From Pseudoxanthomonas yeongjuensis (GTDB taxonomy: Bacteria > Pseudomonadota > Gammaproteobacteria > Xanthomonadales > Xanthomonadaceae): 64,000 bases of DNA. Under the pieces are notes generated by a model. The model was not told the DNA's origin. It saw nothing but the letters and a program-made list of their open reading frames with translations, and searched no databases. Numbering within the stretch: the first letter of the stretch is position 1; each line of letters begins with the position of its first letter. The stretch lies in NCBI RefSeq assembly GCF_010093345.1, contig NZ_PDWT01000012.1, forward strand, positions 1 to 64,000, written 5' to 3'. Of the stretch, positions 1 to 64,000 are shown piece after piece. The translations under genes and the position numbers were made by a program.

Positions 1-20
1 CAGATCAGGGTGCGGGACAT
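1..20 (-). CDS. 5' end of a leftward gene, cut by the window edge
   Basis: Read on the minus strand, an ATG at 20-18 opens a frame beginning M-S-R-T-L-I and leaves the window at base 1. A GGAGG ribosome-binding site (bases 25-29) sits five bases upstream of it. Only six codons are visible, so no product can be named. The gene lies 111 bases downstream of the ABM-domain gene on the same strand and could belong to the same transcription unit. Confidence 0.45.
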
Positions 21-131
21 GGATCCTCCGGGTAGGTGGGAAAGTCGGGACAGGCGCGTCGACCGACGCGCTCGCCCCAGCGTACACCCCGCCAGCAATC
101 GGAAAAAGCCAAGGTTGTTCCCACGAATGCC

Positions 132-428
132 CTACGAGACTTCGTAATGCTCGACGGTCGGCTCGAATTCCAGCAGGAAGTCCACGTCCTCCCGGTAGTA
201 CTTCGCCTGCGCGATGTCGTTTCCGGCGAAGGCCGCGATCGCCTCGCGCGATTCCCAACGGGTGACGATCAGGTAATGGGTGATCGCGCCCACGGTGCGA
301 TGCAGGATGTCCACCGACAGATTGCCCGGGATCGCGCGATAGTCCGGCACCGCACGCGCCTGCAGGAAGGCGAGGTACGCTTCCGATTTCTCGGCAAGGG
401 TGACGCCACGCCAGAGCCTCGCGATCAC
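132..428 (-). CDS. Antibiotic biosynthesis monooxygenase (ABM)-domain-like small protein
   Basis: A 98-residue protein resembling the ferredoxin-like ABM fold, a family of small dimeric monooxygenases and stress proteins. What is seen: an opening strand (VIARLWRG), a helix rich in E/A, then HYLIVTRWESREAIAAFAG, the W-x-S/D-x-E-A-x-x-x-F pattern usual in ABM proteins, and an acidic tail. The frame is open further upstream, but the start chosen is GTG at 428 because AAGGAGAG lies a few bases before it and family similarity begins there. It is the third gene of a leftward trio (gap of 13 bases to the exported peptide gene) that faces the LysR gene. The substrate is unknown; it could equally be a non-enzymatic member of the fold. 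Confidence 0.72.
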   Translation of the reverse strand: MIARLWRGVTLAEKSEAYLAFLQARAVPDYRAIPGNLSVDILHRTVGAITHYLIVTRWESREAIAAFAGNDIAQAKYYREDVDFLLEFEPTVEHYEVS

Positions 429-441
429 GATCCTCTCCTTC

Positions 442-726
442 TCAGCAGCGGCAAGCCAACGAGGCCTGCAGTGCGAGTCCCGCCAGGAACAACGACTGGT
501 CGGCGGCGGCTGGACGCACGGTGACGGCCGGCAAGTCGACGATCCGGTTCGATCGGTAGTACGCGGCATCCGCGGCGGCTGGACGCACGCTGATCGCGGC
601 CAGGTCGACGACGCGGGGCAAAGCCGCGGCAACGGAGGGGGAAGGTTTTTCCACGCGCAAGGGAAGAACAATCGTCGCCGCCAGCAGCACGGCGGCGACC
701 GGGAAAAGAAGGCGCTTGCTGTTCAT
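442..726 (-). CDS. Small exported protein with two 15-residue repeats (unrecognised)
   Basis: I do not recognise this 94-residue protein. It starts MNSKRLLFPVAAVLLAATIV, which looks like a signal peptide or single membrane anchor (lysine/arginine, then a hydrophobic core). The middle holds two near-copies of a 15-residue unit, VVDLAAISVRPAAAD and IVDLPAVTVRPAAAD, separated by the short linker AAYYRSNR, and the end is Ala/Leu-rich with a terminal C-R-C. The ATG at 726 is preferred to an earlier in-frame start at 753 because the signal sequence begins there. It sits between an unrecognised 123-residue gene and the ABM-domain gene, probably co-transcribed. Function unknown. Confidence 0.6.
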   Translation of the reverse strand: MNSKRLLFPVAAVLLAATIVLPLRVEKPSPSVAAALPRVVDLAAISVRPAAADAAYYRSNRIVDLPAVTVRPAAADQSLFLAGLALQASLACRC

Positions 727-769
727 GGTGTCTGCTCCACGGGTTGGAACCACGTGGCCTGCCTGTCGG

Positions 770-1141
770 TCAGCAGGTCGCGCAGTGTTGCGGTTGCGGT
801 GCCTGGCGGCGCGCGCCGAACCGGTGCGTGCGGTCCTTCGGTTCGGCGAAGGTCTGCGGGAAGGGTTCGTCGAGGTCGTCGTTGTGGCCCGATGTCATCG
901 GCCGGCCGCCGAGGAACAACAGGTCCTCGTACAGGCTGAAGGTCTTCCGCTTCCGCGCCGGAGACGGCTCCGGGCGAACGTCGGACTGCGACGAAGGGCG
1001 CGCTGCCGGCGCATCTGCGCGTCCGTCCTGCCCGATGCGATCCAGGCTGGCCGGCGTGGCGATATTGCCCTCGATGAACATCATGCCGCGGCTGATGGCG
1101 CCCATTTCCCGCCACCAGGAGTTGTAGGTGCTGGTCTTCAT
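770..1141 (-). CDS. Conserved-looking small protein of unknown function
   Basis: A 123-residue protein that I cannot place in a family. It begins MKTSTYNSWWREMGAISRGM, is hydrophilic, and has a Pro/Ala/Ser-rich middle, a segment FSLYEDLLFLGGRPMTSGHND and a basic C-terminus ending C-A-T-C. No signal peptide or membrane segment is visible. The ATG at 1141 follows a GAGGAG ribosome-binding site; an upstream in-frame start at 1261 would overlap the divergent LysR gene and is rejected. It is the first gene of the leftward trio and is separated from the LysR regulator by 107 bases containing a LysR-type dyad, so it is the likely target of that regulator. Confidence 0.6.
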   Translation of the reverse strand: MKTSTYNSWWREMGAISRGMMFIEGNIATPASLDRIGQDGRADAPAARPSSQSDVRPEPSPARKRKTFSLYEDLLFLGGRPMTSGHNDDLDEPFPQTFAEPKDRTHRFGARRQAPQPQHCATC

Positions 1142-1167
1142 GGTGTGCTCCTCGCCGGCCCATCCGG

Positions 1168-1184
1168 CTTGAATGGCCGACAAG
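1168..1184. promoter_or_regulatory. Candidate LysR-type operator dyad
   Basis: The 17-base interrupted dyad CTTG-N9-CAAG also fits the T-N11-A core expected of LysR-type boxes. It lies in the 107-base gap between the divergent LysR gene and the leftward trio, where autoregulatory LysR sites are normally found. The assignment rests on position and symmetry only. Confidence 0.45.
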
Positions 1185-1248
1185 TTAGGCCCATCCTTGA
1201 GGCTGAAAAAGCGAAACTTCCGCAAACCAGACTTGAGGGAATCTAAAG

Positions 1249-2124
1249 ATGAGCCGACCACCGCTGGACCAGATCGACGCCTTCGTGATCGCCGCGCGGC
1301 TGGGCAACCTGACCCGCGCCGCCGAGGCCATGCACCTCACGGTCAGCGCCCTGAGCCATCGCATGCGCCTGCTGGAAGAACGCGTGGGCCAGCAATTGCT
1401 GGCGCGCGGTCCACGCGGGGTGGTGCTGACCCCGCAGGGCCAACGCCTGTTCGATGCAGTGGCCGAGCCGATCGATGCCATCGAACACGCCTTGCGCCGG
1501 CTCGGAACGCGCACAGGCAACGCGCTGACCCTGAGCCTGATCCCGTCGATGGGCACCGCCTGGCTGGTGCCGCGATTGTCGGGATTCCTGTCGCGGCATC
1601 CGGAACTGGGGCTGAGCCTGCAGTCGAGCACGCATGTGGTCGATTTCGAACGCGAGCCGGTCGATGCCGCGCTGCGTCTCGGCGGCGGCCAGTGGCCGGG
1701 AGTCACTTCGGAATTCCTGTTCGACGAATGGATCACGCCGGTGGCCAGCCCCGACTTCATCGCCAGGCACGGCAAGCCGTCGCTGGCGGCGATTTCGACC
1801 TTGCCGCTATTGGGCGATCCGGCCGACCGCTGGCGCGACTGGTTCGCCGCGTTCGGCGGCACCGCGCCGACGCGTTATGTCGCGGTGTTCGACGACACCG
1901 AAACCCTGCACCAGGCCGCGGCCCAGGGACTGGGCATCGCCCTGGCCCGGCAGACCCTGGCCCAGCCGTTGATCGCCAGCGGCCGCCTGGTCCCGCTCAC
2001 CCGCAAGCGGCTGAAGGCGGAATTCGCCCACTACCTGGTGTATCCCGAGCGCAGCCGGCAGCACCCGGGGTTCCAGACGTTGCGCGGCTGGTTGCTGGAG
2101 CAGGCGGAAGCCAAGCCTGTTTAG
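1249..2124 (+). CDS. LysR-family transcriptional regulator (GcvA-like)
   Basis: This 291-residue protein has the usual LysR length. Residues 9-60 form the winged helix-turn-helix (NLTRAAEAMHLTVSALSHRM, then LLEERVGQQLLARG). Residues 90-290 are a periplasmic-binding-protein-like effector domain, with SLIPSMGTAWLVPRLSGF typical of the GcvA/AmpR branch. It is divergent from the ABM-domain trio at 132-1141 and likely controls it, as LysR proteins commonly act on the adjacent divergent gene. The effector is not predictable. The start ATG follows GAGGGAATC. The downstream neighbour is convergent. Confidence 0.9.
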   Translation: MSRPPLDQIDAFVIAARLGNLTRAAEAMHLTVSALSHRMRLLEERVGQQLLARGPRGVVLTPQGQRLFDAVAEPIDAIEHALRRLGTRTGNALTLSLIPSMGTAWLVPRLSGFLSRHPELGLSLQSSTHVVDFEREPVDAALRLGGGQWPGVTSEFLFDEWITPVASPDFIARHGKPSLAAISTLPLLGDPADRWRDWFAAFGGTAPTRYVAVFDDTETLHQAAAQGLGIALARQTLAQPLIASGRLVPLTRKRLKAEFAHYLVYPERSRQHPGFQTLRGWLLEQAEAKPV

Positions 2125-2195
2125 GCTTCCGGTGTGGCCTTGCTTGCTTTTCCGAAGGCCAATTCAAACCATTCCGTGCTTCGGCTCCCCCTATC

Positions 2196-3416
2196 TCAAT
2201 TGCTGGAATACGGACCGGATATCGATTTCACCCGCATGGCTTCATCCGAATCATCGAGGACGAACACGCGATAGCTCGCACCGCCACGCTCGACGCGAAT
2301 GACCACGTGCCCTTGCGTGCTCGCCGCCTTCTCGATGTTGTAGGTGGTCTTGAACGTGGCAGCGGAGACGTTGGTGATGAAGATGTCGCGCGGTCCCGGC
2401 CAAGTGGCTGCGGACGTCATGCGCTGATACGTGTTGACCGCCGGATGGCCCTCGGCGCGCGCGCCGACCACGATCACGCGCGGTTGCAGCAGGCGCAGGA
2501 ACGGGGCGCTGTTCGCATCCCAACTGCCATGGTGGTTCGCCTTCATCGCATCGACCTTGCCGTTGGCTTGAGCCACCGCGGCCTCGACATTGTCGAGCGA
2601 CGGGTCGACCTCGATATCCTGCGCGGACAGATCGCCACCGCTGAAATAATCGAACGCGCCGTAACTGAGCTTGAAGGCGATGCTCAACGCGTTCTCTCCC
2701 GGAGCCTCTTCACGGCTGAAAACGGGGCGCGTTCGCGTGCCTTCACCCGTCCACACCCGGCCATTGGCATACACGTTGCGGATCGCGAACTGCGGATACG
2801 CGTTCGGCTCGTGCAGCAGCTTCAGTTGGTCGTTGCGGCCAGGCTGGAACTGTTCGACCTTCAACCCGCGATGCTTCGCTTGCCAATCGAGGAAACTGCG
2901 GTAATTGTCGATGGTGGGGTTCTTCAGCGGCGCCGGGTAGGCGTAATCCGGCCAGCCGCGATCGATCACGGTGCCGATGCGCAGGTGCTCGGCGACCTCG
3001 GTGATGCCGCTGAGCCGGTAGCCGTTCTTCGAGCGCGGCGAATCCTCCACGATCGCGCCCATGTGGTCGCCATGGAAGTGCGAAATCATCGCGTAGTCGA
3101 TTTGCCTGGCCGTGTCTTTTCCAGACGGCAACGGCAGCACCCGCTGCAGGTAACGGGCCACCCACTCGCCCGGTGCGCGCGAGGCGTCGGGCTTGGTTGG
3201 CAGCGAAAACGGCGGCCTCTCCACCGTCTTGCCGCTCATGTCCACCAGCAGGCTGGTGCCATCGGGCAGGATCAGCAGCGAGGACTCGCCGCGGCCGGTG
3301 TTGATGTGGTGGATGTCGAGTTCGCCTTGCCGCCATGCGGGCAGTGGCTGGCCGATGTCCTGCGCGTGCGCGTTGGCGGCCAGCAGCAGCGCGGCGAAAG
3401 ATATGGTTTTACGCAT
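2196..3416 (-). CDS. Exported metallo-beta-lactamase-fold hydrolase (ComEC C-domain-like)
   Basis: A 406-residue protein with a cleavable signal peptide (hydrophobic stretch ending A-N-A-H-A-Q around residue 19). The metal motif HFHGDH is at residues 113-118, and a later HHGSWD motif near residue 290 resembles the soluble hydrolase domain of ComEC/Rec2 proteins. Family members are dinuclear-zinc hydrolases acting on phosphodiesters, thioesters or nucleic acids; the substrate here is unknown. It starts 9 bases after the phosphoesterase gene and is the last gene of a leftward run with two other exported phosphoesterases and a TonB-dependent receptor. That context favours a phosphodiester or nucleic-acid substrate (inference). 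Confidence 0.8.
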   Translation of the reverse strand: MRKTISFAALLLAANAHAQDIGQPLPAWRQGELDIHHINTGRGESSLLILPDGTSLLVDMSGKTVERPPFSLPTKPDASRAPGEWVARYLQRVLPLPSGKDTARQIDYAMISHFHGDHMGAIVEDSPRSKNGYRLSGITEVAEHLRIGTVIDRGWPDYAYPAPLKNPTIDNYRSFLDWQAKHRGLKVEQFQPGRNDQLKLLHEPNAYPQFAIRNVYANGRVWTGEGTRTRPVFSREEAPGENALSIAFKLSYGAFDYFSGGDLSAQDIEVDPSLDNVEAAVAQANGKVDAMKANHHGSWDANSAPFLRLLQPRVIVVGARAEGHPAVNTYQRMTSAATWPGPRDIFITNVSAATFKTTYNIEKAASTQGHVVIRVERGGASYRVFVLDDSDEAMRVKSISGPYSSN

Positions 3417-3425
3417 CGGCGTCGC

Positions 3426-4742
3426 TCAGTCGCGCGTGTCGAAGCGCTGGTGGAAATCGCGCAGCGGCAAGCTGAATTCGTCGCGCTGCAGGAATTCCGC
3501 ATCGCCGATCCCGGCTTGCCCGTCCTGCCGCTTGTACCAGCTGGCGTACTGCTTCAATTCGGACGAGAACTTCTTGTAGTGCGTGGAATAGGTGCGCACC
3601 TCGATGCTCGGCTGCGCACCGTCGACCTTGAATTTCATCAGTCGCAGCCAACCGTCGCCGACGGCGTTGTTGTCGTCGGCGGAGGTGCGGCCGGCGTCTT
3701 TCGCGGTTTGCCATCGGCTCTGGTAATCGGCCATCACCTGATGCACCTCGAGGCCGTGCAGGTTTTCGGCGATGCTGTGGCCCTGGCCGCCGACATGACC
3801 GCTGAGCACGAGGAAAATCTGGTCGTGGCGGCCGAGGAATTCGTTCCACATCATCTGCGGGTTGTTGTCGCGATGGTCGAGGATGCTGTTGTCCGTATTC
3901 GAGGCGCGGATGAAATCGCCGTTGCGCTCGAGGTAGCCGTGGGTGGTGACGATGGTCGGCACACCCTTGTACTTCTCGATAATGCGTTCGGCCCAGGCCA
4001 GCGAGGCATCCGGCGCGTAGTACTGCAAGCCGATATGCAGGAAGCGGCATTGGCCGGCAACGAAGATCTGCGCGCTGTCGGCGCCGCCGTCGTTGGAAGC
4101 GACGTACCACGGTTGGCCATCGAAGAATTCCGACTGCGGCGAGAACGCGGAGCGGTAGCCGCTGAAACCGCCGACATGGCGGATACCGCCGCGCATCCTG
4201 CCGGTCTCCGGGTTCGGCTGCGGCGGATGCTCCGGGCTGGTCCACAGCGCGTCGTAATCGTGGTTGCCGGGAATCACCGAGAACGGCAGCTTCCCCTTGA
4301 GAGACCGAAAGCCCTTCACCACGCTCGGGATTTCCCATTCGAGCACCTTTTGCTTCTTCGGCGAATGCGCCACTTCACTGCCATTCGGATTCGGCATCCA
4401 CTTGAAGCCGCGCGCCTCGTGCTCCGGATCCATCCACTCCGAATAGTGCTGCCACAAATCGCCCAGATGGGTGGCGAACACGATTTCGCCGCCGCTGCTT
4501 TTCGCGTTTGCGGCGATCCAGCGCATCTGCTCGTAATACTGCTCGACCGCGTCGAACGGATAGCCTTCCGCCTTCTGGTGGCGGTAGTCCACGTAGTTCT
4601 GCGTGTCCGGGATCGCCGCGATGGTGAACTCGCCGCAATCACCGCGCTTCCATTGGTGCGGTTTCCATGGTTGCTTCGCTTCGTCCGCCAATACCGGCGT
4701 GGCAAGCAGGGCAATGGTGAGGCACAGGACTTGCGTTTTCAT
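3426..4742 (-). CDS. Exported calcineurin-like metallophosphoesterase
   Basis: A 438-residue protein with a signal peptide (MKTQVLCLTIALLATPVLA). The metallophosphoesterase signatures occur in order: IPDTQNY (44-50, D-x-Q instead of the commoner D-x-H), GDLW (94-97), PGNHDYD (158-164), VTTHG and SGHVGGQGH towards the C-terminus. Members hydrolyse phosphomono- or diesters with two metal ions. The start ATG is at 4742; an in-frame GTG at 4748 would overlap the PhoD stop codon as GTGA. Either way the gene is tightly coupled to phoD upstream and to the MBL-fold hydrolase downstream. Export and neighbours suggest periplasmic or extracellular phosphate-ester breakdown. The exact substrate is not evident. 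Confidence 0.82.
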   Translation of the reverse strand: MKTQVLCLTIALLATPVLADEAKQPWKPHQWKRGDCGEFTIAAIPDTQNYVDYRHQKAEGYPFDAVEQYYEQMRWIAANAKSSGGEIVFATHLGDLWQHYSEWMDPEHEARGFKWMPNPNGSEVAHSPKKQKVLEWEIPSVVKGFRSLKGKLPFSVIPGNHDYDALWTSPEHPPQPNPETGRMRGGIRHVGGFSGYRSAFSPQSEFFDGQPWYVASNDGGADSAQIFVAGQCRFLHIGLQYYAPDASLAWAERIIEKYKGVPTIVTTHGYLERNGDFIRASNTDNSILDHRDNNPQMMWNEFLGRHDQIFLVLSGHVGGQGHSIAENLHGLEVHQVMADYQSRWQTAKDAGRTSADDNNAVGDGWLRLMKFKVDGAQPSIEVRTYSTHYKKFSSELKQYASWYKRQDGQAGIGDAEFLQRDEFSLPLRDFHQRFDTRD

Positions 4743-4744
4743 GT

Positions 4745-6334
4745 TCACGCTTTATCGATCTCCGGTTTGCCGCGTTCCACGGCGAGTTTGGCCACGACCG
4801 ACTTCTTGCCCCCGGCTTCGGTGATCCTGTCGACGGCGATGACGCTGGTTTTCCATTCGTCGCGGCCAATGTCGAACACCTGGTAGCCGCGGCGATCGTT
4901 GAACAGTACGTTGTGCGGGTTCTCGGCCAGGACGTTCTCCCAGCCCTTTGGCATGTCGCTGCCGTCGCCGCCGGAGGCGATTGAAGTAGCGACGAATTCG
5001 GCCGCGACCGGCTTGCTGGTGAGATCGTTGGGGTCGCGCGGGATCACCCCGGCGTGGTGCTTGTGCACGTCGCCGGTGGCGACGATGACGTTGCCCTTGG
5101 CGCGCCGCTCGATCAGGTCGACCACGCGCGCGCGCGCTTGCGGATAACCGCTCCACGAATCGGTATTGATCGCGCCGGCGGCGCGATTTTCCGGATATCT
5201 GTACGGCATCATCATCACTTGCTGCGCAAGCAGGTGCCAGCCGAAGTCCTCCTTCAGGCCCTCGCCGAGCCAGGCTTCCTGCGCGTCGCCGATGATCTGC
5301 TCCGGGCCTTGTTCGTCCAGCGGACGACACGGCTTCCTGCCGATCATGCTCGGGTCGCAACGCTGCTTGCTGCGGTATTGGCGCGTGTCCATCAGGTGCA
5401 CGCGCAGCAGCCGGCCGTAGTCGATGCGGCGGAACATGCGGATGCCCTGCGCGGTCGGAAACTGCGCGCGGCGCACCGGCATGTTCTCGTACCAGGCCTG
5501 CATCGCCACGGCGCGGCGCAGCGCGAACACTTCCGGCGGCGCGCCGTCCTGGTCGTTTTCGCCAGCCCAGTTGTTGTCGAACTCGTGGTCGTCCCAGGTC
5601 ATCAGGAATGCGGCGGCCGCGTGCGCGGTCTGCAAATCCAGATCGGACTTGTACTGCGCATAGCGGCGGCGGTAATCGTTCAAGGTGTAGATTTCATCGC
5701 CCACGTGCTGGCGCGCCATCCTGTTGCCGGCCGCGTCGATCACGAACTTGTCGTCCTTGCCGCGGCCTTCGTAAATGTAGTCGCCGTAGTGGAAAACGGC
5801 ATCGAGCTCCGGTTCCTGGCTCAGGTGCCTGTAGGCGGTGTACAAGCCGGCTTCGTAGTGCTGGCACCCGGCCACGCCGATGCGCAGTTGCTTCGGCTTC
5901 TCGCCGATCGCCGGCGTGGTGCGCGCACGGCCGACCGGGCTGGGCGGCTGGCCTCCGGCACTGAAGCGATACCAGTACGGGCGCGACGGCTTCAAGCCAT
6001 CCACTTCGACGTGCACACTGTGGCCCAGCTCCGGGCGTGCGATGGCTTCACCCTTGCGCACGATCCGCCTGAAACCCGGGTCCTCGGCCACGTCCCATTG
6101 CACGGCCACGCCGAGCATCGGCATGCCGCCGTTTTCCTCCAGCGGTCGCGGCGCGAGCCGCGTCCAGATCACAAAGCCGTCGGCGGCCGGCTCACCGGAC
6201 GCTACGCCGAGCGCGAACGGGTACCCGCAGAACTCTGGCGCGGCCCACAGCCTGCCCGGCTGCAGCCCGGCGAACAGGACCAGCGAGCCGGCGCCGAGCA
6301 GGAACTTGCGACGATCAAGGGGGATCGGTTTCAT
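4745..6334 (-). CDS. phoD: PhoD-family alkaline phosphatase, Tat-exported
   Basis: A 529-residue enzyme of the PhoD family: Ca/Fe-dependent phosphomono/diesterases exported folded. The N-terminus DRRKFLLGAG with a following hydrophobic stretch is a twin-arginine signal. A PhoD N-terminal beta domain (about residues 37-140) precedes the catalytic domain, with GDYIYEG (184-190), TWDDHEFDNNW (246-256) and a C-terminal GDVHKHHAG metal motif. The length agrees with the family. It lies 69 bases downstream of the TonB-dependent receptor gene and overlaps or abuts the next phosphoesterase gene, so all four are probably one transcript under the FecI/FecR pair. It likely releases phosphate from organic esters taken up or met at the surface. 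Confidence 0.88.
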   Translation of the reverse strand: MKPIPLDRRKFLLGAGSLVLFAGLQPGRLWAAPEFCGYPFALGVASGEPAADGFVIWTRLAPRPLEENGGMPMLGVAVQWDVAEDPGFRRIVRKGEAIARPELGHSVHVEVDGLKPSRPYWYRFSAGGQPPSPVGRARTTPAIGEKPKQLRIGVAGCQHYEAGLYTAYRHLSQEPELDAVFHYGDYIYEGRGKDDKFVIDAAGNRMARQHVGDEIYTLNDYRRRYAQYKSDLDLQTAHAAAAFLMTWDDHEFDNNWAGENDQDGAPPEVFALRRAVAMQAWYENMPVRRAQFPTAQGIRMFRRIDYGRLLRVHLMDTRQYRSKQRCDPSMIGRKPCRPLDEQGPEQIIGDAQEAWLGEGLKEDFGWHLLAQQVMMMPYRYPENRAAGAINTDSWSGYPQARARVVDLIERRAKGNVIVATGDVHKHHAGVIPRDPNDLTSKPVAAEFVATSIASGGDGSDMPKGWENVLAENPHNVLFNDRRGYQVFDIGRDEWKTSVIAVDRITEAGGKKSVVAKLAVERGKPEIDKA

Positions 6335-6403
6335 GTGGATTCCTCGGGTTCTGGAAACCGGGACCGGGCGCGCCTTGCGAGGCGTCCGGCCGGTTGCGGC
6401 CGC

Positions 6404-9400
6404 TTAGAAGCGCACGCGGATGCCGACCGATGCGCGGCGGCCGCTGGTGATGTAGATCTGGCTGTGGTGGCCTTTTTCGCCCAGGCCGACCGGGCCGTTC
6501 GAGTACACGGTGTTGCGGTTCTGGTTGAAGAGGTTGTTGACGCTGAAGTACGCCTCCAGGCCGAACCAGTTGCCCTTGGTCTTCTTGACCAAGGTCCAGC
6601 CGCCGGACATGTTCACTTCGAGGTAGTCGTCGAACGGCTGTTCCTGGTAGGGCAACGTATACGCGCCGTTGCCGTTGTCGACCTTGACCGCGGCGGTCGG
6701 GCCGCGATCCTTTTCATCGCTCCATACGGTGTTGAGGTTCAAGCGCGCCGGACCGTACTTCCAGCCGAGGCCGAAGCTGGCGACCTGCTTGGCCACGCGC
6801 TCGAAGGTTTCCGATGGATTGGTGTGGGTGTAGGAACCGCGCACGGTCATCCCGCTCAATGCGCCGGGCAGGTAATCCATGGCGTGGTTGAACTCGAACT
6901 CGTAGCCGTTGATGCTGATGTCGCGGTCGCTGTTGGCCGTGGTGACGACCAGGTCGATCGGCTCGTCGCCGTCGTAGCCGAAGTCCCCCGGAGTCATTGT
7001 GGCGGTGCTGATCAGGTCCTTGATCCTGTTGTGGAACAGGCCGAAGGCGATCAGGCCCACCGGCTCGAAGTACTGCGTCGCGCGGATCGAGAAGTTGTCC
7101 GAGTATTCCGGCCTCAGGTTCATGTTCGGCGCGGTGAGCACATTGCCGTCCTCGGTGCCGTAGTCGACCGACCACACGCCGGCCAGATCGCCCACTTCCG
7201 GGCGCATGATGGTCTTGCTGTAGCCGGCGTGGATGTCGAGGCTGTCGGTGACGCTGTATTTGACCGAAGCGCTCGGGAAGAAGTCGCTGTAGCTGCTCTT
7301 GGTTTGCTTGCGTGGATTGCTCAGGTACTGGTACTTCAGGCCGTCGACGGTGGTGGCGCGGCCGGTGCTGGCGCTGACCGCATAGCCGGCGGCGCGCACG
7401 TCGTCGGCACTGAGCGGATCGAAGTCATGGCCGGTTTCATTGGTCTGTTCCCAGCGGATGCCCGCCTGCGCCTTCAGCTTGTCGGTGAGGTCCGCGGTAC
7501 CCATGAAGTACACGGAATTGATGTTCTCGTCGATCCTGTTCGCGTTGGCGATGTTGGCGTTGTACCACTGCGCCGCGGTTTCGCTGCGCACCCATTGCTC
7601 CGGGTTGGCCTGCATCATCTGGTAGATCCTGGCCAGGCTGTAGACGTACAGGTCGCCGCCGCCCAGGGTGTTGACGGTCATGCCGGATTCGCCGCTGTGC
7701 CATTGGTTGGCGCTCTGCACTTCGCGCAGGAATTCGGCATTGGTCAGCGGGCCGTTGTAGGTCCAGATGTTGGCGTCGGAGGTGTTGGCGTATTCGTAAT
7801 CGGCGAAAGTGGATTTGGCGCCGGTCTTCCAGGCCACCGCCACGTCGCCGATGTCCTGGTAGAACTCGAAGTTGAGCGCGCCGCCGCGGTAATCCAGCTC
7901 CGCGGCGCTGCCGCTGGTGGTACGGATGCTCGGCCGGCTGGAAGAACCCAGTGCGCCGCTGTAATTGGCCAGCGTCCACGCTTCCGGCAGCGCCCAGTCG
8001 ACGCCGTCGATCTGTTGGATGTCCCAGTCCTGGTGCATCCAGTCGCTGCGCGAGGCGCTGTAGTTGCCCTTCGCGCTCATGGTGTTGAGCAAGTTGGAAA
8101 CCTGGCCCTTCTTGCCGGAGGCGTAGCGGCTGTTGGAGCTGGCCGAAAACAGGTTTCCGTCCAGCTTGAAGTTCTCGTTCTGCCAGACGAAGCGCGGCAC
8201 GAAGTTGCGCGAATAGCCGATCTTGTAGGTGTAGTTGGCGGCCTGGGTCAGGGTGTCGGTGCCGGCCGGGTAATGCGTGACCCAATCCTTCGAGGGATCG
8301 CCTTCATGCGGATTGGCGGCGGTGGCGCGCCCGTTGGTGAAGGTCGGGATGACCTGGCTCGGGTCGATGTCGCCGCGGCTGACGCTGGCGGTCAGCGACA
8401 GGATCAATTCATCGGTGGCCTTGAAGTCCGCGCTGAGCGAAGCGACGCGGCGGTTGTACTCGCGGTCATAGCCTGTGGCGGCGATCTGCGTCACCGCATA
8501 CGGATCCGGGCTGGTGGCGGTAGCCACGTAGTTGCGGCTGGAGTTGATCTGCACCTGCTCGACCAGATTGGTGATGCTGCTGATGCCGGCGGCGATGCCG
8601 AGGCGGTTGTCGAAGAACACGTCCGAGTAATTGATGCTGCTGGACGGAAGCCACTTGGTGTCGTAGCCGCCTTCCATCCAGCCGGTTTTCCTGCTGTCCC
8701 ACAGGCCGGAATGCGTGGTGCCGCCGAGCGAAACGACGATTTTCCGGCCCTTGGCGTCGAAGGCGTTCCTGGTGCGGATGTCGATGGTGCCGGCCGGCGC
8801 GTTGGCGTCCATGTCGGCGCTGGTGGTCTTGTTGATGCTGATCGAATCCACGCCGGCCAGCGCCGACTGCTCGAAGCTGAAGGTGCGCGAGCTGGCCGAG
8901 TTGGCGTCGATGCCAGGCAGGCTCACGCCGTTGAGGGTCACGCCCGTGTACTTGGCCGGCAGGCCGCGCAGGCTGATGTTGCGCGGCGCATCGTCGGCGA
9001 CCACATCGAAATCCACGCCCGGCATGTACTTCAGGAATTCGCCCGGGTTGCCATCGCCGATTTCGCCGAAGGATTCGGCCGACAGCGTGTTGGTGACGTT
9101 CATCGACGCGCGCTGCTCCATGATCGCCCGCGCATCGCCTTCGCGCGCGCCGATCGAGGTCACGGTATCGAGCGTGGCGGCATCGGCATTGGCCAACTCG
9201 CCGCCGGAAACGAACAGTTCGACCACCGGCGCAGCGGTTTCGCCGGCGCGCACGTCGATGCTGCGGCTGGCGGTGATGAAGCCGGTGAACTCCACGCTCA
9301 ACTGCTGGCTTCCGGCCGGCACGTCGTTGATGCGGAATTCGCCGCGATCGGTGGACGTGGCGACCTGGCGACCGTTCAATTTGATGCGCGCGTTGCGCAG

Positions 9401-9784
9401 GTATTCACCCGTCGCCGGATCGAGAATGACGCCGCTGATGGCGCCACTGCCAGCGGTTTGGCGGACTGAGGCGCTTTCCGACTTTTTTTGCAGCAGGACC
9501 ACCCCGCCCTCTTCCGACTTTATCTCCAGTCCGGCGGCATCCAGCAACTTGCGCAAGGCTTCGCGCACGTCCATTTCGCCGCTGATCGCGGGGATTTCAA
9601 CGCCCTCGAGCGAACCGGCGGGGGCGACGATCTGGATGCCGCCCTGGCGCGCCAGCTCCGGAATGGCGCTGACGGCCGGTTGCGCCGGCACGTCGAAGCG
9701 GCGTTGCTGCGCCATCGCGCCGGGAGCGGAAGACAGCGCCACGACGATGGCGCTGCTTAGCAGGAATTTCTTGTAACGGATCAT
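6404..9784 (-). CDS. TonB-dependent receptor/transducer with N-terminal STN signalling domain
   Basis: An 1126-residue outer-membrane receptor. Residues 1-25 are a signal peptide. Residues 28-98 form the secretin/TonB N-terminal (STN) domain that signals to FecR-type partners. About 112-195 is a carboxypeptidase-regulatory-like beta sandwich. The plug follows (about 230-345, with PRNISLRGLPAKYTGVTLNG), then the beta barrel, closing GRRASVGIRVRF with the terminal Phe expected of outer-membrane proteins. It lies 88 bases downstream of fecR, which fits FecA-like three-partner surface signalling, and upstream of three exported phosphoesterase-type genes. The barrel type matches large Xanthomonas/Caulobacter receptors for oligomeric substrates. 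The ligand is unknown; a phosphate-containing compound is my inference from neighbours. Confidence 0.9.
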   Translation of the reverse strand: MIRYKKFLLSSAIVVALSSAPGAMAQQRRFDVPAQPAVSAIPELARQGGIQIVAPAGSLEGVEIPAISGEMDVREALRKLLDAAGLEIKSEEGGVVLLQKKSESASVRQTAGSGAISGVILDPATGEYLRNARIKLNGRQVATSTDRGEFRINDVPAGSQQLSVEFTGFITASRSIDVRAGETAAPVVELFVSGGELANADAATLDTVTSIGAREGDARAIMEQRASMNVTNTLSAESFGEIGDGNPGEFLKYMPGVDFDVVADDAPRNISLRGLPAKYTGVTLNGVSLPGIDANSASSRTFSFEQSALAGVDSISINKTTSADMDANAPAGTIDIRTRNAFDAKGRKIVVSLGGTTHSGLWDSRKTGWMEGGYDTKWLPSSSINYSDVFFDNRLGIAAGISSITNLVEQVQINSSRNYVATATSPDPYAVTQIAATGYDREYNRRVASLSADFKATDELILSLTASVSRGDIDPSQVIPTFTNGRATAANPHEGDPSKDWVTHYPAGTDTLTQAANYTYKIGYSRNFVPRFVWQNENFKLDGNLFSASSNSRYASGKKGQVSNLLNTMSAKGNYSASRSDWMHQDWDIQQIDGVDWALPEAWTLANYSGALGSSSRPSIRTTSGSAAELDYRGGALNFEFYQDIGDVAVAWKTGAKSTFADYEYANTSDANIWTYNGPLTNAEFLREVQSANQWHSGESGMTVNTLGGGDLYVYSLARIYQMMQANPEQWVRSETAAQWYNANIANANRIDENINSVYFMGTADLTDKLKAQAGIRWEQTNETGHDFDPLSADDVRAAGYAVSASTGRATTVDGLKYQYLSNPRKQTKSSYSDFFPSASVKYSVTDSLDIHAGYSKTIMRPEVGDLAGVWSVDYGTEDGNVLTAPNMNLRPEYSDNFSIRATQYFEPVGLIAFGLFHNRIKDLISTATMTPGDFGYDGDEPIDLVVTTANSDRDISINGYEFEFNHAMDYLPGALSGMTVRGSYTHTNPSETFERVAKQVASFGLGWKYGPARLNLNTVWSDEKDRGPTAAVKVDNGNGAYTLPYQEQPFDDYLEVNMSGGWTLVKKTKGNWFGLEAYFSVNNLFNQNRNTVYSNGPVGLGEKGHHSQIYITSGRRASVGIRVRF

Positions 9785-9872
9785 GGTCTCGGCTCTTGGA
9801 TGGCCGCGTGGGGATGCGGCAATGGGAGTTGAGAGGTATGGCCCGTCCGCTTCCGCTATCCGTCAAAAAAAT

Positions 9873-10847
9873 TTAATGTGCGCTGCCGATGACGATGCTC
9901 CCGCGCCCCTGCTGCACGCGCGCATCGAATACTTCGGCCACGGCAAGGCTGAAACCCACCGGATTGTTGGTGGCGAACAGGCCCGCCACCTGCATCTTCG
10001 CCAGTCGCGGATCGGCGATGACAATGCGCGTATCGCTATAACGGGCGAACTCGGCGACGGCCTGGCCCAGGGTTTCGCCTTGCAAGGCGATCTTGCCTTC
10101 GCGCCACGCGAGTTCGCGCGCCAGCCTGTCTGCAGCCACCGTTTCGACGTCGACGACCGCATCTTCGCCCACGGGCAGCAGGGCGCGGGTATTGGCATCC
10201 AGCCGCGTGCGTGCGCCGGGCAATTCCGCGTGTCCTTGCAGCACTACCATTTGCGTGGCCTGCGCCGGCAGCTTGCGCACGACGAAGGATGCCGCCGCGG
10301 CGCGGACCCGGCGCCCGTCCACTTCGATCATCACCGCCCCGTTCGCATTCGCCGAGACCACGAACAGTACTTCGCCGCGCACGACGCGTACGCGCTGCTG
10401 GCCAGCGTCGTCATGCACCTCGACCCGGCTGTCGGTGTTGAGGGTCATCGAATTGCCGCCGGCCAGCGGCACCAGGCGCATCTCGCCCTTGACCGTGGCG
10501 TAGGCGGTCGGCATGTGCAACGCGGCCGTCAACACCACCAGCAGCAGCGAGGCCGCCATCGCACCGCCCCATTCCAGCAGGCATCGGCGGGTGGAGCCGG
10601 GCCGCCGAGAAGGCTCCGCTCCAGTCCGGAACTCCTCCGGATCGTATCGCGGACCAAGCGCGCTGGCGGATTCGCTGCGCAGCCATAGCGCCCTGGCGCG
10701 CAGGTAAGCCCCTCGCCGCCGCGCATCGCCGGCCAGCCATCGCTTCAGTTCCTCGGCCTCCGCGGAAGACAGCCGCCCGCGGTCCCACCGCGCCACCCAC
10801 TGTGCGGCGGTCCGTTCAATCTCCCGGCTGGTTTCGCGATCGTCCAT
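9873..10847 (-). CDS. FecR-family anti-sigma factor/signal relay
   Basis: A 324-residue inner-membrane protein. Residues 13-55 (AAQWVARWDRGRLSSAEAEE...) are the cytoplasmic DUF4880-type sigma-binding segment, 94-112 a single membrane helix, about 118-215 the periplasmic FecR domain, and the C-terminal 70 residues the STN-interacting DUF4974-like module. The ATG at 10847 is chosen because the DUF4880 region begins there; it overlaps the 3' end of the sigma-factor gene by 32 bases, implying coupled translation. With the sigma factor and the STN receptor downstream it forms a complete FecI-FecR-FecA-type circuit: ligand binding outside frees or activates the sigma factor inside. Confidence 0.88.
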   Translation of the reverse strand: MDDRETSREIERTAAQWVARWDRGRLSSAEAEELKRWLAGDARRRGAYLRARALWLRSESASALGPRYDPEEFRTGAEPSRRPGSTRRCLLEWGGAMAASLLLVVLTAALHMPTAYATVKGEMRLVPLAGGNSMTLNTDSRVEVHDDAGQQRVRVVRGEVLFVVSANANGAVMIEVDGRRVRAAAASFVVRKLPAQATQMVVLQGHAELPGARTRLDANTRALLPVGEDAVVDVETVAADRLARELAWREGKIALQGETLGQAVAEFARYSDTRIVIADPRLAKMQVAGLFATNNPVGFSLAVAEVFDARVQQGRGSIVIGSAH

Positions 10848-11457
10848 TGGCGCGCCCTTTTTCTCTCTCCAATTGCTTGGAGGTTTTGACAGGTGGGTTT
10901 CCGCCACTGGCGAACCATTCCCCCAGCCAGCGGATGCCACGGGCGATGTGTTTCTCGACGGTGCTTTCGGAAAGGTCCATGCGCACGGCGATTTCGCGCT
11001 GGGACAATTCATGGATGCGGCGCAAAACGAAGGCTTCCCGGGTCTGGCCCGGCATGGACGCGATTATTTCTGCCAGTCGGCGCAGCTCATCGCGGCTGGC
11101 GGCGCTTTGCTCCGGGGTGGCGGCCTCGTCGGTGAATTCGAACCGCTCGAGGTCCTCGACCGCCAGAATGGGCACGATTCGCGACCGACGGATGTTGCGC
11201 ACCACCAGCGAACGGGCTATCTGGAACAGGTAGGCACGCGGATGCTGGATGTCGTCCACCCGCTCGCGCTCTGCCAGCACCGCGTAGCTTTCCTGGATGA
11301 TGTCATCCACTCCCGCCGCATCGATGCTGCGCCGACACGACAACCAGCCGCGCAGTGCCGCCTCGTGCGGCAGGACATGGTGCAGGAACCAGCGCGTCCG
11401 CTCCTCTGCATCGGCAGCGACCATCGACCGTTGCCCTTGTTGCGAATTCCGCTCCAT
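10816..11457 (-). CDS. ECF sigma factor, FecI type
   Basis: A 213-residue extracytoplasmic-function sigma factor. Region 2 is visible (DDIIQESYAVLAERERVDDI, then HPRAYLFQIARSLVVRNIRR), as is region 4 (MPGQTREAFVLRRIHELSQR, then EIAVRMDLSESTVEKHIARG). An ATG at 11457 is used; a GTG immediately before it (11460) and a further ATG at 11424 are possible. It is transcribed with fecR (32-base overlap) and is expected to activate the downstream receptor and phosphoesterase genes. No ECF promoter consensus could be assigned with confidence in the 88-base gap upstream of the receptor. Confidence 0.9.
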   Translation of the reverse strand: MERNSQQGQRSMVAADAEERTRWFLHHVLPHEAALRGWLSCRRSIDAAGVDDIIQESYAVLAERERVDDIQHPRAYLFQIARSLVVRNIRRSRIVPILAVEDLERFEFTDEAATPEQSAASRDELRRLAEIIASMPGQTREAFVLRRIHELSQREIAVRMDLSESTVEKHIARGIRWLGEWFASGGNPPVKTSKQLEREKGRANGRSRNQPGD

Positions 11458-11825
11458 CACGCAAATCCCCGGGCACGTACAGGCGACAAACCTCCGAAGC
11501 TAGACGCTGAACATGACGGTTGCGTGTATAGAGCCCACAAGTGCAGGCGTATATGCGAGCCGATTGGATACCGGCATCCTTGTTCGCCGACAACGACAAG
11601 CGCTACTCCATCAGTGCGCCATCGCTGGCGCCTTCACTGGTTTGCTGGAATACGCCGAATAACGACATTCCATCCTTGCGAACGGCCGTTTCGGGGGCGG
11701 AACCGACCATCGCCAGCCCGATCAAGGCACATGGCTTGCCGGTCTCCTGGCTCCAGCCTGCCTTGCCGATTCCAGTGATACGCGCATCATGCCGGCTCGC
11801 CGGCAATTGGCCTTACGATACCGGC
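11458..11825. other. 368-base gap with no convincing gene between the sigma factor and aceK
   Basis: The gap lies between two divergent genes, so promoters for both should be here. A plus-strand frame from 11541 runs into aceK, and a minus-strand frame (11603-11806, TTG start) is open for 67 codons. Neither has a ribosome-binding site or a recognisable product. A small GCCGGC-TC-GCCGGC hairpin lies around 11791-11804 just ahead of aceK. I could not assign clear -35/-10 boxes. The stretch may be decayed coding sequence. Confidence 0.5.
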
Positions 11826-13532
11826 ATGCAGCCCGCCGACGCCTTCGCCACCATCATCCGCGACGCCTTCGCCGACTATCACGCGCGCTTCGCCGATATC
11901 ACCCGGCGCGCGCGGCGGCGGTTCGAGACCCGCGACTGGGCGGCGGCGCGCATCGACGCGGTGGAGCGCATCGAGCTGTACGACCAGTGCGTCGGCGAAT
12001 GCATGCTGCGGCTGGAGGCGAACCTGCAGCAGGGCGCCCACGACCGCGAACTGTGGTCGGCGATCCGCGACAGCTACGGGCGCCTGATCGAGGGCCTGAT
12101 CGACCGCGAACTGTTCAAGACCTTCTACAACACCCTGACCCGGCGCTTCTTCCGCACCCGCGGCGTGGACGCGGCGATCGAATTCATCGCCATGGACATC
12201 GAGCCCACCGATGCCATCACCCATCCGGTCGGGCGCCACAGCTACGCGGTGTCGGAACTGCGGCCGGTGGACAGCTTCACCCGGCTGCTCGGCGACTACC
12301 GCTTCGACGTGCCGTACGCGCACCGCACGCGTTGCGCCGCGGCGATAGTCATTCGCCTGCAGGACGACCTGGCCCACTGGGGACCGAACCCGGTGCGTTC
12401 GGTGGAGCTGCTGGAAACCGTGTTCTACCGCGAGCGCCGTGCCTATCTGGTCGGGCGCGTGTTCGGCGAGCACCGCTTCTCGCCGTGCGTCATCGCCCTG
12501 GTCAACGACGAACGCGGCCTGCGCGTGGACGCGGTGCTGACCCATCGCGCCGACGTCGCCCATCTCTTCAGTTATTCGCGCAGCTATTTCCACGCCGATC
12601 TGGGCACGGTCGGCGATGCGGTGGTGTTCCTGCGCACCTTGTTGCCGGTCAAGCCCATCGACGAGATCTACACCGTGCTCGGTCGGGCCAAGCAGGGCAA
12701 GACCGAGCGCTTCCGCACCTTCTTCCGCCACTTCGCCGCCCTGCCGCAGGAACCGTTGACCCAGGCCGAGGGCGAGCGCGGCATGGTCATGGCGGTGTTC
12801 ACCCTGCCCAGCTATCCGCTGGTGTTCAAGGTGATCCGCGACCGCTTCGCCTATCCCAAGGAAATGAACCGCGCACAGGTCGAGGGCAAGTACGCGCTGG
12901 TGTTCCTGCACGACCGCGTCGGCCGCCTGGTCGATGCGCAGCCGTACCGCTTCCTGCGCTTCCCGCGTTCGCGCTTCTCCACAGGTTTGCTTGAGGAACT
13001 GCTGCAGACCTGCGCCCACGGCATCACCGTCGATGGCGACGACATCGTCGTGCACCTGTGCTACGTGGAACGGCGCATGCGCCCGCTGAACCTTTACCTG
13101 CGCGAACAGGCGCCGGAAGCCGCGCGCCTGGCGGTGATCGACTACGGCCAGGCGATCAAGGACCTGGCCCGCAACAACATCTTCCCCGGCGACCTGCTGC
13201 TGAAGAATTTCGGCGTGTCCCGGCACGGGCGCGCGGTGTTCTACGACTACGATGAGCTGTGCCTGATCACCGAATGCAATTTCCGCGCGATCCCGCAGGC
13301 CCGCCACCATGAAGAGGAAATGGACGATGGCTGGTTCTACGCCGGACCCAACGACATCTTCCCCGAGCAGTTCCCGAAATTCCTCGGCCTGTCGCCACCG
13401 CTGATGGCGGCGCTGAAACACGCGCATGGCGAGATCTTCGACCCGGAATGGTGGCGCCAGCTGCAGGCGCGGCTGCGCGATGGCGACTATCCGGACACGC
13501 CGCCGTATCCGGACGCGGCGCGGCTGGCCTGA
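11826..13532 (+). CDS. aceK: Isocitrate dehydrogenase kinase/phosphatase
   Basis: A 568-residue bifunctional enzyme (the E. coli protein is about 578) that phosphorylates isocitrate dehydrogenase to divert isocitrate to the glyoxylate bypass and reverses this as a phosphatase. Recognisable AceK segments include [19 protein letters not shown] near the N-terminus, [47 protein letters not shown] and, near the C-terminus, [40 protein letters not shown], which carries the kinase-like catalytic and metal residues. The frame is open upstream to 11541, but family similarity begins at the ATG at 11826. It is not linked to aceA/aceB in this window and is followed convergently by an aldo/keto reductase. 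Confidence 0.95.
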
Positions 13533-13539
13533 GGCGAGC

Positions 13540-14505
13540 TCAGTCCTCGGCGCTGGCGGCATCCAGCGCCGCGATTTCCGTCGCCGACAAGGCAAGCCGC
13601 GTGGCCGCGACCAGATCGGCGAGTTGCGAAGTGGTGGTGGCGCTGGCGATGGGCGCGACGATGCCGGGGCGCGCGATCAGCCAGGCCAGCGCGACCTGTG
13701 TCGGGTTCGCGTTGCGATCGGCCGCGACCGCATCCAGTGCCTGCAGGATGCGTAGGCCGCGCGGGTTCAGGTATCGGTCGACCACGCTGGCGCCGCGCGC
13801 GGCGCTTTTCCCGGCGTCCGCGGCCTTGCGGTACTTGCCACTGAGGAAACCGCTGGCCAGCGAGTAGTAGCTGATCACGCCGATGCCCTCGGCGCGGATC
13901 AGCGGTTCGAGTCCGGACTCGTAGCCCGCGCGGTCGTAGAGGTTGTATTGCGGCTGCAGGGTTTCGTAACGCGGCAGGTTGTGCAGCTTCGACACCCGCA
14001 GCGCTTCGGCCAGGCGCGCGGCGCTGTAGTTGGAGGCGCCGATGGCGCGCACCTTGCCCTGTTCGATCAGGCGCGAGAAGGCGCCCAGGGTTTCCTCGAG
14101 GGGAACGGAAGGATCGTCTTCGTGCGCCTGGTACAGGTCGATGGTTTCGACCTGCAGGCGCCGCAGCGATCCTTCCACCGCTTCGGCGATGTTGGGCGCC
14201 GAAAGCCCGGCGTGTTCGCTCCACTTGCCGACCTTGGTGGCGATGACCAGGTCGTTGCGCTTGCCGCTGCGGCGCAACCAGCGCCCGAGGATGGTTTCCG
14301 AGTCGCCGCCATGGTTGCCGGGCACCCACGCCGAATAGGCATCGGCGGTATCGACCAGGTTGAAGCCGGCCCCGACGAAGGCATCGAGCAGCTTAAATGA
14401 AACCGCTTCGTCGGCGCTCCAGCCGAACACGTTGCCGCCGAACGCGAGTGGCTGCACCTTCAATCCGGATCTGCCCAGTTCACGGGCCTGCGAGGCGAGG
14501 GTCAT
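13540..14505 (-). CDS. Aldo/keto reductase
   Basis: A 321-residue cytosolic NADPH-dependent oxidoreductase with the (beta/alpha)8 fold. The catalytic tetrad pattern is visible: DTADAYS (Asp and Tyr), ATKVGK (Lys) and YQAHEDDP (His). The C-terminal cofactor region IARPGIVAPIASATTTSQLADLV is typical of the AKR11/YajO-like group. The ATG at 14505 is preceded by the frame continuing upstream without family features, so this start is chosen from similarity (MTLASQARELGRSGLKV). It is divergent from the exported methyltransferase-like gene and convergent with aceK. The substrate cannot be inferred; members reduce aldehydes and methylglyoxal. Confidence 0.9.
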   Translation of the reverse strand: MTLASQARELGRSGLKVQPLAFGGNVFGWSADEAVSFKLLDAFVGAGFNLVDTADAYSAWVPGNHGGDSETILGRWLRRSGKRNDLVIATKVGKWSEHAGLSAPNIAEAVEGSLRRLQVETIDLYQAHEDDPSVPLEETLGAFSRLIEQGKVRAIGASNYSAARLAEALRVSKLHNLPRYETLQPQYNLYDRAGYESGLEPLIRAEGIGVISYYSLASGFLSGKYRKAADAGKSAARGASVVDRYLNPRGLRILQALDAVAADRNANPTQVALAWLIARPGIVAPIASATTTSQLADLVAATRLALSATEIAALDAASAED

Positions 14506-14681
14506 GGGGGATTCCTGCGCTGGGAGTTCGACAGGATAGACGCCAAGAACCGCGTTTCCACGACGTGGCGTGCGGATACTGTGTTCCGCGACCGCTACCC
14601 GCGCGATAACCTTTTTTGAACAAAGCGCGCTTTTCAATCGACGTGATAGGCTCGCCGCACTTTGATCGTGGAGGGTTGCCG

Positions 14682-15533
14682 ATGAAACGTCTTTCCTTGT
14701 GCCTGGCCGTGCTGGTCGCCCTGACCGCCGCCTGTCCGTTGCTCGCGCAGGCACCGGCCGATGCCTCGCCGGCCAGCGCATCGTCGGCGCTCGACAACGC
14801 GCTGCAAGGCAGTTGGCGCGACCCGGCCAACGTGGCCCGCGATGCCCATCGCCATCCGCGGCAGACACTGGCGTTCTTCGGCATCGCGCCGACGCAGACG
14901 GTGATCGAGATCACCCCGGGCGGCGGCTGGTATGCGGAAATCCTGGCACCCTACCTGCGCGACAACGGCCGCTATGTCGCCGCGGTGGTCGATCCGGCCG
15001 CCGTTGCCGAGGGCAAGGGCCGCGAGTACCAGCAGAAGAGCAAGACCACGCTGGAATCGAAGTTCGCCGCTTCGCCGGCGCAATACGGCAAGGCGCAAGT
15101 GGTGGGCTACGACCCCAAGGCGCCGGTGTTCGGGCCTGCGGATTCGGCCGACCTGGTGCTGACTTTCCGCAACGTGCACAACTGGCGTTCGTCGGGACAG
15201 GCCGAGGGCATGTTCAAGGGCTTCTTCGCCGTGCTCAAGCCCGGCGCCACTTTGGGCGTGGTCGAGCATCGCGCCAGGACCGACGTTCCCGCCGACGACA
15301 AGAGCGGTTATGTCGGCGAGGCGCAGGTGATCGCGATGGCCGAGGCCGCCGGTTTCAAGCTGGCGGAAAAGAGCGAGGTCAACGCCAATCCGCGCGACAC
15401 CAAGGACCATCCCAACGGCGTGTGGACCCTGCCGCCCGCCAACAACCACGATGCGGTGGATGACGCGAAGTACAAGGCGATCGGTGAAAGCGACCGGATG
15501 ACTTTGCGGTTTGTGAAACCGCGCCGCGACTGA
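14682..15533 (+). CDS. Class I methyltransferase-fold protein with an export signal
   Basis: A 283-residue protein resembling COG4798-type predicted methyltransferases. Residues 1-22 (MKRLSLCLAVLVALTAACPL) are a signal peptide, and a Cys at 20 leaves a weak lipobox open as an alternative. The SAM-fold signatures are VIEITPGGGWYAEILAPYL (motif I), then DLVLTFRNVHNW and VLKPGATLGVVEHRA. A GGAGGG ribosome-binding site precedes the ATG at 14682. An exported protein would lack cytosolic S-adenosylmethionine, so whether it is an active methyltransferase is open. It stands alone with a strong terminator downstream. Divergent neighbour: aldo/keto reductase. Confidence 0.8.
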   Translation: MKRLSLCLAVLVALTAACPLLAQAPADASPASASSALDNALQGSWRDPANVARDAHRHPRQTLAFFGIAPTQTVIEITPGGGWYAEILAPYLRDNGRYVAAVVDPAAVAEGKGREYQQKSKTTLESKFAASPAQYGKAQVVGYDPKAPVFGPADSADLVLTFRNVHNWRSSGQAEGMFKGFFAVLKPGATLGVVEHRARTDVPADDKSGYVGEAQVIAMAEAAGFKLAEKSEVNANPRDTKDHPNGVWTLPPANNHDAVDDAKYKAIGESDRMTLRFVKPRRD

Positions 15534-15553
15534 CCCGCACCTGCAGGATTGCC

Positions 15554-15594
15554 GCCGCCGCGGCCCATGAATCCACGGGCCGCGGCGGCGTTTT
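15554..15594 (+). terminator. Intrinsic terminator after the methyltransferase-like gene
   Basis: A 13-base-pair perfect stem, GCCGCCGCGGCCC paired with GGGCCGCGGCGGC, closes a 10-base loop and is followed by G-TTTT. It separates the exported methyltransferase-like gene from the pseudouridine synthase gene. Confidence 0.85.
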
Positions 15595-15606
15595 CACCTG
15601 ACCACC

Positions 15607-16173
15607 ATGCTCATCGCCCTCAACAAACCCTTCAACGTCCTCTGCCAGTTCACCGACCGCAGCATTCCCCCGCGGCGGACGCTGGCGGAATTCGGATTGC
15701 CGGCGGACGTCTATGCCGCCGGCCGGCTGGATTACGACAGCGAAGGTTTGTTGCTGCTGACCGATGACGGGGTGTTGGCGAACCGGATCACCGATCCGCG
15801 CCACAAGCAGGCCAAGAGCTACTGGGTGCAGGTGGAAGGAGAACCCAAGCCGGAGCAACTCTCGGCCTTGCGCCAGGGCGTGGTGTTGAACGACGGCATC
15901 ACCCTGCCGGCGCGGGCGCGTGCATTGGAGTCCGCCCCTGCGCTATGGCCGCGCGATCCGCCGGTGCGTTTCCGGAAGACCGTGCCGGACGCGTGGATCG
16001 AACTGACGATCAGCGAAGGCCGCAACCGCCAGGTGCGGCGCATGACCGCGGCGGTCGGATTGCCGACGCTGCGCCTGGTGCGGGTTTCGGTGGGCGAGCA
16101 TGCGCTGGGCGGACTGCTGCCCGGCCAATGGAAGCCTTTGTCCCCCATGGAGACTTCCTCCACGCGCGCGTAG
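15607..16173 (+). CDS. rluE: 23S rRNA pseudouridine synthase, RluE-like
   Basis: A 188-residue RsuA/RluB/E/F-family pseudouridine synthase lacking an N-terminal S4 domain, as RluE does. The catalytic motif AAGRLDYDSEGLLLLTDDG carries the active Asp. Further family features are KSYWVQVEGEP and, later, LTISEGRNRQVRRMTAAVGLPTLRLVRVSVG. RluE modifies U2457 of 23S rRNA in E. coli, and the same site is assumed here. The start ATG at 15607 gives MLIALNKPFNVLCQFTD, matching the family N-terminus. It is monocistronic between a terminator and a REP palindrome that begins inside its stop codon region. Confidence 0.92.
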   Translation: MLIALNKPFNVLCQFTDRSIPPRRTLAEFGLPADVYAAGRLDYDSEGLLLLTDDGVLANRITDPRHKQAKSYWVQVEGEPKPEQLSALRQGVVLNDGITLPARARALESAPALWPRDPPVRFRKTVPDAWIELTISEGRNRQVRRMTAAVGLPTLRLVRVSVGEHALGGLLPGQWKPLSPMETSSTRA

Positions 16174-16274
16174 GAGCGGGCCTTGCCCGCGATGCTCTCC
16201 GTATCGAATCGAAATCAGTCGGGCAGGCTTGGTTTCATGGAAGCCAAAGGCATCGCGGCAAGGCCCGCTCCTAC
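16170..16274. repeat. REP-type palindrome, class A copy 1
   Basis: The left arm GTAGGAGCGGGCCTTGCCC (continuing GCGATGC) and the right arm that is nearly its reverse complement (ending GGCCCGCTCCTAC) enclose about 55 bases. Other class A copies in this window are at 19484, 28546 and 63780. It begins within the last codons of rluE. Confidence 0.9.
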
Positions 16275-16308
16275 GCTCCGAAGGAAGTCCTCTTGGGGGG
16301 GCAGAGGC

Positions 16309-16704
16309 TCAGGTTTCGGCGGAAGGCGCCGTGGTCTTGCGCGCGCGCGGCGCGCGCGGCGCGCGCGTGGACGCGGTCGTGGTCTTGCGTGCCTTGCCGG
16401 TGCCGTTGACGCGTTTGGCCTCGATGCGCCTGGAGCGGCCTTCGATCGGCGCGTTCAATGCTTCCTGCTTGCGCTTGCGGTGCGCCGCATAAGCCAGCAC
16501 GCCGACGCCGAGCGCCGCGGCCACGGCGACGATCGGATTGCGGCGGACGAATTTCACCGCCACGCGTCCGCCGGTCTTCACCGCGCCCATGGCCGCGCCG
16601 GTCTGCAGCAGCTTGGTGGCACTGGGTCCGACGTGCTTGAGGCTGGTGCCGGCCTGGCTGACCAGGTCCATGGCGCGGTCGGTGATGGTGGTGAGCTTGC
16701 TCAT
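16309..16704 (-). CDS. Small membrane-anchored basic protein (ElaB/DUF883-like tail, unassigned)
   Basis: A 131-residue protein. The N-terminal half is amphipathic (MSKLTTITDRAMDLVSQAG...). Then comes VRRNPIVAVAAALGVGVLAY, a single hydrophobic segment preceded by R-R-N-P, recalling the C-terminal anchor of ElaB/DUF883 proteins. It is followed by a very basic, low-complexity Lys/Arg/Ala/Thr tail ([12 protein letters not shown]) encoded by an alternating GCGCG tract at about 16336-16370. The start ATG at 16704 has no strong ribosome-binding site. I cannot name a function; ribosome or DNA association through the basic tail is only a guess. Confidence 0.65.
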   Translation of the reverse strand: MSKLTTITDRAMDLVSQAGTSLKHVGPSATKLLQTGAAMGAVKTGGRVAVKFVRRNPIVAVAAALGVGVLAYAAHRKRKQEALNAPIEGRSRRIEAKRVNGTGKARKTTTASTRAPRAPRARKTTAPSAET

Positions 16705-16830
16705 GCGGGTTGCTCCATGGAATGCGTGATTAGGGCTGCAGTTTCCGTCGACGGATGTTCAGGGCGTGTTAGCGCGGGCGCCTCTGCCCCACCGTGCGCT
16801 GAATGTATCGGATCGATCACGTGCAGGTTC

Positions 16831-16895
16831 GTGGGAGGGGCTTCAGCCCCGACGCTTTGCTTCTTCTCACATGTCGGGGCTGAAGCCCCTCCCAC
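16831..16895. repeat. REP-type palindrome, class C
   Basis: GTGGGAGGGGCTTCAGCCCC and its reverse complement face each other across about 25 bases. The outline is the same as the other REP classes (GTxGGAG start, internal small palindrome) but the stem sequence differs. It lies in the 259-base gap upstream of the small membrane protein; nothing else was found in that gap. Confidence 0.85.
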
Positions 16896-16963
16896 ATCTT
16901 GGTGGAAGTCGCCTTGGTGGCAGAAACCGCACTGCCCGGCTATCCGCTTTGTTCGGTGCGGTC

Positions 16964-19459
16964 TTAGGTACCTCGCGGCTTCGCGCGATGCGTCGCGGTG
17001 GCCGACCACGGATCGTCCGGCCACGGATGCCGCGGATACCTTCCCTTCATTTCCTTCTTCACTTCCGGGTAAGTCCGTTCCCAGAAGCCACGCAGATCCT
17101 GGGTGACTTGCAGAGGTTTTCCCCCGGGCGAGAGCAGGTGCAGGACGACGGCGATGCGGCCGTCGGCGACGCGTGGCGTATCGGCCAGGCCGAACAGCTC
17201 TTGCAGTTTCACCGCCAGCACCGGCGGCTGGCCGTGCGCGTATTCGATGCGCCGTTCCATGCCCGAGGGCACCGCGATGCGTACCGGCGCAAGCTGATCG
17301 ATGCGTTGGCGTTGCGACCATTCCATGCGCGACTTGAGTGCTTCCGCCAGCTCGTCCTCGGCCAATGCATCGAGGCGGGTCTTGCCGACGAAGGCGGGTT
17401 GCAGCCAGCCGTCAAGCGAGGCGAGCAGCGCTTCCTCGGAGAGGTCCGGCAACTCCAGTTCCGGCATCCATTCGCGCAAGCAGCGCACGCGTTCCCGCCA
17501 TTGCCGCAGCGGATCGCTCCACGGCAGCGGGTCCAGGCCGAGTTCGCGCACCGCTTCGGTCAGCGCGGCCGCCGCATGCTGGGGATCGACGCGACCGGCC
17601 GGTTTCGTTTCCAGCACGATCTGGTCGAAACGGGTTTCGCGTTGCGCCGACAGCGCGCGCCGCCCGGCATCCCAGCGCACCGCGTCTTCGCTGGTGAAGC
17701 GCTCGGCGAAATCCTGGCGCAGGCGCGCTTCATCGACCGGCGCGGCGCGCAGGATCAGGGCGTCCTTGGTTTCGTAACGCAATTCGGCCGCCACGATCCA
17801 GGGTTCGCCGAACACCGCGCTGTCGTCGAAGATCCGCGCCATGCGTCCGTTGGCGAGCTGGTAGCGGCGCGGATCGGTGGAGTGCTGGCGGGCGATGCGG
17901 TCGGGAAAGGCGTGCGCGAGCAGGTCGCCGAGGCGATGCGCTTCGATTTCGCGTGGCGGCGCGGCATCGGTGCGCAAGCGGCGGCGCCATTGCTTCGCCG
18001 CCGCATCGATCGCGGCGAGGCCGGAACGATGCGCGTCGCCTGGAACACGACCCTGGCGGAAGGCCGCCAGCGCCCGCCAACGCGTCGCCAGGGCATCACC
18101 GCCACTGCGCAGCGGATCGCGCGCCTCGACCAGCGCGGCAAGATCGCAGGCGAGCGTGCGGTCTTCTTCGCCTCGTGCCGAAAGCAGCATGGAAGCCAGG
18201 CGCGGGTGAGTGCCAAGAGCCAGCATGCGCTTGCCAAGCGCGGTGATCGAATTCGAATCGCCGAGCGCGCCCAGCCGGCGCAGCAGGTCGCGCGCCGCCG
18301 ACAACGCGCCCGGCGGCGGCGGATCGACGAAACGCAGCGCATCGCTGCCCCAGGCGGCGAGTTCCAGCGCAAGGGAGGCGAGCTCGACCTGGCCGATTTC
18401 CGCACGTCGCTGCGGTTCCAGTCGTTGCGATTGCGGCCACAGCCGGTACGCCCAGCCTTCGGCGACGCGGCCGGCACGGCCCGCGCGCTGGTCGGCGGAG
18501 GCCTGTGAGATGTTGACAGTCTCCAGGCGCGCGAAACCGCTGTTGGGGTCGTAACGCGGCTCGCGGGCCTGCCCGCTGTCGATAACCACGCGCACGCCGG
18601 GCAAGGTGACCGAGGATTCGGCGACATTGGTGGCCAGGACCACGCGGCGGCGGTCCTGAGGATCGGGTTGCAGGGCCAGGGATTGTTGTTCGATGGAGAG
18701 TTCGCCGTGTAGTGGCAGGACGAGGACATCGCTTTTGGTGATTGATTCAACTTCGCCGAGCACGCGCTCGACGCGGACGATCTCGCGCTGTCCCGGCAGG
18801 AATACCAGAACATCTCCAGAATATTTTTGCAGCGCCTCTTCAATCGCGCGTCGCGCCTGCGATTCGAGCGATTCGTCGCGACGGCCGGGAAAGTGGGAGA
18901 TCGTGACCGAGTAGCTTCGACCCTCGCTGCCCAACCGCGGCGCGTCGAGGAAGCGCGCCAGCTTCTCGCCATCGAGCGTGGCCGACATCGCCACGATGCG
19001 CAGCTCCTCGCGCAGCTGCGACTGCACGTCCAGCGCCAACGCCAGGCCAAGGTCGCCGGCCAGGTGGCGCTCGTGGAATTCGTCGAACAGCAGCGCGCCC
19101 ACTCCCTCCAGCATCGGATCGTCCTGCAGCATGCGGGTCAGGATGCCCTCGGTGACTACTTCTATCCGGGTGCGCGCGGAGACCTTGTTCTCGAAACGGA
19201 TCCGGTAGCCGACGGTATCGCCCATGGACTCGCCAAGCTGTTTGGCCATGAACCCGGCCGCGGCACGCGCGGCCACCCGGCGTGGTTCCAGCATCACGAT
19301 CTTGCGACCGGCCAGCCACGGCTCGTCCAGCAGCGCCAGCGGCACCTGCGTGGTCTTGCCGGCGCCGGGAGGCGCTTCCAGCACCAGTCGCGGATGCTCC
19401 TGCAGGCTGCGCTTTATCTCCGGCAGCAGCGGAGTGATGGGGAATTCGACGGACGGCAT
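16964..19459 (-). CDS. hrpB: ATP-dependent RNA helicase HrpB
   Basis: An 831-residue DEAH-type helicase of the HrpB family. Walker A is PPGAGKTT (30-37), the Walker B variant is LLFDEFHERH (124-133, DEFH), motif III SATLDGE is near 157, and helicase motifs QRAGRAGRVAEGWAYRLW follow. The HA2 and HrpB C-terminal domains end with SPGGKPLQVTQDLRGFWERTYPEVKKEMKGRYPRHPWPDDP, characteristic of HrpB. It unwinds RNA and is implicated in mRNA processing in relatives. The ATG at 19459 is used; the upstream frame extension is encoded by a REP palindrome and is not credible. It is divergent from tatD. Confidence 0.95.
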   Translation of the reverse strand: MPSVEFPITPLLPEIKRSLQEHPRLVLEAPPGAGKTTQVPLALLDEPWLAGRKIVMLEPRRVAARAAAGFMAKQLGESMGDTVGYRIRFENKVSARTRIEVVTEGILTRMLQDDPMLEGVGALLFDEFHERHLAGDLGLALALDVQSQLREELRIVAMSATLDGEKLARFLDAPRLGSEGRSYSVTISHFPGRRDESLESQARRAIEEALQKYSGDVLVFLPGQREIVRVERVLGEVESITKSDVLVLPLHGELSIEQQSLALQPDPQDRRRVVLATNVAESSVTLPGVRVVIDSGQAREPRYDPNSGFARLETVNISQASADQRAGRAGRVAEGWAYRLWPQSQRLEPQRRAEIGQVELASLALELAAWGSDALRFVDPPPPGALSAARDLLRRLGALGDSNSITALGKRMLALGTHPRLASMLLSARGEEDRTLACDLAALVEARDPLRSGGDALATRWRALAAFRQGRVPGDAHRSGLAAIDAAAKQWRRRLRTDAAPPREIEAHRLGDLLAHAFPDRIARQHSTDPRRYQLANGRMARIFDDSAVFGEPWIVAAELRYETKDALILRAAPVDEARLRQDFAERFTSEDAVRWDAGRRALSAQRETRFDQIVLETKPAGRVDPQHAAAALTEAVRELGLDPLPWSDPLRQWRERVRCLREWMPELELPDLSEEALLASLDGWLQPAFVGKTRLDALAEDELAEALKSRMEWSQRQRIDQLAPVRIAVPSGMERRIEYAHGQPPVLAVKLQELFGLADTPRVADGRIAVVLHLLSPGGKPLQVTQDLRGFWERTYPEVKKEMKGRYPRHPWPDDPWSATATHRAKPRGT

Positions 19460-19483
19460 GCCCCAAGGATAAAGGTTCCCCCT

Positions 19484-19568
19484 GTAGGAGCGGGCCTTGC
19501 CCGCGATGCTCTTCGTCGAGAATCGGGCATCCGGGCCGAAAGGCATCGCGCCCAAGGGGCGCTCCTAC
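19484..19568. repeat. REP-type palindrome, class A copy 2
   Basis: The left arm matches the class A sequence; the right arm is degenerate (GCGCCCAAGGGGCGCTCCTAC region), so pairing is imperfect. It lies in the divergent gap between hrpB and tatD, starting 25 bases upstream of the hrpB start. Confidence 0.8.
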
Positions 19569-19580
19569 AACGATTAAACT

Positions 19581-20384
19581 ATGCGCATGGAATTGATCGA
19601 CATCGGCGCCAACCTCACCCACGACAGCTTCGACCCCGACCGCGACGCGGTCCTGCAACGCGCCCGTGAAGCCGGCATCGTGCAGATGGTCGTGACCGGC
19701 GCCAGCCGCGAACATTCGCCAAAGGCACTGGCACTGGCCCGGGCGCATCCGGGCTTCCTGTTCGCCACCGCCGGCGTGCATCCGCACCACGCGGTGGAGT
19801 ACACCGACGAGTGCGACGCCGAGCTACGCGCCCTGCATGCGCATCCCGAAGTGGTGGCGGTGGGCGAATGCGGACTGGATTATTTCCGCGACTTCTCGCC
19901 GCGCCCGGCGCAACGGCGCGCGTTCGAGCGCCAGCTGCAGATCGCGGCCGATACGGGGAAGCCGTTGTTCCTGCACCAGCGCGAGGCCCACGACGACTTC
20001 GTCGGTATCATGAAGGAATTCGAGGGGCGCATCGCACCGGCGGTGGTCCACTGCTTCACCGGCACGCGCAGGGAGCTGTTCGACTGCCTGGACCGCGACT
20101 GGCGCATCGGCATCACTGGCTGGCTGTGCGATGAGCGCCGTGGCCTGCACCTGCGCGAACTGGTCCCGCACATTCCCGCCGACCGGCTGATGATCGAGAC
20201 CGACGCGCCCTACCTGCTGCCGCGCACGGTCAAGCCGCAACCTTCGCACCGCCGCAACGAGCCGATGTACCTGGCGCACATCGTGGAAGAACTGGCGCGC
20301 GACCGCGGACAGGAGATCAAGGCCGTCGCCAAGGCCACGACCGCCACGGCGCGCGATTTTTTCCGGCTTCCCGTCCTCCGCTGA
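19581..20384 (+). CDS. tatD: TatD-family metal-dependent DNase
   Basis: A 267-residue TIM-barrel hydrolase. Seen in order: ELIDIGANLTHDSFDPDRD (the N-terminal pattern of true TatD rather than YcfH/YjjV), TAGVHPHHA, VGECGLDYFRDFSPRPAQR (metal Glu), FLHQREAHDDF, VVHCFTG and ETDAPYLLPR (metal Asp). TatD proteins are magnesium-dependent 3'-5' exonucleases linked to DNA repair and DNA degradation, not part of the Tat exporter itself. The start ATG at 19581 is followed by a second ATG two codons later. It stands alone; no tatABC genes are nearby. Confidence 0.92.
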   Translation: MRMELIDIGANLTHDSFDPDRDAVLQRAREAGIVQMVVTGASREHSPKALALARAHPGFLFATAGVHPHHAVEYTDECDAELRALHAHPEVVAVGECGLDYFRDFSPRPAQRRAFERQLQIAADTGKPLFLHQREAHDDFVGIMKEFEGRIAPAVVHCFTGTRRELFDCLDRDWRIGITGWLCDERRGLHLRELVPHIPADRLMIETDAPYLLPRTVKPQPSHRRNEPMYLAHIVEELARDRGQEIKAVAKATTATARDFFRLPVLR

Positions 20385-20420
20385 GTCCCCGCGTGCGACC
20401 GGCCCGCGCCGAGCGTTGGC

Positions 20421-20933
20421 TCAACTGACTTTGCGGTCTTCCTGCTTGGCCTTCTCCATGGCCTCCGGCTCCAGTTCCTCGGCGCTTCGGTTCAGATGGA
20501 CGAATGCGCCCCAGGCCACCAGCAACAGCGCGGCCGAACCGCCAATGGCTGCGACATAGGGCAGCTGCGCCGGGTCGCGCTGCATGATCTGGAAGCTCGC
20601 CACGAGGGTTTCGATCGCCAGCGCGACTACGACCACGACCAGGAAGCGGGACAGATGGCGGCGTACCCGGGTAGGGCCGCTGACTTTCACGTCGCGCAGT
20701 ATTTCTTCCTCGAAGATCGTCTGCGACAGCCCCAGTGCGACCAGGCCGATGGTCAGCATGCCGATGCTCTCGAGGACGCTGTCGAAGCGCTGGCGAATTT
20801 CCCGTCGTTCTCCAGCGAACAGTCCGTGCCACAGATCCGTGGCCGCCAGCACGATCAATGCCAGCGCACAAATGAAGAACAGCGCGATCACCAGCAAATG
20901 GCCCACGACGAAGATCTTCTCGAATTGCTTCAT
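20421..20933 (-). CDS. Multi-pass inner-membrane protein, function unknown
   Basis: A 170-residue protein with four predicted membrane segments: about residues 9-31 (VGHLLVIALFFICALALIVL), 57-72, 96-115 (FLVVVVVALAIETLVASF) and 125-147. The loops are basic and acidic, and the tail is charged (ELEPEAMEKAKQEDRKVS). I do not recognise the family. It starts 72 bases downstream of the ketopantoate-reductase-like gene on the same strand, and may be co-transcribed. No catalytic motif is visible. Confidence 0.75.
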   Translation of the reverse strand: MKQFEKIFVVGHLLVIALFFICALALIVLAATDLWHGLFAGERREIRQRFDSVLESIGMLTIGLVALGLSQTIFEEEILRDVKVSGPTRVRRHLSRFLVVVVVALAIETLVASFQIMQRDPAQLPYVAAIGGSAALLLVAWGAFVHLNRSAEELEPEAMEKAKQEDRKVS

Positions 20934-21005
20934 GTCCGGATCCGCAGCCAGCGTCTGCGGGCGAGCATCGCCTGCCGCGCGTAAGGCCGATGCGAAGATC
21001 GCGGG

Positions 21006-21947
21006 TCAGGTGGAAGCGCGGCCGGCCTCGTAGGCCTGCAGGTGGCACCAGGCCGTCGCCAGCAGCGCTGCGTCCTGCCCGGCGCTCCGCGCCCGATGCA
21101 GCATGTCGCCGACGATATGCGCCGCTTCCACGCGCTGCCCGGCTTCGAGGTCGCGCAGCATCGAGGCTTTGACCGGCGATCCGGCCTGGACAAGCGTGCC
21201 CAGTGCGATCGATTGCGTTTGCGCGGACACCGGCTGTCCGGCCGCTTCGGCGACTGCCAGGCATTCGCGATACAAGGCCTGCATGAAATCGCGGCCGCCC
21301 TCGCCCGCCACGATCGTGCCGACGTCGGCGCGCATCAGGCAGGTGCCGGCCGCGAGTGTGGTGAGGAAGGTGTACTTGTTCCAGAGTTGCTGGTTTATGT
21401 CGGAAGCAGCCAGATGATCAAGGCTGGCCCGCGCGCACAGATTCGCGAACCCACGCACGCACGCACTGTCGGGATCGCCGTCGCGCTCGCCGAAAGTGAT
21501 CGACGCGGGTTTGCCGAGATGCATCACCTCGCCATTCGGACCCTTGGTCGCGCTGATGAAGCACAGGCCACCGAGTACGCGCTCCCGGCCGAAGCGCGCA
21601 TCCAGCTCTGCGTAGTGCAGCAGGCCGTTGAGGATCGGCATGACCGTGGTGCGTTCGCCGACCGCCGGCGCGATCGCATCGAGCGAGCTGTCCAGGTCGT
21701 AGGCCTTGCAGCTGAGCAGGACCAGGTCGAATGGCTTTTCGGTAGCGAGCGCTTCCAGCTTGTCGGCGACGACATGCGCGACCTGGAAGTCGGCATCGCC
21801 GAGCGGGCTACGGATCTGCAAGCCGTGTTGCTCAAGCTGCAATGATCGCGCCGGGCGCACCAGGAAGGTGACGTCGGCGCCGGACTGGGCGAGCCGGCCG
21901 CCGAAGTAGCCGCCGGTGCCACCGGCCCCTAACACTAGAATTCGCAC
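21006..21947 (-). CDS. Ketopantoate reductase family protein (PanE-like)
   Basis: A 313-residue NADP-dependent dehydrogenase. VRILVLGAGGTGGYFGGRLA at the N-terminus is the Rossmann GxGxxG. LVLLSCKAYDLDSSLDAI carries the Lys near the active site, and NQQLWNKYTFLTTLAAGTCL with the C-terminal all-helical domain completes the PanE/ApbA fold. Such enzymes reduce 2-dehydropantoate in coenzyme A synthesis, but paralogues with other substrates are common and no pan genes are adjacent, so I leave the symbol blank. The start is GTG at 21947, 8 bases after AGGAG; another in-frame GTG lies at 21956. Confidence 0.85.
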   Translation of the reverse strand: MRILVLGAGGTGGYFGGRLAQSGADVTFLVRPARSLQLEQHGLQIRSPLGDADFQVAHVVADKLEALATEKPFDLVLLSCKAYDLDSSLDAIAPAVGERTTVMPILNGLLHYAELDARFGRERVLGGLCFISATKGPNGEVMHLGKPASITFGERDGDPDSACVRGFANLCARASLDHLAASDINQQLWNKYTFLTTLAAGTCLMRADVGTIVAGEGGRDFMQALYRECLAVAEAAGQPVSAQTQSIALGTLVQAGSPVKASMLRDLEAGQRVEAAHIVGDMLHRARSAGQDAALLATAWCHLQAYEAGRAST

Positions 21948-21967
21948 GCGATGCACTCCTCGCTCTT

Positions 21968-22046
21968 GTAGAGCCGAGCTTGCTCGGCTGCTCCGTCCGG
22001 TTCCACGCGAAGATCCAGAAGAGCAGCCGAGCAAGCTCGGCTCTAC
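21968..22046. repeat. SMAG-like REP palindrome (class B copy 1)
   Basis: The left arm GTAGAGCCGAGCTTGCTCGG (then CTGC) and the right arm GCAGCCGAGCAAGCTCGGCT (then CTAC) face each other. This GTAG-headed sequence corresponds to the SMAG class known from Stenotrophomonas. It sits between the ABC permease stop and the PanE-like start. The second copy is at 51001. Confidence 0.9.
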
Positions 22047-22052
22047 GGGTTA

Positions 22053-22847
22053 TCAACTGCGCAGGCCGACGCCGCGCTTCAGCAACCACAATCCCAGCGC
22101 GCCCAGTCCGATCACGAAACCCAGCATCAGCGTGTAGGCGATCCATACCGGCACGTCGCTGGTGCCGAGCAGGCCGTAGCGGAAGGCGTTGACCATGTAG
22201 AAGATCGGGTTGGCGTGGGTCATGGCCTCGGCCCACGGCGGCAGCAGCTTGACCGAATAGAACACGCCGCCCAGGTAGGTCAGCGGGGTCAGGATGAAGG
22301 TCGGCACGATGGCCACGTCGTCGAACTTCTTCGCATACACCGCGTTGATGAAGCCGGCCAGCGAGAAGATCGTCGCGCCCAGCAGCACCGTGGTGAAGGT
22401 GATGAAAGGATGCGGGATGCGCACCTTGGTGAATAACATCGCGATCACCAGCACGATGGCGCCGACCATCAGCCCGCGCAGCACCGCACCGGCCACGTAG
22501 CCGCCCAGGATCACCCAGTTGGGCATCGGGCTGACCAGCAACTCCTCGATGTGGCGGCCGAACTTGGCGCCGAAGAAGCTGGAGGAGATGTTGCCGTAGC
22601 TGTTCTGGATCACGCTCATCATCACCAGGCCGGGGACGATGAACTCCATGTAGGTGTAGCCGCCCATGTCGCCGATACGCGAGCCGATCAGCCCGCCGAA
22701 GATCAGGAAGTACAGGGTCATGGTGATCGCCGGCGGCACCAGGGTCTGGCCCCAGATGCGCAGGATGCGCATGATCTCGCGGCGCACGATGGTGCCGAGG
22801 GCGACGAAGTTCTTCTGCAGGGAGGTGGTAGCAACGGCCTGGGTCAT
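22053..22847 (-). CDS. yadH: ABC-2 type transporter permease (YadH-like)
   Basis: A 264-residue ABC-2 permease with about six membrane segments and the family signature region VSPMPNWVILGGYVAGAVLRG, then a hydrophobic C-terminal half (PTFILTPLTYLGGVFYSVKL). It pairs with the ATPase gene 173 bases upstream on the same strand, in the same order as yadG-yadH of E. coli. The cargo is not known. Unusually, a 135-base palindromic element lies between the two genes, which could alter the mRNA ratio of ATPase and permease. Confidence 0.88.
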   Translation of the reverse strand: MTQAVATTSLQKNFVALGTIVRREIMRILRIWGQTLVPPAITMTLYFLIFGGLIGSRIGDMGGYTYMEFIVPGLVMMSVIQNSYGNISSSFFGAKFGRHIEELLVSPMPNWVILGGYVAGAVLRGLMVGAIVLVIAMLFTKVRIPHPFITFTTVLLGATIFSLAGFINAVYAKKFDDVAIVPTFILTPLTYLGGVFYSVKLLPPWAEAMTHANPIFYMVNAFRYGLLGTSDVPVWIAYTLMLGFVIGLGALGLWLLKRGVGLRS

Positions 22848-22879
22848 TCTCTTCTCATTATCTTTTGCGTTTGCTCATG

Positions 22880-23014
22880 CCCCCTCCCTTGCGAAGCAGG
22901 GGAGGGTTGGGGAGGGGTTGGCTTTTGATCTTGCTCGTCGTTCTTCTCAATGCAAGGTCAACCGCAGGATCAAAAGCAGCCCTTCCTGGCCCTCCCCTGC
23001 TTCGCAGGGGAGGG
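22880..23014. repeat. Nested palindromic element between ATPase and permease genes
   Basis: Outer arms contain related hairpins: a CCCTCCC...GGGGAGGG copy at about 22882-22906 and the perfect CCCTCCCCTGC-TTC-GCAGGGGAGGG at 22990-23014. Inside them GCTTTTGATC (22921-22930) pairs with GATCAAAAGC (22968-22977). The whole unit looks like a pair of REP hairpins (BIME-like) lying within one transcription unit. Confidence 0.8.
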
Positions 23015-23020
23015 GATTGG

Positions 23021-23995
23021 TCATGCTACCTGTGCCCGTTTCGCCGCCGCTTCATCGCCGGTCAGGCGCACGAACAGTTCTTCCAGCCGGTTGCTCTTGG
23101 TCCGCATCGAACGCACGCGGATGCCGGATTCGTTGAGCGCGGCGAACACGCGGTTGAGGTCCATCGCCCGCGGCATGTCGAGGTCCAGGGTATGGTCGTC
23201 GGTCGCCACCAGCGTGGTGCCCTCGATGGCGGGCAGCCGCGCCGGCAGTTCGCCGTCGATGTCGAACACGAAGCCTTCCACGTCGAGCTTGGCCAGCAAG
23301 GCGCGCATCGGTCCCTGTTCGACGATGGTGCCGCGATCGATGATGGCCACGTTGCGGCACAGGCTTTCCGCTTCCTCCAGGTAATGCGTGGTCAGGATGA
23401 TGGTCGTCCCCGCCGCGTTGATTTCCTTCAGCGTCTTCCACATGCCGCGGCGGATCTCGATGTCCACGCCGGCGGTGGGCTCGTCCAGGATCAGCAGCCG
23501 CGGCCGGGTCATCATCGCCCGGGCGATCATCAGCCGGCGCTTCATGCCGCCGGACAGCGTGCGCGACATGCTGGTGGCCTTGTCCCAGAGCTGGGCGCGC
23601 TTGAGCTCCTCTTCGGCCCGCACCAATGCTTCGGCGCGCGGCAGACCGTAGAAGCCGGCGTAGTTGACCAGGATGTCGAGCGGCTTCTCGAACATGTTGA
23701 AGTTCAGTTCCTGCGGCACCAGGCCGAGCAGGCGCATGGCGCCGTCGCGGTCCTGCGCCAGGTTGACCCCGAACACCTCCACTTCGCCGGCCGATTTGTT
23801 GACCAGCGAGCTGACGATGCCGATCAGGGTCGACTTGCCGGCGCCGTTGGGCCCGAGCAGGGCGAAGAAATCGCCGGGCGCGACCTGCAGCGACACGCCC
23901 TTGAGCGCTTGCACGCCGGTGTCGTAGGTCTTGCGCAGGTCGGTGATGGAGAGTGCGGGCGTACCCGCGGGAACGACGGCTTGGGGAGCAACCAT
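23021..23995 (-). CDS. yadG: ABC transporter ATP-binding protein (YadG-like)
   Basis: A 324-residue ATPase. Walker A is GPNGAGKST (48-56), the signature SGGMKRRLMIARAM is near 148, and Walker B with the D-loop is LLILDEPTAGVD near 167. A further 90 residues, with RSMRTKSNRLEELFVRLTGD at the end, form the C-terminal extension typical of YadG/drug-exporter ATPases. It is the partner of the ABC-2 permease downstream. A TATAAT hexamer on the minus strand (24048-24043) lies 48 bases upstream of the start, without a good -35. Divergent neighbour: ferredoxin-NADP reductase. Confidence 0.9.
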   Translation of the reverse strand: MVAPQAVVPAGTPALSITDLRKTYDTGVQALKGVSLQVAPGDFFALLGPNGAGKSTLIGIVSSLVNKSAGEVEVFGVNLAQDRDGAMRLLGLVPQELNFNMFEKPLDILVNYAGFYGLPRAEALVRAEEELKRAQLWDKATSMSRTLSGGMKRRLMIARAMMTRPRLLILDEPTAGVDIEIRRGMWKTLKEINAAGTTIILTTHYLEEAESLCRNVAIIDRGTIVEQGPMRALLAKLDVEGFVFDIDGELPARLPAIEGTTLVATDDHTLDLDMPRAMDLNRVFAALNESGIRVRSMRTKSNRLEELFVRLTGDEAAAKRAQVA

Positions 23996-24097
23996 TTGAG
24001 GCCTTGCGGCGCCGACGCGGCGCCTGGAGTATGCAAGCGCTTATTATAGGCGTCCCGTCGGGCCGGCCCCGGCACCAGACTGTTCCGGTTCCGACTC

Positions 24098-24850
24098 TTG
24101 GCCATCGTCCATTTCCCGCTCAAGTTGGTTGAACGCCGCATGCTGGCGCCCTCGGTCGGTCATTACGTGTTCGCCCGCGACGACGGCCAGCCGCTGGACT
24201 TCATCCCCGGCCAGTTCATCCAGGTGCATTTCAGCTACGCCGACGGCACCGCGGCCAAGCGCAGCTACTCGCTGGCCACCATCCACGACCATGCCCTCGG
24301 CGCGGGCGAAACCGTGGAGATCGCGGTCAGCTACGTCGCCGGCGGAGCGGCCACGGCCTTGTTCGAAGGGCTCGAGGCCGGCGGCCGCATCGATGCCAGC
24401 GGGCCCTACGGCCGCTTCTGCCTGATGCCGGGCGACGCGAACCGGCGTTATCTCTTCATCGGCACCGGCACCGGCGTCACTCCGTACCGGGCGATGCTGC
24501 CGCTGGTGGAAAAACTGATCGTCGAACGCGGCATCGAAGTGGTGTTGCTGTACGGCGCGCGCACGCCGGAAGAACTGCTGTACGGCGACGATTTCCGCGC
24601 CTTCGCCGAGAAGCATCCGCAGTTCCGCTTCGTGCCCTGCTTCTCCCGCGAACTGCCCGAAAATCCCCACCCCGATGTCCGCCGTGGGTACGTGCAGCAG
24701 TTCCTGGCCGAGTTCTCGCCGAACCCGGACACCGACATCGCCTACCTGTGCGGCAACCCGAACATGGTCGATGCCTGCTTCGAGGCGCTGAAGGCCGATG
24801 GCCTGCCGATCCCGCAGATCCGGCGCGAGAAGTACGTCTCGTCGAAGTAG
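24098..24850 (+). CDS. fpr: Ferredoxin (flavodoxin)-NADP reductase
   Basis: A 250-residue FAD enzyme that moves electrons between NADPH and ferredoxin or flavodoxin. The FAD-binding R-x-Y-S motif is AKRSYSLAT, the second FAD/phosphate element is YVAGGAATALFEGLEAGG, the NADP-binding motif is FIGTGTGVTPYRAM, and the C-terminal domain continues with YLCGNPNMVDACFEAL and ends VSSK. The start is taken as TTG at 24098, giving a family-like N-terminus (AIVHFPLKLVERRM); the next ATG (24140) would remove the first strand. In relatives fpr answers redox stress; no SoxR/FinR site was recognised. Confidence 0.88.
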   Translation: MAIVHFPLKLVERRMLAPSVGHYVFARDDGQPLDFIPGQFIQVHFSYADGTAAKRSYSLATIHDHALGAGETVEIAVSYVAGGAATALFEGLEAGGRIDASGPYGRFCLMPGDANRRYLFIGTGTGVTPYRAMLPLVEKLIVERGIEVVLLYGARTPEELLYGDDFRAFAEKHPQFRFVPCFSRELPENPHPDVRRGYVQQFLAEFSPNPDTDIAYLCGNPNMVDACFEALKADGLPIPQIRREKYVSSK

Positions 24851-24857
24851 CCGCCTC

Positions 24858-24878
24858 CCTTCTCCCTCCGGGAGAAGG
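24858..24878. repeat. Perfect hairpin downstream of fpr
   Basis: CCTTCTCCC-TCC-GGGAGAAGG is a 9-base-pair perfect hairpin directly after the fpr stop codon, followed by AAAA rather than a T-run. It may act as a weak terminator or be another small REP-type unit. Confidence 0.65.
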
Positions 24879-24967
24879 AAAACCAGTGCCGTGCCTTCAG
24901 TCACATCCGCCGCCCGTCTCCGTCATGCCAACATACGGGCCTTGAAAGGCCGCCCACCGGAGACGCC

Positions 24968-26428
24968 ATGCGTCGGATACTGATCACCGCTGCCCTGCTG
25001 GCCATCGCCTGCGCGCCCGAAGCGCAGGCGCGCAAGCTGGGCTCCCTGGACTTCAAGGCATGCTCGCTGAGCACGCCCTTCTCCGGCGACGCCATCGCCG
25101 CGCAATGCACGACGCTGCAAGTGCCGGAAAACCCGGCCGATCCGAACGGCCGCAAGATCGGGTTGAAGATCGCCTGGATCACCGCAGACCGCGACGATGC
25201 GGCCGAGCCGGACCCGGTGTTCATGCTCGCCGGCGGACCCGGGCAATCGGCGCTGGAGTCCTATCCGCAGACCGCCAACGCCTTCGCCGAAACCCGCAAG
25301 AAGCGCCACATCATCCTGGTCGACCAGCGCGGCACCGGCGGTTCCAATGCGCTGACCTGCAAGGAGCCGTTCGACGAAACCGAATTGCCCACCCCGCAGG
25401 CGGCCAGCGACTACACCACGCGCTGCCTGGCCACGTTGTCGAAACGCGCCGATCCCCGCTTCTACACCACCACCGAAGCGATCCAGGACCTGGAGACGGT
25501 GCGCAAGGCGATCGGCGCGCCGCAAATCAACCTGGTCGGCATCTCCTACGGCACCCGCGTGGCCCAGCAATACGCGGCGAAGTACCCGCAAAGCACGCGC
25601 ACGATCGTGCTGGACAGCGTGGCGCCCAACTCGCTGGTCCTGGGCAACGAGTTCGCACGCAACCTGGAAGACGCCCTCGACCTGCAGTTCGCGCTTTGCG
25701 CCAAGACCCCGGCCTGCGTGCAGCGCCTGGGCAATCCGCGGGAAAAACTGCGCGCACTGATGACAAAACTCGAAGCCGACCCGCCGCTGGTGACCTACCG
25801 CGACGGCATCACCGGCGAAGGGAAACAGGAAAAGCTCAGCCCCGCGATGGTCGCCGGCCTGGTCCGCATGTATGCCTACATGCCGCTGGCTTCCTCATTG
25901 CTGCCGCTGCAGTTGAACGAGGCCGCCAATGGACGCTACGACGCCTTGATGTCGCTGTCGAAGATGCTCGGCGAGCAGATGTCCGACAGCATCACCCTGG
26001 GCATGCAACTGTCGGTGATCTGCACCGAGGACGGCAACGAGCTGAAGGCCAATCCCGCCGATGAAGGCACCCTGCTCGGCAACGACTTCGCCAACTACCT
26101 GGTCGCGCAATGCGCGGTCTGGCCCAAGGGCGTACGCCCGGCCGGTTTCCGCGCGCCATTGAAGGGCAACGTGCCGGCGCTGCTGCTGTCCGGCGAATTC
26201 GATCCGGTCACTCCGCCCCGCTACGGCGATGCGGTAGCCAAGACCCTGGCCAATGGACGCCACCTGATCCTGCGCGGCCAGGGCCACAACGTGATCGGGA
26301 TCGGCTGCATGCCGAAACTGATGGCCCAGTTCATCGAGGGCGCCGACGCGAAGAAACTCGATGTGAAGTGCCTGGAAAAACTTCCCTACACGCCGCCTTT
26401 CACCGACTTTTACGGATGGGAACCATGA
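24968..26428 (+). CDS. Exported alpha/beta hydrolase, peptidase S33 (tripeptidyl aminopeptidase-like)
   Basis: A 486-residue protein with a signal peptide (MRRILITAALLAIACAPEAQA). The oxyanion/HGG region is PVFMLAGGPGQSA, the nucleophile elbow is VGISYGTRVA, the acid is GEFDPVTPPR and the His is in RGQGHNVIG. The C-terminal TAP-like domain follows, with the CMPKLMAQF segment. Members cleave N-terminal peptides (often Pro-containing) from substrates in the periplasm or medium. Six or more cysteines in the mature part suggest disulfides. It is upstream of the NatAB-type exporter with a 138-base gap and is probably independent. The precise peptide specificity is not predictable. Confidence 0.85.
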   Translation: MRRILITAALLAIACAPEAQARKLGSLDFKACSLSTPFSGDAIAAQCTTLQVPENPADPNGRKIGLKIAWITADRDDAAEPDPVFMLAGGPGQSALESYPQTANAFAETRKKRHIILVDQRGTGGSNALTCKEPFDETELPTPQAASDYTTRCLATLSKRADPRFYTTTEAIQDLETVRKAIGAPQINLVGISYGTRVAQQYAAKYPQSTRTIVLDSVAPNSLVLGNEFARNLEDALDLQFALCAKTPACVQRLGNPREKLRALMTKLEADPPLVTYRDGITGEGKQEKLSPAMVAGLVRMYAYMPLASSLLPLQLNEAANGRYDALMSLSKMLGEQMSDSITLGMQLSVICTEDGNELKANPADEGTLLGNDFANYLVAQCAVWPKGVRPAGFRAPLKGNVPALLLSGEFDPVTPPRYGDAVAKTLANGRHLILRGQGHNVIGIGCMPKLMAQFIEGADAKKLDVKCLEKLPYTPPFTDFYGWEP

Positions 26429-26566
26429 TCCGGAAGTGGAGAGGCAGGAAGAGGGGAGTCGGAAAACCCGATTCGTGAAACCTGGCCACTCCGCACAAGG
26501 AAGTAACAACCGCATTTGCTTTTCCTCACTCCTCACTCCTCCCCACTCACTCCTCCCGGCATCCCC

Positions 26567-27313
26567 ATGATCCAAGTACAAGACTTGCACAAAGCCTTCA
26601 AGACCAAGAAGTCGACGGTCAAGGCCGTCGACGGCGTCGGCTTCGAAGCCCGCGATGGCGAGATCACCGGCTTGCTCGGGCCCAATGGCGCCGGTAAGAC
26701 CACCACCTTGCGCATGCTCTACACGCTGATGAAACCGGACAGCGGCAAGGTGCTGGTGGATGGCGTGGACGTGGCCGTTGATCCGGAAACCGTGCGCCGC
26801 GCACTGGGCGTGTTGCCCGACGCGCGCGGCGTGTACAAGCGCCTGACCGCACGCGAGAACATCACCTATTTCGGCGAATTGCACGGGCTGGATGCTGCGA
26901 CGATCGCGCAGCGCACCGAGCGGTTGGTGCAGGCCTTGAACATGCAGGATTTCATCGACCGCCGCACCGAGGGCTTCTCCCAGGGCCAGCGCACCAAGAC
27001 CGCGATCGCGCGCGCGCTGGTGCACGACCCGAAGAACGTGATCCTGGACGAGCCGACCAATGGCCTGGACGTGATGACCACCCGCGGCCTGCGCGAATTC
27101 CTCAAGCAGCTGCGCGCCGAAGGGCGCTGCGTGGTGTTCTCCAGCCACATCATGCAGGAGGTCGCGGCGCTGTGCGATCGCATCGTGATCGTCGCCCGCG
27201 GACAGGTGGTGGCCTCCGGCACCGCCGACGAACTGCGCGCGCAGACCGGCGAGGAAAATCTCGAGGACGCTTTCGTGAAAGCGATCGGCTCGGAAGAAGG
27301 ACTGCACGCATGA
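26567..27313 (+). CDS. natA: ABC transporter ATP-binding protein, NatA type
   Basis: A 248-residue ATPase. Walker A is GPNGAGKTT (38-46), the signature FSQGQRTKTAIARALVHDP has Q at the second signature position (SQGQ for SGGQ), and Walker B is VILDEPTNGLDV. The order and overlap with the permease (ATGA, 4 bases) match NatAB sodium/drug exporters. The ATG at 26567 opens MIQVQDLHKAF; the longer upstream frame is encoded by a pyrimidine-rich tract and rejected. No ribosome-binding site is visible before this ATG, which is unusual next to its well-marked neighbours. Confidence 0.88.
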   Translation: MIQVQDLHKAFKTKKSTVKAVDGVGFEARDGEITGLLGPNGAGKTTTLRMLYTLMKPDSGKVLVDGVDVAVDPETVRRALGVLPDARGVYKRLTARENITYFGELHGLDAATIAQRTERLVQALNMQDFIDRRTEGFSQGQRTKTAIARALVHDPKNVILDEPTNGLDVMTTRGLREFLKQLRAEGRCVVFSSHIMQEVAALCDRIVIVARGQVVASGTADELRAQTGEENLEDAFVKAIGSEEGLHA

Positions 27314-28491
27314 AATCCATTCGTACCCTGCTGACCGTGATGCGCAAGGAATTGCGCGACATCTTCCGTGATCGCCGCACCCTGCTGCTCGCGCTGGGCA
27401 TGAGCCCCTTGCTGGCGCCGATCCTGTTGGTCGGTCTGGGCACGCTGGGCGAAAGCCGGGCCCGCAGCCAGATCGAGAAGCCGCTGGAGTTACCGGTGGT
27501 CGGACGCGAGCACGCGCCCAACCTGATCGCCTGGCTGGAAGGCCAGAACGTGGTGATCAAGGCGCCGCCCAAGGACATCGCCGCGGCCATCGCCAACCAG
27601 GAGGAAGACGTGATCCTGCGCATCGGCGCCGATTTCCCCGGGCAATGGCGCAAGAGCCTGCCTGCGCCGCTGGAAATCATCCGGGACAGCACCCGCCAGG
27701 ATGCGGAGATCCCGGCCAAACGCCTGCAGGCCCTGCTCTCGACCTATGGCGGACAGACCGGTTCGCTGCGATTGCTGGCGCGTGGCGTGAGTCCCGGCAC
27801 GGCCACCGCGATCCAGATCCGGCAGACCGACCTGGCCACGCCCGAGGCGCAGCGCGGACGGATGCTGTCCTTCATCCTCCCCTATTTCCTGATCATCAGC
27901 GCCTTCCTCGGTGGCGCCGCGCTGATCCTGGACGCCACCGCCGGTGAGCGCGAACGCCAGTCGCTCGAGCCTTTGCTGGCCACACCCGCGCCGCGCGGCG
28001 CCATCGTCAGCGGCAAGATCGCGGCGGCTTGCGCGCTGGCCCTGGCCTCGCTGTTGTTGACCCTGCTGGCGTTCAAGCTCGGCGCCCTGCTGTCGCCCAC
28101 CGTGGGTCGGCAGATGGAAGTCAGCTTCATGGCGATCGCCCAGTTGCTGCTGATCCTGGTGCCGATGGTGTTCATCGGCACCACCTTGCTGACCTACCTC
28201 GCCGCCTCGGCCAAGAGCATGAAGGAAGCGCAAAGCCACATGACCTGGCTGATGCTGCTGCCGATGCTGCCGACCATCGTGTTGATCGTGAATCCGGTGA
28301 AGACCCAGCTGTGGCAGTTCGCGGTGCCGTTCCTGGCCCAGAACCAGCTGATCCTGAAAGTCGTGCGCGGCGAAGCGATCGGCTTGCAGCAATGGGCGAT
28401 CTACCTCGCGGCCGGCTTCGGCCTGGCCGCGATCCTGTGGTTCGCGGCGACGCGCCGCTACCAGCAGGAACAGCTGGCGATCTCGGGGTAA
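27310..28491 (+). CDS. natB: ABC-2 type permease, NatB type
   Basis: A 393-residue permease. One N-terminal membrane segment (TLLLALGMSPLLAPILLVGL) is followed by a roughly 140-residue extracytoplasmic domain, then about five membrane helices (LSFILPYFLIISAFLGGAAL onward), as in NatB. The conserved GERERQSLEPLLATPAPRG cytoplasmic loop contacts the ATPase. It begins inside the natA stop (ATGA), so translation is coupled. NatAB exports sodium in Bacillus; family members here may export drugs or peptides. A REP palindrome and a bidirectional terminator follow. Confidence 0.88.
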   Translation: MKSIRTLLTVMRKELRDIFRDRRTLLLALGMSPLLAPILLVGLGTLGESRARSQIEKPLELPVVGREHAPNLIAWLEGQNVVIKAPPKDIAAAIANQEEDVILRIGADFPGQWRKSLPAPLEIIRDSTRQDAEIPAKRLQALLSTYGGQTGSLRLLARGVSPGTATAIQIRQTDLATPEAQRGRMLSFILPYFLIISAFLGGAALILDATAGERERQSLEPLLATPAPRGAIVSGKIAAACALALASLLLTLLAFKLGALLSPTVGRQMEVSFMAIAQLLLILVPMVFIGTTLLTYLAASAKSMKEAQSHMTWLMLLPMLPTIVLIVNPVKTQLWQFAVPFLAQNQLILKVVRGEAIGLQQWAIYLAAGFGLAAILWFAATRRYQQEQLAISG

Positions 28492-28545
28492 CGGAAGCGG
28501 GTACGCACGGCATCCCGTTTCCGGCTTGCCCGCGTGTCTCTCGTT

Positions 28546-28618
28546 GTAGGAGCGGGCCTTGCCCGCGATGCTCTTCCCACAACTGCGCAAGAGCATCGCG
28601 GGCAAGGCCCGCTCCTAC
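28546..28618. repeat. REP-type palindrome, class A copy 3 (perfect arms)
   Basis: Two perfectly complementary 30-base arms starting GTAGGAGCGGGCCTTGCCC flank only 13 bases, the cleanest copy in the window. It lies between natB and the convergent TonB-domain lipoprotein gene. Confidence 0.92.
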
Positions 28619-28647
28619 AGTGGCGATGGTTTTCCCGGCGCTCAGCG

Positions 28648-28678
28648 AAAAAAAAAGGCCGGCATTGCCGGCCTTTTT
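28648..28678. terminator. Bidirectional intrinsic terminator
   Basis: GGCCGGC-ATT-GCCGGCC is flanked by nine A residues on the left and five T residues on the right, so it can terminate both natB (rightward) and the convergent lipoprotein gene (leftward). Confidence 0.9.
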
Positions 28679-28696
28679 CATCCTTGGCGATCCGGA

Positions 28697-29686
28697 TCAG
28701 CCCGGATTGAAAGCCAGCGTGCGGCGGGTGGTGGTCGGCGCGTCGATCGGCTCGAACCTCCAGCGGCGCACCGCGTTCAACGCCTCGCGGTCGAACACCC
28801 GGGCCGGGGTGGCGCGGACCACGCGTGCGTTGGTCACCGAGCCATCGGTGCCGATGGTCAGTTCCACCAGCACTTCGCCGCTGGTGCCGGCGCGCAACGC
28901 TTCCGGCGGATAACGCGGCGACGGGGCGCTGACGACCTTCAGTGTCGGCGCGGCGGCCGGCTTCGGCGCGGGCGGCGGCGCGGCGGCGGCCGCTTGGCGT
29001 TGGGCGGCGGCGGCGGCCTCGCGTTGCGCGGCGGCGGTACGTTCGGCTTCCGCGGCGCGGGCCGCATCCTGTTGCTGCTGGGCGGCCAGCGCGGCGGCGG
29101 CCTGCTGCTGCTGTACGGCCTGCTGCGCCAGGCGCTTTTCTTCCAGCGCCTTGGCTTCCGCGTCGGTGACTTCCTTGGTCTTTTCGTTGGCCAGGCGCGC
29201 GGTGACGGCCTGCTGGGCGGCGGCGATGTTCTGCTTCAGGCGGGGCAGCGACGGCGCCTTCGGATCGGCCTTCTCGATCAGCGCGGAAAGCCGCTGGGCC
29301 TCGACGAAATCCTCGCGGGCGATGCTTTGTTCGGTGGCGATCACCGTGTACGGCATCAGGTCCGTCAGCGCACTGGTCACGGCCGCGTCGTTGGGCAGCT
29401 TGTCGCGCAATCCCAGGTAGTACTCGACGGCGTTGTCGCCACCGGGCGCGTAGATGCGGTTCTCGCCCAGCGCCTTGGCGGCGGCGGCGCGTAGGTCCTC
29501 GGCGCCCATGGCCTGGACCTGGGCGGAAACGGCCGGTGCCGGTGGCGCCGCAACCGTGGCCGCAGCCGGCGTGGCGGCAGTGGTGGCTTCGGTGCCGGCC
29601 TGCTCGTCCTTGGAACAGGCCGCAAGCGCGACCAGCAACGACAGCGCGACCCAACGCGAGTTCTTGGAAACCGTGGCAAAAGACAT
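28697..29686 (-). CDS. Lipoprotein with Q/A-rich coiled coil and C-terminal TonB domain
   Basis: A 329-residue protein. The N-terminus ends in the lipobox LVALAACS (Cys near 25) with Ser at +2, which usually means outer-membrane sorting. After a Pro/Ala linker and a helical region comes a long Gln/Ala/Glu coiled coil (AQQAVQQQQAAAALAAQQQQ and on), then the TonB C-terminal fold, with SPRYPPEALRAGTSGEVLVE, VTNARVVRATPARVFDREAL and AVRRWRFEP. TonB proteins are anchored in the inner membrane by a helix, so a TonB-C domain on a lipoprotein is atypical; TolA-like or envelope-spanning roles are possible. GGGGAG precedes the ATG at 29686; an earlier in-frame start at 29710 is less likely. Confidence 0.82.
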   Translation of the reverse strand: MSFATVSKNSRWVALSLLVALAACSKDEQAGTEATTAATPAAATVAAPPAPAVSAQVQAMGAEDLRAAAAKALGENRIYAPGGDNAVEYYLGLRDKLPNDAAVTSALTDLMPYTVIATEQSIAREDFVEAQRLSALIEKADPKAPSLPRLKQNIAAAQQAVTARLANEKTKEVTDAEAKALEEKRLAQQAVQQQQAAAALAAQQQQDAARAAEAERTAAAQREAAAAAQRQAAAAAPPPAPKPAAAPTLKVVSAPSPRYPPEALRAGTSGEVLVELTIGTDGSVTNARVVRATPARVFDREALNAVRRWRFEPIDAPTTTRRTLAFNPG

Positions 29687-29781
29687 TCGTTTACTCCCCA
29701 GACAAACCATTTGGATAACCCCCGACTGACCCCAGACGACTCAAGCATGAAGCATGCCAGCGCATTTGTCGGCTTCCCAGC

Positions 29782-31158
29782 CTATTTGCCGATGCAGAAG
29801 CTGGAAAAAATGCGCCCAAGCATGTCGTCGGCCGAGATCTTCCCCGTGATCTCGCCCAAGGCCTCATGGGCCAGACGCAATTCTTCGGCGGCCAGTTCCA
29901 GCATTTCGTGACGTAGTTCACCGTTTGCCGCTTCGGCATGGGCCTGGGCCCGACGCAAGGCCTCGACATGGCGGCCGCGTGCGGAGAACTCGCCGGCGCT
30001 GGCCTCTTCCGTGTTGCCCATGGCCAACCCGCGCAGACGCTGATGCAGGGTTTCCAGACCCTGGCCGCTGACGGCCGAGACCCGTACCGCACCGCCTATG
30101 CCCCCATCGCCGATATCGCCCGCCGGCGGGGCCAACAGGTCGCTCTTGTTGTGGATCAGCAGGCGCAGCGGCACCGCCGCGATGTCCGCCTCGACCGCGG
30201 CCAGGCCGACGGCGGGGTCGCGGGCATCCACCACCACCAGCGCCAGGTCGGCGGCTTGCAGTTCGGCCCGGGCCCGGCGCATGCCCTCGCGCTCGATCGC
30301 ATCGCCGCCCTCGCGCAAACCGGCGGTGTCCACCAGCGTCAGTTCCAGACCATCCAGGCGCATGCTTTCGCGCAGCACGTCGCGGGTGGTGCCGGGGACA
30401 TCGGTGACGATGGCGCGATCGCTGCCGGACAGCGCGTTCAGCAGCGAACTCTTGCCTGCGTTCGGCGGGCCGACGATCACCGCGTGCAGGCCGTCGCGCA
30501 GCTTGCGGCCACGCTCGGCCTCGACCAGCAGTTGCGCGAGATCGGCCTGGGCCTGCGCAAGCCGCAGCTTGACCGCTTCGCCACCGAGCGTGTCCAGCGA
30601 TTCGTCGGCGAAATCGATCGCCGCTTCCACATGCACGCGCAAGCCCGACAGGCTCTCGGCCAGCGCATCCACGCGTTGCGAGAACACCCCGTCGAGCGCG
30701 CGCCGCGCCGCGCGCGCCGCGCGCGCGTCGGAAGCGGCGATCAGGTCGGCGATGGCTTCGGCCTGGGCCAGGTCGAGGCGGTCGTTGAGGAAGGCGCGCT
30801 CGCTGAATTCGCCCGGACGCGCCGGGCGCGCACCCAGCGCGCAGGCGCGTGCGACCAGTTGCTGCAGCACCACCGGGCTGCCGTGCGCCTGCAGTTCGAC
30901 CACGTCCTCGCCAGTGAAGCTGCGCGGCGCGGGGAACGACAGCGCGATCCCGTCGTCGATCGTCTCGCCATTGCCGTCATCGAAACGCACATGGTGCGCA
31001 TGGCGCGGACGCAGTCGGCGGCGGCAGAGGTTTTCGGCGATCGCCAGCGAGCGCGGCCCGGAAAGCCGCACGATGCCGACGCCGCCCGCGCCCGCCGCGG
31101 TGGCGACGGCGACGATGGTCTCGGGACCGGATCTGGCAACAGGCGCGGATGAAGTCAT
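29782..31158 (-). CDS. mnmE: tRNA modification GTPase MnmE
   Basis: A 458-residue GTPase which, with MnmG, makes 5-carboxymethylaminomethyl-uridine at the wobble position of several tRNAs. Seen: the N-terminal tetrahydrofolate-binding domain ([21 protein letters not shown] at residues 14-34), the G1 motif GPPNAGKS (230-237), G2/G3 [10 protein letters not shown] and DTAGL, G4 NKSD, and the C-terminal FCIGK with the catalytic Cys. The gene follows yidC after a terminator, as in many gammaproteobacteria. mnmG, rsmG and parAB, often the next genes, are not here. Confidence 0.97.
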
Positions 31159-31181
31159 GGCCGGAAGTCTTGCATATCCGC

Positions 31182-31208
31182 AAAAGAAAACCCGCCTTGC
31201 GGCGGGTT
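31182..31208 (-). terminator. Intrinsic terminator between yidC and mnmE
   Basis: On the minus strand AACCCGCC-GCAA-GGCGGGTT is followed by TTCTTTTG. It lies 23 bases after the yidC stop and would end the rpmH-rnpA-yidC transcript, so mnmE needs readthrough or its own promoter. Confidence 0.85.
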
Positions 31209-31231
31209 TCCCGGGGGATGCCTGCGTGGGC

Positions 31232-32980
31232 CTACTTCGCGGCGATCGTCTTTGGCTTGCCCTTGTCCTTATCCTTCTCTTCGGGCGCGCCCGGCATCTT
31301 CAGGTGCCGGCCCAGCCACCACTGCTGCAACAGACCGAGGCTGCCGTTGGTGACCCAGTACAGCACCAGGCCGGACGGGAACAACGCCATCATCCCGCCG
31401 AACACCAGCGGCATGAACTGCATCATCTTCTGCTGCATCGGATCCATGCCCACCGCCGGGGTCATCTTCTGCGTGCGCCACATCACCAGCATGTTCAACG
31501 CCGGCAGGATGAAGTACGGATCGCGCGCGGTCAGGTCGTGGATCCACAGGAACCACGGCGCCTGGCGCAGTTCCACCGATTCGTTGATCACCCAGTACAG
31601 GGCCAGGAAGATCGGCATGGTCACCAGGATCGGCAGGCAGCCGCCCATCGGGTTGATCTTCTCCTTCTTGTACAGCTCCATCTGCGCCATCTGGAACTTC
31701 TGGCGGTCGTCGCCGTAGCGCTCCTTCAGCTGGGCGATGCGCGGTTGGAACTGGCGCATCTTGTTGGCGCTGCGGTACTGCGCGGCGGACAACGGCCACA
31801 ACGCCAGCTTGACCAGCACCACCAGGCCGATGATCGACCAGCCCCAGTTGCCGAGCAGCGAATGCAGGTGATTGAGGATCCAGAACAATCCCTGGCCGAT
31901 CACCGCGAAGATCGAGAAGCGGCTGTAGTCGACCGCGCGTTCCAGGCCGGGCACGTTCTGCGCCTTGATCTGCTGGACCAGCTTGGGACCGACATAGAGC
32001 CGGGCTTCGGTCGTGGCCTGCTGGCCCGGCGCCACCACCAGGTTGCCGGTCCACTTGTCGCGGATCAGGCTGCGCGGCGTGCCGCTGCTGGTGTCGAGCT
32101 CCAGCTGCATCACCGACTTGTCCTTCGCCTCCGGGATCCAGGCGCTGAAGAAGTGATGCTGCAGCATCGCGATCCAGCCGCCGGTCACGCCCATCGAATT
32201 CAGCGCCGCATCGTCCTCCAGGTAATCCTTGAACGGACGGCGCTCATAGGCCTTCTGGTCGCTGTACCAGGTGGCGCCGGTGAAGCTGAAGGATTCCGGA
32301 TTGGTCATGCCGCTCTTGACGATCGGCGGCGTGCGGATCAACTGGCGATAGATCGCGCCCTGCCACGGCGCGCTGCCGGCATTGGCCACTTCGTCCTTCA
32401 CCGTTATCGCGTAGCTGCCGCGCTTGAGGGTGTAAGTGCGGCGGATGCTGACGCCATCGGGGCCCTGCCACAGGAACGGCACGGAAACCTCGGTCGCGTC
32501 AGCGGCCAGCACCACGTCGGATCCCGGATGCTCGGCCACGAAACCGGTGAGATGGTTGGGCGCCGCGCCGTTCGGGCTGACCCAACCGCTTTGCGCCGCA
32601 TAGAAGTGCGCGGGATCCTGGCTGAACAGGTTGACCGGCCGACTGCCGGCGGCCTTGCTCTGCGGATACTTCAACAAGTCGGCTTCGAGCACGCTGCCGC
32701 CATCCAGGGTCAGGCGCAGGACATCGGTGCTGACCACCACGCGCGGACTCGAAGCGGTGGCGGCTGCGGCAGTCGCGGGAATGGCCGTACCGCTGGCTGT
32801 CGTTTCGACCGCCGCCGTTGCGCTGGGAACGTTGCTGGACGAAGACGGCGCTGCCTCGACCTGCGCGCTCGGCGCCGCCGCCGGCGCGGGCTTGGGTGCG
32901 TTGAACTTGCCCCATTCCATCCACAGCAGGGTCGCCACCATCAGCCAGGCGAAAATCAGGAAGACACGGGTCTGGTTCAT
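31232..32980 (-). CDS. yidC: Membrane protein insertase YidC
   Basis: A 582-residue inner-membrane insertase that folds proteins into the membrane alone or with Sec. TM1 is [18 protein letters not shown] near the N-terminus. A large periplasmic beta domain (about residues 80-360) follows, then the Oxa1 core with [40 protein letters not shown] and [20 protein letters not shown]. The positively charged tail ends [10 protein letters not shown]. The start ATG at 32980 is 13 bases downstream of rnpA. yidD, which often separates rnpA and yidC, has no room and is absent at this place. Confidence 0.97.
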
Positions 32981-32993
32981 CGGGCAGGCATTC

Positions 32994-33476
32994 TCAACCG
33001 GTGGAAACGTCCGGTTTGGGCGTGTTGCTGGAAAGGGAAGGAAGCGAAGTGGAGGAAGTTGATTCCTTGACCGGCGGCATTGTGCCGGGCGCGGCCGATG
33101 CGGGCAATGCGCCGGCGCGCACCAGCGTGCGCAGGAAGGTTTCGCGCAACTGCGCGTTGTCGGCCTTGCGCGCCGCCACGCGCGCGACCAGCACATAGTC
33201 GCCGCCGGGCAATTGCCCGCGCAGTTTGCGGAACTGGTCGCGGAACACGCGCTTGATCCGGTTGCGGCCGACCGCGTTGGGATCGACCTTGCGCGATACC
33301 GCCAGGCCCAGTTTCGCCGGCGTTTCGCCCGTCAGCCAATGCAGGCTCAGCAGCGGATCCGAAGTGCGGCGCGCCTGAGCGAACACGCGAGCGTATTCGG
33401 CACCCGTGCGCACCCGCGCCGCGGGCGGGAAAGTGGCGCTCTTCACCCGGGACGGAGTCACGCGAGACGGGATCAC
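32994..33476 (-). CDS. rnpA: Ribonuclease P protein component
   Basis: A small basic protein cofactor of the RNase P ribozyme that matures tRNA 5' ends. The RNR signature [17 protein letters not shown] (residues 69-85) and the preceding [20 protein letters not shown] are typical. Up to 160 residues are encoded; the last 35 or so (Pro/Ser/Thr-rich, ending KPDVSTG) extend beyond the usual fold. The start is uncertain: three in-frame GTGs (33476, 33461, 33446) lie ahead of the conserved core and none has a clear ribosome-binding site. It lies downstream of rpmH beyond a hairpin terminator/attenuator. Confidence 0.93.
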
Positions 33477-33482
33477 GGATAC

Positions 33483-33511
33483 GAAAAAGTCCGCACAGGA
33501 CTGCGCGGACT
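33483..33511 (-). terminator. Terminator or attenuator between rpmH and rnpA
   Basis: On the minus strand AGTCCGC, a 10-base loop and GCGGACT are followed by TTTTTCGT. It ends only a few bases before the first possible rnpA start, so it probably lowers rnpA and yidC expression relative to rpmH. Confidence 0.8.
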
Positions 33512-33561
33512 CTTGCGAAGGACGGGCATGGATGGACTCGGCCGCAGCTGCGGCAGGGCCA

Positions 33562-33702
33562 TCAGGCGCTCAGGCGCGTGCGGCCCTTGGCACGGCGACG
33601 GGCCAGGATCTTGCGGCCATCGGCGGTCGCCATGCGGGCACGGAAACCGTGGTCGCGCTTGCGCTTGAGGTTGCTGGGTTGGTAAGTGCGCTTGGTGGCC
33701 AT
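33562..33702 (-). CDS. rpmH: 50S ribosomal protein L34
   Basis: A 46-residue, highly basic ribosomal protein: [20 protein letters not shown], then [20 protein letters not shown] and R-T-R-L-S-A. It is a full-length L34 with all conserved Arg/Lys positions. It sits at the head of the rpmH-rnpA-yidC run and diverges from dnaA, the classic origin-proximal arrangement. A good sigma-70 promoter lies 40-67 bases upstream. Confidence 0.98.
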
Positions 33703-33741
33703 GGGGCCCTCGGGCGGGTTGCAATGGAAAGAACCGGTAAT

Positions 33742-33769
33742 TCTATAGGGCCGACCAAGCCCGGGTCAA
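33742..33769 (-). promoter_or_regulatory. Sigma-70-like promoter of rpmH
   Basis: Reading leftward: -35 TTGACC (33769-33764), a 16-base spacer, then TATAGA (33747-33742), with an overlapping TAGAAT reading at 18 bases. The start of transcription would fall near 33735, about 33 bases ahead of the L34 start codon. Confidence 0.75.
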
Positions 33770-33965
33770 CTCCGCCGTAGCCTGCCTTTGCCGGGCGCGC
33801 ACGCGCCACTGGATCGATCGGGCGGCGAATGCCGCTACCCGATGTCTATGGCTGGAAATATGCCGCGATGCGGCGCGTGATAATGTGACCGACTGTATTT
33901 CACCCGCGTCCCGCGCGATTCCTCTTGCCGCGCACGCCCTCCAGAAGAACCGATTGCTGCCCTCG

Positions 33966-35285
33966 ATGGATGCCTGGCCCCGCTGCCTCGAACGCCTGGA
34001 AGCCGAACTGCCGGCGGAGGATGTCCACACCTGGCTCAAGCCGCTGCAGGCCGAACAGCGCCTGGATGCCATGGTGCTGTACGCGCCGAACGCGTTCATC
34101 GTCGAACAGGTCCGCGAGCGCTACCTGTCGCGGATCCAGGAACTGCTCGGCCATTTCGCCGGCCATCGCGATGTTTCGGTGGAAATCGGATCGCGCGCGC
34201 GCATCGCCGAACCGGCGCCTTCGGCCTCGACCAGCGCCAGCTTCGCCGCCGCCGAGCCTTATGCCGGCAATCTGGATTCGCATTACAGCTTCGACAATTT
34301 CGTCGAAGGCCGCAGCAACCAGCTCGGCCGCGCCGCCGCCTGGCAGGCCGCGCAGAAACCGGGCGACCGCGCCCATAACCCGCTGCTGCTGTACGGCGGC
34401 ACCGGCTTGGGCAAGACCCACCTGATGTTCGCCGCCGGCAACGAACTGCGCCGGCAGAACCCGAATGCGCGCGTGCTGTACCTGCGCTCGGAACAGTTCT
34501 TCAGCGCGATGACCAAGGCCCTGATCGAGAAATCGATGGACCAGTTCAAGCGCCGCTTCCAGCAGGTGGACGCACTGCTGATCGACGACATCCAGTTCTT
34601 CGCCGGCAAGGACCGCACCCAGGAGGAGTTCTTCCACACCTTCAACGCGCTGTTCGACGGCCGCCAGCAGATCATCCTGACCTGCGACCGCTACCCGCGC
34701 GAAGTGGAAGGCCTGGAACCGCGGTTGAAATCGCGGCTGGCCTGGGGCTTGTCGATCGCGATCGAGCCGCCCGACTTCGAGACCCGCGCGGCCATCGTGC
34801 TGGCCAAGGCGCGCGAGCGCGGCGCGCAGATTCCCGACGACGTGGCCTTCCTGCTGGCCAAGAAGATGCGCTCCAACGTGCGCGACCTGGAGGGCGCCTT
34901 GAACACGCTGACCGCGCGCGCCAACTTCACCGGCCGCGCGATCACCCCCGAATTCGCCCAGGAAACCCTGCGCGACCTGCTCCGCGCCCAGCAGCAGGCA
35001 ATCAGCATCCCCAACATCCAGAAGACCGTGGCAGACTATTACGGTCTGCAGGTCAAGGACTTGCTGTCCAAGCGGCGCACGCGCTCACTGGCGCGACCGC
35101 GACAGGTGGCGATGGCCCTGGCCAAGGAACTGACCGAACACAGCCTGCCCGAGATCGGCGACGCCTTCGCCGGTCGCGACCACACCACCGTACTGCACGC
35201 CTGCCGGCAGATCCGCAACCTGATGACCACCGACGGCAAGCTGCACGAGGACTGGGACAAGTTGATCCGCAAGCTCAGTGAATAA
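33966..35285 (+). CDS. dnaA: Chromosomal replication initiator DnaA
   Basis: A 439-residue AAA+ initiator that binds DnaA boxes and opens the origin. Domain I is at about 1-85 ([20 protein letters not shown]...) and is followed by a short Ala/Ser linker. The ATPase domain has Walker [10 protein letters not shown] (about 143-151) and Walker [10 protein letters not shown] (about 204-212). The C-terminal DNA-binding helix-turn-helix carries the signature [19 protein letters not shown] (about 397-415). The ATG at 33966 is chosen because similarity starts there; the frame is open to 33885. It is divergent from rpmH and upstream of the candidate oriC and dnaN. Confidence 0.98.
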
Positions 35286-35510
35286 AAGGCCCCAGGCTCT
35301 GTGGATAAGTTGGGGATGGAAACGGCCTGCAAAGTTATCCACAAGTTGTACCGGCGTCCAACGGCCCATAGTACCGGGTTTGAATTCACCGAAAAACATA
35401 GTTGATTCAAGGTGTTATGCTGGTTGTCCACTGAATTCGGCGCAACCATCACCACCAGTTTTTGATTTATTACTCTTTTAAAGATCCAGTGCATAAGGGG
35501 CCAGCACCAC
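35286..35510. other. oriC: Candidate chromosomal origin oriC (dnaA-dnaN gap)
   Basis: The 225-base gap holds two perfect 9-base DnaA boxes in inverted orientation, TGTGGATAA (35300-35308) and TTATCCACA (35335-35343), and a weaker TTGTCCACT (35424-35432). An AT-rich stretch at about 35461-35485 (TTGATTTATTACTCTTTTAA) could be the unwinding element. Such a set in a GC-rich genome, next to dnaA and dnaN, is strong evidence; Xylella has its origin at the same place. The dnaN promoter must also lie here. Confidence 0.8.
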
Positions 35511-36611
35511 ATGCGTTTCAGTCTGCAGCGAGAAGCCTTCCTGAAGCCGTTGGCACAAGTCGTCAACGTGGTCGAACGTCGGCAGACCTTGCCGGTCCTC
35601 GCCAACTTCCTGGTCCAGGTCCAAGGCGGGCAACTCTCGCTGACTGGTACCGACCTGGAAGTGGAGATGATCGCGCGCAGCGCGGTCGATGACGCCCAGG
35701 ACGGTGAAACCACGATCCCGGCGCGCAAGCTGTTCGAGATCATCCGGGCCCTGCCCGACGGCAGCAGGATCACCGTGAGCCAGACCGGCGACAAGGTCAC
35801 GGTGTCGGCCGGGCGCAGCCGCTTCACCCTGGCGACCCTGCCGGCCAACGATTTCCCCTCGGTCGATGAAGTCGAAGCCACCGAGCGGGTCAACGTGCCG
35901 GAAGCCGCGCTCAAGGAACTGATCGAGCGCACCGCCTTCGCCATGGCCCAGCAGGACGTGCGTTATTACCTCAATGGCCTGTTGTTCGACCTGGGCGACA
36001 AGCTGCTCCGCTGCGTGGCCACCGACGGCCATCGCCTGGCCCTGTGCGAAACCCCGCTGGAAGGCGCCGCCGGCGCCAAGCGCCAGATCATCGTGCCGCG
36101 CAAGGGCGTGACCGAGCTGCAGCGACTGCTGGAAAACGGCGACCGCGAACTGGAGCTGGAGATCGGCCGCAACCACATCCGGGTCAAGCGCGACGACGTG
36201 ACCTTCACTTCCAAACTGATCGACGGCCGTTTCCCCGACTATGCCGCGGTGATCCCGATCGGCGCCGACCGCGAGGTCAAGCTGGATCGCGAAGTCCTGC
36301 GTGCGGCCCTGCAGCGCGCGGCGATCCTGTCTAACGAGAAGTACCGCGGCGTCCGGGTCGAAGTGTCGCCTGGCCAGCTCAAGATCAGCGCGCACAACCC
36401 GGAGCAGGAAGAAGCCCAGGAAGAGATCGAGGCCGACACCAAGGTCAGCGACCTGGCCATCGGCTTCAACGTCAACTACCTGCTGGATGCGCTCTCCGCC
36501 TTGCGCGACGAACACATCATCATCCAGCTGCGCGATGCCAATTCCTCGGCTCTGGTGCGCGAGGCCAGCAGCGAGAAATCGCGGCACGTGGTGATGCCGC
36601 TGCGCCTGTGA
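35511..36611 (+). CDS. dnaN: DNA polymerase III beta subunit (sliding clamp)
   Basis: A 366-residue ring-forming processivity clamp; two copies encircle DNA and tether the polymerase. Three clamp domains are evident: MRFSLQREAFLKPLAQVVNV at the N-terminus, RYYLNGLLFDLGDKLLRCVATDGHRLALCE in the middle, and a C-terminal end SSEKSRHVVMPLRL with the hydrophobic-pocket strand that binds clamp-loading motifs. The length is normal for the family. The gene lies between oriC and a parS site and is followed by recF after 73 bases. Confidence 0.98.
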   Translation: MRFSLQREAFLKPLAQVVNVVERRQTLPVLANFLVQVQGGQLSLTGTDLEVEMIARSAVDDAQDGETTIPARKLFEIIRALPDGSRITVSQTGDKVTVSAGRSRFTLATLPANDFPSVDEVEATERVNVPEAALKELIERTAFAMAQQDVRYYLNGLLFDLGDKLLRCVATDGHRLALCETPLEGAAGAKRQIIVPRKGVTELQRLLENGDRELELEIGRNHIRVKRDDVTFTSKLIDGRFPDYAAVIPIGADREVKLDREVLRAALQRAAILSNEKYRGVRVEVSPGQLKISAHNPEQEEAQEEIEADTKVSDLAIGFNVNYLLDALSALRDEHIIIQLRDANSSALVREASSEKSRHVVMPLRL

Positions 36612-36617
36612 TCGAGC

Positions 36618-36633
36618 TGTTCCACGTGGAACA
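36618..36633. promoter_or_regulatory. parS: parS centromere site, perfect palindrome
   Basis: TGTTCCACGTGGAACA is a perfect 16-base palindrome matching the ParB-binding parS consensus (core CACGTG with TGTT/AACA ends). It lies six bases after the dnaN stop codon. parA and parB are not in the window. Confidence 0.88.
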
Positions 36634-36642
36634 CGCACTGCC

Positions 36643-36673
36643 TCGCCCGGGATTCTCCGGGCGAAGTCGTTTT
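36643..36673 (+). terminator. Terminator-like hairpin between dnaN and recF
   Basis: TCGCCCGG-GATTCT-CCGGGCGA is an 8-base-pair perfect stem, followed by AGTCGTTTT. The T-run is short and slightly displaced, so partial termination is more likely than a full stop. Confidence 0.6.
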
Positions 36674-36684
36674 GGGGCCACGCA

Positions 36685-37770
36685 ATGCATGTAATCCGGC
36701 TGACCGCTTCCGGCCTGCGTCGTTTCGATTCGGCGTCGATCGATCCTGCCCCTGGCCTGAACCTGATCACCGGCGATAACGGCGCCGGCAAGACCAGCCT
36801 GCTCGAGGCCCTGCACCTGATGGCCTATGGCAGGAGTTTTCGTGGGCGGGTGCGCGACGGACTGGTGCGCACGGGCGCCGAGGCCGTGGAAGTCTTCGTC
36901 GAATGGCGGGAAGGAGCCGAGGCCCGGCACCGTCGCGCTGGATTGCGTCACACCGGTCAGACCTGGGTGGGGCGCCTGGACGGCCAGAACGTAAGCCAGC
37001 TGGGCGAGCTCTGCGCGGCGCTTGCGGTGGTCAGTTTCGAGCCAGGCAGTCATGCACTGGTGACCGGCGGCGGCGAACCTCGCCGGCGCTTCGTTGATTG
37101 GGGCTTGTTCCACGTGGAACCCGGGTTCCTGCCGTTATGGCGTCGCTATGCCCGTGCGCTCAAGCAGCGCAATGCCTTGCTGAAGTCGGGCGCCGGCGGC
37201 CCGCAGCTGGATGCCTGGGACCATGAACTGGTCGAGACTGGCGAGCCGATGACCCGCCACCGCCAGCATTACCTGGAGCAATTGCAGACCCGCCTGTTGG
37301 CGGTCGCCGGGGACCTGGTGCCGGCCCTGGGCGCGAGCAGTATCGAATTCCAACCAGGTTGGCGCAGCAGCGAATTGTCCCTGGCCGACGCGCTCCTGCT
37401 GGCGCGCGACCGCGACCGTGGGGTGGGCTATACGACTGTCGGTCCGCACCGCGCGGATTGGCGGATCGACTATGCAGGCCATCCCCACCGGGAATCCCTT
37501 TCGCGCGGGCAAGCCAAGCTCTCCGCACTCTCCGCCTTGCTGGCGCAGGCGGAGGACTATGCCCAGCGTCGTGGCGAATGGCCGATCGTGGCCCTGGATG
37601 ACCTGGCTTCCGAACTGGACCGCAACCACCAGCGTCGGGTCCTGCAACGACTCGTGGGCAGCGGGGCCCAGGTCTTCGTTACTGGCACCGAGTCGCCTTC
37701 AGCCTTGACTGAGCTGGAAGTGGCGCCCACCTGGTTTCACGTGGAACACGGCTTGATCCAGCTTCGCTGA
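36685..37770 (+). CDS. recF: DNA replication and repair protein RecF
   Basis: A 361-residue SMC-like ATPase that loads RecA at gapped DNA with RecO and RecR. Walker A is GDNGAGKTS (30-38), SRGQAKLSALSALLAQAEDY is the ABC-type signature region, and Walker B is WPIVALDDLASELDRNHQRR. The length matches the family. Two parS-like palindromes lie inside the frame, each read as F-H-V-E (WGLFHVEPG near residue 143 and TWFHVEHG near residue 352), so codon choice here is constrained by a DNA site. It lies downstream of dnaN; gyrB follows with its own promoter. Confidence 0.97.
   Translation: MHVIRLTASGLRRFDSASIDPAPGLNLITGDNGAGKTSLLEALHLMAYGRSFRGRVRDGLVRTGAEAVEVFVEWREGAEARHRRAGLRHTGQTWVGRLDGQNVSQLGELCAALAVVSFEPGSHALVTGGGEPRRRFVDWGLFHVEPGFLPLWRRYARALKQRNALLKSGAGGPQLDAWDHELVETGEPMTRHRQHYLEQLQTRLLAVAGDLVPALGASSIEFQPGWRSSELSLADALLLARDRDRGVGYTTVGPHRADWRIDYAGHPHRESLSRGQAKLSALSALLAQAEDYAQRRGEWPIVALDDLASELDRNHQRRVLQRLVGSGAQVFVTGTESPSALTELEVAPTWFHVEHGLIQLR
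37106..37121. promoter_or_regulatory. parS: parS-like site inside recF
   Basis: TGTTCCACGTGGAACC differs from the perfect parS at 36618 only in the last base. It lies in the recF coding frame as F-H-V-E. Confidence 0.75.
37733..37748. promoter_or_regulatory. parS: parS-like site at the 3' end of recF
   Basis: GGTTTCACGTGGAACA matches the TGTTYCACGTGRAACA consensus at all but the first base. It is encoded as F-H-V-E ten codons before the recF stop. Confidence 0.72.
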
Positions 37771-37803
37771 GTGGCGGGTGTCTGGAGTGGCCGGTAGTCG
37801 AAA

Positions 37804-37812
37804 TGCTATAAT
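37804..37812 (+). promoter_or_regulatory. Extended -10 promoter for gyrB
   Basis: TG-C-TATAAT is a perfect -10 box with the extended TGN element, about 95 bases upstream of the gyrB start. No good -35 is present, which an extended -10 can tolerate. Confidence 0.7.
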
Positions 37813-37836
37813 TCCTGCCTCACTCCCTATAGCTAA

Positions 37837-40350
<2,514 letters not shown>

Positions 40351-40366
40351 ATCCAGCGAAGCGGCA

Positions 40367-41185
40367 GTGATCGAAGGGCGGGGGCCACCGCCGCTTCCGG
40401 CGCCGGTCCCGCGCCCGGTTCGGCCGCTCGCGGGATTCTTTCTGGACCTGGCGATCGCCATCGGCGCGATGCTGTTCCTGTCCGTGGCCTGCGGAATGGC
40501 CTGGGCCATGTTCGAAGGCGTGCGGTTCGCGCTGCAGGGCGGTGCTGCACCGGATCCGGCGTCGCTCATGCGCTCGATTGGCCAGCCAGGCGCCCTCGCC
40601 ATGATCTGGATGACTCTGGTCAGCACCGGCGGCGCGGCCCTGGTGGTGTATTTGTGGCGTCGCCGGGCCACGCGCGCCGAACGCACGGCTTCGATCCAGG
40701 CAGCGCGGAAACTCTCCACCTGGGGCTGGGTGCTCGCCACCGCTGCGGCCACGTTCCTGTTCAGCACCGCGATCACCAGCCTGTCGCAGTCGCTGGGCGT
40801 GAAACCGGAACCGACCAACCTGGCGATCATCGAAGCGGCGTTCCTCACCAACCCGGTGTTCCTTGCCCTGTTCGGCGTATTGATCGCGCCTGCCTACGAG
40901 GAACTGCTGTTCCGCAGGGTGCTGTTCGGCCGCCTGTGGGCCGCCGGACGCCCCTGGCTGGGCGTGGCGCTGAGCAGCGCTGCCTTCGCCCTGATGCATG
41001 AAATCCCGGGCACCACCGGCAACAGCTGGCAGGCGACGGGCGTGCTGTGGCTGACCTACGGATTCATGGGCGCGGCCTTCGCCCTGGTGTACTGGCGAAC
41101 CCGCACGCTGTGGGCTTCGATCGCCGCGCATGCCCTGAACAACGCCGTGGCCCTGGCCCTGGTCAGGTTGTATGGCGGCGGCTGA
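40367..41185 (+). CDS. CPBP-family intramembrane metalloprotease (CAAX protease-like)
   Basis: A 272-residue multi-pass membrane protein. The CPBP (Abi) motifs are visible: [17 protein letters not shown] with the E-E-x-x-x-R pattern near residue 178, FALMHEIPG with the His of motif 2, and [18 protein letters not shown] with H-x-x-x-N of motif 3. Members cleave within membranes or process prenylated or bacteriocin-like peptides; the substrate is unknown here. The start is GTG at 40367, 16 bases after gyrB, so it may ride on the gyrB transcript. The N-terminal 20 residues are Pro-rich. Confidence 0.88.
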
Positions 41186-41253
41186 ACCCGTGGGTTTGAC
41201 GAAAAGTTAAGGCAGAAACCAGCACACTTGCCGCCCGAATCAGGGGTATCGAG

Positions 41254-42060
41254 ATGAAACGTTGGTTTCTTTCGGCCGCAATCATCGCCGCATTGGCGGG
41301 TTGCGCCACCACCACTTCTTCCACGGGTCGCACGCAACTCGTCGGTGGCGTGTCCCAGGAACAACTCAACCAGTTGGGCGTGCAGGCTTTCACCGAGGCC
41401 AAGAGCAAGGGCCCGCTGAGCAACGATGCGAAGCAGAACGCCTACGTGCGCTGCGTGGTCAATGCGCTGGTCCGGCAGTTGCCGGCGCAGAACCGGTCGG
41501 TGGCGTGGGAAACCGCGATCTTCGCCGACAAGGAACCCAATGCCTTCGCCTTGCCGGGTGGAAAGGTCGGGGTGAATACCGGCATCTTCACCGTGGCCAG
41601 GAACCAGGATCAGCTCGCGGCGGTGCTGGCGCACGAGATCGGTCACGTGGTCGAGCATCACCACGACGAACGCATCACCCGGCAGATGGGCGCGCAGGCC
41701 GGCCTCGGCATTGCCGGCGCCGTGCTCGGCGCCCGTTACGGCCAAGGCGCGGCCGATGCGACCAGCCAGTTCGGAGGTTTGGCCGCGCAAGGGCTGTTCC
41801 TGTTGCCGGGTTCGCGCACTCAGGAAAGCGAAGCCGATGTGGTTGGCCAACGGTTGATGGCCCAGGCCGGCTTCGATCCCGCGCAGGCGGTCAACCTGTG
41901 GCAGAACATGATCGCCGCCGGTGGCAGTCGTCCACCGCAATGGCTGTCCACCCATCCCGATCCCCAGTCCCGCATCCAGGAATTGCGCAGCCGTGCGGGA
42001 ACCCTGGCGCCGAGTTACCAGCAGGCGCGCGCCGCAGGGCGCGTGCCGAAGTGTGGATGA
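41254..42060 (+). CDS. M48-family metalloprotease, lipoprotein
   Basis: A 268-residue zinc protease of the LoiP/YcaL/BepA-like envelope group. The N-terminal lipobox is AALAGCA (Cys near 17). The zinc motif is HEIGH (127-131) with a His/Asp-rich continuation VVEHHHDE, and the third ligand is in QESEADVVGQRLMAQAGFD. The C-terminus has THPDPQSRIQELRSRAG. Such lipoproteins degrade or refold misassembled outer-membrane proteins. It stands between the CPBP protease gene and a TPR gene, each with its own gap; a strong hairpin follows the stop codon. Confidence 0.92.
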   Translation: MKRWFLSAAIIAALAGCATTTSSTGRTQLVGGVSQEQLNQLGVQAFTEAKSKGPLSNDAKQNAYVRCVVNALVRQLPAQNRSVAWETAIFADKEPNAFALPGGKVGVNTGIFTVARNQDQLAAVLAHEIGHVVEHHHDERITRQMGAQAGLGIAGAVLGARYGQGAADATSQFGGLAAQGLFLLPGSRTQESEADVVGQRLMAQAGFDPAQAVNLWQNMIAAGGSRPPQWLSTHPDPQSRIQELRSRAGTLAPSYQQARAAGRVPKCG

Positions 42061-42062
42061 GC

Positions 42063-42094
42063 CCGGGTTTGCTGCTTCGCAGCACACAACCCGG
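42063..42094. terminator. Hairpin after the M48 protease gene
   Basis: Outer stem CCGGGTT/AACCCGG and inner stem TGCTGC-TTC-GCAGCA with a three-base bulge begin three bases after the stop codon. No T-run follows, so it may protect the mRNA end or act as a factor-assisted terminator. The rest of the gap to the TPR gene shows nothing more. Confidence 0.55.
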
Positions 42095-42205
42095 TTCGCA
42101 ACCCGCATCTTTCCGACCCGTGTCTGTTTCTGGTAGCGTTGCCGCCCCCGCGCAAGCGTCGTCGGCAACCGCACCGGCTCTTGCAGTCCCAACGAGGTGA
42201 TCCCC

Positions 42206-43393
42206 ATGCAGTTCCGCAATTTCAAACATGCCTTGCTCTCCCTGACCATCATCGGCGTGTTGGGTGCCGCGGCGGCAAGTAGCGCGGTCGAGCGTCCTTC
42301 CGACCGCGCCGAGCGCAACCAGAAGAAAGGCTCGGAGAAGCAGGAGGTCCTGTATCCCGACGCCACCCGCGAAGAGCCCAAGACCAAGGGCGCGGCGAAG
42401 GTGCAAGCCAAGCTGCAGAAATTGGTGGGCGCTTACAACAAGGACGATTTCGCCGCGACCCGCACCCAGGCCGACGAACTGCTGGCCAATCCCGCGGCTA
42501 ACGATTACGACAAGGCGGTGGCCGCGCAGCTGGCGTCGCAGGCCGCCTACAACCTCGACGATACCCCCGCCACGATCGCCTACCTGAAACAGGCGGTACA
42601 GCTGAATGCGCTGGACAACAACAACCACTACCAGCTGATGTACATGCTGGCGCAGGTGCAGCTGCAGGAAGACCAGTACACCGAAGGTCTGGCCACGCTC
42701 GATCGCTATCTCACCGAGACCAAGTCCAAGAAGCCGGAAGACCTGGCGCTGAAGGGTCAGGGCCTGTACCAGGCCGAACGCTATGCCGAGGCGATCCCGG
42801 CCCTCAAGCAGGCCATCGAGACCTCGCCCGAGCCCAAGGACAACTGGCAGCAATTGCTGATGGCCTCCTACGCGGAAACCGGGCAGTCCGGCGACGCCAT
42901 CCAGATGGCGGAAAAGATCGCGGCCAAGGCCCCCACCGACAAGAAGGCGCAGATGAACCTGGCGACGGTCTACCTGCAGGCCGACAAGTTCGACCAGGCC
43001 GCCGCGGTCCTGGAAAAACTCCGCGCCGCTGGGCTGATGACCGACGAGAAAGACTATCGCCAGCTCTACACCACCTACGCCAACATGGACGGCAAGGAAA
43101 AGGAAGTCATCGCCGTGATCAACGACGGCATGCAGAAAGGCATCCTCAAGCCCGACCAGCAGACCTACCTGGCCCTGGCCCAGTCCTATTACTATTCGGA
43201 CCAGATCCCGCCGGCGATCGAGGCATGGAACAAGGCCGCGCCCCTGTCCAAGGATGGCGAGACCTACCTCAACCTGGCCAAGGTGCTCTGGCAGGAAGAC
43301 CGGATTCCCGAAGCCAAGCAGGCGGCGAAGTCCGCGCTTGAAAAAGGCATCAAAAAGCCGGAAGAGGCAAAGAAGATCATCGCCCTGCCTTGA
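42206..43393 (+). CDS. Exported tetratricopeptide-repeat protein next to tonB
   Basis: A 395-residue protein with a signal-like N-terminus (MQFRNFKHALLSLTIIGVLG, Ala-rich cleavage region) and then almost continuous TPR helices from about residue 70 to 380 (for example LYQAERYAEAIPALKQAIET and AQMNLATVYLQADKFDQAAA). The tail is Lys-rich. It immediately precedes the TonB complex with a promoter between, a neighbourhood seen in other Xanthomonadaceae, and may scaffold envelope complexes; direct evidence is lacking. The ATG at 42206 follows GAGGTGATCCCC; a GTG three codons earlier is possible. Confidence 0.8.
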   Translation: MQFRNFKHALLSLTIIGVLGAAAASSAVERPSDRAERNQKKGSEKQEVLYPDATREEPKTKGAAKVQAKLQKLVGAYNKDDFAATRTQADELLANPAANDYDKAVAAQLASQAAYNLDDTPATIAYLKQAVQLNALDNNNHYQLMYMLAQVQLQEDQYTEGLATLDRYLTETKSKKPEDLALKGQGLYQAERYAEAIPALKQAIETSPEPKDNWQQLLMASYAETGQSGDAIQMAEKIAAKAPTDKKAQMNLATVYLQADKFDQAAAVLEKLRAAGLMTDEKDYRQLYTTYANMDGKEKEVIAVINDGMQKGILKPDQQTYLALAQSYYYSDQIPPAIEAWNKAAPLSKDGETYLNLAKVLWQEDRIPEAKQAAKSALEKGIKKPEEAKKIIALP

Positions 43394-43452
43394 GCGGGCA
43401 AGCGGGAATTAGAGTTTCCGCACGCCGAAAAGATGGTACTGGCGTGGGGGAT

Positions 43453-43461
43453 TGGTATAAG
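43453..43461 (+). promoter_or_regulatory. Candidate extended -10 promoter for tonB
   Basis: TGG-TATAAG resembles an extended -10 box, about 90 bases upstream of the tonB ATG. No clear -35 is visible. The predicted start point falls beside the dyad at 43471. Confidence 0.45.
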
Positions 43462-43470
43462 CTGGCTCAT

Positions 43471-43492
43471 CCGCTGACGTGAAAGTCAGCGG
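43471..43492. promoter_or_regulatory. Perfect dyad in the tonB leader
   Basis: CCGCTGAC-GTGAAA-GTCAGCGG is a perfect 8-base inverted repeat directly downstream of the putative -10 box. It could be an operator or a 5' leader hairpin. It does not resemble a Fur box. Confidence 0.55.
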
Positions 43493-43550
43493 TCCCCAAA
43501 TTCTACTGACGCCGACTCGTCGGCCCAAGAAATGTGAGTTCATTAGGCGC

Positions 43551-44219
<669 letters not shown>

Positions 44220-44301
44220 AACGCGGACAAGCTTAGGTCCGGAAACACAGCTTCAACCCAAACCGCCACACCCTCATCATCACAAATAAAAGGTAAGCGT
44301 C

Positions 44302-45054
44302 ATGCTGCAGGAAACCACCGCCGCTGCTGGAGGCACCAACGCCGCCCAGGCCCTGAACAACATGGGCTTCGAGCATCTGATTCAGGAAATGACCTCCACC
44401 CCGGGCGGTTACGTTGTTTCCTGGGTCGTGCTGATCACCCTGGTCGTCATGTCCGCGCTGTCCTGGTACTGGACGGTGATCAACTTCATCAGGAACATGC
44501 GCCTGAAGAGCCATGCCGATCGCGTCACCGCGACGTTCTGGGACACGTCCAACGCGCAGGACGCGATCCGCCTGATGGAAGAACAGCCGCGCAACGAGCC
44601 GTTCTCCAAGATCGCGCTGGATGCCGCCCAGGCCGCCGCGCATCACCAGCGCAGCGAAGGCGCTTCGGGCCTGGCCGAATCGCTGAACCGTTCCGAGTTC
44701 GTCGATCGCGCGCTGCGCCAGGCGGTAACCCGTGAAAGCTCCAAGCTGCAGGCCGGCATGACCGTGCTGGCGACGGTCGGCGCGACTGCTCCGTTCGTGG
44801 GTCTGCTGGGTACGGTCTGGGGCATCTACGGCGCCCTGATCCGCATCGGCCAGTCCGGCGAAGCCTCGATCGGTGCCGTGGCCGGTCCGGTCGGCGAGGC
44901 GCTGATCATGACCGCGCTCGGCCTGTTCGTGGCCATCCCGGCGGTGCTGGCGTACAACTTCTTCAACCGCACCAACAGCGCCACCAACGCCAGGTTCGAT
45001 ACCTTCGCGCATGATCTGCACGACTTCTTCGCCACCGGCTCGCGCGTTCGCTGA
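44302..45054 (+). CDS. exbB: ExbB proton-channel subunit
   Basis: A 250-residue MotA/TolQ/ExbB-family inner-membrane protein. TM1 is near 40-60 (VVSWVVLITLVVMSALSWYW). A large cytoplasmic loop follows, then TM2 (AGMTVLATVGATAPFVGLLG, with the conserved Thr/Ala/Pro face) and TM3 (GPVGEALIMTALGLFVAIPA). It forms the pentameric proton channel with ExbD and docks TonB. The N-terminus has about 35 extra residues, Ala/Asn-rich, as in Xanthomonas ExbB. AAAGGTAAG precedes the ATG; the gene is 82 bases downstream of tonB and 44 upstream of exbD1. Confidence 0.96.
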   Translation: MLQETTAAAGGTNAAQALNNMGFEHLIQEMTSTPGGYVVSWVVLITLVVMSALSWYWTVINFIRNMRLKSHADRVTATFWDTSNAQDAIRLMEEQPRNEPFSKIALDAAQAAAHHQRSEGASGLAESLNRSEFVDRALRQAVTRESSKLQAGMTVLATVGATAPFVGLLGTVWGIYGALIRIGQSGEASIGAVAGPVGEALIMTALGLFVAIPAVLAYNFFNRTNSATNARFDTFAHDLHDFFATGSRVR

Positions 45055-45098
45055 GCCGGTACGTCCAAGCGCATACAGATCAATAACGGAGCCGAAGC

Positions 45099-45527
45099 AT
45101 GGCCTTCAGTAGTGGTAACGACAGCGGCGGCCCGATGGCCGAAATCAACGTCACGCCCCTCGTGGACGTGATGTTGGTATTGCTCATCATCTTCATCATC
45201 ACCGCGCCGCTGATGCAGCATAAAGTGAAGGTCGAGCTGCCCAAGGCCAACCTGGACCAGAAGGAAAATCCTTCCGGTCCGAAGACGCCGCCGATCACCT
45301 TGGCGGTCACCGAAGACGGATCGCTGTACTGGAACGACGAACCGGTGACCAAGGAAATCTTGGAATCGCGTCTTTCCAGCGCGGCGCAGCTGACCCCGCA
45401 GCCTTCGCTGAACCTGCGTGGCGACCGCACCACCAAGATGCGCACGATCAACGAGGTGACCAAGATCGCGCAGGACCAGGGCATGCTGGACATCGGCTTC
45501 GTCGCCACCAAAGACAGGGGTAACTGA
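45099..45527 (+). CDS. exbD: ExbD biopolymer transport protein, paralogue 1
   Basis: A 142-residue single-span protein. [20 protein letters not shown] at about 12-31 carries the proton-relay Asp in the membrane helix, and the periplasmic domain runs from about residue 45 to the end. It works with ExbB to power TonB. GGAGCC precedes the ATG. Only three bases separate it from the next exbD, so translation is tightly coupled. In Xanthomonas campestris the first ExbD of this cluster is required for iron uptake. Confidence 0.95.
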   Translation: MAFSSGNDSGGPMAEINVTPLVDVMLVLLIIFIITAPLMQHKVKVELPKANLDQKENPSGPKTPPITLAVTEDGSLYWNDEPVTKEILESRLSSAAQLTPQPSLNLRGDRTTKMRTINEVTKIAQDQGMLDIGFVATKDRGN

Positions 45528-45530
45528 GCC

Positions 45531-45950
45531 ATGGCATTCGCAACCGGTTCCGGCAAGGGCAAGCCGATGGCCGATATCAACGTCACGCCCCTGGTGGACG
45601 TGATGCTGGTGCTGCTGATCATCTTCATCGTCACCGCGCCCATCGTGACCTATCCGATCGAAGTCGATCTGCCGCAACGCGTGATCAACCCGCCGCCGCA
45701 GTTGAGGGAGCCGCCGCCGCCGATCGATCTGCGCATCGACGCTTCCGGCCAGGTGAACTGGAACAACAGCCCGGTCGCGACCACGGAGCTGCAGGCGAAG
45801 ATGGAAAACGAAGTGCAGCGGGATCCGACCAACCAGCCGGAGCTGCGCATCGACGCGAACCCGGACGCGCAGTACGACGTGATGGCCAAGGTGCTGGCCG
45901 CCGCCAAGAACGCGCGGATGCAGAAGATCGGATTCGTGCAGCAGCAATAA
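45531..45950 (+). CDS. exbD2: ExbD biopolymer transport protein, paralogue 2
   Basis: A 139-residue paralogue with the same opening ([20 protein letters not shown]) and a divergent periplasmic domain containing a Pro-rich strand ([20 protein letters not shown]). The catalytic membrane Asp is kept. Its X. campestris counterpart is dispensable for iron import but needed for other TonB-linked functions. It is the last gene before a strong terminator. Confidence 0.94.
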
Positions 45951-45980
45951 ATCGTCGCCTGCGCGGGACCGCCGTTTCTC

Positions 45981-46009
45981 CACGCCACCTTCGGGTGGCG
46001 TGTTTGTTT
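45981..46009 (+). terminator. Intrinsic terminator after exbD2
   Basis: CACGCCACC-TTCG-GGTGGCGTG has a 9-base-pair stem with a stabilising UUCG loop, followed by TTTGTTT. It separates the tonB-exbB-exbD1-exbD2 unit from the third exbD. Confidence 0.88.
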
Positions 46010-46096
46010 GAAGAGCCGCCCGACAACCGCTGCCCCGCTTGCAGCAGGACGATGGCGGGCGTAGCGTGGGGCCACCACCGACGCCAGGAGTCCGCC

Positions 46097-46495
46097 ATGG
46101 CTTTCTCCGCTTCCGCCCGTGATTCGATGGTCGCCGAAATGAACATCACCCCGCTGGTGGACGTGATGCTGGTGTTGTTGGTGATCTTCATGGTGTCCGC
46201 GCCGCTGGTTTCGCAGCCTATCCAGGCAAGCCTGCCGCAATCGACTCCTCCGATAGACACCACCAGGCCGCAAAACCTGCGGTTGACGGTCGGCGACGAT
46301 GGCTCGTATCGACTGGACGACCGCATGTTGACGACCACGGAGTTGTGGCAGCGGCTTGACGATGCGGTGCTCTCCGATCCCCGGACCACGCTGCAGGTCA
46401 GCGCCACTTCCAATGCGGACTACCAGCGCGTGGTGACCGCGTTGGCTGAAGCGCGCCAGCGCGGGATCGCCGATATCGCCGTGCAACAACCCTAG
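46097..46495 (+). CDS. ExbD-family protein, paralogue 3 (outside the main operon)
   Basis: A 132-residue ExbD/TolR-family protein. [20 protein letters not shown] holds the membrane helix with the proton-relay Asp, and a periplasmic domain follows (NLRLTVGDDGSYRLDDRMLT...). It is shorter and more diverged than the two upstream copies. AGGAG lies seven bases before the ATG at 46097. It lies beyond the exbD2 terminator, so it must be expressed by readthrough or its own promoter. It is convergent with pdxJ. It could modify the same ExbB channel or serve another partner. Confidence 0.9.
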   Translation: MAFSASARDSMVAEMNITPLVDVMLVLLVIFMVSAPLVSQPIQASLPQSTPPIDTTRPQNLRLTVGDDGSYRLDDRMLTTTELWQRLDDAVLSDPRTTLQVSATSNADYQRVVTALAEARQRGIADIAVQQP

Positions 46496-46522
46496 AGAGG
46501 CCCACCACGGCGGAAAGTTGCT

Positions 46523-47278
46523 TCAACGCTGCCCGGAAAGGAGATCGAGGTAGCGGTGGATCGTGCGCTCCAGCCCGGCGTACAGGGCCTCGCTGATCAG
46601 GGCATGGCCGATGGATACTTCCAGCACGTCCGGGACGGCCTCGAGGAAATCCACCAGGTTGGCCTGGCTGAGGTCGTGGCCGGCATTGACGCCCAAGCCC
46701 AGCGTGTGGGCCTGGTGGGCGGTTGCCACGCAGGCATCCAATGCGTCCCGGGCATCGCCCGACGCCTGTGCTTCGGCGTAAGGACCGGTATAGATTTCGA
46801 TCCGGTCGGCGCCGACTTCGCGGGCGCGGTCCAGACCGGCTCCTCCCGCATCGACGAACAGGCTGACCCGGCAACCGCAGGCCTTGAGCTCGGCGATCAA
46901 TGGGCGCAGGCGTTCGGCATCCTGCTCGAAATCGAAGCCGTGATCGGAAGTGAGTTGCCCATCGTTGTCGGGCACGAGGGTGGCCTGGGCAGGCCGCACC
47001 TGTCGGCAGAGCGCCAGGAACCCGGGATAGCCCGCGCGGGCGGGCGCGAACGGATTGCCTTCCACGTTCAGCTCGACCCCGTGCTCCTGGGTCAGTCCGG
47101 CCAGTGCCAGCACATCGGCGTGACGGATGTGGCGCTGGTCCGGCCGCGGATGCACGGTGATGCCGTGGGCGCCGGCGTACAGGCAGGTGCGTGCGGCGCG
47201 GACCACGTCGGGTTCGCCGCCGCCGCGCGAATTGCGCAACACCGCGATCTTGTTGACGTTGACGCTGAGCGCGGTCAT
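46523..47278 (-). CDS. pdxJ: Pyridoxine 5'-phosphate synthase
   Basis: A 251-residue TIM-barrel enzyme that condenses deoxyxylulose 5-phosphate with 3-amino-2-oxopropyl phosphate, the last step of de novo vitamin B6 synthesis. Seen: [20 protein letters not shown] with the active Asn/Arg, [43 protein letters not shown], and [15 protein letters not shown] with [16 protein letters not shown] at the end (phosphate-binding loops). Full length. Convergent with the third exbD; the adjacency to the TonB cluster recurs in Xanthomonas. Confidence 0.96.
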
Positions 47279-47309
47279 CGCATCGCAACCCTCGCTGGCA
47301 GCGCTGGTT

Positions 47310-47576
47310 TCACGAGCCGTGCGGAGGTTCGGCCGGCGACTGCAATCCGGCCTTGCGCGCCTCGGCTATCTCGCGCAGGCGGCGCAATTCCACCGGGTCG
47401 ATCATCTGACTTTCGTCGCGGCTGCTGTCGCCGATGCGGGCGGCATACAGGCCCATCGCCCAAGCGACGAAAAGCACCAACGACACCAGCAGGCAAAGCA
47501 CCATCAACCAGGTCGGGCCGGACACGAAGGCGCCGATCAACGCGCCGATAGCTATCAGCAGGAATAACCAGTGCAT
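47310..47576 (-). CDS. Small two-span membrane protein, unknown function
   Basis: An 88-residue protein. [20 protein letters not shown] and [20 protein letters not shown] form two membrane helices, followed by a charged tail with [20 protein letters not shown], a likely amphipathic helix. GGAGGGGG precedes the ATG at 47576, which decides this start over an upstream in-frame one. It lies 31 bases before pdxJ on the same strand and probably shares its transcript. I do not recognise a family. Confidence 0.75.
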
Positions 47577-47650
47577 GTTCAATCCCCCTCCGATGGATGG
47601 CGGAAGTTTACTATTTTGATCCGGCCGAAACGCCAACCCTTTCACAACAT

Positions 47651-49105
47651 TCACAGCAACGGCGACAGCAGGCGGGCCAGTGCTTCAGGCAGCCGGTTGC
47701 GCCAGAACGAGCGGCTGCGCAGGTCCTGGACCGGCTCCGACGCGGCCATTTCCTCCTCGCAAAGCCGGGCCAGATCCGCGGCGATCCCACGGTCGCGGAA
47801 CAGCATGGAGATCTCGAAATTCAGGCGGAAGCTGCGGTTGTCGAAGTTGGCGCTGCCGATGATCGCCAGGCCGTCGTCGCAGAGCAGGGCCTTGGTGTGC
47901 AGCAGGCGCGGGCCGTACTCGTAGATCCTGATCCCGGCCGCCAGCAGTTCGTCGAAGTAGGACCGCGCGGCGTAGGTCACCAGCCGCGAATCGCTCAGCT
48001 TCGGCACCATCAGGCGCACGTCCAGCCCGCCGAGGGCGGCCGAGGTCAGGGCCATGCGCGCGGCCTCGCCGGGGACGAAGTAGGGGGTCACCAGCCAGAC
48101 CCGCGTCCTGGCCTCGTGGATGGCGGCGACGTGCAGGCGATGGATCGCTTCCCACGAGGAATCCGGCCCGGAGATCAGCACCTGGGAAGAAATCGTGCCG
48201 CCACTCCCGGGCTCGGTCGCATTCCACAGCAAGGTACCCTCGAAATCTTTGCGCTGCTGCCCGGTGGCGTAAGCCCAGTCTTCCACGAACACCACCTGCA
48301 TGCTGCGCACCACGTCGCCTTCCAGGCGCAGGTGCAGGTCGCGGTAGGCATCGGCGCGCAGTCTTTCGTTCTCCTCGTCGGTGATGTTGATGCCGCCGGT
48401 GAAGGCGATGCGGCCATCCACCACCATGATCTTGCGATGGGTGCGCAGGTTGAGCCAGGGGCGGGTGAACGGGCGGAACCTGGTGGGGTGGAACCAGGCG
48501 AATTCGCCCCCGGCATCGAGCAACGGCTGCAGGAAACGCCGACTGACTTTCGAAGAACCCACCGCATCCATCAGCAACCGCACCTTGACCCCGGCGCGCG
48601 CGCGTTCGACCAGCGCATCGCGCAGGCGCGTGCCAGTGCGGTCGGGCATGTAGATGTAGTACTCGAGGTGGATATGGTTGGTCGCCGCCGCCACCGCTTC
48701 GATCAGGGCATCGTAGGTCGCGGCGCCATCAACCAGCAGCCGTACCGAAGTGGCGGAGGAGGGCGGCAACCCGGTCGTCGCCTGGCCCAGCAAGGCCAGC
48801 TCCGAGCAGTTGCCATCGACCGGACAGATCGCATCATGCGAATCCAGTCCCTTGCGCGAGTGATGACGGCGCAGGCGCTGGCGGGTGATCTTCTGCGGGC
48901 CCAGCAGGAAATAGATCAGGTAGCCCAGGTACGGCAGCATGGCCAGCGACAGCACCCAGCTCAGCGTGGCCACCGGTTCGCGCTTCTGCAGCACGATCCA
49001 GCCGCACAGCAGCACGATGTAGAGCAGCCACGCCAGGGTCAGGTACAACTTCAGGTGCGGGATCGCCCACAAGGCGATCCACAGGTTCTGGAGGGTTTCG
49101 GACAT
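47651..49105 (-). CDS. cls: Cardiolipin synthase (ClsA-type phospholipase D family)
   Basis: A 484-residue membrane enzyme joining two phosphatidylglycerols into cardiolipin. Two N-terminal membrane helices (LYLTLAWLLYIVLLCGWIVL and SWVLSLAMLPYLGYLIYFLL) precede two HKD phosphodiesterase motifs: RTHRKIMVVDGRIAFTGGIN near residue 225 and LHTKALLCDDGLAIIGSANF near 407. The length is typical of ClsA. It is transcribed leftward towards the small membrane protein gene with a 74-base gap. Divergent neighbour: the radical SAM gene, 57 bases away. Confidence 0.94.
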   Translation of the reverse strand: MSETLQNLWIALWAIPHLKLYLTLAWLLYIVLLCGWIVLQKREPVATLSWVLSLAMLPYLGYLIYFLLGPQKITRQRLRRHHSRKGLDSHDAICPVDGNCSELALLGQATTGLPPSSATSVRLLVDGAATYDALIEAVAAATNHIHLEYYIYMPDRTGTRLRDALVERARAGVKVRLLMDAVGSSKVSRRFLQPLLDAGGEFAWFHPTRFRPFTRPWLNLRTHRKIMVVDGRIAFTGGINITDEENERLRADAYRDLHLRLEGDVVRSMQVVFVEDWAYATGQQRKDFEGTLLWNATEPGSGGTISSQVLISGPDSSWEAIHRLHVAAIHEARTRVWLVTPYFVPGEAARMALTSAALGGLDVRLMVPKLSDSRLVTYAARSYFDELLAAGIRIYEYGPRLLHTKALLCDDGLAIIGSANFDNRSFRLNFEISMLFRDRGIAADLARLCEEEMAASEPVQDLRSRSFWRNRLPEALARLLSPLL

Positions 49106-49162
49106 GCGCCGATACTAGCCGGTGTCGCCGGGTTTGAGACGCGGCGGAGCTAGGCTTTTGCC

Positions 49163-50254
49163 ATGGGCGAGTTGATCAAGGGCCGCGGTTCCACCGGTTA
49201 CCTGCCGGGCCGCTTCGAAGTGACGGTCAGCGAAGCCGTCGACGACGGTTGGCATGGCGAAGGAGAGGCTGAATTCGCCCCGGTCCTGCCCCGGACCCAG
49301 GTCCGCGAGGAAATCGCGCGCAGCATCATCACCCGCAACCAGTCGCCGGATATTCCCTTCTCGCAATCGCTCAATCCGTACCGCGGTTGCGAACACGGTT
49401 GTTCGTATTGCTTCGCGCGCCCGTCGCACGCCTACCTCGGCCTCTCACCCGGGTTGGATTTCGAGACCAGAATATTCGCCAAGACCAATGCGCCGGAGCT
49501 GCTGCGCCGCGAGCTGGCCAAGCCCGGCTACCAGGTCAGTCCGATCGCGCTGGGTATCAACACCGACGCCTACCAGCCGATCGAACGCAAGCTGCAACTG
49601 ACCCGGCGCATCATCGAAGTGCTGGCGGAAACCAGACATCCGTTTTCGCTGATCACCAAGAACGCACTGGTCACCCGCGACCTCGACCTGCTGCAGCCGC
49701 TGGCGCGCGAAAACCTCGTGCGTGTGCATTTCTCGGTGACTTCGCTGGACAACCGCCTGTCCGCGGTACTCGAGCCGCGCGCCTCGGCGCCGCATTCGCG
49801 CTTGCGGGCGATCCGCGCAATGCGCGAGGCCGGCGTCCCGGTCGGGGTGATGGTCGCGCCGGTCATTCCGTGGGTGAACGACCACGAACTCGAAGGCGTG
49901 CTGGAAGCGGTGCACGAAGCAGGTGCGGAATCGGCCGGCTATGTATTGCTGCGCCTGCCGCACGAAGTCGCGCCGTTGTTCCGCGACTGGCTGCAGACCC
50001 ACGTGCCCGATCGCGCCGCGCACGTGATGAGCACCATCCAGCAACTGCGCGGCGGCAAGGATTACGACTCGACCTTCGGCAAGCGCATGCACGGGGAAGG
50101 CGTGTATGCCGATCTGCTGCAACGACGGTTCGCGCTGGCGATGAAGCGCATCGGCTTCAAAGCCAGGAATCCGCGCGGACTGGATTGCAGCCGCTTCATC
50201 GCCCCGCGCAAACCGTCGCCGCAGGGCGAGCTGTTCCGACCCCTCCGGGGATGA
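49163..50254 (+). CDS. PA0069-family radical SAM protein (SPL-like)
   Basis: A 363-residue radical SAM enzyme. The cluster motif is NPYRGCEHGCSYCFARPSHA (C-x3-C-x2-C near residues 75-82), with the SAM-barrel strands SPIALGINTDAYQPIERKL, PFSLITKNALVTRD and GVMVAPVIPWVND. The C-terminus ends with PRKPSPQGELF. This group is related to spore-photoproduct-lyase-like Rv2578c/PA0069 proteins, whose reaction is not established. It stands alone, divergent from cls. The ATG at 49163 gives MGELIKGRGSTGYLPGRFEV, conserved in the family. Confidence 0.9.
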   Translation: MGELIKGRGSTGYLPGRFEVTVSEAVDDGWHGEGEAEFAPVLPRTQVREEIARSIITRNQSPDIPFSQSLNPYRGCEHGCSYCFARPSHAYLGLSPGLDFETRIFAKTNAPELLRRELAKPGYQVSPIALGINTDAYQPIERKLQLTRRIIEVLAETRHPFSLITKNALVTRDLDLLQPLARENLVRVHFSVTSLDNRLSAVLEPRASAPHSRLRAIRAMREAGVPVGVMVAPVIPWVNDHELEGVLEAVHEAGAESAGYVLLRLPHEVAPLFRDWLQTHVPDRAAHVMSTIQQLRGGKDYDSTFGKRMHGEGVYADLLQRRFALAMKRIGFKARNPRGLDCSRFIAPRKPSPQGELFRPLRG

Positions 50255-50427
50255 AAGAGACGTACATTGCTGGAAACGCCAAGCTCGGTGAAACCAATGC
50301 GCACGGAGCAGGGGAATGCGCGTGCAAGCGTAGGCTTCAGTGTCATTGGCTTGGGGAAGCAAGACAATCCAGCCGGGCCGATCACGGTTACGCGTGCCCG
50401 TCCGATTCATCCATGAAGGGGAAACGA

Positions 50428-50946
50428 ATGAAACTCCGTTCCATTGCGGCTACGGCCGTTCTGTTCGCTACCGGTATCGCGGGTGGCTACGTCGCGCAGA
50501 AGGCAGTGCCCTCGCAGTACCGCGACAAGGACAAGCAGGAGGCGGCGCGCGCCTTGCTTGAAGTGGCCAGGATCCAGGCCGGCGACGGCAGCTGGGAGCG
50601 GATCGCGATCGGCCGTATCTATTTCCTGGGCGGTTCCAAGCCAGAGGGCCAGGCCATCTTCGACAGCGTGCTCAAGGATGATCCCGAAGCAAGCGATCTT
50701 TTCCGGATAGCGCGGGTGTACCGGGAGGCGGGAGATTGGGAACAGGCCAAGGCGCTGTTCGAACGTTCCCTGCGCGAGAACCTGAAGGACAGCAAGGGAA
50801 TGGCAGAGGTCGGCGCTTACTATCTACTGGCCGGCGATCGCGCTTCCGCGGAAGCATGGTTCGACCGCTCGTTCAAACGCGACGACGAGCTATGGTCGAC
50901 CGTGGCGGCGGCAGGCGCCTACCTTGGTGTGGCACCGCAGGAATAG
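50428..50946 (+). CDS. Small exported TPR-like protein
   Basis: A 172-residue protein. MKLRSIAATAVLFATGIAGG is a signal anchor, followed by Sel1/TPR-like helical pairs (EAARALLEVARIQAGDGSWE, FRIARVYREAGDWEQAKALF, GAYYLLAGDRASAEAWFDRS). AAGGGGAAACG precedes the ATG at 50428, which decides the start; a longer frame back to 50251 lacks coding character. It lies 173 bases after the radical SAM gene; that gap holds nothing recognisable. A SMAG palindrome follows. The function is unknown; an envelope scaffold is plausible. Confidence 0.7.
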   Translation: MKLRSIAATAVLFATGIAGGYVAQKAVPSQYRDKDKQEAARALLEVARIQAGDGSWERIAIGRIYFLGGSKPEGQAIFDSVLKDDPEASDLFRIARVYREAGDWEQAKALFERSLRENLKDSKGMAEVGAYYLLAGDRASAEAWFDRSFKRDDELWSTVAAAGAYLGVAPQE

Positions 50947-51000
50947 GGCGATTTGGAAAGCGCGCACAGGCGCAGGCAGGAGCGCGCGCGGTTGAGTCCT

Positions 51001-51069
51001 GTAGAGCCGAGCTTGCTCGGCTGCTTTGCAGGCTCATGCGGACAAGCAGCCGAGCAAGCTCGGCTCTAT
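51001..51069. repeat. SMAG-like REP palindrome (class B copy 2)
   Basis: Arms GTAGAGCCGAGCTTGCTCGG and AGCCGAGCAAGCTCGGCT surround about 22 bases; the last base is T where copy 1 (21968) has C. It lies between the exported TPR gene and the convergent oxygenase gene. Confidence 0.9.
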
Positions 51070-51075
51070 GGGGCG

Positions 51076-51780
51076 TCAGCTTCCTGCGTAGAGCTTCTCC
51101 GCCGGCTGGAACAGGATCCAGCTGGTGGCGATGAACTTGTCGCCGCCCTGCGGACGGTTGCCGCGATGGGTGTGGGTGAACGCGGTCGGCGCGATCAGCA
51201 GGCTGCCGGTGCGCGGCTTGACGCGCCGGGCCTGGTAGAGGAATTCGGTTTCACCCTCGGCGAAATCGTCGTTGAGGTACAGCGTCCACAGCAGATGGCG
51301 GTGCAGCGTTTCCGCATTCGCCGCGCGCGGATAGAGTTCGCAATGCCAGTAAGGATAGCCGCCCTCATCCGCGCGATAGTGCTGCAGATTGATGCGGCCG
51401 GGCCTGAATACGCTGGACGCGATGCGCGACAGCTCGGCATCGTCCATCGTGGTCATGTGCCGCTGTTCAAGGCGCTCGAATGCGCCGTTGCCGGCATTCC
51501 GTTGCACCATCAGCGGAGCGATGAGGGCATGGTTGTAGCGGCGCAGATAATCCAGCAAGCGCAGGAACACCGCCTGGTTCAAGGTCTGTTCCACATCGCG
51601 CCAGTCCGGCCGTCCGCTGATGCAGATATCGCGGCTGTGCTTCAGTTCCGGGTAGCAACCTCCGCCCACCAGTCCGGGGCGCTCCTGGCCGCTGGCCTCG
51701 AAGCGCTGCAACAGCGAACGGCAGACCTGCTGGTCCAGCACGCCATCATAGATCTCGATGAAATCCCCGTTTACGCTCAT
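51076..51780 (-). CDS. 2-oxoglutarate/Fe(II)-dependent oxygenase, tandem copy 1
   Basis: A 234-residue dioxygenase with the double-stranded beta-helix fold. The candidate iron ligands are H146 and E148 in YPYWHCELYP, then a His in AFTHTHRGNRPQGGDKF (203 or 205) with the following Arg for 2-oxoglutarate. This resembles prolyl-4-hydroxylase-like PF13640 enzymes, with Glu replacing the commoner Asp. The start is ATG at 51780; a GTG at 51798 is possible. It is 61-65% similar by eye to the gene at 51973, with 112 identical bases at the 3' end. It is transcribed separately from that copy (192-base gap). The substrate is unknown. Confidence 0.82.
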   Translation of the reverse strand: MSVNGDFIEIYDGVLDQQVCRSLLQRFEASGQERPGLVGGGCYPELKHSRDICISGRPDWRDVEQTLNQAVFLRLLDYLRRYNHALIAPLMVQRNAGNGAFERLEQRHMTTMDDAELSRIASSVFRPGRINLQHYRADEGGYPYWHCELYPRAANAETLHRHLLWTLYLNDDFAEGETEFLYQARRVKPRTGSLLIAPTAFTHTHRGNRPQGGDKFIATSWILFQPAEKLYAGS

Positions 51781-51972
51781 CCAGCGACTCAACGCCACTA
51801 AGTTCCAGTGCGGTTGTCGTGGAAAATTTCAGCATAAAAAAACGGGTCTGGAGAGTAACCCCGAGTACAATCTTTTTCCGTGCCACGGACGCGATTCCAC
51901 GCCATGGCAGCGCAAGGCGGGCAAGCCGATAACGAACGCCTCTGCCGACCCGGCTGCGTCCTCCGTCCGGCT

Positions 51973-52671
51973 TCAGCCGTAGAGCTTGTCCGCCGGCTGG
52001 AACAGGATCCAGCTGGTGGCGATGAACTTGTCGCCGCCCTGCGGACGGTTGCCGCGATGGGTGTGGGTGAACGCGGTCGGCGCGATCAGCAGGCTGCCGG
52101 CGCGCGGCTTGATCTTGCGCTGCTGGAACAGGAATTCGGTTTCGCCCTCGGCGAAATCCTCGTTGAGGTACAGCGTCCACAGCAGGTGCCGGTGCAACGT
52201 TTCGGCGCCCGGATCGCGCGGGTACAACTCGCAATGCCAATACGGATAACCGCCTTCGCCTGCGGAATACCATTGCAGGTTGATCGCGCCCGGACGCAGG
52301 CAGGTACGCGCGAGTTCGGCCAGGGAAGGGTCGTCCATCGTCGCGAAATCATCGGCCTGCAGTCTTCGCAATCCGCCGCCGGCATCGTGTCGTTGCAGCA
52401 TCAACGGCGAGATCAACACCTGCGGATACTTGCGCAGGTAGCCGAGGACACCGACGAACACGGCTTCCTGCAGCCGCCGGTCCACGTCCGCCCAGCTCGC
52501 ATCGCCGCTGATGCGCAGGTCACGGCTGCGCTTGAGCTCCGGATGGACACCGCCACCGACGCGACCGGGTTGCAGCGTGTCGCTGCCACGCAACCGGGTC
52601 ACGATCGCGGCGCAGGTGTCGCGATCGATCGCGTCTTCGATGACCTCGATGAAATCGATCGCCGGCTCCAT
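51973..52671 (-). CDS. 2-oxoglutarate/Fe(II)-dependent oxygenase, tandem copy 2
   Basis: A 232-residue paralogue of the gene at 51076 with the same order: VGGGVHPELKRSRDLRISGD near the N-terminus, the iron motif YPYWHCELYP near 140-150, then LLWTLYLNEDFAEGETEFLF and THTHRGNRPQGGDKFIATSW. Its ATG overlaps the fbp stop codon (TGATG), so it is translationally coupled to fructose-bisphosphatase. The two oxygenase genes differ most in the N-terminal half and are almost identical at the C-terminus, pointing to duplication with later gene conversion. The target could be a protein or small molecule. Confidence 0.82.
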   Translation of the reverse strand: MEPAIDFIEVIEDAIDRDTCAAIVTRLRGSDTLQPGRVGGGVHPELKRSRDLRISGDASWADVDRRLQEAVFVGVLGYLRKYPQVLISPLMLQRHDAGGGLRRLQADDFATMDDPSLAELARTCLRPGAINLQWYSAGEGGYPYWHCELYPRDPGAETLHRHLLWTLYLNEDFAEGETEFLFQQRKIKPRAGSLLIAPTAFTHTHRGNRPQGGDKFIATSWILFQPADKLYG

Positions 52672-53699
52672 CAGGCCGAGGCGACCGCCGTCGCGTGATA
52701 GCGCTCGACCGCGGCGACTTCATTGCGCGAGCCCAGGAACACCGGCACCCGCTGGTGCAACTGGGTCGGGGCGATATCGAGGATGCGTCCGCGCCCGGTG
52801 CTGGCCGCGCCGCCGGCCTGTTCCACCAGCATGCCCATCGGGTTGGCCTCGTACATCAGGCGCAGCTTGCCGGGTTTGGACGGATCCTTCCTGTCCCACG
52901 GATAGATGAAGATTCCGCCGCGGGTGAGGATGCGGTGCACGTCGGCGACCATGCTGGCGATCCAGCGCATGTTGAAGTCCTTGCCGCGCGGTCCTTGCTT
53001 GCCGGCCAGCAGGTCTTCCACGTACTGCTGCATCGCCGGTTCCCAATGGCGCTGGTTGGAGACGTTGATGGCGAACTCCGCGGTCTCATCGGGAATACGC
53101 ATGTCGCCCTGGGTCAGCACGAAAGCGCCCTGTTCGCGATCCAGGGTGAAGGCGTGGGTGCCGTGGCCGACGCTCAGCACCAGCATCGTGCTCGGCCCGT
53201 AGATGCAGTAGCCCGCCGCGACCTGCGCGGTGCCGGGCTGCAGGAAGTGTTCGTCGGTGGGCGTGGTCACGCCGTCCGGGCAACGCAGCACCGAGAAGAT
53301 GGTGCCGACCGAGACGTTGACGTCGATGTTGGAGCTGCCGTCCAGCGGATCGAACAGCAACAGGAAGTTGCCGCGCGGGTAGGCGTCGGGAATCGGCTGG
53401 CAATGGTCCATTTCCTCCGACGCGCACGCGGCCAGGTGCCCGCCCCAGGCGTTGGCCTCCAGCAGGATGTCGTTGCTGAGCACGTCGAGCTTCTTCTGCG
53501 CCTCGCCCTGCACGTTGCCGGTGCCGGCATCGCCGAGCACGCCGCCCAGCGCGCCCTTGCTGACGGCGATGGAAATGCTGGTGCAGGCACGCGCCACCAC
53601 GGCGATGAGCTGGCGCAATTCAGCATTGATGCGGCCGGCGCGTTGTTCCTCGATCAGGTAGCGGGTCAGGGAGATGGAAGCGGCAGGGTGGTTCGACAT
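52671..53699 (-). CDS. fbp: Fructose-1,6-bisphosphatase, class 1
   Basis: A 342-residue gluconeogenic enzyme that removes the 1-phosphate of fructose 1,6-bisphosphate. Seen: [40 protein letters not shown], the metal-binding CASEEMDH and [15 protein letters not shown] motifs, the substrate-binding [20 protein letters not shown] and the closing [13 protein letters not shown]. The ATG at 53699 is used because similarity starts at [15 protein letters not shown]; the upstream frame is open but unrelated. Its stop codon overlaps the start of oxygenase copy 2. It is divergent from the MgtC-like gene with a 96-base gap. Confidence 0.96.
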
Positions 53700-53795
53700 G
53701 GCGTCCGGGCTTGAAGAAGACGCGGGCATTGTCCGGTCTTGGGCGGGGGATGCAAGCGCGTGGCAGAATCCGGAAGATGCCAGCGGAGCTAAGCA

Positions 53796-55034
53796 GTGCC
53801 TGAAATCACCACGACCGTGTTGCTCGGGTTCTCCTCGGCGCTGGGCCTGGGCCTGCTGATCGGGCTGGTGCGCGAGCGCGGTCATAGCGTCAACGCGCAC
53901 GCCATCGCCGGATTGCGCACGCATGCGCTGGCGGCGCTGGCGGCGGCGGTGTCGGCATGGCTCGGGCCGCCGGTGTTCCTGCTCGTGCTCGGCGTGGTCG
54001 GGCTGCTGGCGGCGCTGGCCTACCGGGCCACGCACGCGGACGATCCGGGCCTGACCAGCGAGATCGCGCTGGTGCTGACTTTCCTGCTCGGCGGGCTGGC
54101 GATGCGTTCGGCGGCATTGGCGACCGGCCTGGCGGTGCTGGTCGCGGTGCTGCTGTACGCGAAGGAGTCGCTGCATCGACTCAGTCGCGATCTCCTGAGC
54201 GAGCGCGAGGTGTCGGATGGCTTGATGCTGCTGGCGGCGGCGCTGGTGGTGTTGCCGGTCCTGCCGGACCGCAGCCTCGGCCCTTACGGCGCGATCAACC
54301 TGGCCACGTTGTGGAAGCTGGTGGTGCTGGTGATGGGGGTGAGCGCACTAGGCCACGTGGTGCTGCGTATTGTCGGCAACCGTTGGGGCTTGGCGGTGGC
54401 TGGCTTCTTCGCCGGTTATGTGTCGTCGACCGCCGCGGTGATCGGCTTCGGCCAGCGTGCGCGCGAAACCCCGGCCCTGCTGCGTTCGGCGGTGGCCGCG
54501 GCGCTGCTGGCCAACCTGGCTTCGCTGAGCCTGTGCGTGCCGATCCTGTGGGCGATGTCGCCGCCGCTGGTGATGCAGATGTTGCCGGAACTGCTGGCCA
54601 CCGGCGCGGTGCTGCTCGCCGGCGGCTTGCTCGGGTTGCGCGCCGGCAGCGGCGAGCGGGTTCCGCCGCCCACCGCGCAGAGCCGGATGTTCCGCTTCGC
54701 CCACGCCCTGGGCTTCGCCGCATTGGTGGCGGCGCTGCTGCTGCTGTCGGCGACGCTGTCGGCGTGGATCGGGCCGCAGGGTGCGATGGCGGCGGCGATC
54801 CTGTCGGCGGCGGGCGAGCTGCATGCCGCCGTGGCCACTCTGGGCAACCTGTCGACGCAAGGCAGCGTGGACGCGGTGCAGGCGCGCTGGCTGATGCTGG
54901 GATTGCTGACCGCCAGCCTCGGCGCGAAATCGGTGATGGCCTGGGTCAGTGGTGGGCGCGCCTATGGGATACGGGTCGCTGCCGGCCTGCTGGCAGCGCT
55001 GGCAGCGGGTGCATTACTGGTGTGGTTGAGCTGA
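53796..55034 (+). CDS. MgtC/SapB N-terminal plus DUF4010 membrane protein
   Basis: A 412-residue protein, almost entirely membrane helices (about 12). The N-terminal part has the MgtC signature: [40 protein letters not shown]. The C-terminal part carries the DUF4010 pattern, including [20 protein letters not shown] and [15 protein letters not shown]. Such proteins are poorly characterised; MgtC itself affects magnesium stress and virulence, but no magnesium transporter is adjacent here. The start is GTG at 53796 after GGAGCTAAGCA. It stands alone, followed by a degenerate REP palindrome. Confidence 0.87.
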
Positions 55035-55066
55035 GATCCGCGTCCCGGCCCGGAGCGGATTTCCTC

Positions 55067-55104
55067 GCGGGAGCAACATCAGTCGCGACTGACGTCGCCC
55101 CCAC
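55067..55104. repeat. Degenerate REP palindrome, class F
   Basis: GCGGGAGCAACATCAGTCGC is followed by an imperfect complement, GACTGACGTCGCCCCCAC. The core AGTCGCGACT is a perfect palindrome. It is a shorter, worn version of the GxGGAGCGAC type between the MgtC-like gene and the convergent response regulator. Confidence 0.65.
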
Positions 55105-55118
55105 AACGATGGCGTGAA

Positions 55119-55757
55119 TCAGATGATGCGCAAGGTGATCGCTTTCAGCACCGCGCGGGTGCGATCGCGGGTGCCGAGCTTGTCGAGGATGGTGGACACG
55201 TAGTTCTTCACCGTGCCTTCGGCCAGGAACAGGCTGCGTGCGATCTCCTTGTTGGAATAACCGCCGGCCAGCAGGCGCAGGATCGCCACTTCGCGCGGGC
55301 TGAAAGTCTCCGTCGGCGTCGATTCGTCGCGGAAACGGAAGCGCGCGCGCACCGGATCGGTGCTGACCGGTTGCAGCAAGGTCTCGCCCGCGGCCACGCG
55401 CGCGATCGCCTCGCGCAGGTCTTCCGGCGCGGCGTCCTTCAACAGGAATCCCTGCGCGCCGGCATCGGTCGCGCGCAGCAGCAGGTCGCTGTCGTCGAAG
55501 GTGGTCAGCAGCAGTACCGGCGTGGCGTCGCCGCGTTCGCGCAGTTGCAGCAGGGCTTCGATGCCGTCGGTACCGGGCATGCGGATGTCGCTGAGGACCA
55601 CGTCTACGGGATGCGCCTGCAACTTCTCCAGCAGATCGGCGCCGTCTTCCGCCTCCAGCGCGACCTCGATGCCCTGTTGTTGCAGCAGCGCCCGCAGTCC
55701 GGCGCGGACCAGGGCCTGGTCGTCGGCCAGGGCCACGCGGATCGCAGCCTGATTCAT
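55119..55757 (-). CDS. Response regulator, NarL/LuxR type
   Basis: A 212-residue two-component regulator. The receiver has D12-D13, the phospho-acceptor Asp57 in DVVLSDIRMPGTDG, the switch Thr (LLLTTFDD) and Lys108 (FLLKDAAP). The LuxR helix-turn-helix is at about 155-205 (FSPREVAILRLLAGGYSNKE, then IARSLFLAEGTVKNYVSTIL). It overlaps the histidine-kinase gene by ATGA, so they are one unit. This DesR/LiaR-like type usually dimerises on phosphorylation and regulates nearby genes. The carotenoid-oxygenase pair just beyond the kinase is a candidate target (inference). Confidence 0.94.
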   Translation of the reverse strand: MNQAAIRVALADDQALVRAGLRALLQQQGIEVALEAEDGADLLEKLQAHPVDVVLSDIRMPGTDGIEALLQLRERGDATPVLLLTTFDDSDLLLRATDAGAQGFLLKDAAPEDLREAIARVAAGETLLQPVSTDPVRARFRFRDESTPTETFSPREVAILRLLAGGYSNKEIARSLFLAEGTVKNYVSTILDKLGTRDRTRAVLKAITLRII

Positions 55758-56860
55758 GCCGGCAGCCTCGCATCGATGCGCAGTCCGCCGCGCGGGGTGG
55801 TGCCCAGGTCGAGACGGCCGCGCAAGGCCGCGATCCGTTCGCGCATGCCGGCGATGCCGTTGCCTTCGCGGATCGCGCCCTTGATGCGGCCGTCGTCCTC
55901 CATGCGCAGGACCACCTCGGCGCCCTCGCGGCGCAGGTGTACCGAAAGCCGGTTGGCATCGGCGTGGCGCGCGGCGTTGGTCAGCGCCTCCTGGACCAGG
56001 CGCAGCAAGGTCTCAGCCGTGCCGGGGTCGGTCACGCGCACATCGTCATCGATGCGCAATGCAAGCTCCGGCCGCGGCAGCGGCGCGGCCAGCGCGCGCA
56101 GGGCGGTTTCCAGGTCCAGGCCGTGTTCGTTGCGCAATGCCTGGACCACGCCGCGTATGTCCGCCAGCAATTCGCCGGAGAGGCGTTCGGCGATGCGCAC
56201 TTCTTCGCGTTGGCCGAAGGCCGGGTCGGCGGCCAGCGCGCGCAGGTTGAGGCGCATCGCGGTCAGCTTGTGCCCGGCCACGTCGTGCAGTTCCCGGGCC
56301 ACGCGCAAGCGCTCTGCATCGCGCGCGCTGTCGGCGAGCAGGGCGCGCGTGGCCAGCAGGTCGGCGTTGACCAGGACCAGTTGGTCGCGCGACGACTCGG
56401 CGCTCACCGCGTAATGCACGCACAGCGCGGCCAGCGCCTGGAAGCCTACGTTGATCATGACCAGGGTCAACGGCGAGGAAAAGCCGGCCTCGCGGATCAG
56501 CAGATAGAAGATCGCGTCCACGATCAGCGCTGCGGCAATCGCCGTCCTCGGACGCCAGGTGGAAAACGCACAGGCGACCCAGATGACCAGCAGGACCTGT
56601 GCCGTACCGAGCTCCGGCGCAAGCCGGATCTGGACCAGGGCGGACGTCGCCATCAGGCACAGCAGCGCGCTGCGGATACGCTTGCGATGCTCGGCCATGA
56701 CGACCATCGTGGTGAAGAAAGCGGTGAACGCCAGCAGGGTCGAGACGGCGAGCAAGGTCACTTCGCGTGGCGTGAAGCGCAGGGAAAGCGCTACCGCGGC
56801 GATGGTGAAGAAGCCGGCCAGGTTCAGGGGCTGCAGCAGGTTACGGAAGAATTCGCGCAT
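55754..56860 (-). CDS. Sensor histidine kinase, DesK-like (HisKA_3)
   Basis: A 368-residue membrane kinase. Five or six membrane helices fill residues 15-155 with no large periplasmic domain, so it likely senses the membrane itself or a buried ligand. The dimerisation motif RVARELHDVAGHKLTAMRLN carries the phospho-His near 192. The ATPase part has LLRLVQEALTNAARHADANR and GNGIAGMRERIAALRGRLDL. The start is taken as ATG at 56860; GTG at 56866 is equally possible. It precedes its response regulator with a 4-base overlap and is divergent from the DUF2141 gene. Confidence 0.92.
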   Translation of the reverse strand: MREFFRNLLQPLNLAGFFTIAAVALSLRFTPREVTLLAVSTLLAFTAFFTTMVVMAEHRKRIRSALLCLMATSALVQIRLAPELGTAQVLLVIWVACAFSTWRPRTAIAAALIVDAIFYLLIREAGFSSPLTLVMINVGFQALAALCVHYAVSAESSRDQLVLVNADLLATRALLADSARDAERLRVARELHDVAGHKLTAMRLNLRALAADPAFGQREEVRIAERLSGELLADIRGVVQALRNEHGLDLETALRALAAPLPRPELALRIDDDVRVTDPGTAETLLRLVQEALTNAARHADANRLSVHLRREGAEVVLRMEDDGRIKGAIREGNGIAGMRERIAALRGRLDLGTTPRGGLRIDARLPA

Positions 56861-56911
56861 GGCCACATGCTGGGCGCTGCCGGCATCGATGGCAATGCGC
56901 GCGCCGCAGAA

Positions 56912-56927
56912 AGTGACTTACGGCACT
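56912..56927. promoter_or_regulatory. Candidate response-regulator dyad
   Basis: AGTGAC-TTAC-GGCACT reads as AGTGNC-N4-GNCACT in the 153-base divergent gap between the histidine kinase and the DUF2141 gene, 51 bases upstream of the kinase start. Symmetry and position are the only evidence. Confidence 0.3.
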
Positions 56928-57013
56928 GCGGATCGATGACTGCCGGCATCTGACCGGCGCGCGGTCGCCGCCCACACTGGCCACGTCATCCGCCATCGCC
57001 CGAGGACCTCTTC

Positions 57014-57457
57014 ATGAACCACATTCCCGCTGCACGCAGCACGTCGTTTTTCCTGGTCGCGGGGTTGCTCGCCGCGCTGGCCAATGCACCGGTTTCCGCC
57101 GCCGAGCTCACCGTTCATCTGCACGGGATCCGCGCGCAAACCGGATTGCTCAAGGTCGCCGTGGTCGATTCGCAGGATGCCTGGGACGGCAAGGCCGCGC
57201 CGGTGCACGGCGAAGGCGCACCCCCACAGGGCGAGGACGCCAGCTTCACCTTCAAGAATCTCAAGCCCGGCAGCTATGCGGTGATGATCACCCACGACGA
57301 AAACGGCAACGGCAAGCTCGACACCAATGTCGTGGGCATGCCGCTGGAGGGTTACGGCTTCAGCAACAACCCGCAGGTGATGCGCAAGCCGACCTGGGAC
57401 GAGGCGCGTCTTGAAATCGGCAAGGCCGACGTCGCCATCGACGTCGTCCTGCACTGA
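57014..57457 (+). CDS. DUF2141-family exported protein
   Basis: A 147-residue protein with a signal peptide ([20 protein letters not shown], cleavage near A-E-L at 30). The mature part has the DUF2141 pattern: LTVHLHGIRAQTGLLKVAVV, FKNLKPGSYAVMITHDENGN and NVVGMPLEGYGFSNNP, a small beta-sandwich. DUF2141 genes are often next to carotenoid-related genes, and here the carotenoid oxygenase starts 25 bases later, evidently in one operon. The biochemical role is not known; a periplasmic binding role has been assumed for relatives. Confidence 0.9.
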   Translation: MNHIPAARSTSFFLVAGLLAALANAPVSAAELTVHLHGIRAQTGLLKVAVVDSQDAWDGKAAPVHGEGAPPQGEDASFTFKNLKPGSYAVMITHDENGNGKLDTNVVGMPLEGYGFSNNPQVMRKPTWDEARLEIGKADVAIDVVLH

Positions 57458-57482
57458 CCGTCGTTCGTCGGGGAGCATCGCC

Positions 57483-59012
57483 ATGAGCATCACTGGTAAC
57501 AGCCGTCGCCGTTTCCTGCGCAACCTCTTGTCCGGCGCCACCGCGCTGGCCCTCGCGCCTTCGTTGTTGCATGGCGAATCGGCGTTCGCCGGCGATCCGG
57601 CCGCGTTCGCGCGCGGATTGCGCGAGCATCCGTGGTTGGCCGGATGGAAGAGCGTGCAATCCGAATCGCTGGGTCCCAGCGCGATCGAGGTGGAGGGACG
57701 CTTGCCCGACGGTTTGGCCGGTACTTTGTACCGCAACGGACCGGCATGGACCGAACGCGCCGGCTTCCGTTACGAACACTGGTTCGATGGTGATGGCATG
57801 GTCCATGGATGGAAGCTCGGCGACGGCAAGCTGGTCCACCAGGCGCGCATGGTCGCCACTCCCAAGTTCAGCCGCGAACAGAAAGCCGGGCGCTTCCTGT
57901 ATCCGGCCGCCGGCACCACCGTCCCCGACATCCAGCCGATCCGCAACAACGACGATGCCAACGCCGCCAACACGTCGGTGTTGACGATCGACGGACGCCT
58001 GTTCGCCCTGTGCGAAGCGGGCTCCGCGTTCGAGCTCGATCCCGACCAGCTGACCACGATCGGCCCGGTGACCTGGCGCCCCGACCTGGCCAGCGTGCCG
58101 TTCTCCGCGCACCCGCTGGTCGACCGCGATGGCTCGGTGTGGAATTTCGGTGCGATCAGCCTGATGGGCGGTTCCGGCCTGTTCGTCTGGCACGTGGGCG
58201 CCGACGGCAAGCTGATTTCAGGCGACGTGCTGGACACGCCGGTGCGCGGCTATCTGCACAGCTTCGCGCAGACCGACCACTATCTGCTGTTCGCGCTGAT
58301 CCCGTTCGATTACCGGGAAGGACAGGGCGCGTTCTTCGAGCGCCTGCGCTTCCAGCCGGAACAGCCGCTGGGCGTGGCGGTGGTGCCGAAAAATGCACCG
58401 GCCACCGCGCGCTGGTTCGAGGCCGATTTCGCCGCGATCTATCATTTCGGCGACGCCTACGAGCGTAACGGCGAGATCGTCATGCGCGCCGTGCAGCACG
58501 AGGACATCGAGGAAGCGCGCTCGCCGATGCGACCGGCGATGAACGGTCTTGCGCAGGCGCATGGCGGTGAAGGGAAGTTGCGCGAACTGCATCTGGACCT
58601 GCGCAGCGGCAAGGCGGCTTGGCGGGACACCGGCATCGCCAGCATCGAATTCCCGTTGTTCGATCCGCGCAACCGCGGCGACCGCGCCGCCAGGATCTTC
58701 GCCCCGACCATCGAAGGCGCGCACTCGGCGCCGTACTTCAACGCGATCGCCGCATTCGATGTGGAACGCGGTCGCCGCCAGGTGCATCGCTACGGCGAAG
58801 CCATCCTGGCCGAAGAGCATGTGTTCGTGCCCAGGCCGGGAAGTTCGCGCGCCGATGAAGGCTGGCTGGTCGGCACCTTGCTCGACAGCGCGCGTGGACA
58901 CAGCGGGATCGCGGTGCTGGATGCGCGACGCGTCGAGCAAGGGCCGCTGGCCCAGGCCTGGTTGCCGACCACCGTTCCGCTGGGATTCCACGGGCATTTC
59001 GTGGCGGCTTGA
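57483..59012 (+). CDS. Carotenoid oxygenase-family protein, Tat-exported
   Basis: A 509-residue member of the RPE65/carotenoid cleavage oxygenase family: seven-bladed propellers with an Fe(II) held by four His. The N-terminus has a twin-arginine signal (NSRRRFLRNLLSG, then a hydrophobic stretch), so the folded enzyme acts in the periplasm. Candidate iron ligands lie in VPFSAHPLVDRDG, YLHSFAQTDHYLLF, IYHFGDAYE and VPLGFHGHFVA (near the end). Substrate-access features include RNGPAWTERAGFRYEHWFDG and VHGWKLGDG. GGGGAG precedes the ATG at 57483. Family members cleave carotenoids, stilbenes or lignin-derived compounds; the substrate is not predictable here. Confidence 0.9.
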   Translation: MSITGNSRRRFLRNLLSGATALALAPSLLHGESAFAGDPAAFARGLREHPWLAGWKSVQSESLGPSAIEVEGRLPDGLAGTLYRNGPAWTERAGFRYEHWFDGDGMVHGWKLGDGKLVHQARMVATPKFSREQKAGRFLYPAAGTTVPDIQPIRNNDDANAANTSVLTIDGRLFALCEAGSAFELDPDQLTTIGPVTWRPDLASVPFSAHPLVDRDGSVWNFGAISLMGGSGLFVWHVGADGKLISGDVLDTPVRGYLHSFAQTDHYLLFALIPFDYREGQGAFFERLRFQPEQPLGVAVVPKNAPATARWFEADFAAIYHFGDAYERNGEIVMRAVQHEDIEEARSPMRPAMNGLAQAHGGEGKLRELHLDLRSGKAAWRDTGIASIEFPLFDPRNRGDRAARIFAPTIEGAHSAPYFNAIAAFDVERGRRQVHRYGEAILAEEHVFVPRPGSSRADEGWLVGTLLDSARGHSGIAVLDARRVEQGPLAQAWLPTTVPLGFHGHFVAA

Positions 59013-59036
59013 CCCGCGAAGTCGGTGCCTATGTGT

Positions 59037-59099
59037 GTGGGAGCGGCGTAAGCCGCGAAAGGGCCACCGGTAAAGCATCGCGGCTTACGCCGCTCCCAC
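59037..59099. repeat. REP-type palindrome, class D
   Basis: GTGGGAGCGGCGTAAGCCGC and the complementary GCGGCTTACGCCGCTCCCAC flank about 23 bases. It follows the carotenoid oxygenase gene and could also act in mRNA 3'-end protection. Confidence 0.9.
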
Positions 59100-59124
59100 C
59101 TCCCACTCCCATAGGGGTCGAGCT

Positions 59125-59148
59125 CTGCTGACAACAGGCTGTCAGCAG
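59125..59148. promoter_or_regulatory. Perfect dyad upstream of the NIPSNAP/WYL operon
   Basis: CTGCTGACA-ACAGGC-TGTCAGCAG is a perfect 9-base inverted repeat 52 bases ahead of the first gene of a run that ends in a WYL/YafY regulator. It has no T-run, so an operator is more likely than a terminator. Its GCTGAC/GTCAGC core also occurs in the tonB leader dyad at 43471. Confidence 0.6.
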
Positions 59149-59200
59149 GGCCCACGCATGCTGTCGGAGTGCGATCGGCACGGTACCGGGAAGAAAGCGC

Positions 59201-59692
59201 ATGCAGCATTCCGCGCAGCGAAGCGACGACGGCCGCCACGATTTCGATTTCTACCATGGCCGCTGGCGGGTGCGGAACGTGCGCTTGCGCGAGCGCCTGG
59301 CCGGCAGCGACGACTGGGAGACCTTCGACGCCACCCAGGAATGCCGACCGATCCTGGACGGCCTCGGCAACATCGACGATTTCGTCACCGACTGGGACGA
59401 CGGCTTCCGCGGCATGACCTTGCGCCTGTTCGACCTGCAGGCGAAGCGATGGAGCCTGTACTGGGCCGGCAATCGCAGCGGCGTGCTGGAACCACCCGTG
59501 GTCGGCCGCTTCGAAAACGGCGTCGGCCTTTTCGAGGGCGACGATATCCACCGGGGCCGGCCGGTCCGGGTGCGTTTCACCTGGTCGGAGATCAGCGCGG
59601 ACAGCGCGCACTGGCAGCAGGCGTTCTCGGCCGATGGCGGCCGCAGCTGGGAAACCAACTGGCACATGTACATGAGTCGTTGCGACGGCTGA
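59201..59692 (+). CDS. Cytosolic protein of unknown function, first gene of a four-gene run
   Basis: A 163-residue protein without signal or membrane segments. It is rich in aromatic residues and acids (HDFDFYHGRWRVRNVRLRER, LDGLGNIDDFVTDWDDGFRG, RWSLYWAGNRSGVLEPPVVG) and looks like a small beta-barrel; a remote link to DUF1579-type proteins is possible. The ATG at 59201 lacks a clear ribosome-binding site. It is followed by two NIPSNAP genes and a WYL regulator on the same strand and is preceded by a perfect operator-like dyad. I cannot assign a function. Confidence 0.72.
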   Translation: MQHSAQRSDDGRHDFDFYHGRWRVRNVRLRERLAGSDDWETFDATQECRPILDGLGNIDDFVTDWDDGFRGMTLRLFDLQAKRWSLYWAGNRSGVLEPPVVGRFENGVGLFEGDDIHRGRPVRVRFTWSEISADSAHWQQAFSADGGRSWETNWHMYMSRCDG

Positions 59693-59727
59693 ATCCGTTT
59701 TTCATTGGCAACACAAGGAGTCCAGCC

Positions 59728-60072
59728 ATGCACCGGACCGTGGAAATCCGCACCTACAACCTGAAGCCCGGATCGCGCGAACGCTTCGCCCGCATCGCCG
59801 GCGAGCAGGTGATGCCCATGCTCGCGCGCTGGGGCACCGACGTGGTCCGCCATGGGCCTTCCGCCCACGACCAGGACACCTATTTCCTGATCCGCGCCTA
59901 CGCCAGCCTGGACGATCGCCAACAACGCCAGGATGCGTTCTACGGCAGCGCCGAATGGATCCAGGGTCCGCGCGCTTCGATCCTCGAACTGATCGAGGAC
60001 TTCACCTCGCTGGTGCTGGAACTGGACGCCTCCACCCTCGCCGGCCTGCGCGACGCGAGGCGGCCGGCATGA
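59728..60072 (+). CDS. NIPSNAP-family protein, copy 1
   Basis: A 114-residue dimeric alpha+beta-barrel protein. The NIPSNAP signature VEIRTYNLKPGSRERFARIA opens the chain and a VRHGPSAHDQDTYFLIRAYA strand pair follows. A strong AAGGAG precedes the ATG at 59728. Its stop overlaps the next gene by ATGA. NIPSNAP proteins often bind small hydrophobic ligands or act as monooxygenase-like subunits; no substrate is known here. It is shorter than the second copy, which contains about two domain lengths. Confidence 0.85.
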   Translation: MHRTVEIRTYNLKPGSRERFARIAGEQVMPMLARWGTDVVRHGPSAHDQDTYFLIRAYASLDDRQQRQDAFYGSAEWIQGPRASILELIEDFTSLVLELDASTLAGLRDARRPA

Positions 60073-60785
60073 ACATGGGCCCCGACATCCCGGAAGACGT
60101 GATCGAGCTCCGCCAATACACGCTCAAGCCCGGGCGCCGCGACGAGTTGATCGACTTGTTCGAGCGCGAATTCATCGAAGGCCAGCAGGCCGCCGGCATG
60201 CGCATCATCGGCCAGTTCCACGATGCCGACGATGCCGATCGCTTCGTCTGGCTGCGGGGCTTCACCGGCATGGCCGCGCGCAGGCAGGCGCTGGCCGATT
60301 TCTACGGCGGGCCGGTGTGGCAGGCGCATCGCTCGGCAGCCAACGACACCATGCTCGATTCCGACGATGTGCTGCTGTTGCGGCCGGCGTATCCCGGTTC
60401 CAACTTCAATCCGTCCTCGACCCCGGAGGAGGGTACCGGCGGGTCGCTGTTCGCGACCCTGCAGCCTTTCGATGCGCCGGTCGGCGACGAGGCGCTGGCG
60501 TTCTTCGCCCAGGTGCTGGTGGCGGCGTGGGCGCGGATCGGCGCGCCGGTGCTGGCCAGCTTCAGCACCGAATACAGCGCCAACGATTTTCCGGCGCTGC
60601 CGGTGCGCGAGGGCGAGCACGTGCTGCTGTGGTTCTCGCGCCACGCCGATGCCGCGGCCTATCGGCGGCACCAGGCGCAGTTGGCGGAGTGGCCGCGGCT
60701 CTCGGCCGCGTGGGCGCGGCTGGCGCCGCGACCCGCGCAGGTCCTCGAGCTGCGGGCGACGCCGCGCTCGTGGTTGCGTGGCTGA
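60069..60785 (+). CDS. NIPSNAP-family protein, copy 2 (double-domain)
   Basis: A 238-residue protein starting with a full NIPSNAP half (VIELRQYTLKPGRRDELIDL, FVWLRGFTGMAARRQALADF) followed by a second, more diverged ferredoxin-like half (APVLASFSTEYSANDFPALP, HVLLWFSRHADAAAYRRHQA). It is coupled to copy 1 through the ATGA overlap. Two unequal NIPSNAP proteins made together suggest a hetero-oligomer (inference). The WYL regulator follows after 54 bases on the same strand. Confidence 0.85.
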   Translation: MNMGPDIPEDVIELRQYTLKPGRRDELIDLFEREFIEGQQAAGMRIIGQFHDADDADRFVWLRGFTGMAARRQALADFYGGPVWQAHRSAANDTMLDSDDVLLLRPAYPGSNFNPSSTPEEGTGGSLFATLQPFDAPVGDEALAFFAQVLVAAWARIGAPVLASFSTEYSANDFPALPVREGEHVLLWFSRHADAAAYRRHQAQLAEWPRLSAAWARLAPRPAQVLELRATPRSWLRG

Positions 60786-60839
60786 AACCATGACCCCGCA
60801 CCTTTGCATGATCCGACGCGCCCGCGCGATGATGCGCGC

Positions 60840-61535
60840 ATGCGCCGCGCCGACCGTCTGTTCCTGATCATCCATGCCCTGCGCGGCCGCCGCTCCGCCC
60901 TGCCCGCCCGCAGTCTTGCCGGGACGCTGGGCGTGTCGCTGCGCACGGTCTACCGCGATGTCGTCGACCTGCAGACCTCCGGCGTCCCCATCGAAGGCGA
61001 GGCCGGGGTCGGCTACGTATTGCGCAAGGGCGCGGACATCCCGCCGCTGATGTTCAACGCCGAAGAACTCGAGGCACTGGTGGTCGGCACGCGCTTCGTG
61101 CGCGCGTTCGGCGGCAAGCGCCTGGGCCTGGGGGCCAGCGCGGCCCTGCTGAAGATCGAGGCGGTGCTGCCGCCGGAATTGCGCGAACGCTCGCGACGCA
61201 CCCGCATCTTCGCCCCGGAGCTGGACAGCCGGATCGAGGCCAGCGGCATGATCGATCGCCTGCACGCGGCGATCGAGAACAACGAGGTCCTGCGGCTGGA
61301 ATACAGCGACCAGTCCGGCGACGCCAGCCTGCGCGAAGTGGAGCCGCTGTGCCTGGCGTTCTGGGGCGGCAGCTGGACCATCGGCGGCTGGTGCCGGCTG
61401 CGCAACGACTTCCGCAATTTCCGCCCGGACCGGATCGTGGCCATGGCGGCCACCGGCGAGGTCTTCGCGGAAACGAAATCGCGCGGCCTGGAAGCCTACC
61501 TGCAGGCGGTGGGCATGCGCGGCGAAGCGAGGTAA
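60840..61535 (+). CDS. YafY-family transcriptional regulator (HTH_11 plus WYL)
   Basis: A 231-residue regulator. The N-terminal winged helix is RSLAGTLGVSLRTVYRDVVD within residues 1-60 (MRRADRLFLIIHALRGRRSA). The WYL domain is at about 130-205 (LRLEYSDQSGDASLREVEPL, then CLAFWGGSWTIGGWCRLRND), with the W-Y-L positions altered to G-G-W as often seen, and the WCX-type C-terminal extension follows. The ATG at 60840 gives the expected MRRADRLF start; the upstream frame is rejected. As last gene of the run with the NIPSNAP pair it probably controls this operon through the dyad at 59125. Confidence 0.9.
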   Translation: MRRADRLFLIIHALRGRRSALPARSLAGTLGVSLRTVYRDVVDLQTSGVPIEGEAGVGYVLRKGADIPPLMFNAEELEALVVGTRFVRAFGGKRLGLGASAALLKIEAVLPPELRERSRRTRIFAPELDSRIEASGMIDRLHAAIENNEVLRLEYSDQSGDASLREVEPLCLAFWGGSWTIGGWCRLRNDFRNFRPDRIVAMAATGEVFAETKSRGLEAYLQAVGMRGEAR

Positions 61536-61541
61536 TCGGCC

Positions 61542-61611
61542 GTAGGAGCGACGCAAGTCGCGAAGTCCGCAGAATCAATCTCCTGGACTTCGCGACTTGC
61601 GTCGCTCCTGC
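61542..61611. repeat. REP-type palindrome, class E
   Basis: GTAGGAGCGACGCAAGTCGC (continuing GAAGTCC) and the complementary GACTTGCGTCGCTCCTGC face each other. It is located between the WYL regulator and the convergent receptor gene. Confidence 0.88.
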
Positions 61612-61629
61612 AGTCGCTTTACGGAATCG

Positions 61630-63750
61630 TCAGCGCGTGCTGCGCCACTCGGCGCCGATCAGGAAACCGCGACCGGGTCCGGGTTCGTAGAAACGGCCGT
61701 TGCCTTCGTTGACGATCACCGAACCGATGTAGCCATGGTCCAGCGCGTTGTCGATACGGGCGAAGCCGCGCAGGCGGCCGTGGCCAAGGTTCCAGCTGCG
61801 CGCGGCTTCCAGGTTGAGCAGGAAGTAGCCGGGCGCGGACTGGCTGGCGATGTCGTTGACCGCCACGTCGCCGACGCCGTTGCCTTCGACCGCCGCAGAC
61901 CACACCCGCCCCTGCCATTGCAGGCGCGCGAACAGCTGTTGTTCCGGCACGCCGGGAATGCGCGATCCCGCCGCCACCGGCGTATCGGGAATGGTGCAGC
62001 CGGCGCGGTTGCAGATCAGGAAGGCGTCGCGGAATTCCGCCTGCAGCCAGGTGTAGGAAAGCTGCAGGTCCCATTGCGCGGCGATCGGCATCCCGAATTC
62101 GCCTTCGACGCCCTGCCGGCGCGCGCGTCCGACGTTGCGGTAGGTACTGCGACCACCGACATTGCTGGCCACGGCCAGTTCGTCATCGGTATCGGCGCGG
62201 AACACGGCCACATTCAACGATGCGCCCTTTCCGTTGCGCCATTTGCCGCCCAGCTCGAGATTGCGGCTGACCGCTGGCGAAAGATCCAGCGCCAACCCGG
62301 CGCCGCCATCGGCGCGATAACCGAGCTCGTTGAAGGTGGGCGCCTCGAACCCGCGTCCCGCCGACAGATACACGCGCGCGTCATCGCCGGGGCTGAACAC
62401 CAGTCCCGCGACCGGCGTGGTCCGCGAATAATCGACGCGGCCGCTATCGTCCGGATTGTCGGCGGAGACGTAATCGTCGTCGGAACGGAACCGCACTTCG
62501 CTGTGGCGCACGCCGGCCAGCAAGGCCCAGCGACCAGTGAATTTCCACCAGGCCTGGGCGAACTGGTCGAAGTTCCCGACCTGGTTGCGCTCGTCGCGGC
62601 GCTGCGCGCCTTTCATCCCCAGCGTGGCGCCGACGAAATTCTCGTAGCCCCGCCGGTGCTGGCGCTGCCGGTCCGCGTTGGCGCCGACGGTGACTTCGAA
62701 CGGACGCGCGGCCACTGTGCCCTGCCAACTCCAGCGCGCGTCGAGGCCGCCGTAGTCGTTGTCCAGGTCGATCACACCGCCGGAGTTGAGCGGGTTGGTC
62801 TGGGCGACGGCCGGCAGCGACAGGAATTGCTCGACGCTGCGCCGTCCGCCGTAGCCCATCAACCGCAGGGTCTGCGCTTCGCCCAGCGGCTGTTCGTAGG
62901 TCGCGCCGGTCTGCGCCTGCCGCACCGACTTGCGCGTGTCGAACAGCAGCGCCACCGGCGAAGCCAGGCGCGGATTTTCGCGGACCTGGTCCGCGGTCAG
63001 CCCGAGCGGATCGTCGGCGTCGGGCAGGTCCAGGTAATTGAAGACGAAATCCAGCAGGCGTTCGTCGCCCAGGTCGAAGGTCAATTTCGCGTTGGCCGAA
63101 TCGCGCCGCGCCGCGCTGTGCCCGCGGTAGCCTTCCGTTTCGAAAGTCGACGCGGCCAGGTTGTAGCCCAACGCGCCCTGCTTGCCGAGCAGGCGCGCCG
63201 ACAGCGCATGGCTGGCGTTGCTACCGATCGAAGACGCCACGCGCCATTGATCCGGATCCTCGCCGTCCGCACTCCACAACTGCAGCACACCGCCGGAGGA
63301 GTTGCCGTATAACGCGGAGAACGGGCCGCGCATGACCTCGATGCGATCGCCGGCGGCGAGATTGAAATGCGACAGCTGGCCCTGCCCGTCCGGCATCGAA
63401 GCGGGAATGCCATCGGCGAACAGGCGCACGCCGCGCACGCCGAAGGTGGAGCGCGCGCCGAAGCCGCGGATCGACAGCTGCGTGTCCTGCGCATAGTTCT
63501 GCCGGTCGCGGGCCAACAGGCCGGGGATGCCGCCGAGTCGTTCGGACATGTTCACGCCCGCGCTGTTGCCGGCTTCGCGCAGGTCGATGCTGTCCAGCGA
63601 AGCGGGAGTGTCGAATGCCGGCACGCCCTGCAGGCGCGTGGCCTGTACCTGGACGCGATCCAGGGTGACGGGATCAGGGCTGGTCTGCGCGAGAGCTTCG
63701 GCACAAGCGAAAAACGACAGCAACAGCATCGGCGGGCGAGAGAAGATCAT
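61630..63750 (-). CDS. pqqU: TonB-dependent receptor, PqqU/YncD-like
   Basis: A 706-residue outer-membrane receptor. It has a signal peptide (MIFSRPPMLLLSFFACAEAL), the plug (about 40-180) and a barrel. The plug carries RQNYAQDTQLSIRGFGARST and VRLFADGIPASMPDGQGQLS, the barrel GRGFEAPTFNELGYRADGGA, and the end GSVIVNEGNGRFYEPGPGRG. As I remember it, E. coli YncD (PqqU, the pyrroloquinoline-quinone importer) has near-identical motifs at the same places. The start at 63750 is chosen for its signal peptide; the upstream frame runs into a REP palindrome. No PQQ synthesis or PQQ-dehydrogenase genes are in view. It needs TonB/ExbBD. Confidence 0.85.
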   Translation of the reverse strand: MIFSRPPMLLLSFFACAEALAQTSPDPVTLDRVQVQATRLQGVPAFDTPASLDSIDLREAGNSAGVNMSERLGGIPGLLARDRQNYAQDTQLSIRGFGARSTFGVRGVRLFADGIPASMPDGQGQLSHFNLAAGDRIEVMRGPFSALYGNSSGGVLQLWSADGEDPDQWRVASSIGSNASHALSARLLGKQGALGYNLAASTFETEGYRGHSAARRDSANAKLTFDLGDERLLDFVFNYLDLPDADDPLGLTADQVRENPRLASPVALLFDTRKSVRQAQTGATYEQPLGEAQTLRLMGYGGRRSVEQFLSLPAVAQTNPLNSGGVIDLDNDYGGLDARWSWQGTVAARPFEVTVGANADRQRQHRRGYENFVGATLGMKGAQRRDERNQVGNFDQFAQAWWKFTGRWALLAGVRHSEVRFRSDDDYVSADNPDDSGRVDYSRTTPVAGLVFSPGDDARVYLSAGRGFEAPTFNELGYRADGGAGLALDLSPAVSRNLELGGKWRNGKGASLNVAVFRADTDDELAVASNVGGRSTYRNVGRARRQGVEGEFGMPIAAQWDLQLSYTWLQAEFRDAFLICNRAGCTIPDTPVAAGSRIPGVPEQQLFARLQWQGRVWSAAVEGNGVGDVAVNDIASQSAPGYFLLNLEAARSWNLGHGRLRGFARIDNALDHGYIGSVIVNEGNGRFYEPGPGRGFLIGAEWRSTR

Positions 63751-63779
63751 GCCGCCATGATCGCCGATCCTCATTACTT

Positions 63780-63853
63780 GTAGGAGCGGGCCTTGCCCGC
63801 GATGTTCTTGCGCAATCTGGCCGAAGAGCATCGCGGGCAAGGCCCGCTCCTAC
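63780..63853. repeat. REP-type palindrome, class A copy 4
   Basis: The left arm GTAGGAGCGGGCCTTGCCC (then GCGATG) and the right arm CATCGCGGGCAAGGCCCGCT (then CCTAC) face each other, directly upstream of the PqqU-like gene and downstream of the truncated gene at the window end. Confidence 0.9.
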
Positions 63854-63863
63854 AAAAAGCCGG

Positions 63864-64000
63864 TTAAACGTCGGCGTCGGTGGCCCAGCCCTCGCCGGTA
63901 CCGCGATTGAAAACGTGATCCGACTCCAGCACCTTGCCCGCAGGGAATGCCTCGCGCTGCGCGAGCTTGTCGTAGATCGGAGTGAAATCCGGTTCGGTCG
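63864..64000 (-). CDS. C-terminal end of an unidentified gene, cut by the window edge
   Basis: The last 45 codons of a leftward gene are visible, ending TAA at 63864-63866 with a C-terminus EGWATDADV preceded by TPIYDKLAQREAFPAGKVLE. The segment is hydrophilic, without membrane or signal features. I do not recognise the family. It would be transcribed ahead of the PqqU-like receptor, with a REP palindrome between the two. Confidence 0.65.
   Translation of the reverse strand, partial: TEPDFTPIYDKLAQREAFPAGKVLESDHVFNRGTGEGWATDADV

Follow-up and report, generated by a model that had tools for sequence, protein, structure and literature searches.

Organization of the locus

The window, a 64,000-base stretch of Pseudoxanthomonas yeongjuensis (GCF_010093345.1, contig NZ_PDWT01000012.1, positions 1 to 64,000 of the forward strand), carries six genes between positions 2196 and 11457, all on the reverse strand (Table 1). 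All six reading frames reported in a first-pass annotation were verified, and the 32-base overlap that it gave for the sigma factor and FecR genes was borne out, with the FecR start codon read in the sequence, as was the 9-base gap between the calcineurin-like phosphoesterase gene (mpe) and the gene for the metallo-beta-lactamase (MBL)-fold hydrolase. The FecR and receptor genes are separated by 88 bases (9785 to 9872) and the receptor and PhoD genes by 69 bases, and PhoD and mpe overlap by 4 bases.

Table 1. Genes and putative regulatory sites of the cassette in the window
Feature	Position	Strand	Remarks
ECF sigma factor, FecI type	10816..11457	-	ATG start; GTG at 11460 also possible
FecR-type anti-sigma factor	9873..10847	-	one membrane span (by eye)
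TonB-dependent receptor	6404..9784	-	1126 aa; signal peptide (by eye), STN, CarboxypepD_reg, Plug, beta-barrel
PhoD-family alkaline phosphatase/phosphodiesterase	4745..6334	-	Tat-like signal RRKFLLGAG (by eye)
mpe, calcineurin-like phosphoesterase	3426..4748	-	secretion signal (by eye)
MBL-fold hydrolase	2196..3416	-	secretion signal (by eye)
Conserved block	9849..9877	-	ATTAAATTTTTTTGACGGATAGCGGAAGC; FecR-receptor gap, overlaps FecR stop
Site aligned with the pho box of relatives	11513..11530	-	window retains second half-site CCGTCAT only (11513 to 11519)

Assignment of the encoded proteins

The sigma factor matches Sigma70_r4_2 (5e-16) and Sigma70_r2 (2.5e-5) in Pfam and reaches no equivalog cutoff among the 25 NCBIfam families listed. 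The anti-sigma factor matches FecR (Pfam, E = 1.4e-10), with DUF4880 just under cutoff. The STN domain of the receptor was detected at an E value of 1.8e-6, yet with 28.1 bits against a Pfam cutoff of 28.4; its other three domains were also matched in Pfam, and it scored 281.7 of 310 bits against TIGR01782. STN was found at E ≤ 0.01 in all five scanned receptors encoded with FecIR (two above the Pfam cutoff) and in none of the four for which no FecIR was found. An ECF sigma factor, a FecR protein and an STN receptor, the genes expected for surface signaling, are encoded together here, with STN slightly under cutoff.

PhoD was identified by its PhoD (3.8e-94) and PhoD_N domains in Pfam, together with a twin-arginine export motif seen by eye; it matched alkaline phosphatase D (PDB 2yeq) at 4.4e-129 and scored 499.9 of 1000 bits against the NCBIfam PhoD model, under the equivalog cutoff. 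The assignment of mpe as calcineurin-like is backed by the motifs PDTQ, GD, GNHD and GH (by eye) alongside a weak Pfam match (Metallophos, 7.4e-4; 20.4 of 21.5 bits, below cutoff). A profile of two mpe sequences hit no solved structure at E 0.1, and no characterized relative of mpe was found.

The MBL-fold protein also falls below the Pfam cutoff (Lactamase_B, 20.1 of 22.7 bits). The motifs HxHxDH, Asp262 and His295/296 are invariant across 42 aligned sequences, whose profile matched Pce (1wra, 1.6e-12) best among PDB entries, followed by the ComEC nuclease domain (9ic4, 5.2e-10). Its identity is secured by the invariant motifs and the profile match to Pce: similarity to this phosphorylcholine esterase of teichoic acid (Pce/CbpE) is significant and the metal-binding motifs are conserved, with HxHxDH, GGD and HH aligning in two matched stretches to which the alignment is confined. 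No characterized member was found for the secreted MBL family.

Recurrence of the cassette in relatives

The arrangement sigma factor-FecR-receptor-PhoD-MBL recurs in three congeners (L009, L010 and L011) and in Stenotrophomonas nitritireducens (L034), and an Altererythrobacter metagenome-assembled genome (L022) holds all six genes. Identities to the window proteins are 60 to 65% for the sigma factor in the first four and 47% in L022, and 74 to 75%, 56% and 44% for the receptor orthologs. mpe was not found in L009, L010, L011 and L034, that is, in four of the five relatives. Some of the genome scans scored no more than four candidates per genome, and absences there are soft. The enzyme genes of L022 are rearranged (receptor-MBL-mpe-PhoD). 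Thus, of the six-gene order for which the first-pass annotation had proposed a search, recurrence as a unit stands, while literal conservation is ruled out by the missing mpe and the reordering in L022. mpe is an optional member of the cassette. Gene calling was crude, and start codons and some neighbors in GC-rich loci may be wrong; cassette genes were taken from tblastn, the gene caller having overlooked MBL in L011 and mpe in L014.

DNA identity between L009 and L010 is restricted to 4228 to 12333, which corresponds to the cassette, and four genes from its flanks in the window were not found near the cassette in any of the five relatives. Because the same genes reappear together amid changed surroundings, their linkage is more than chance. 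The MBL proteins of the six cassettes form a single clade (support 99/95). The six genes form a discrete cassette, and the coupling of a FecI/FecR/STN-receptor unit to phosphoesterases with export signals is supported. A plasmid collection contained no near DNA match to the cassette, and plasmid carriage was rejected.

Relatives of mpe were identified in L014 (59%), L022 (61%) and L111 (49%), the last adjoining a TonB receptor and GDPD. Two further relatives (49%) are from Sphingobium; their annotated surroundings contain a TonB receptor in one case only, at a distance of more than 8 kb, and neither phosphorus nor FecIR genes, while a third record carried no annotation. The MBL family is far wider, with at least 78 loci, of which at least 59 are strong loci in named genomes, in at least five phyla. 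Seventeen of the 59 strong loci listed have PhoD/mpe, GDPD, PI-PLC, AP/NPP or aminoethylphosphonate genes within 4 kb (one, L067, counted on a weak generic aminotransferase match) and 42 have none of these; these are raw counts, with the neighbor list drawn from the same loci. In other phyla, some MBL relatives adjoin GDPD, PI-PLC, alkaline phosphatase superfamily or aminoethylphosphonate catabolism genes; some loci adjoin GH127, sulfatase or other genes.

Putative regulatory sites

Searched with mismatches allowed, the textbook pho consensus had no match near the cassette of the window and was inseparable from chance in short regions; a genus-specific matrix built from pst/oprO promoters was adopted instead. 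Scores at the sigma gene were 12.0 to 16.0 in L009, L010, L011 and L034, the site upstream of this gene being in each the best of the whole locus (rank 1 of 38,000 to 42,000 positions). This pattern was never reproduced in all four when the motif was permuted (499 permutations) or when the spacer was set to any other length between 0 and 11, the test covering just these loci, picked after the locus-wide scan. The boxes do not amount to four independent cases, as L009 to L011 are congeners and L009 and L011 share 91.7% DNA identity. The score in L022 is marginal (9.1; P per region, 0.045; rank 9), and the sigma promoter of the window has no recognizable pho box (3.2; P per region, 0.52; rank 84 in the first 20 kb). 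Pho-like sites scoring at least 12 were also present in three of the 11 other FecR loci of the genome, upstream of the sigma frame in L125 and elsewhere in L121 and L129. The suggestion of the first-pass annotation that this locus differs from Pho-regulon control is thus unsupported in the relatives, four of five having a pho box at the sigma gene; the window copy has none that is recognizable. To judge from these sites, the cassette looks tied to phosphate hunger in close relatives.

A search of the FecR-receptor gap for a conserved motif, advised in the same annotation, yielded a promoter-like block, a cluster of columns invariant in five of five aligned loci, with similar sequence in L022. 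The only exact copy of TGACNNATNGNGGAAG in the genome is the one in this block, and the other 11 FecR loci lack the core of the block. The block is a candidate sigma-dependent promoter or regulator site. It was rejected as a pho box: the reverse strand scores 10.6 to 10.7 in L009, L010, L011 and L034, but not in the window or L022, and the site is oriented away from the receptor gene.

Proposed function and alternatives

The cassette probably serves to detect, at the cell surface, a molecule that contains phosphorus, and to produce a receptor for its uptake together with two or three exported enzymes that break it down. Kinship of the MBL-fold protein with Pce, together with the neighbors of some of its relatives, favors a phosphodiester or phosphonoester as its substrate; the phosphorylated polymer or diester suggested earlier fits in its phosphodiester form. 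On balance, though with considerable room for error, we lean toward a self-contained cassette for phosphodiester scavenging that is surface sensed and, in most relatives, PhoB gated. From the genes and sites described above we infer its ligand, signaling, enzyme activities, export, promoter use and PhoB binding. A phosphodiester oligomer or headgroup-type fragment would bind the receptor, whose STN domain would signal via FecR to the sigma factor, which in turn would drive transcription of receptor-PhoD-(mpe)-MBL, starting at a promoter between the FecR and receptor genes. Exported MBL and mpe would open diester bonds, PhoD would cleave diesters and monoesters to yield phosphate, and the receptor would import the fragments. 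As PhoB appears to gate sigma production in most relatives, the cassette would fire there only with phosphate short and substrate present.

A narrower form of the phosphodiester reading, which we consider possible but on the whole unlikely, takes the targets to be foreign polymers or lipids with a glycerophospho- or phosphocholine-type diester, such as Gram-positive teichoic acids or phospholipid headgroups, with a Pce-like MBL and a teichoicase-like PhoD. Among solved structures, Pce lies closest to the MBL-fold protein, although that match spans two stretches only, and the window PhoD is close to 2yeq; teichoic acids are the presumed target of Bacillus subtilis PhoD, but CamPhoD, another member of the family, cleaves monoesters at least 150-fold faster than test diesters (PMC6950083, in part). 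GDPD adjoins mpe in L111, and GDPD or PI-PLC is found near the MBL relatives L030, L038, L041, L049, L052, L057, L059, L066 and L073, though in L041 the PI-PLC is 7.9 kb away, and the window cassette itself has no GDPD, PI-PLC or choline gene. Use of extracellular nucleic acid or nucleotides, with a ComEC-like nuclease whose products PhoD and mpe dephosphorylate, would suit the second-best kind of solved MBL relative and is the less probable of these two; Pce outscores ComEC, the cassette lacks nucleoside or nucleotide genes, and such a neighbor was noted, by eye, in one MBL relative (L066).

That the MBL-fold protein sets free 2-aminoethylphosphonate or another phosphonate, with a phosphonoglycan or phosphonolipid as its substrate, is suggested by Flavobacteriaceae, where MBL adjoins PbfA (L039, L042, L044, L045 and L063), and by Chitinophagaceae, where it lies near Phn-HD, PhnX-like and TIGR03364 genes (L043 and L076). 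We regard this reading as improbable for the cassette: the cassette contains no phosphonate gene, PhnW exceeded its cutoff in none of four genomes (the window genome and three congeners), and six of these seven MBL proteins were placed in the tree, all outside the cassette clade. Finally, the locus might be an ordinary FecIR-controlled receptor for iron or another nutrient, with the hydrolases adjoining by accident; the host genome has 12 FecR and 59 receptor plug matches, and FecI/FecR is mostly linked to iron (PMC1790865, in part). Tight gene spacing, pho boxes in four relatives and the continued company of hydrolases and receptor in five relatives despite changed flanks all speak against it, and we consider it the least probable of these readings.

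If phosphodiester scavenging is correct, the kind of dedicated organic-phosphorus import-and-digest locus described in Flavobacterium, equipped with a surface-signaling regulator of its own, also exists outside the Bacteroidota, here joined by a pho box in the majority of relatives; the secreted MBL family (at least five phyla) and the mpe family would likewise gain a testable function. In soil and water, organic phosphodiesters make up a large pool of phosphorus. More speculatively, and with rather low confidence in the whole, a widespread, undescribed secreted family of Pce-like MBL proteins may, in several phyla, free phospho- or phosphono-headgroups of polymers or lipids, each clade being linked to its own outer-membrane importers and downstream pathways. 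The studied cassette would then be under an AND gate, in which PhoB (phosphate hunger) drives production of the sigma factor and its release depends on a surface ligand; the window copy would have lost its phosphate input and be left with the ligand as its only signal, as would suit a carbon source.

Comparison with known systems

In FecIR-FecA of Escherichia coli, as in the cassette, a sigma factor, an anti-sigma factor and an STN-type receptor occur with a promoter before the receptor gene; unlike the cassette, that system handles iron citrate, without hydrolases. The carbohydrate utilization loci of Xanthomonas campestris are named CUT. The former is among the closest known systems (review PMC9249621, in part). 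The latter are likewise receptor-plus-degradation loci, with many such receptors per bacterium, but target carbohydrates, and the words "phytase" and "phosphodiesterase" are absent from the main text describing them (PMC1790865, in part). PUMA3 (VreA-VreI-VreR) of Pseudomonas aeruginosa shares a surface-signaling sigma/anti-sigma pair, which is expressed only with PhoB and when phosphate is low, with pho boxes at the promoters; unlike the receptor of the cassette, VreA is described as seemingly periplasmic and probably not itself an uptake protein, and the passages on PUMA3 mention neither PhoD nor MBL (PMC4971064, in part).

In Flavobacterium johnsoniae and its relatives, the phosphate utilization system (PUS) loci also combine TonB-dependent outer-membrane uptake genes, an ECF sigma and/or FecR-like regulator, and periplasmic phosphodiesterases or a phosphatase; they are reported to be induced when phosphate is depleted, and some clusters carry phosphonate enzymes (PMC8115612, in part). 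With a TonB receptor, phosphoesterases and an ECF/FecR regulator, the cassette has the same makeup. PUS loci differ in their SusC/SusD-type pairs, in belonging to Bacteroidota and in their enzymes (PI-PLC, CpdA-like and PhoA); passages of that paper name no PhoD-MBL-mpe set, and "metallo" is absent from its main text (PMC8115612, in part). SusD families match none of the six cassette proteins in Pfam. The proposal of an undescribed system holds in part: the general idea is known from Flavobacterium PUS and Pseudomonas PUMA3, and joining TonB transport, ECF sigma/FecR control and phosphoesterases was described in Flavobacterium, as far as these sources were covered, whereas this set of parts appears undescribed.

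Anatomy and recurrence of the cassette

All six leftward frames of the first-pass annotation, encoding an ECF sigma factor, FecR, an STN-bearing TonB receptor, PhoD, a calcineurin-like phosphoesterase (mpe) and a secreted MBL-fold hydrolase (MBL), were present as described in the window, which corresponds to G000:C3:1-64000 of a 3.94-Mb draft genome (G000) that protein similarity suggests lies near Stenotrophomonas. Pfam matches backed the sigma factor, FecR, the CarboxypepD_reg-Plug-barrel arrangement of the receptor, and PhoD; the STN domain of the receptor fell just under the Pfam cutoff, and mpe and MBL gave Pfam family matches below the cutoff only. The window PhoD matched the solved PhoD structure 2yeq with an E value of 4.4e-129. 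A LysR-type gene, convergent from the opposite side, was left out of the unit.

Positions and junctions of the cassette and of related loci
Feature	Position	Detail
FecR start	10847	32-base overlap with sigma gene
FecR-receptor gap	9785-9872	88 bases
Receptor-PhoD gap		69 bases
PhoD-mpe overlap		4 bases
mpe-MBL gap		9 bases
L009 versus L010 DNA similarity	4228 to 12333	two adjoining pieces, corresponding to the cassette
L125, another sigma-FecR-receptor locus of G000	G000:C21:500645-503793	pho-box-like site at position 594, with its start 84 bases upstream of the sigma frame
L100, second copy of an STN-less receptor	G040:C20:84000-103000	44% to the window receptor

Among 150 relatives searched, MBL was identified in six (the window genome included), mpe in two, and the receptor at an E value of ≤1e-150 in five, with at most four candidates scored per genome. 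When 369 genomes sampled evenly across the class were searched with the MBL profile, only the window genome matched at E ≤1e-20; a scan of named genomes for MBL returned at least 78 loci, 59 of them strong (L022 to L080) among the matches listed. The six-gene order was conserved in part: three congeners (L009, L010 and L011) and Stenotrophomonas nitritireducens (L034) carry sigma-FecR-receptor-PhoD-MBL without mpe, and an Altererythrobacter MAG (L022) has, if its binning is correct, the complete six-gene set, arranged as sigma-FecR-receptor-MBL-mpe-PhoD. Smaller sets were found in L014, from another genus of the family (receptor-PhoD-mpe, without sigma-FecR or MBL), L012 (a different receptor, a weakly similar sigma-FecR pair and MBL) and L013 (MBL without the remaining genes). 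From these sequence comparisons, the gene set behaves as a discrete cassette occupying different places, because the DNA similarity between L009 and L010 coincides with the cassette and none of four window flank genes was found near any of the five relatives that carry it. Phylogenetically, the MBLs of the six cassettes group together in a single clade (support, 99/95), with a Verrucomicrobiia MAG as its sister (96/89). The cassette is real and conserved as a unit. Relatives of mpe (49%) were also observed on the Sphingobium plasmids pRSMS1 and pEP2, which are typed as conjugative and have transposase genes nearby.

Candidate regulatory sequences and probable surface signaling

A matrix for PhoB-type sites (pho boxes) was built from 12 sites chosen by score and by eye from pstS/oprO regions of the window genome and three congeners. 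Sense-strand sites were found upstream of sigma in L009 (14.2), L010 (16.0), L011 (15.5) and L034 (12.0), with chance figures per scanned region of 0.001 to 0.008; L022 scored 9.1 (0.045) and the window 3.2 (0.52). In the first four loci this site was the best of 38,000 to 42,000 positions on both strands of the whole stretch, compared with rank 9 in L022 and rank 84 in the first 20 kb of the window. For these four loci, picked after the locus-wide ranking, none of 499 column-permuted motifs placed its best site there in all four (one did so in three), and of spacers from 0 to 11 only a spacer of 4 did. As L009 to L011 are congeners, the four loci perhaps amount to two or three independent cases. 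Because of these sites, the earlier contrast with Pho-regulon control fails for most relatives. Sense sites scoring ≥12 were also present in 3 of 11 other FecR loci of G000, namely, L125 (14.3), L121 (14.1) and L129 (12.7), the latter two elsewhere than upstream of the sigma frame; such sites are therefore not exclusive to the cassette. The best pho-like site of L111, where the neighbors of an mpe relative are a GDPD gene and a receptor recognized by eye, lies in the mpe-receptor gap; in L014 none was found there.

The FecR-receptor gap, which had been proposed for a motif search, contains a block with an invariant ATnAAnTTTTnnTGACnnATnGnGGAAGC in five aligned loci, and a similar stretch is present in the L022 gap. 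The block core pattern occurs exactly once in G000, at the cassette, and is absent from the remaining 11 FecR loci; at ≤2 mismatches it was no commoner than its reversed control.

The receptors of the window, L009, L010, L034 and L022, all accompanied by sigma-FecR, gave STN matches at E ≤0.01; L010 and L034 were above the Pfam cutoff and the others below. The same scan found no STN in the receptors of L014, L100, L023 and L031, and tblastn with window proteins found no sigma-FecR pair in those stretches. The L011 receptor, outside the scanned set, aligns from residue 1. This co-occurrence is as expected of a surface-signaling receptor. The receptor copy in L100 has no PhoD, mpe or MBL in its stretch, and the top-scoring pho-like site is immediately upstream. 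Across G000, 59 receptor plug and 12 FecR matches were counted, the window FecR scoring lowest of the 12.

Kinship of MBL and candidate substrates

The best solved match to the MBL profile (42 sequences) was the phosphorylcholine esterase Pce (1wra; 1.6e-12, two stretches), followed by ComEC (9ic4; 5.2e-10), and the alignment shows no variation at the HxHxDH residues, Asp262 or His295. Neighbors of MBL relatives include GDPD (L052, L066 and L049; within a larger protein in L073; by similarity in L030, L057 and L059) and PI-PLC (L038, together with an alkaline phosphatase fragment, and L041 at 7.9 kb). A listed phosphorus-type gene lies within 4 kb of MBL in 17 of the 59 strong loci among the matches listed (counting L067, a weak generic aminotransferase match, and excluding L073), a pattern rather than a statistic, as the gene list was drawn from the same loci and contigs are of unequal length. 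The remaining 42 have no listed gene within 4 kb, and some loci have GH127, sulfatase or other genes as neighbors.

Aminoethylphosphonate was considered as a substrate. PbfA is found near MBL in L039 (above the NCBIfam cutoff) and, by similarity, in L042, L044, L045 and L063; Phn-HD, PhnX-like and TIGR03364 genes occur in L076 (TIGR03364 alone above the cutoff) and, by similarity, in L043. PhnW was not detected above the cutoff in G000 or in any of three congeners, which speaks against this substrate here. All seven of those Flavobacteriaceae (L039, L042, L044, L045 and L063) and Chitinophagaceae (L043 and L076) loci combine an MBL relative with AP/NPP-type and aminoethylphosphonate catabolism genes, and SusC-SusD-like genes were found in six (not in L045), making them candidates for the import of phosphonate-bearing polymers. 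Some stretches, from Bacteroidales, Planctomycetota, Opitutae and one Kiritimatiellae MAG, contain two or three copies of MBL (L028, L029, L054, L055, L064, L065, L074, L075, L077, L079 and L080); in L065 a GH127 gene follows MBL, a hint of a different substrate.

Proposed function and comparison with known systems

The anatomy, recurrence, domain co-occurrence, motif conservation and kinship of the cassette were observed; for its ligand, activity and regulation, which we infer, the best reading is phosphodiester scavenging that is ligand sensed and, in most relatives, phosphate gated. A surface ligand would be sensed to control the cassette, the receptor would act as both sensor and importer, and phosphate would gate expression in most relatives. 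The MBL family is of interest beyond the cassette.

No description of this gene set was found in the open-licence PMC papers searched. Flavobacterium PUS loci already unite phosphoesterases with TonB transport and ECF/FecR regulators in a setting of phosphate depletion (PMC8115612); PUMA3 of P. aeruginosa is a surface-signaling sigma factor coupled to PhoB (PMC4971064); and the receptor-based sugar loci of Xanthomonas are the sugar counterpart of the cassette (PMC1790865).
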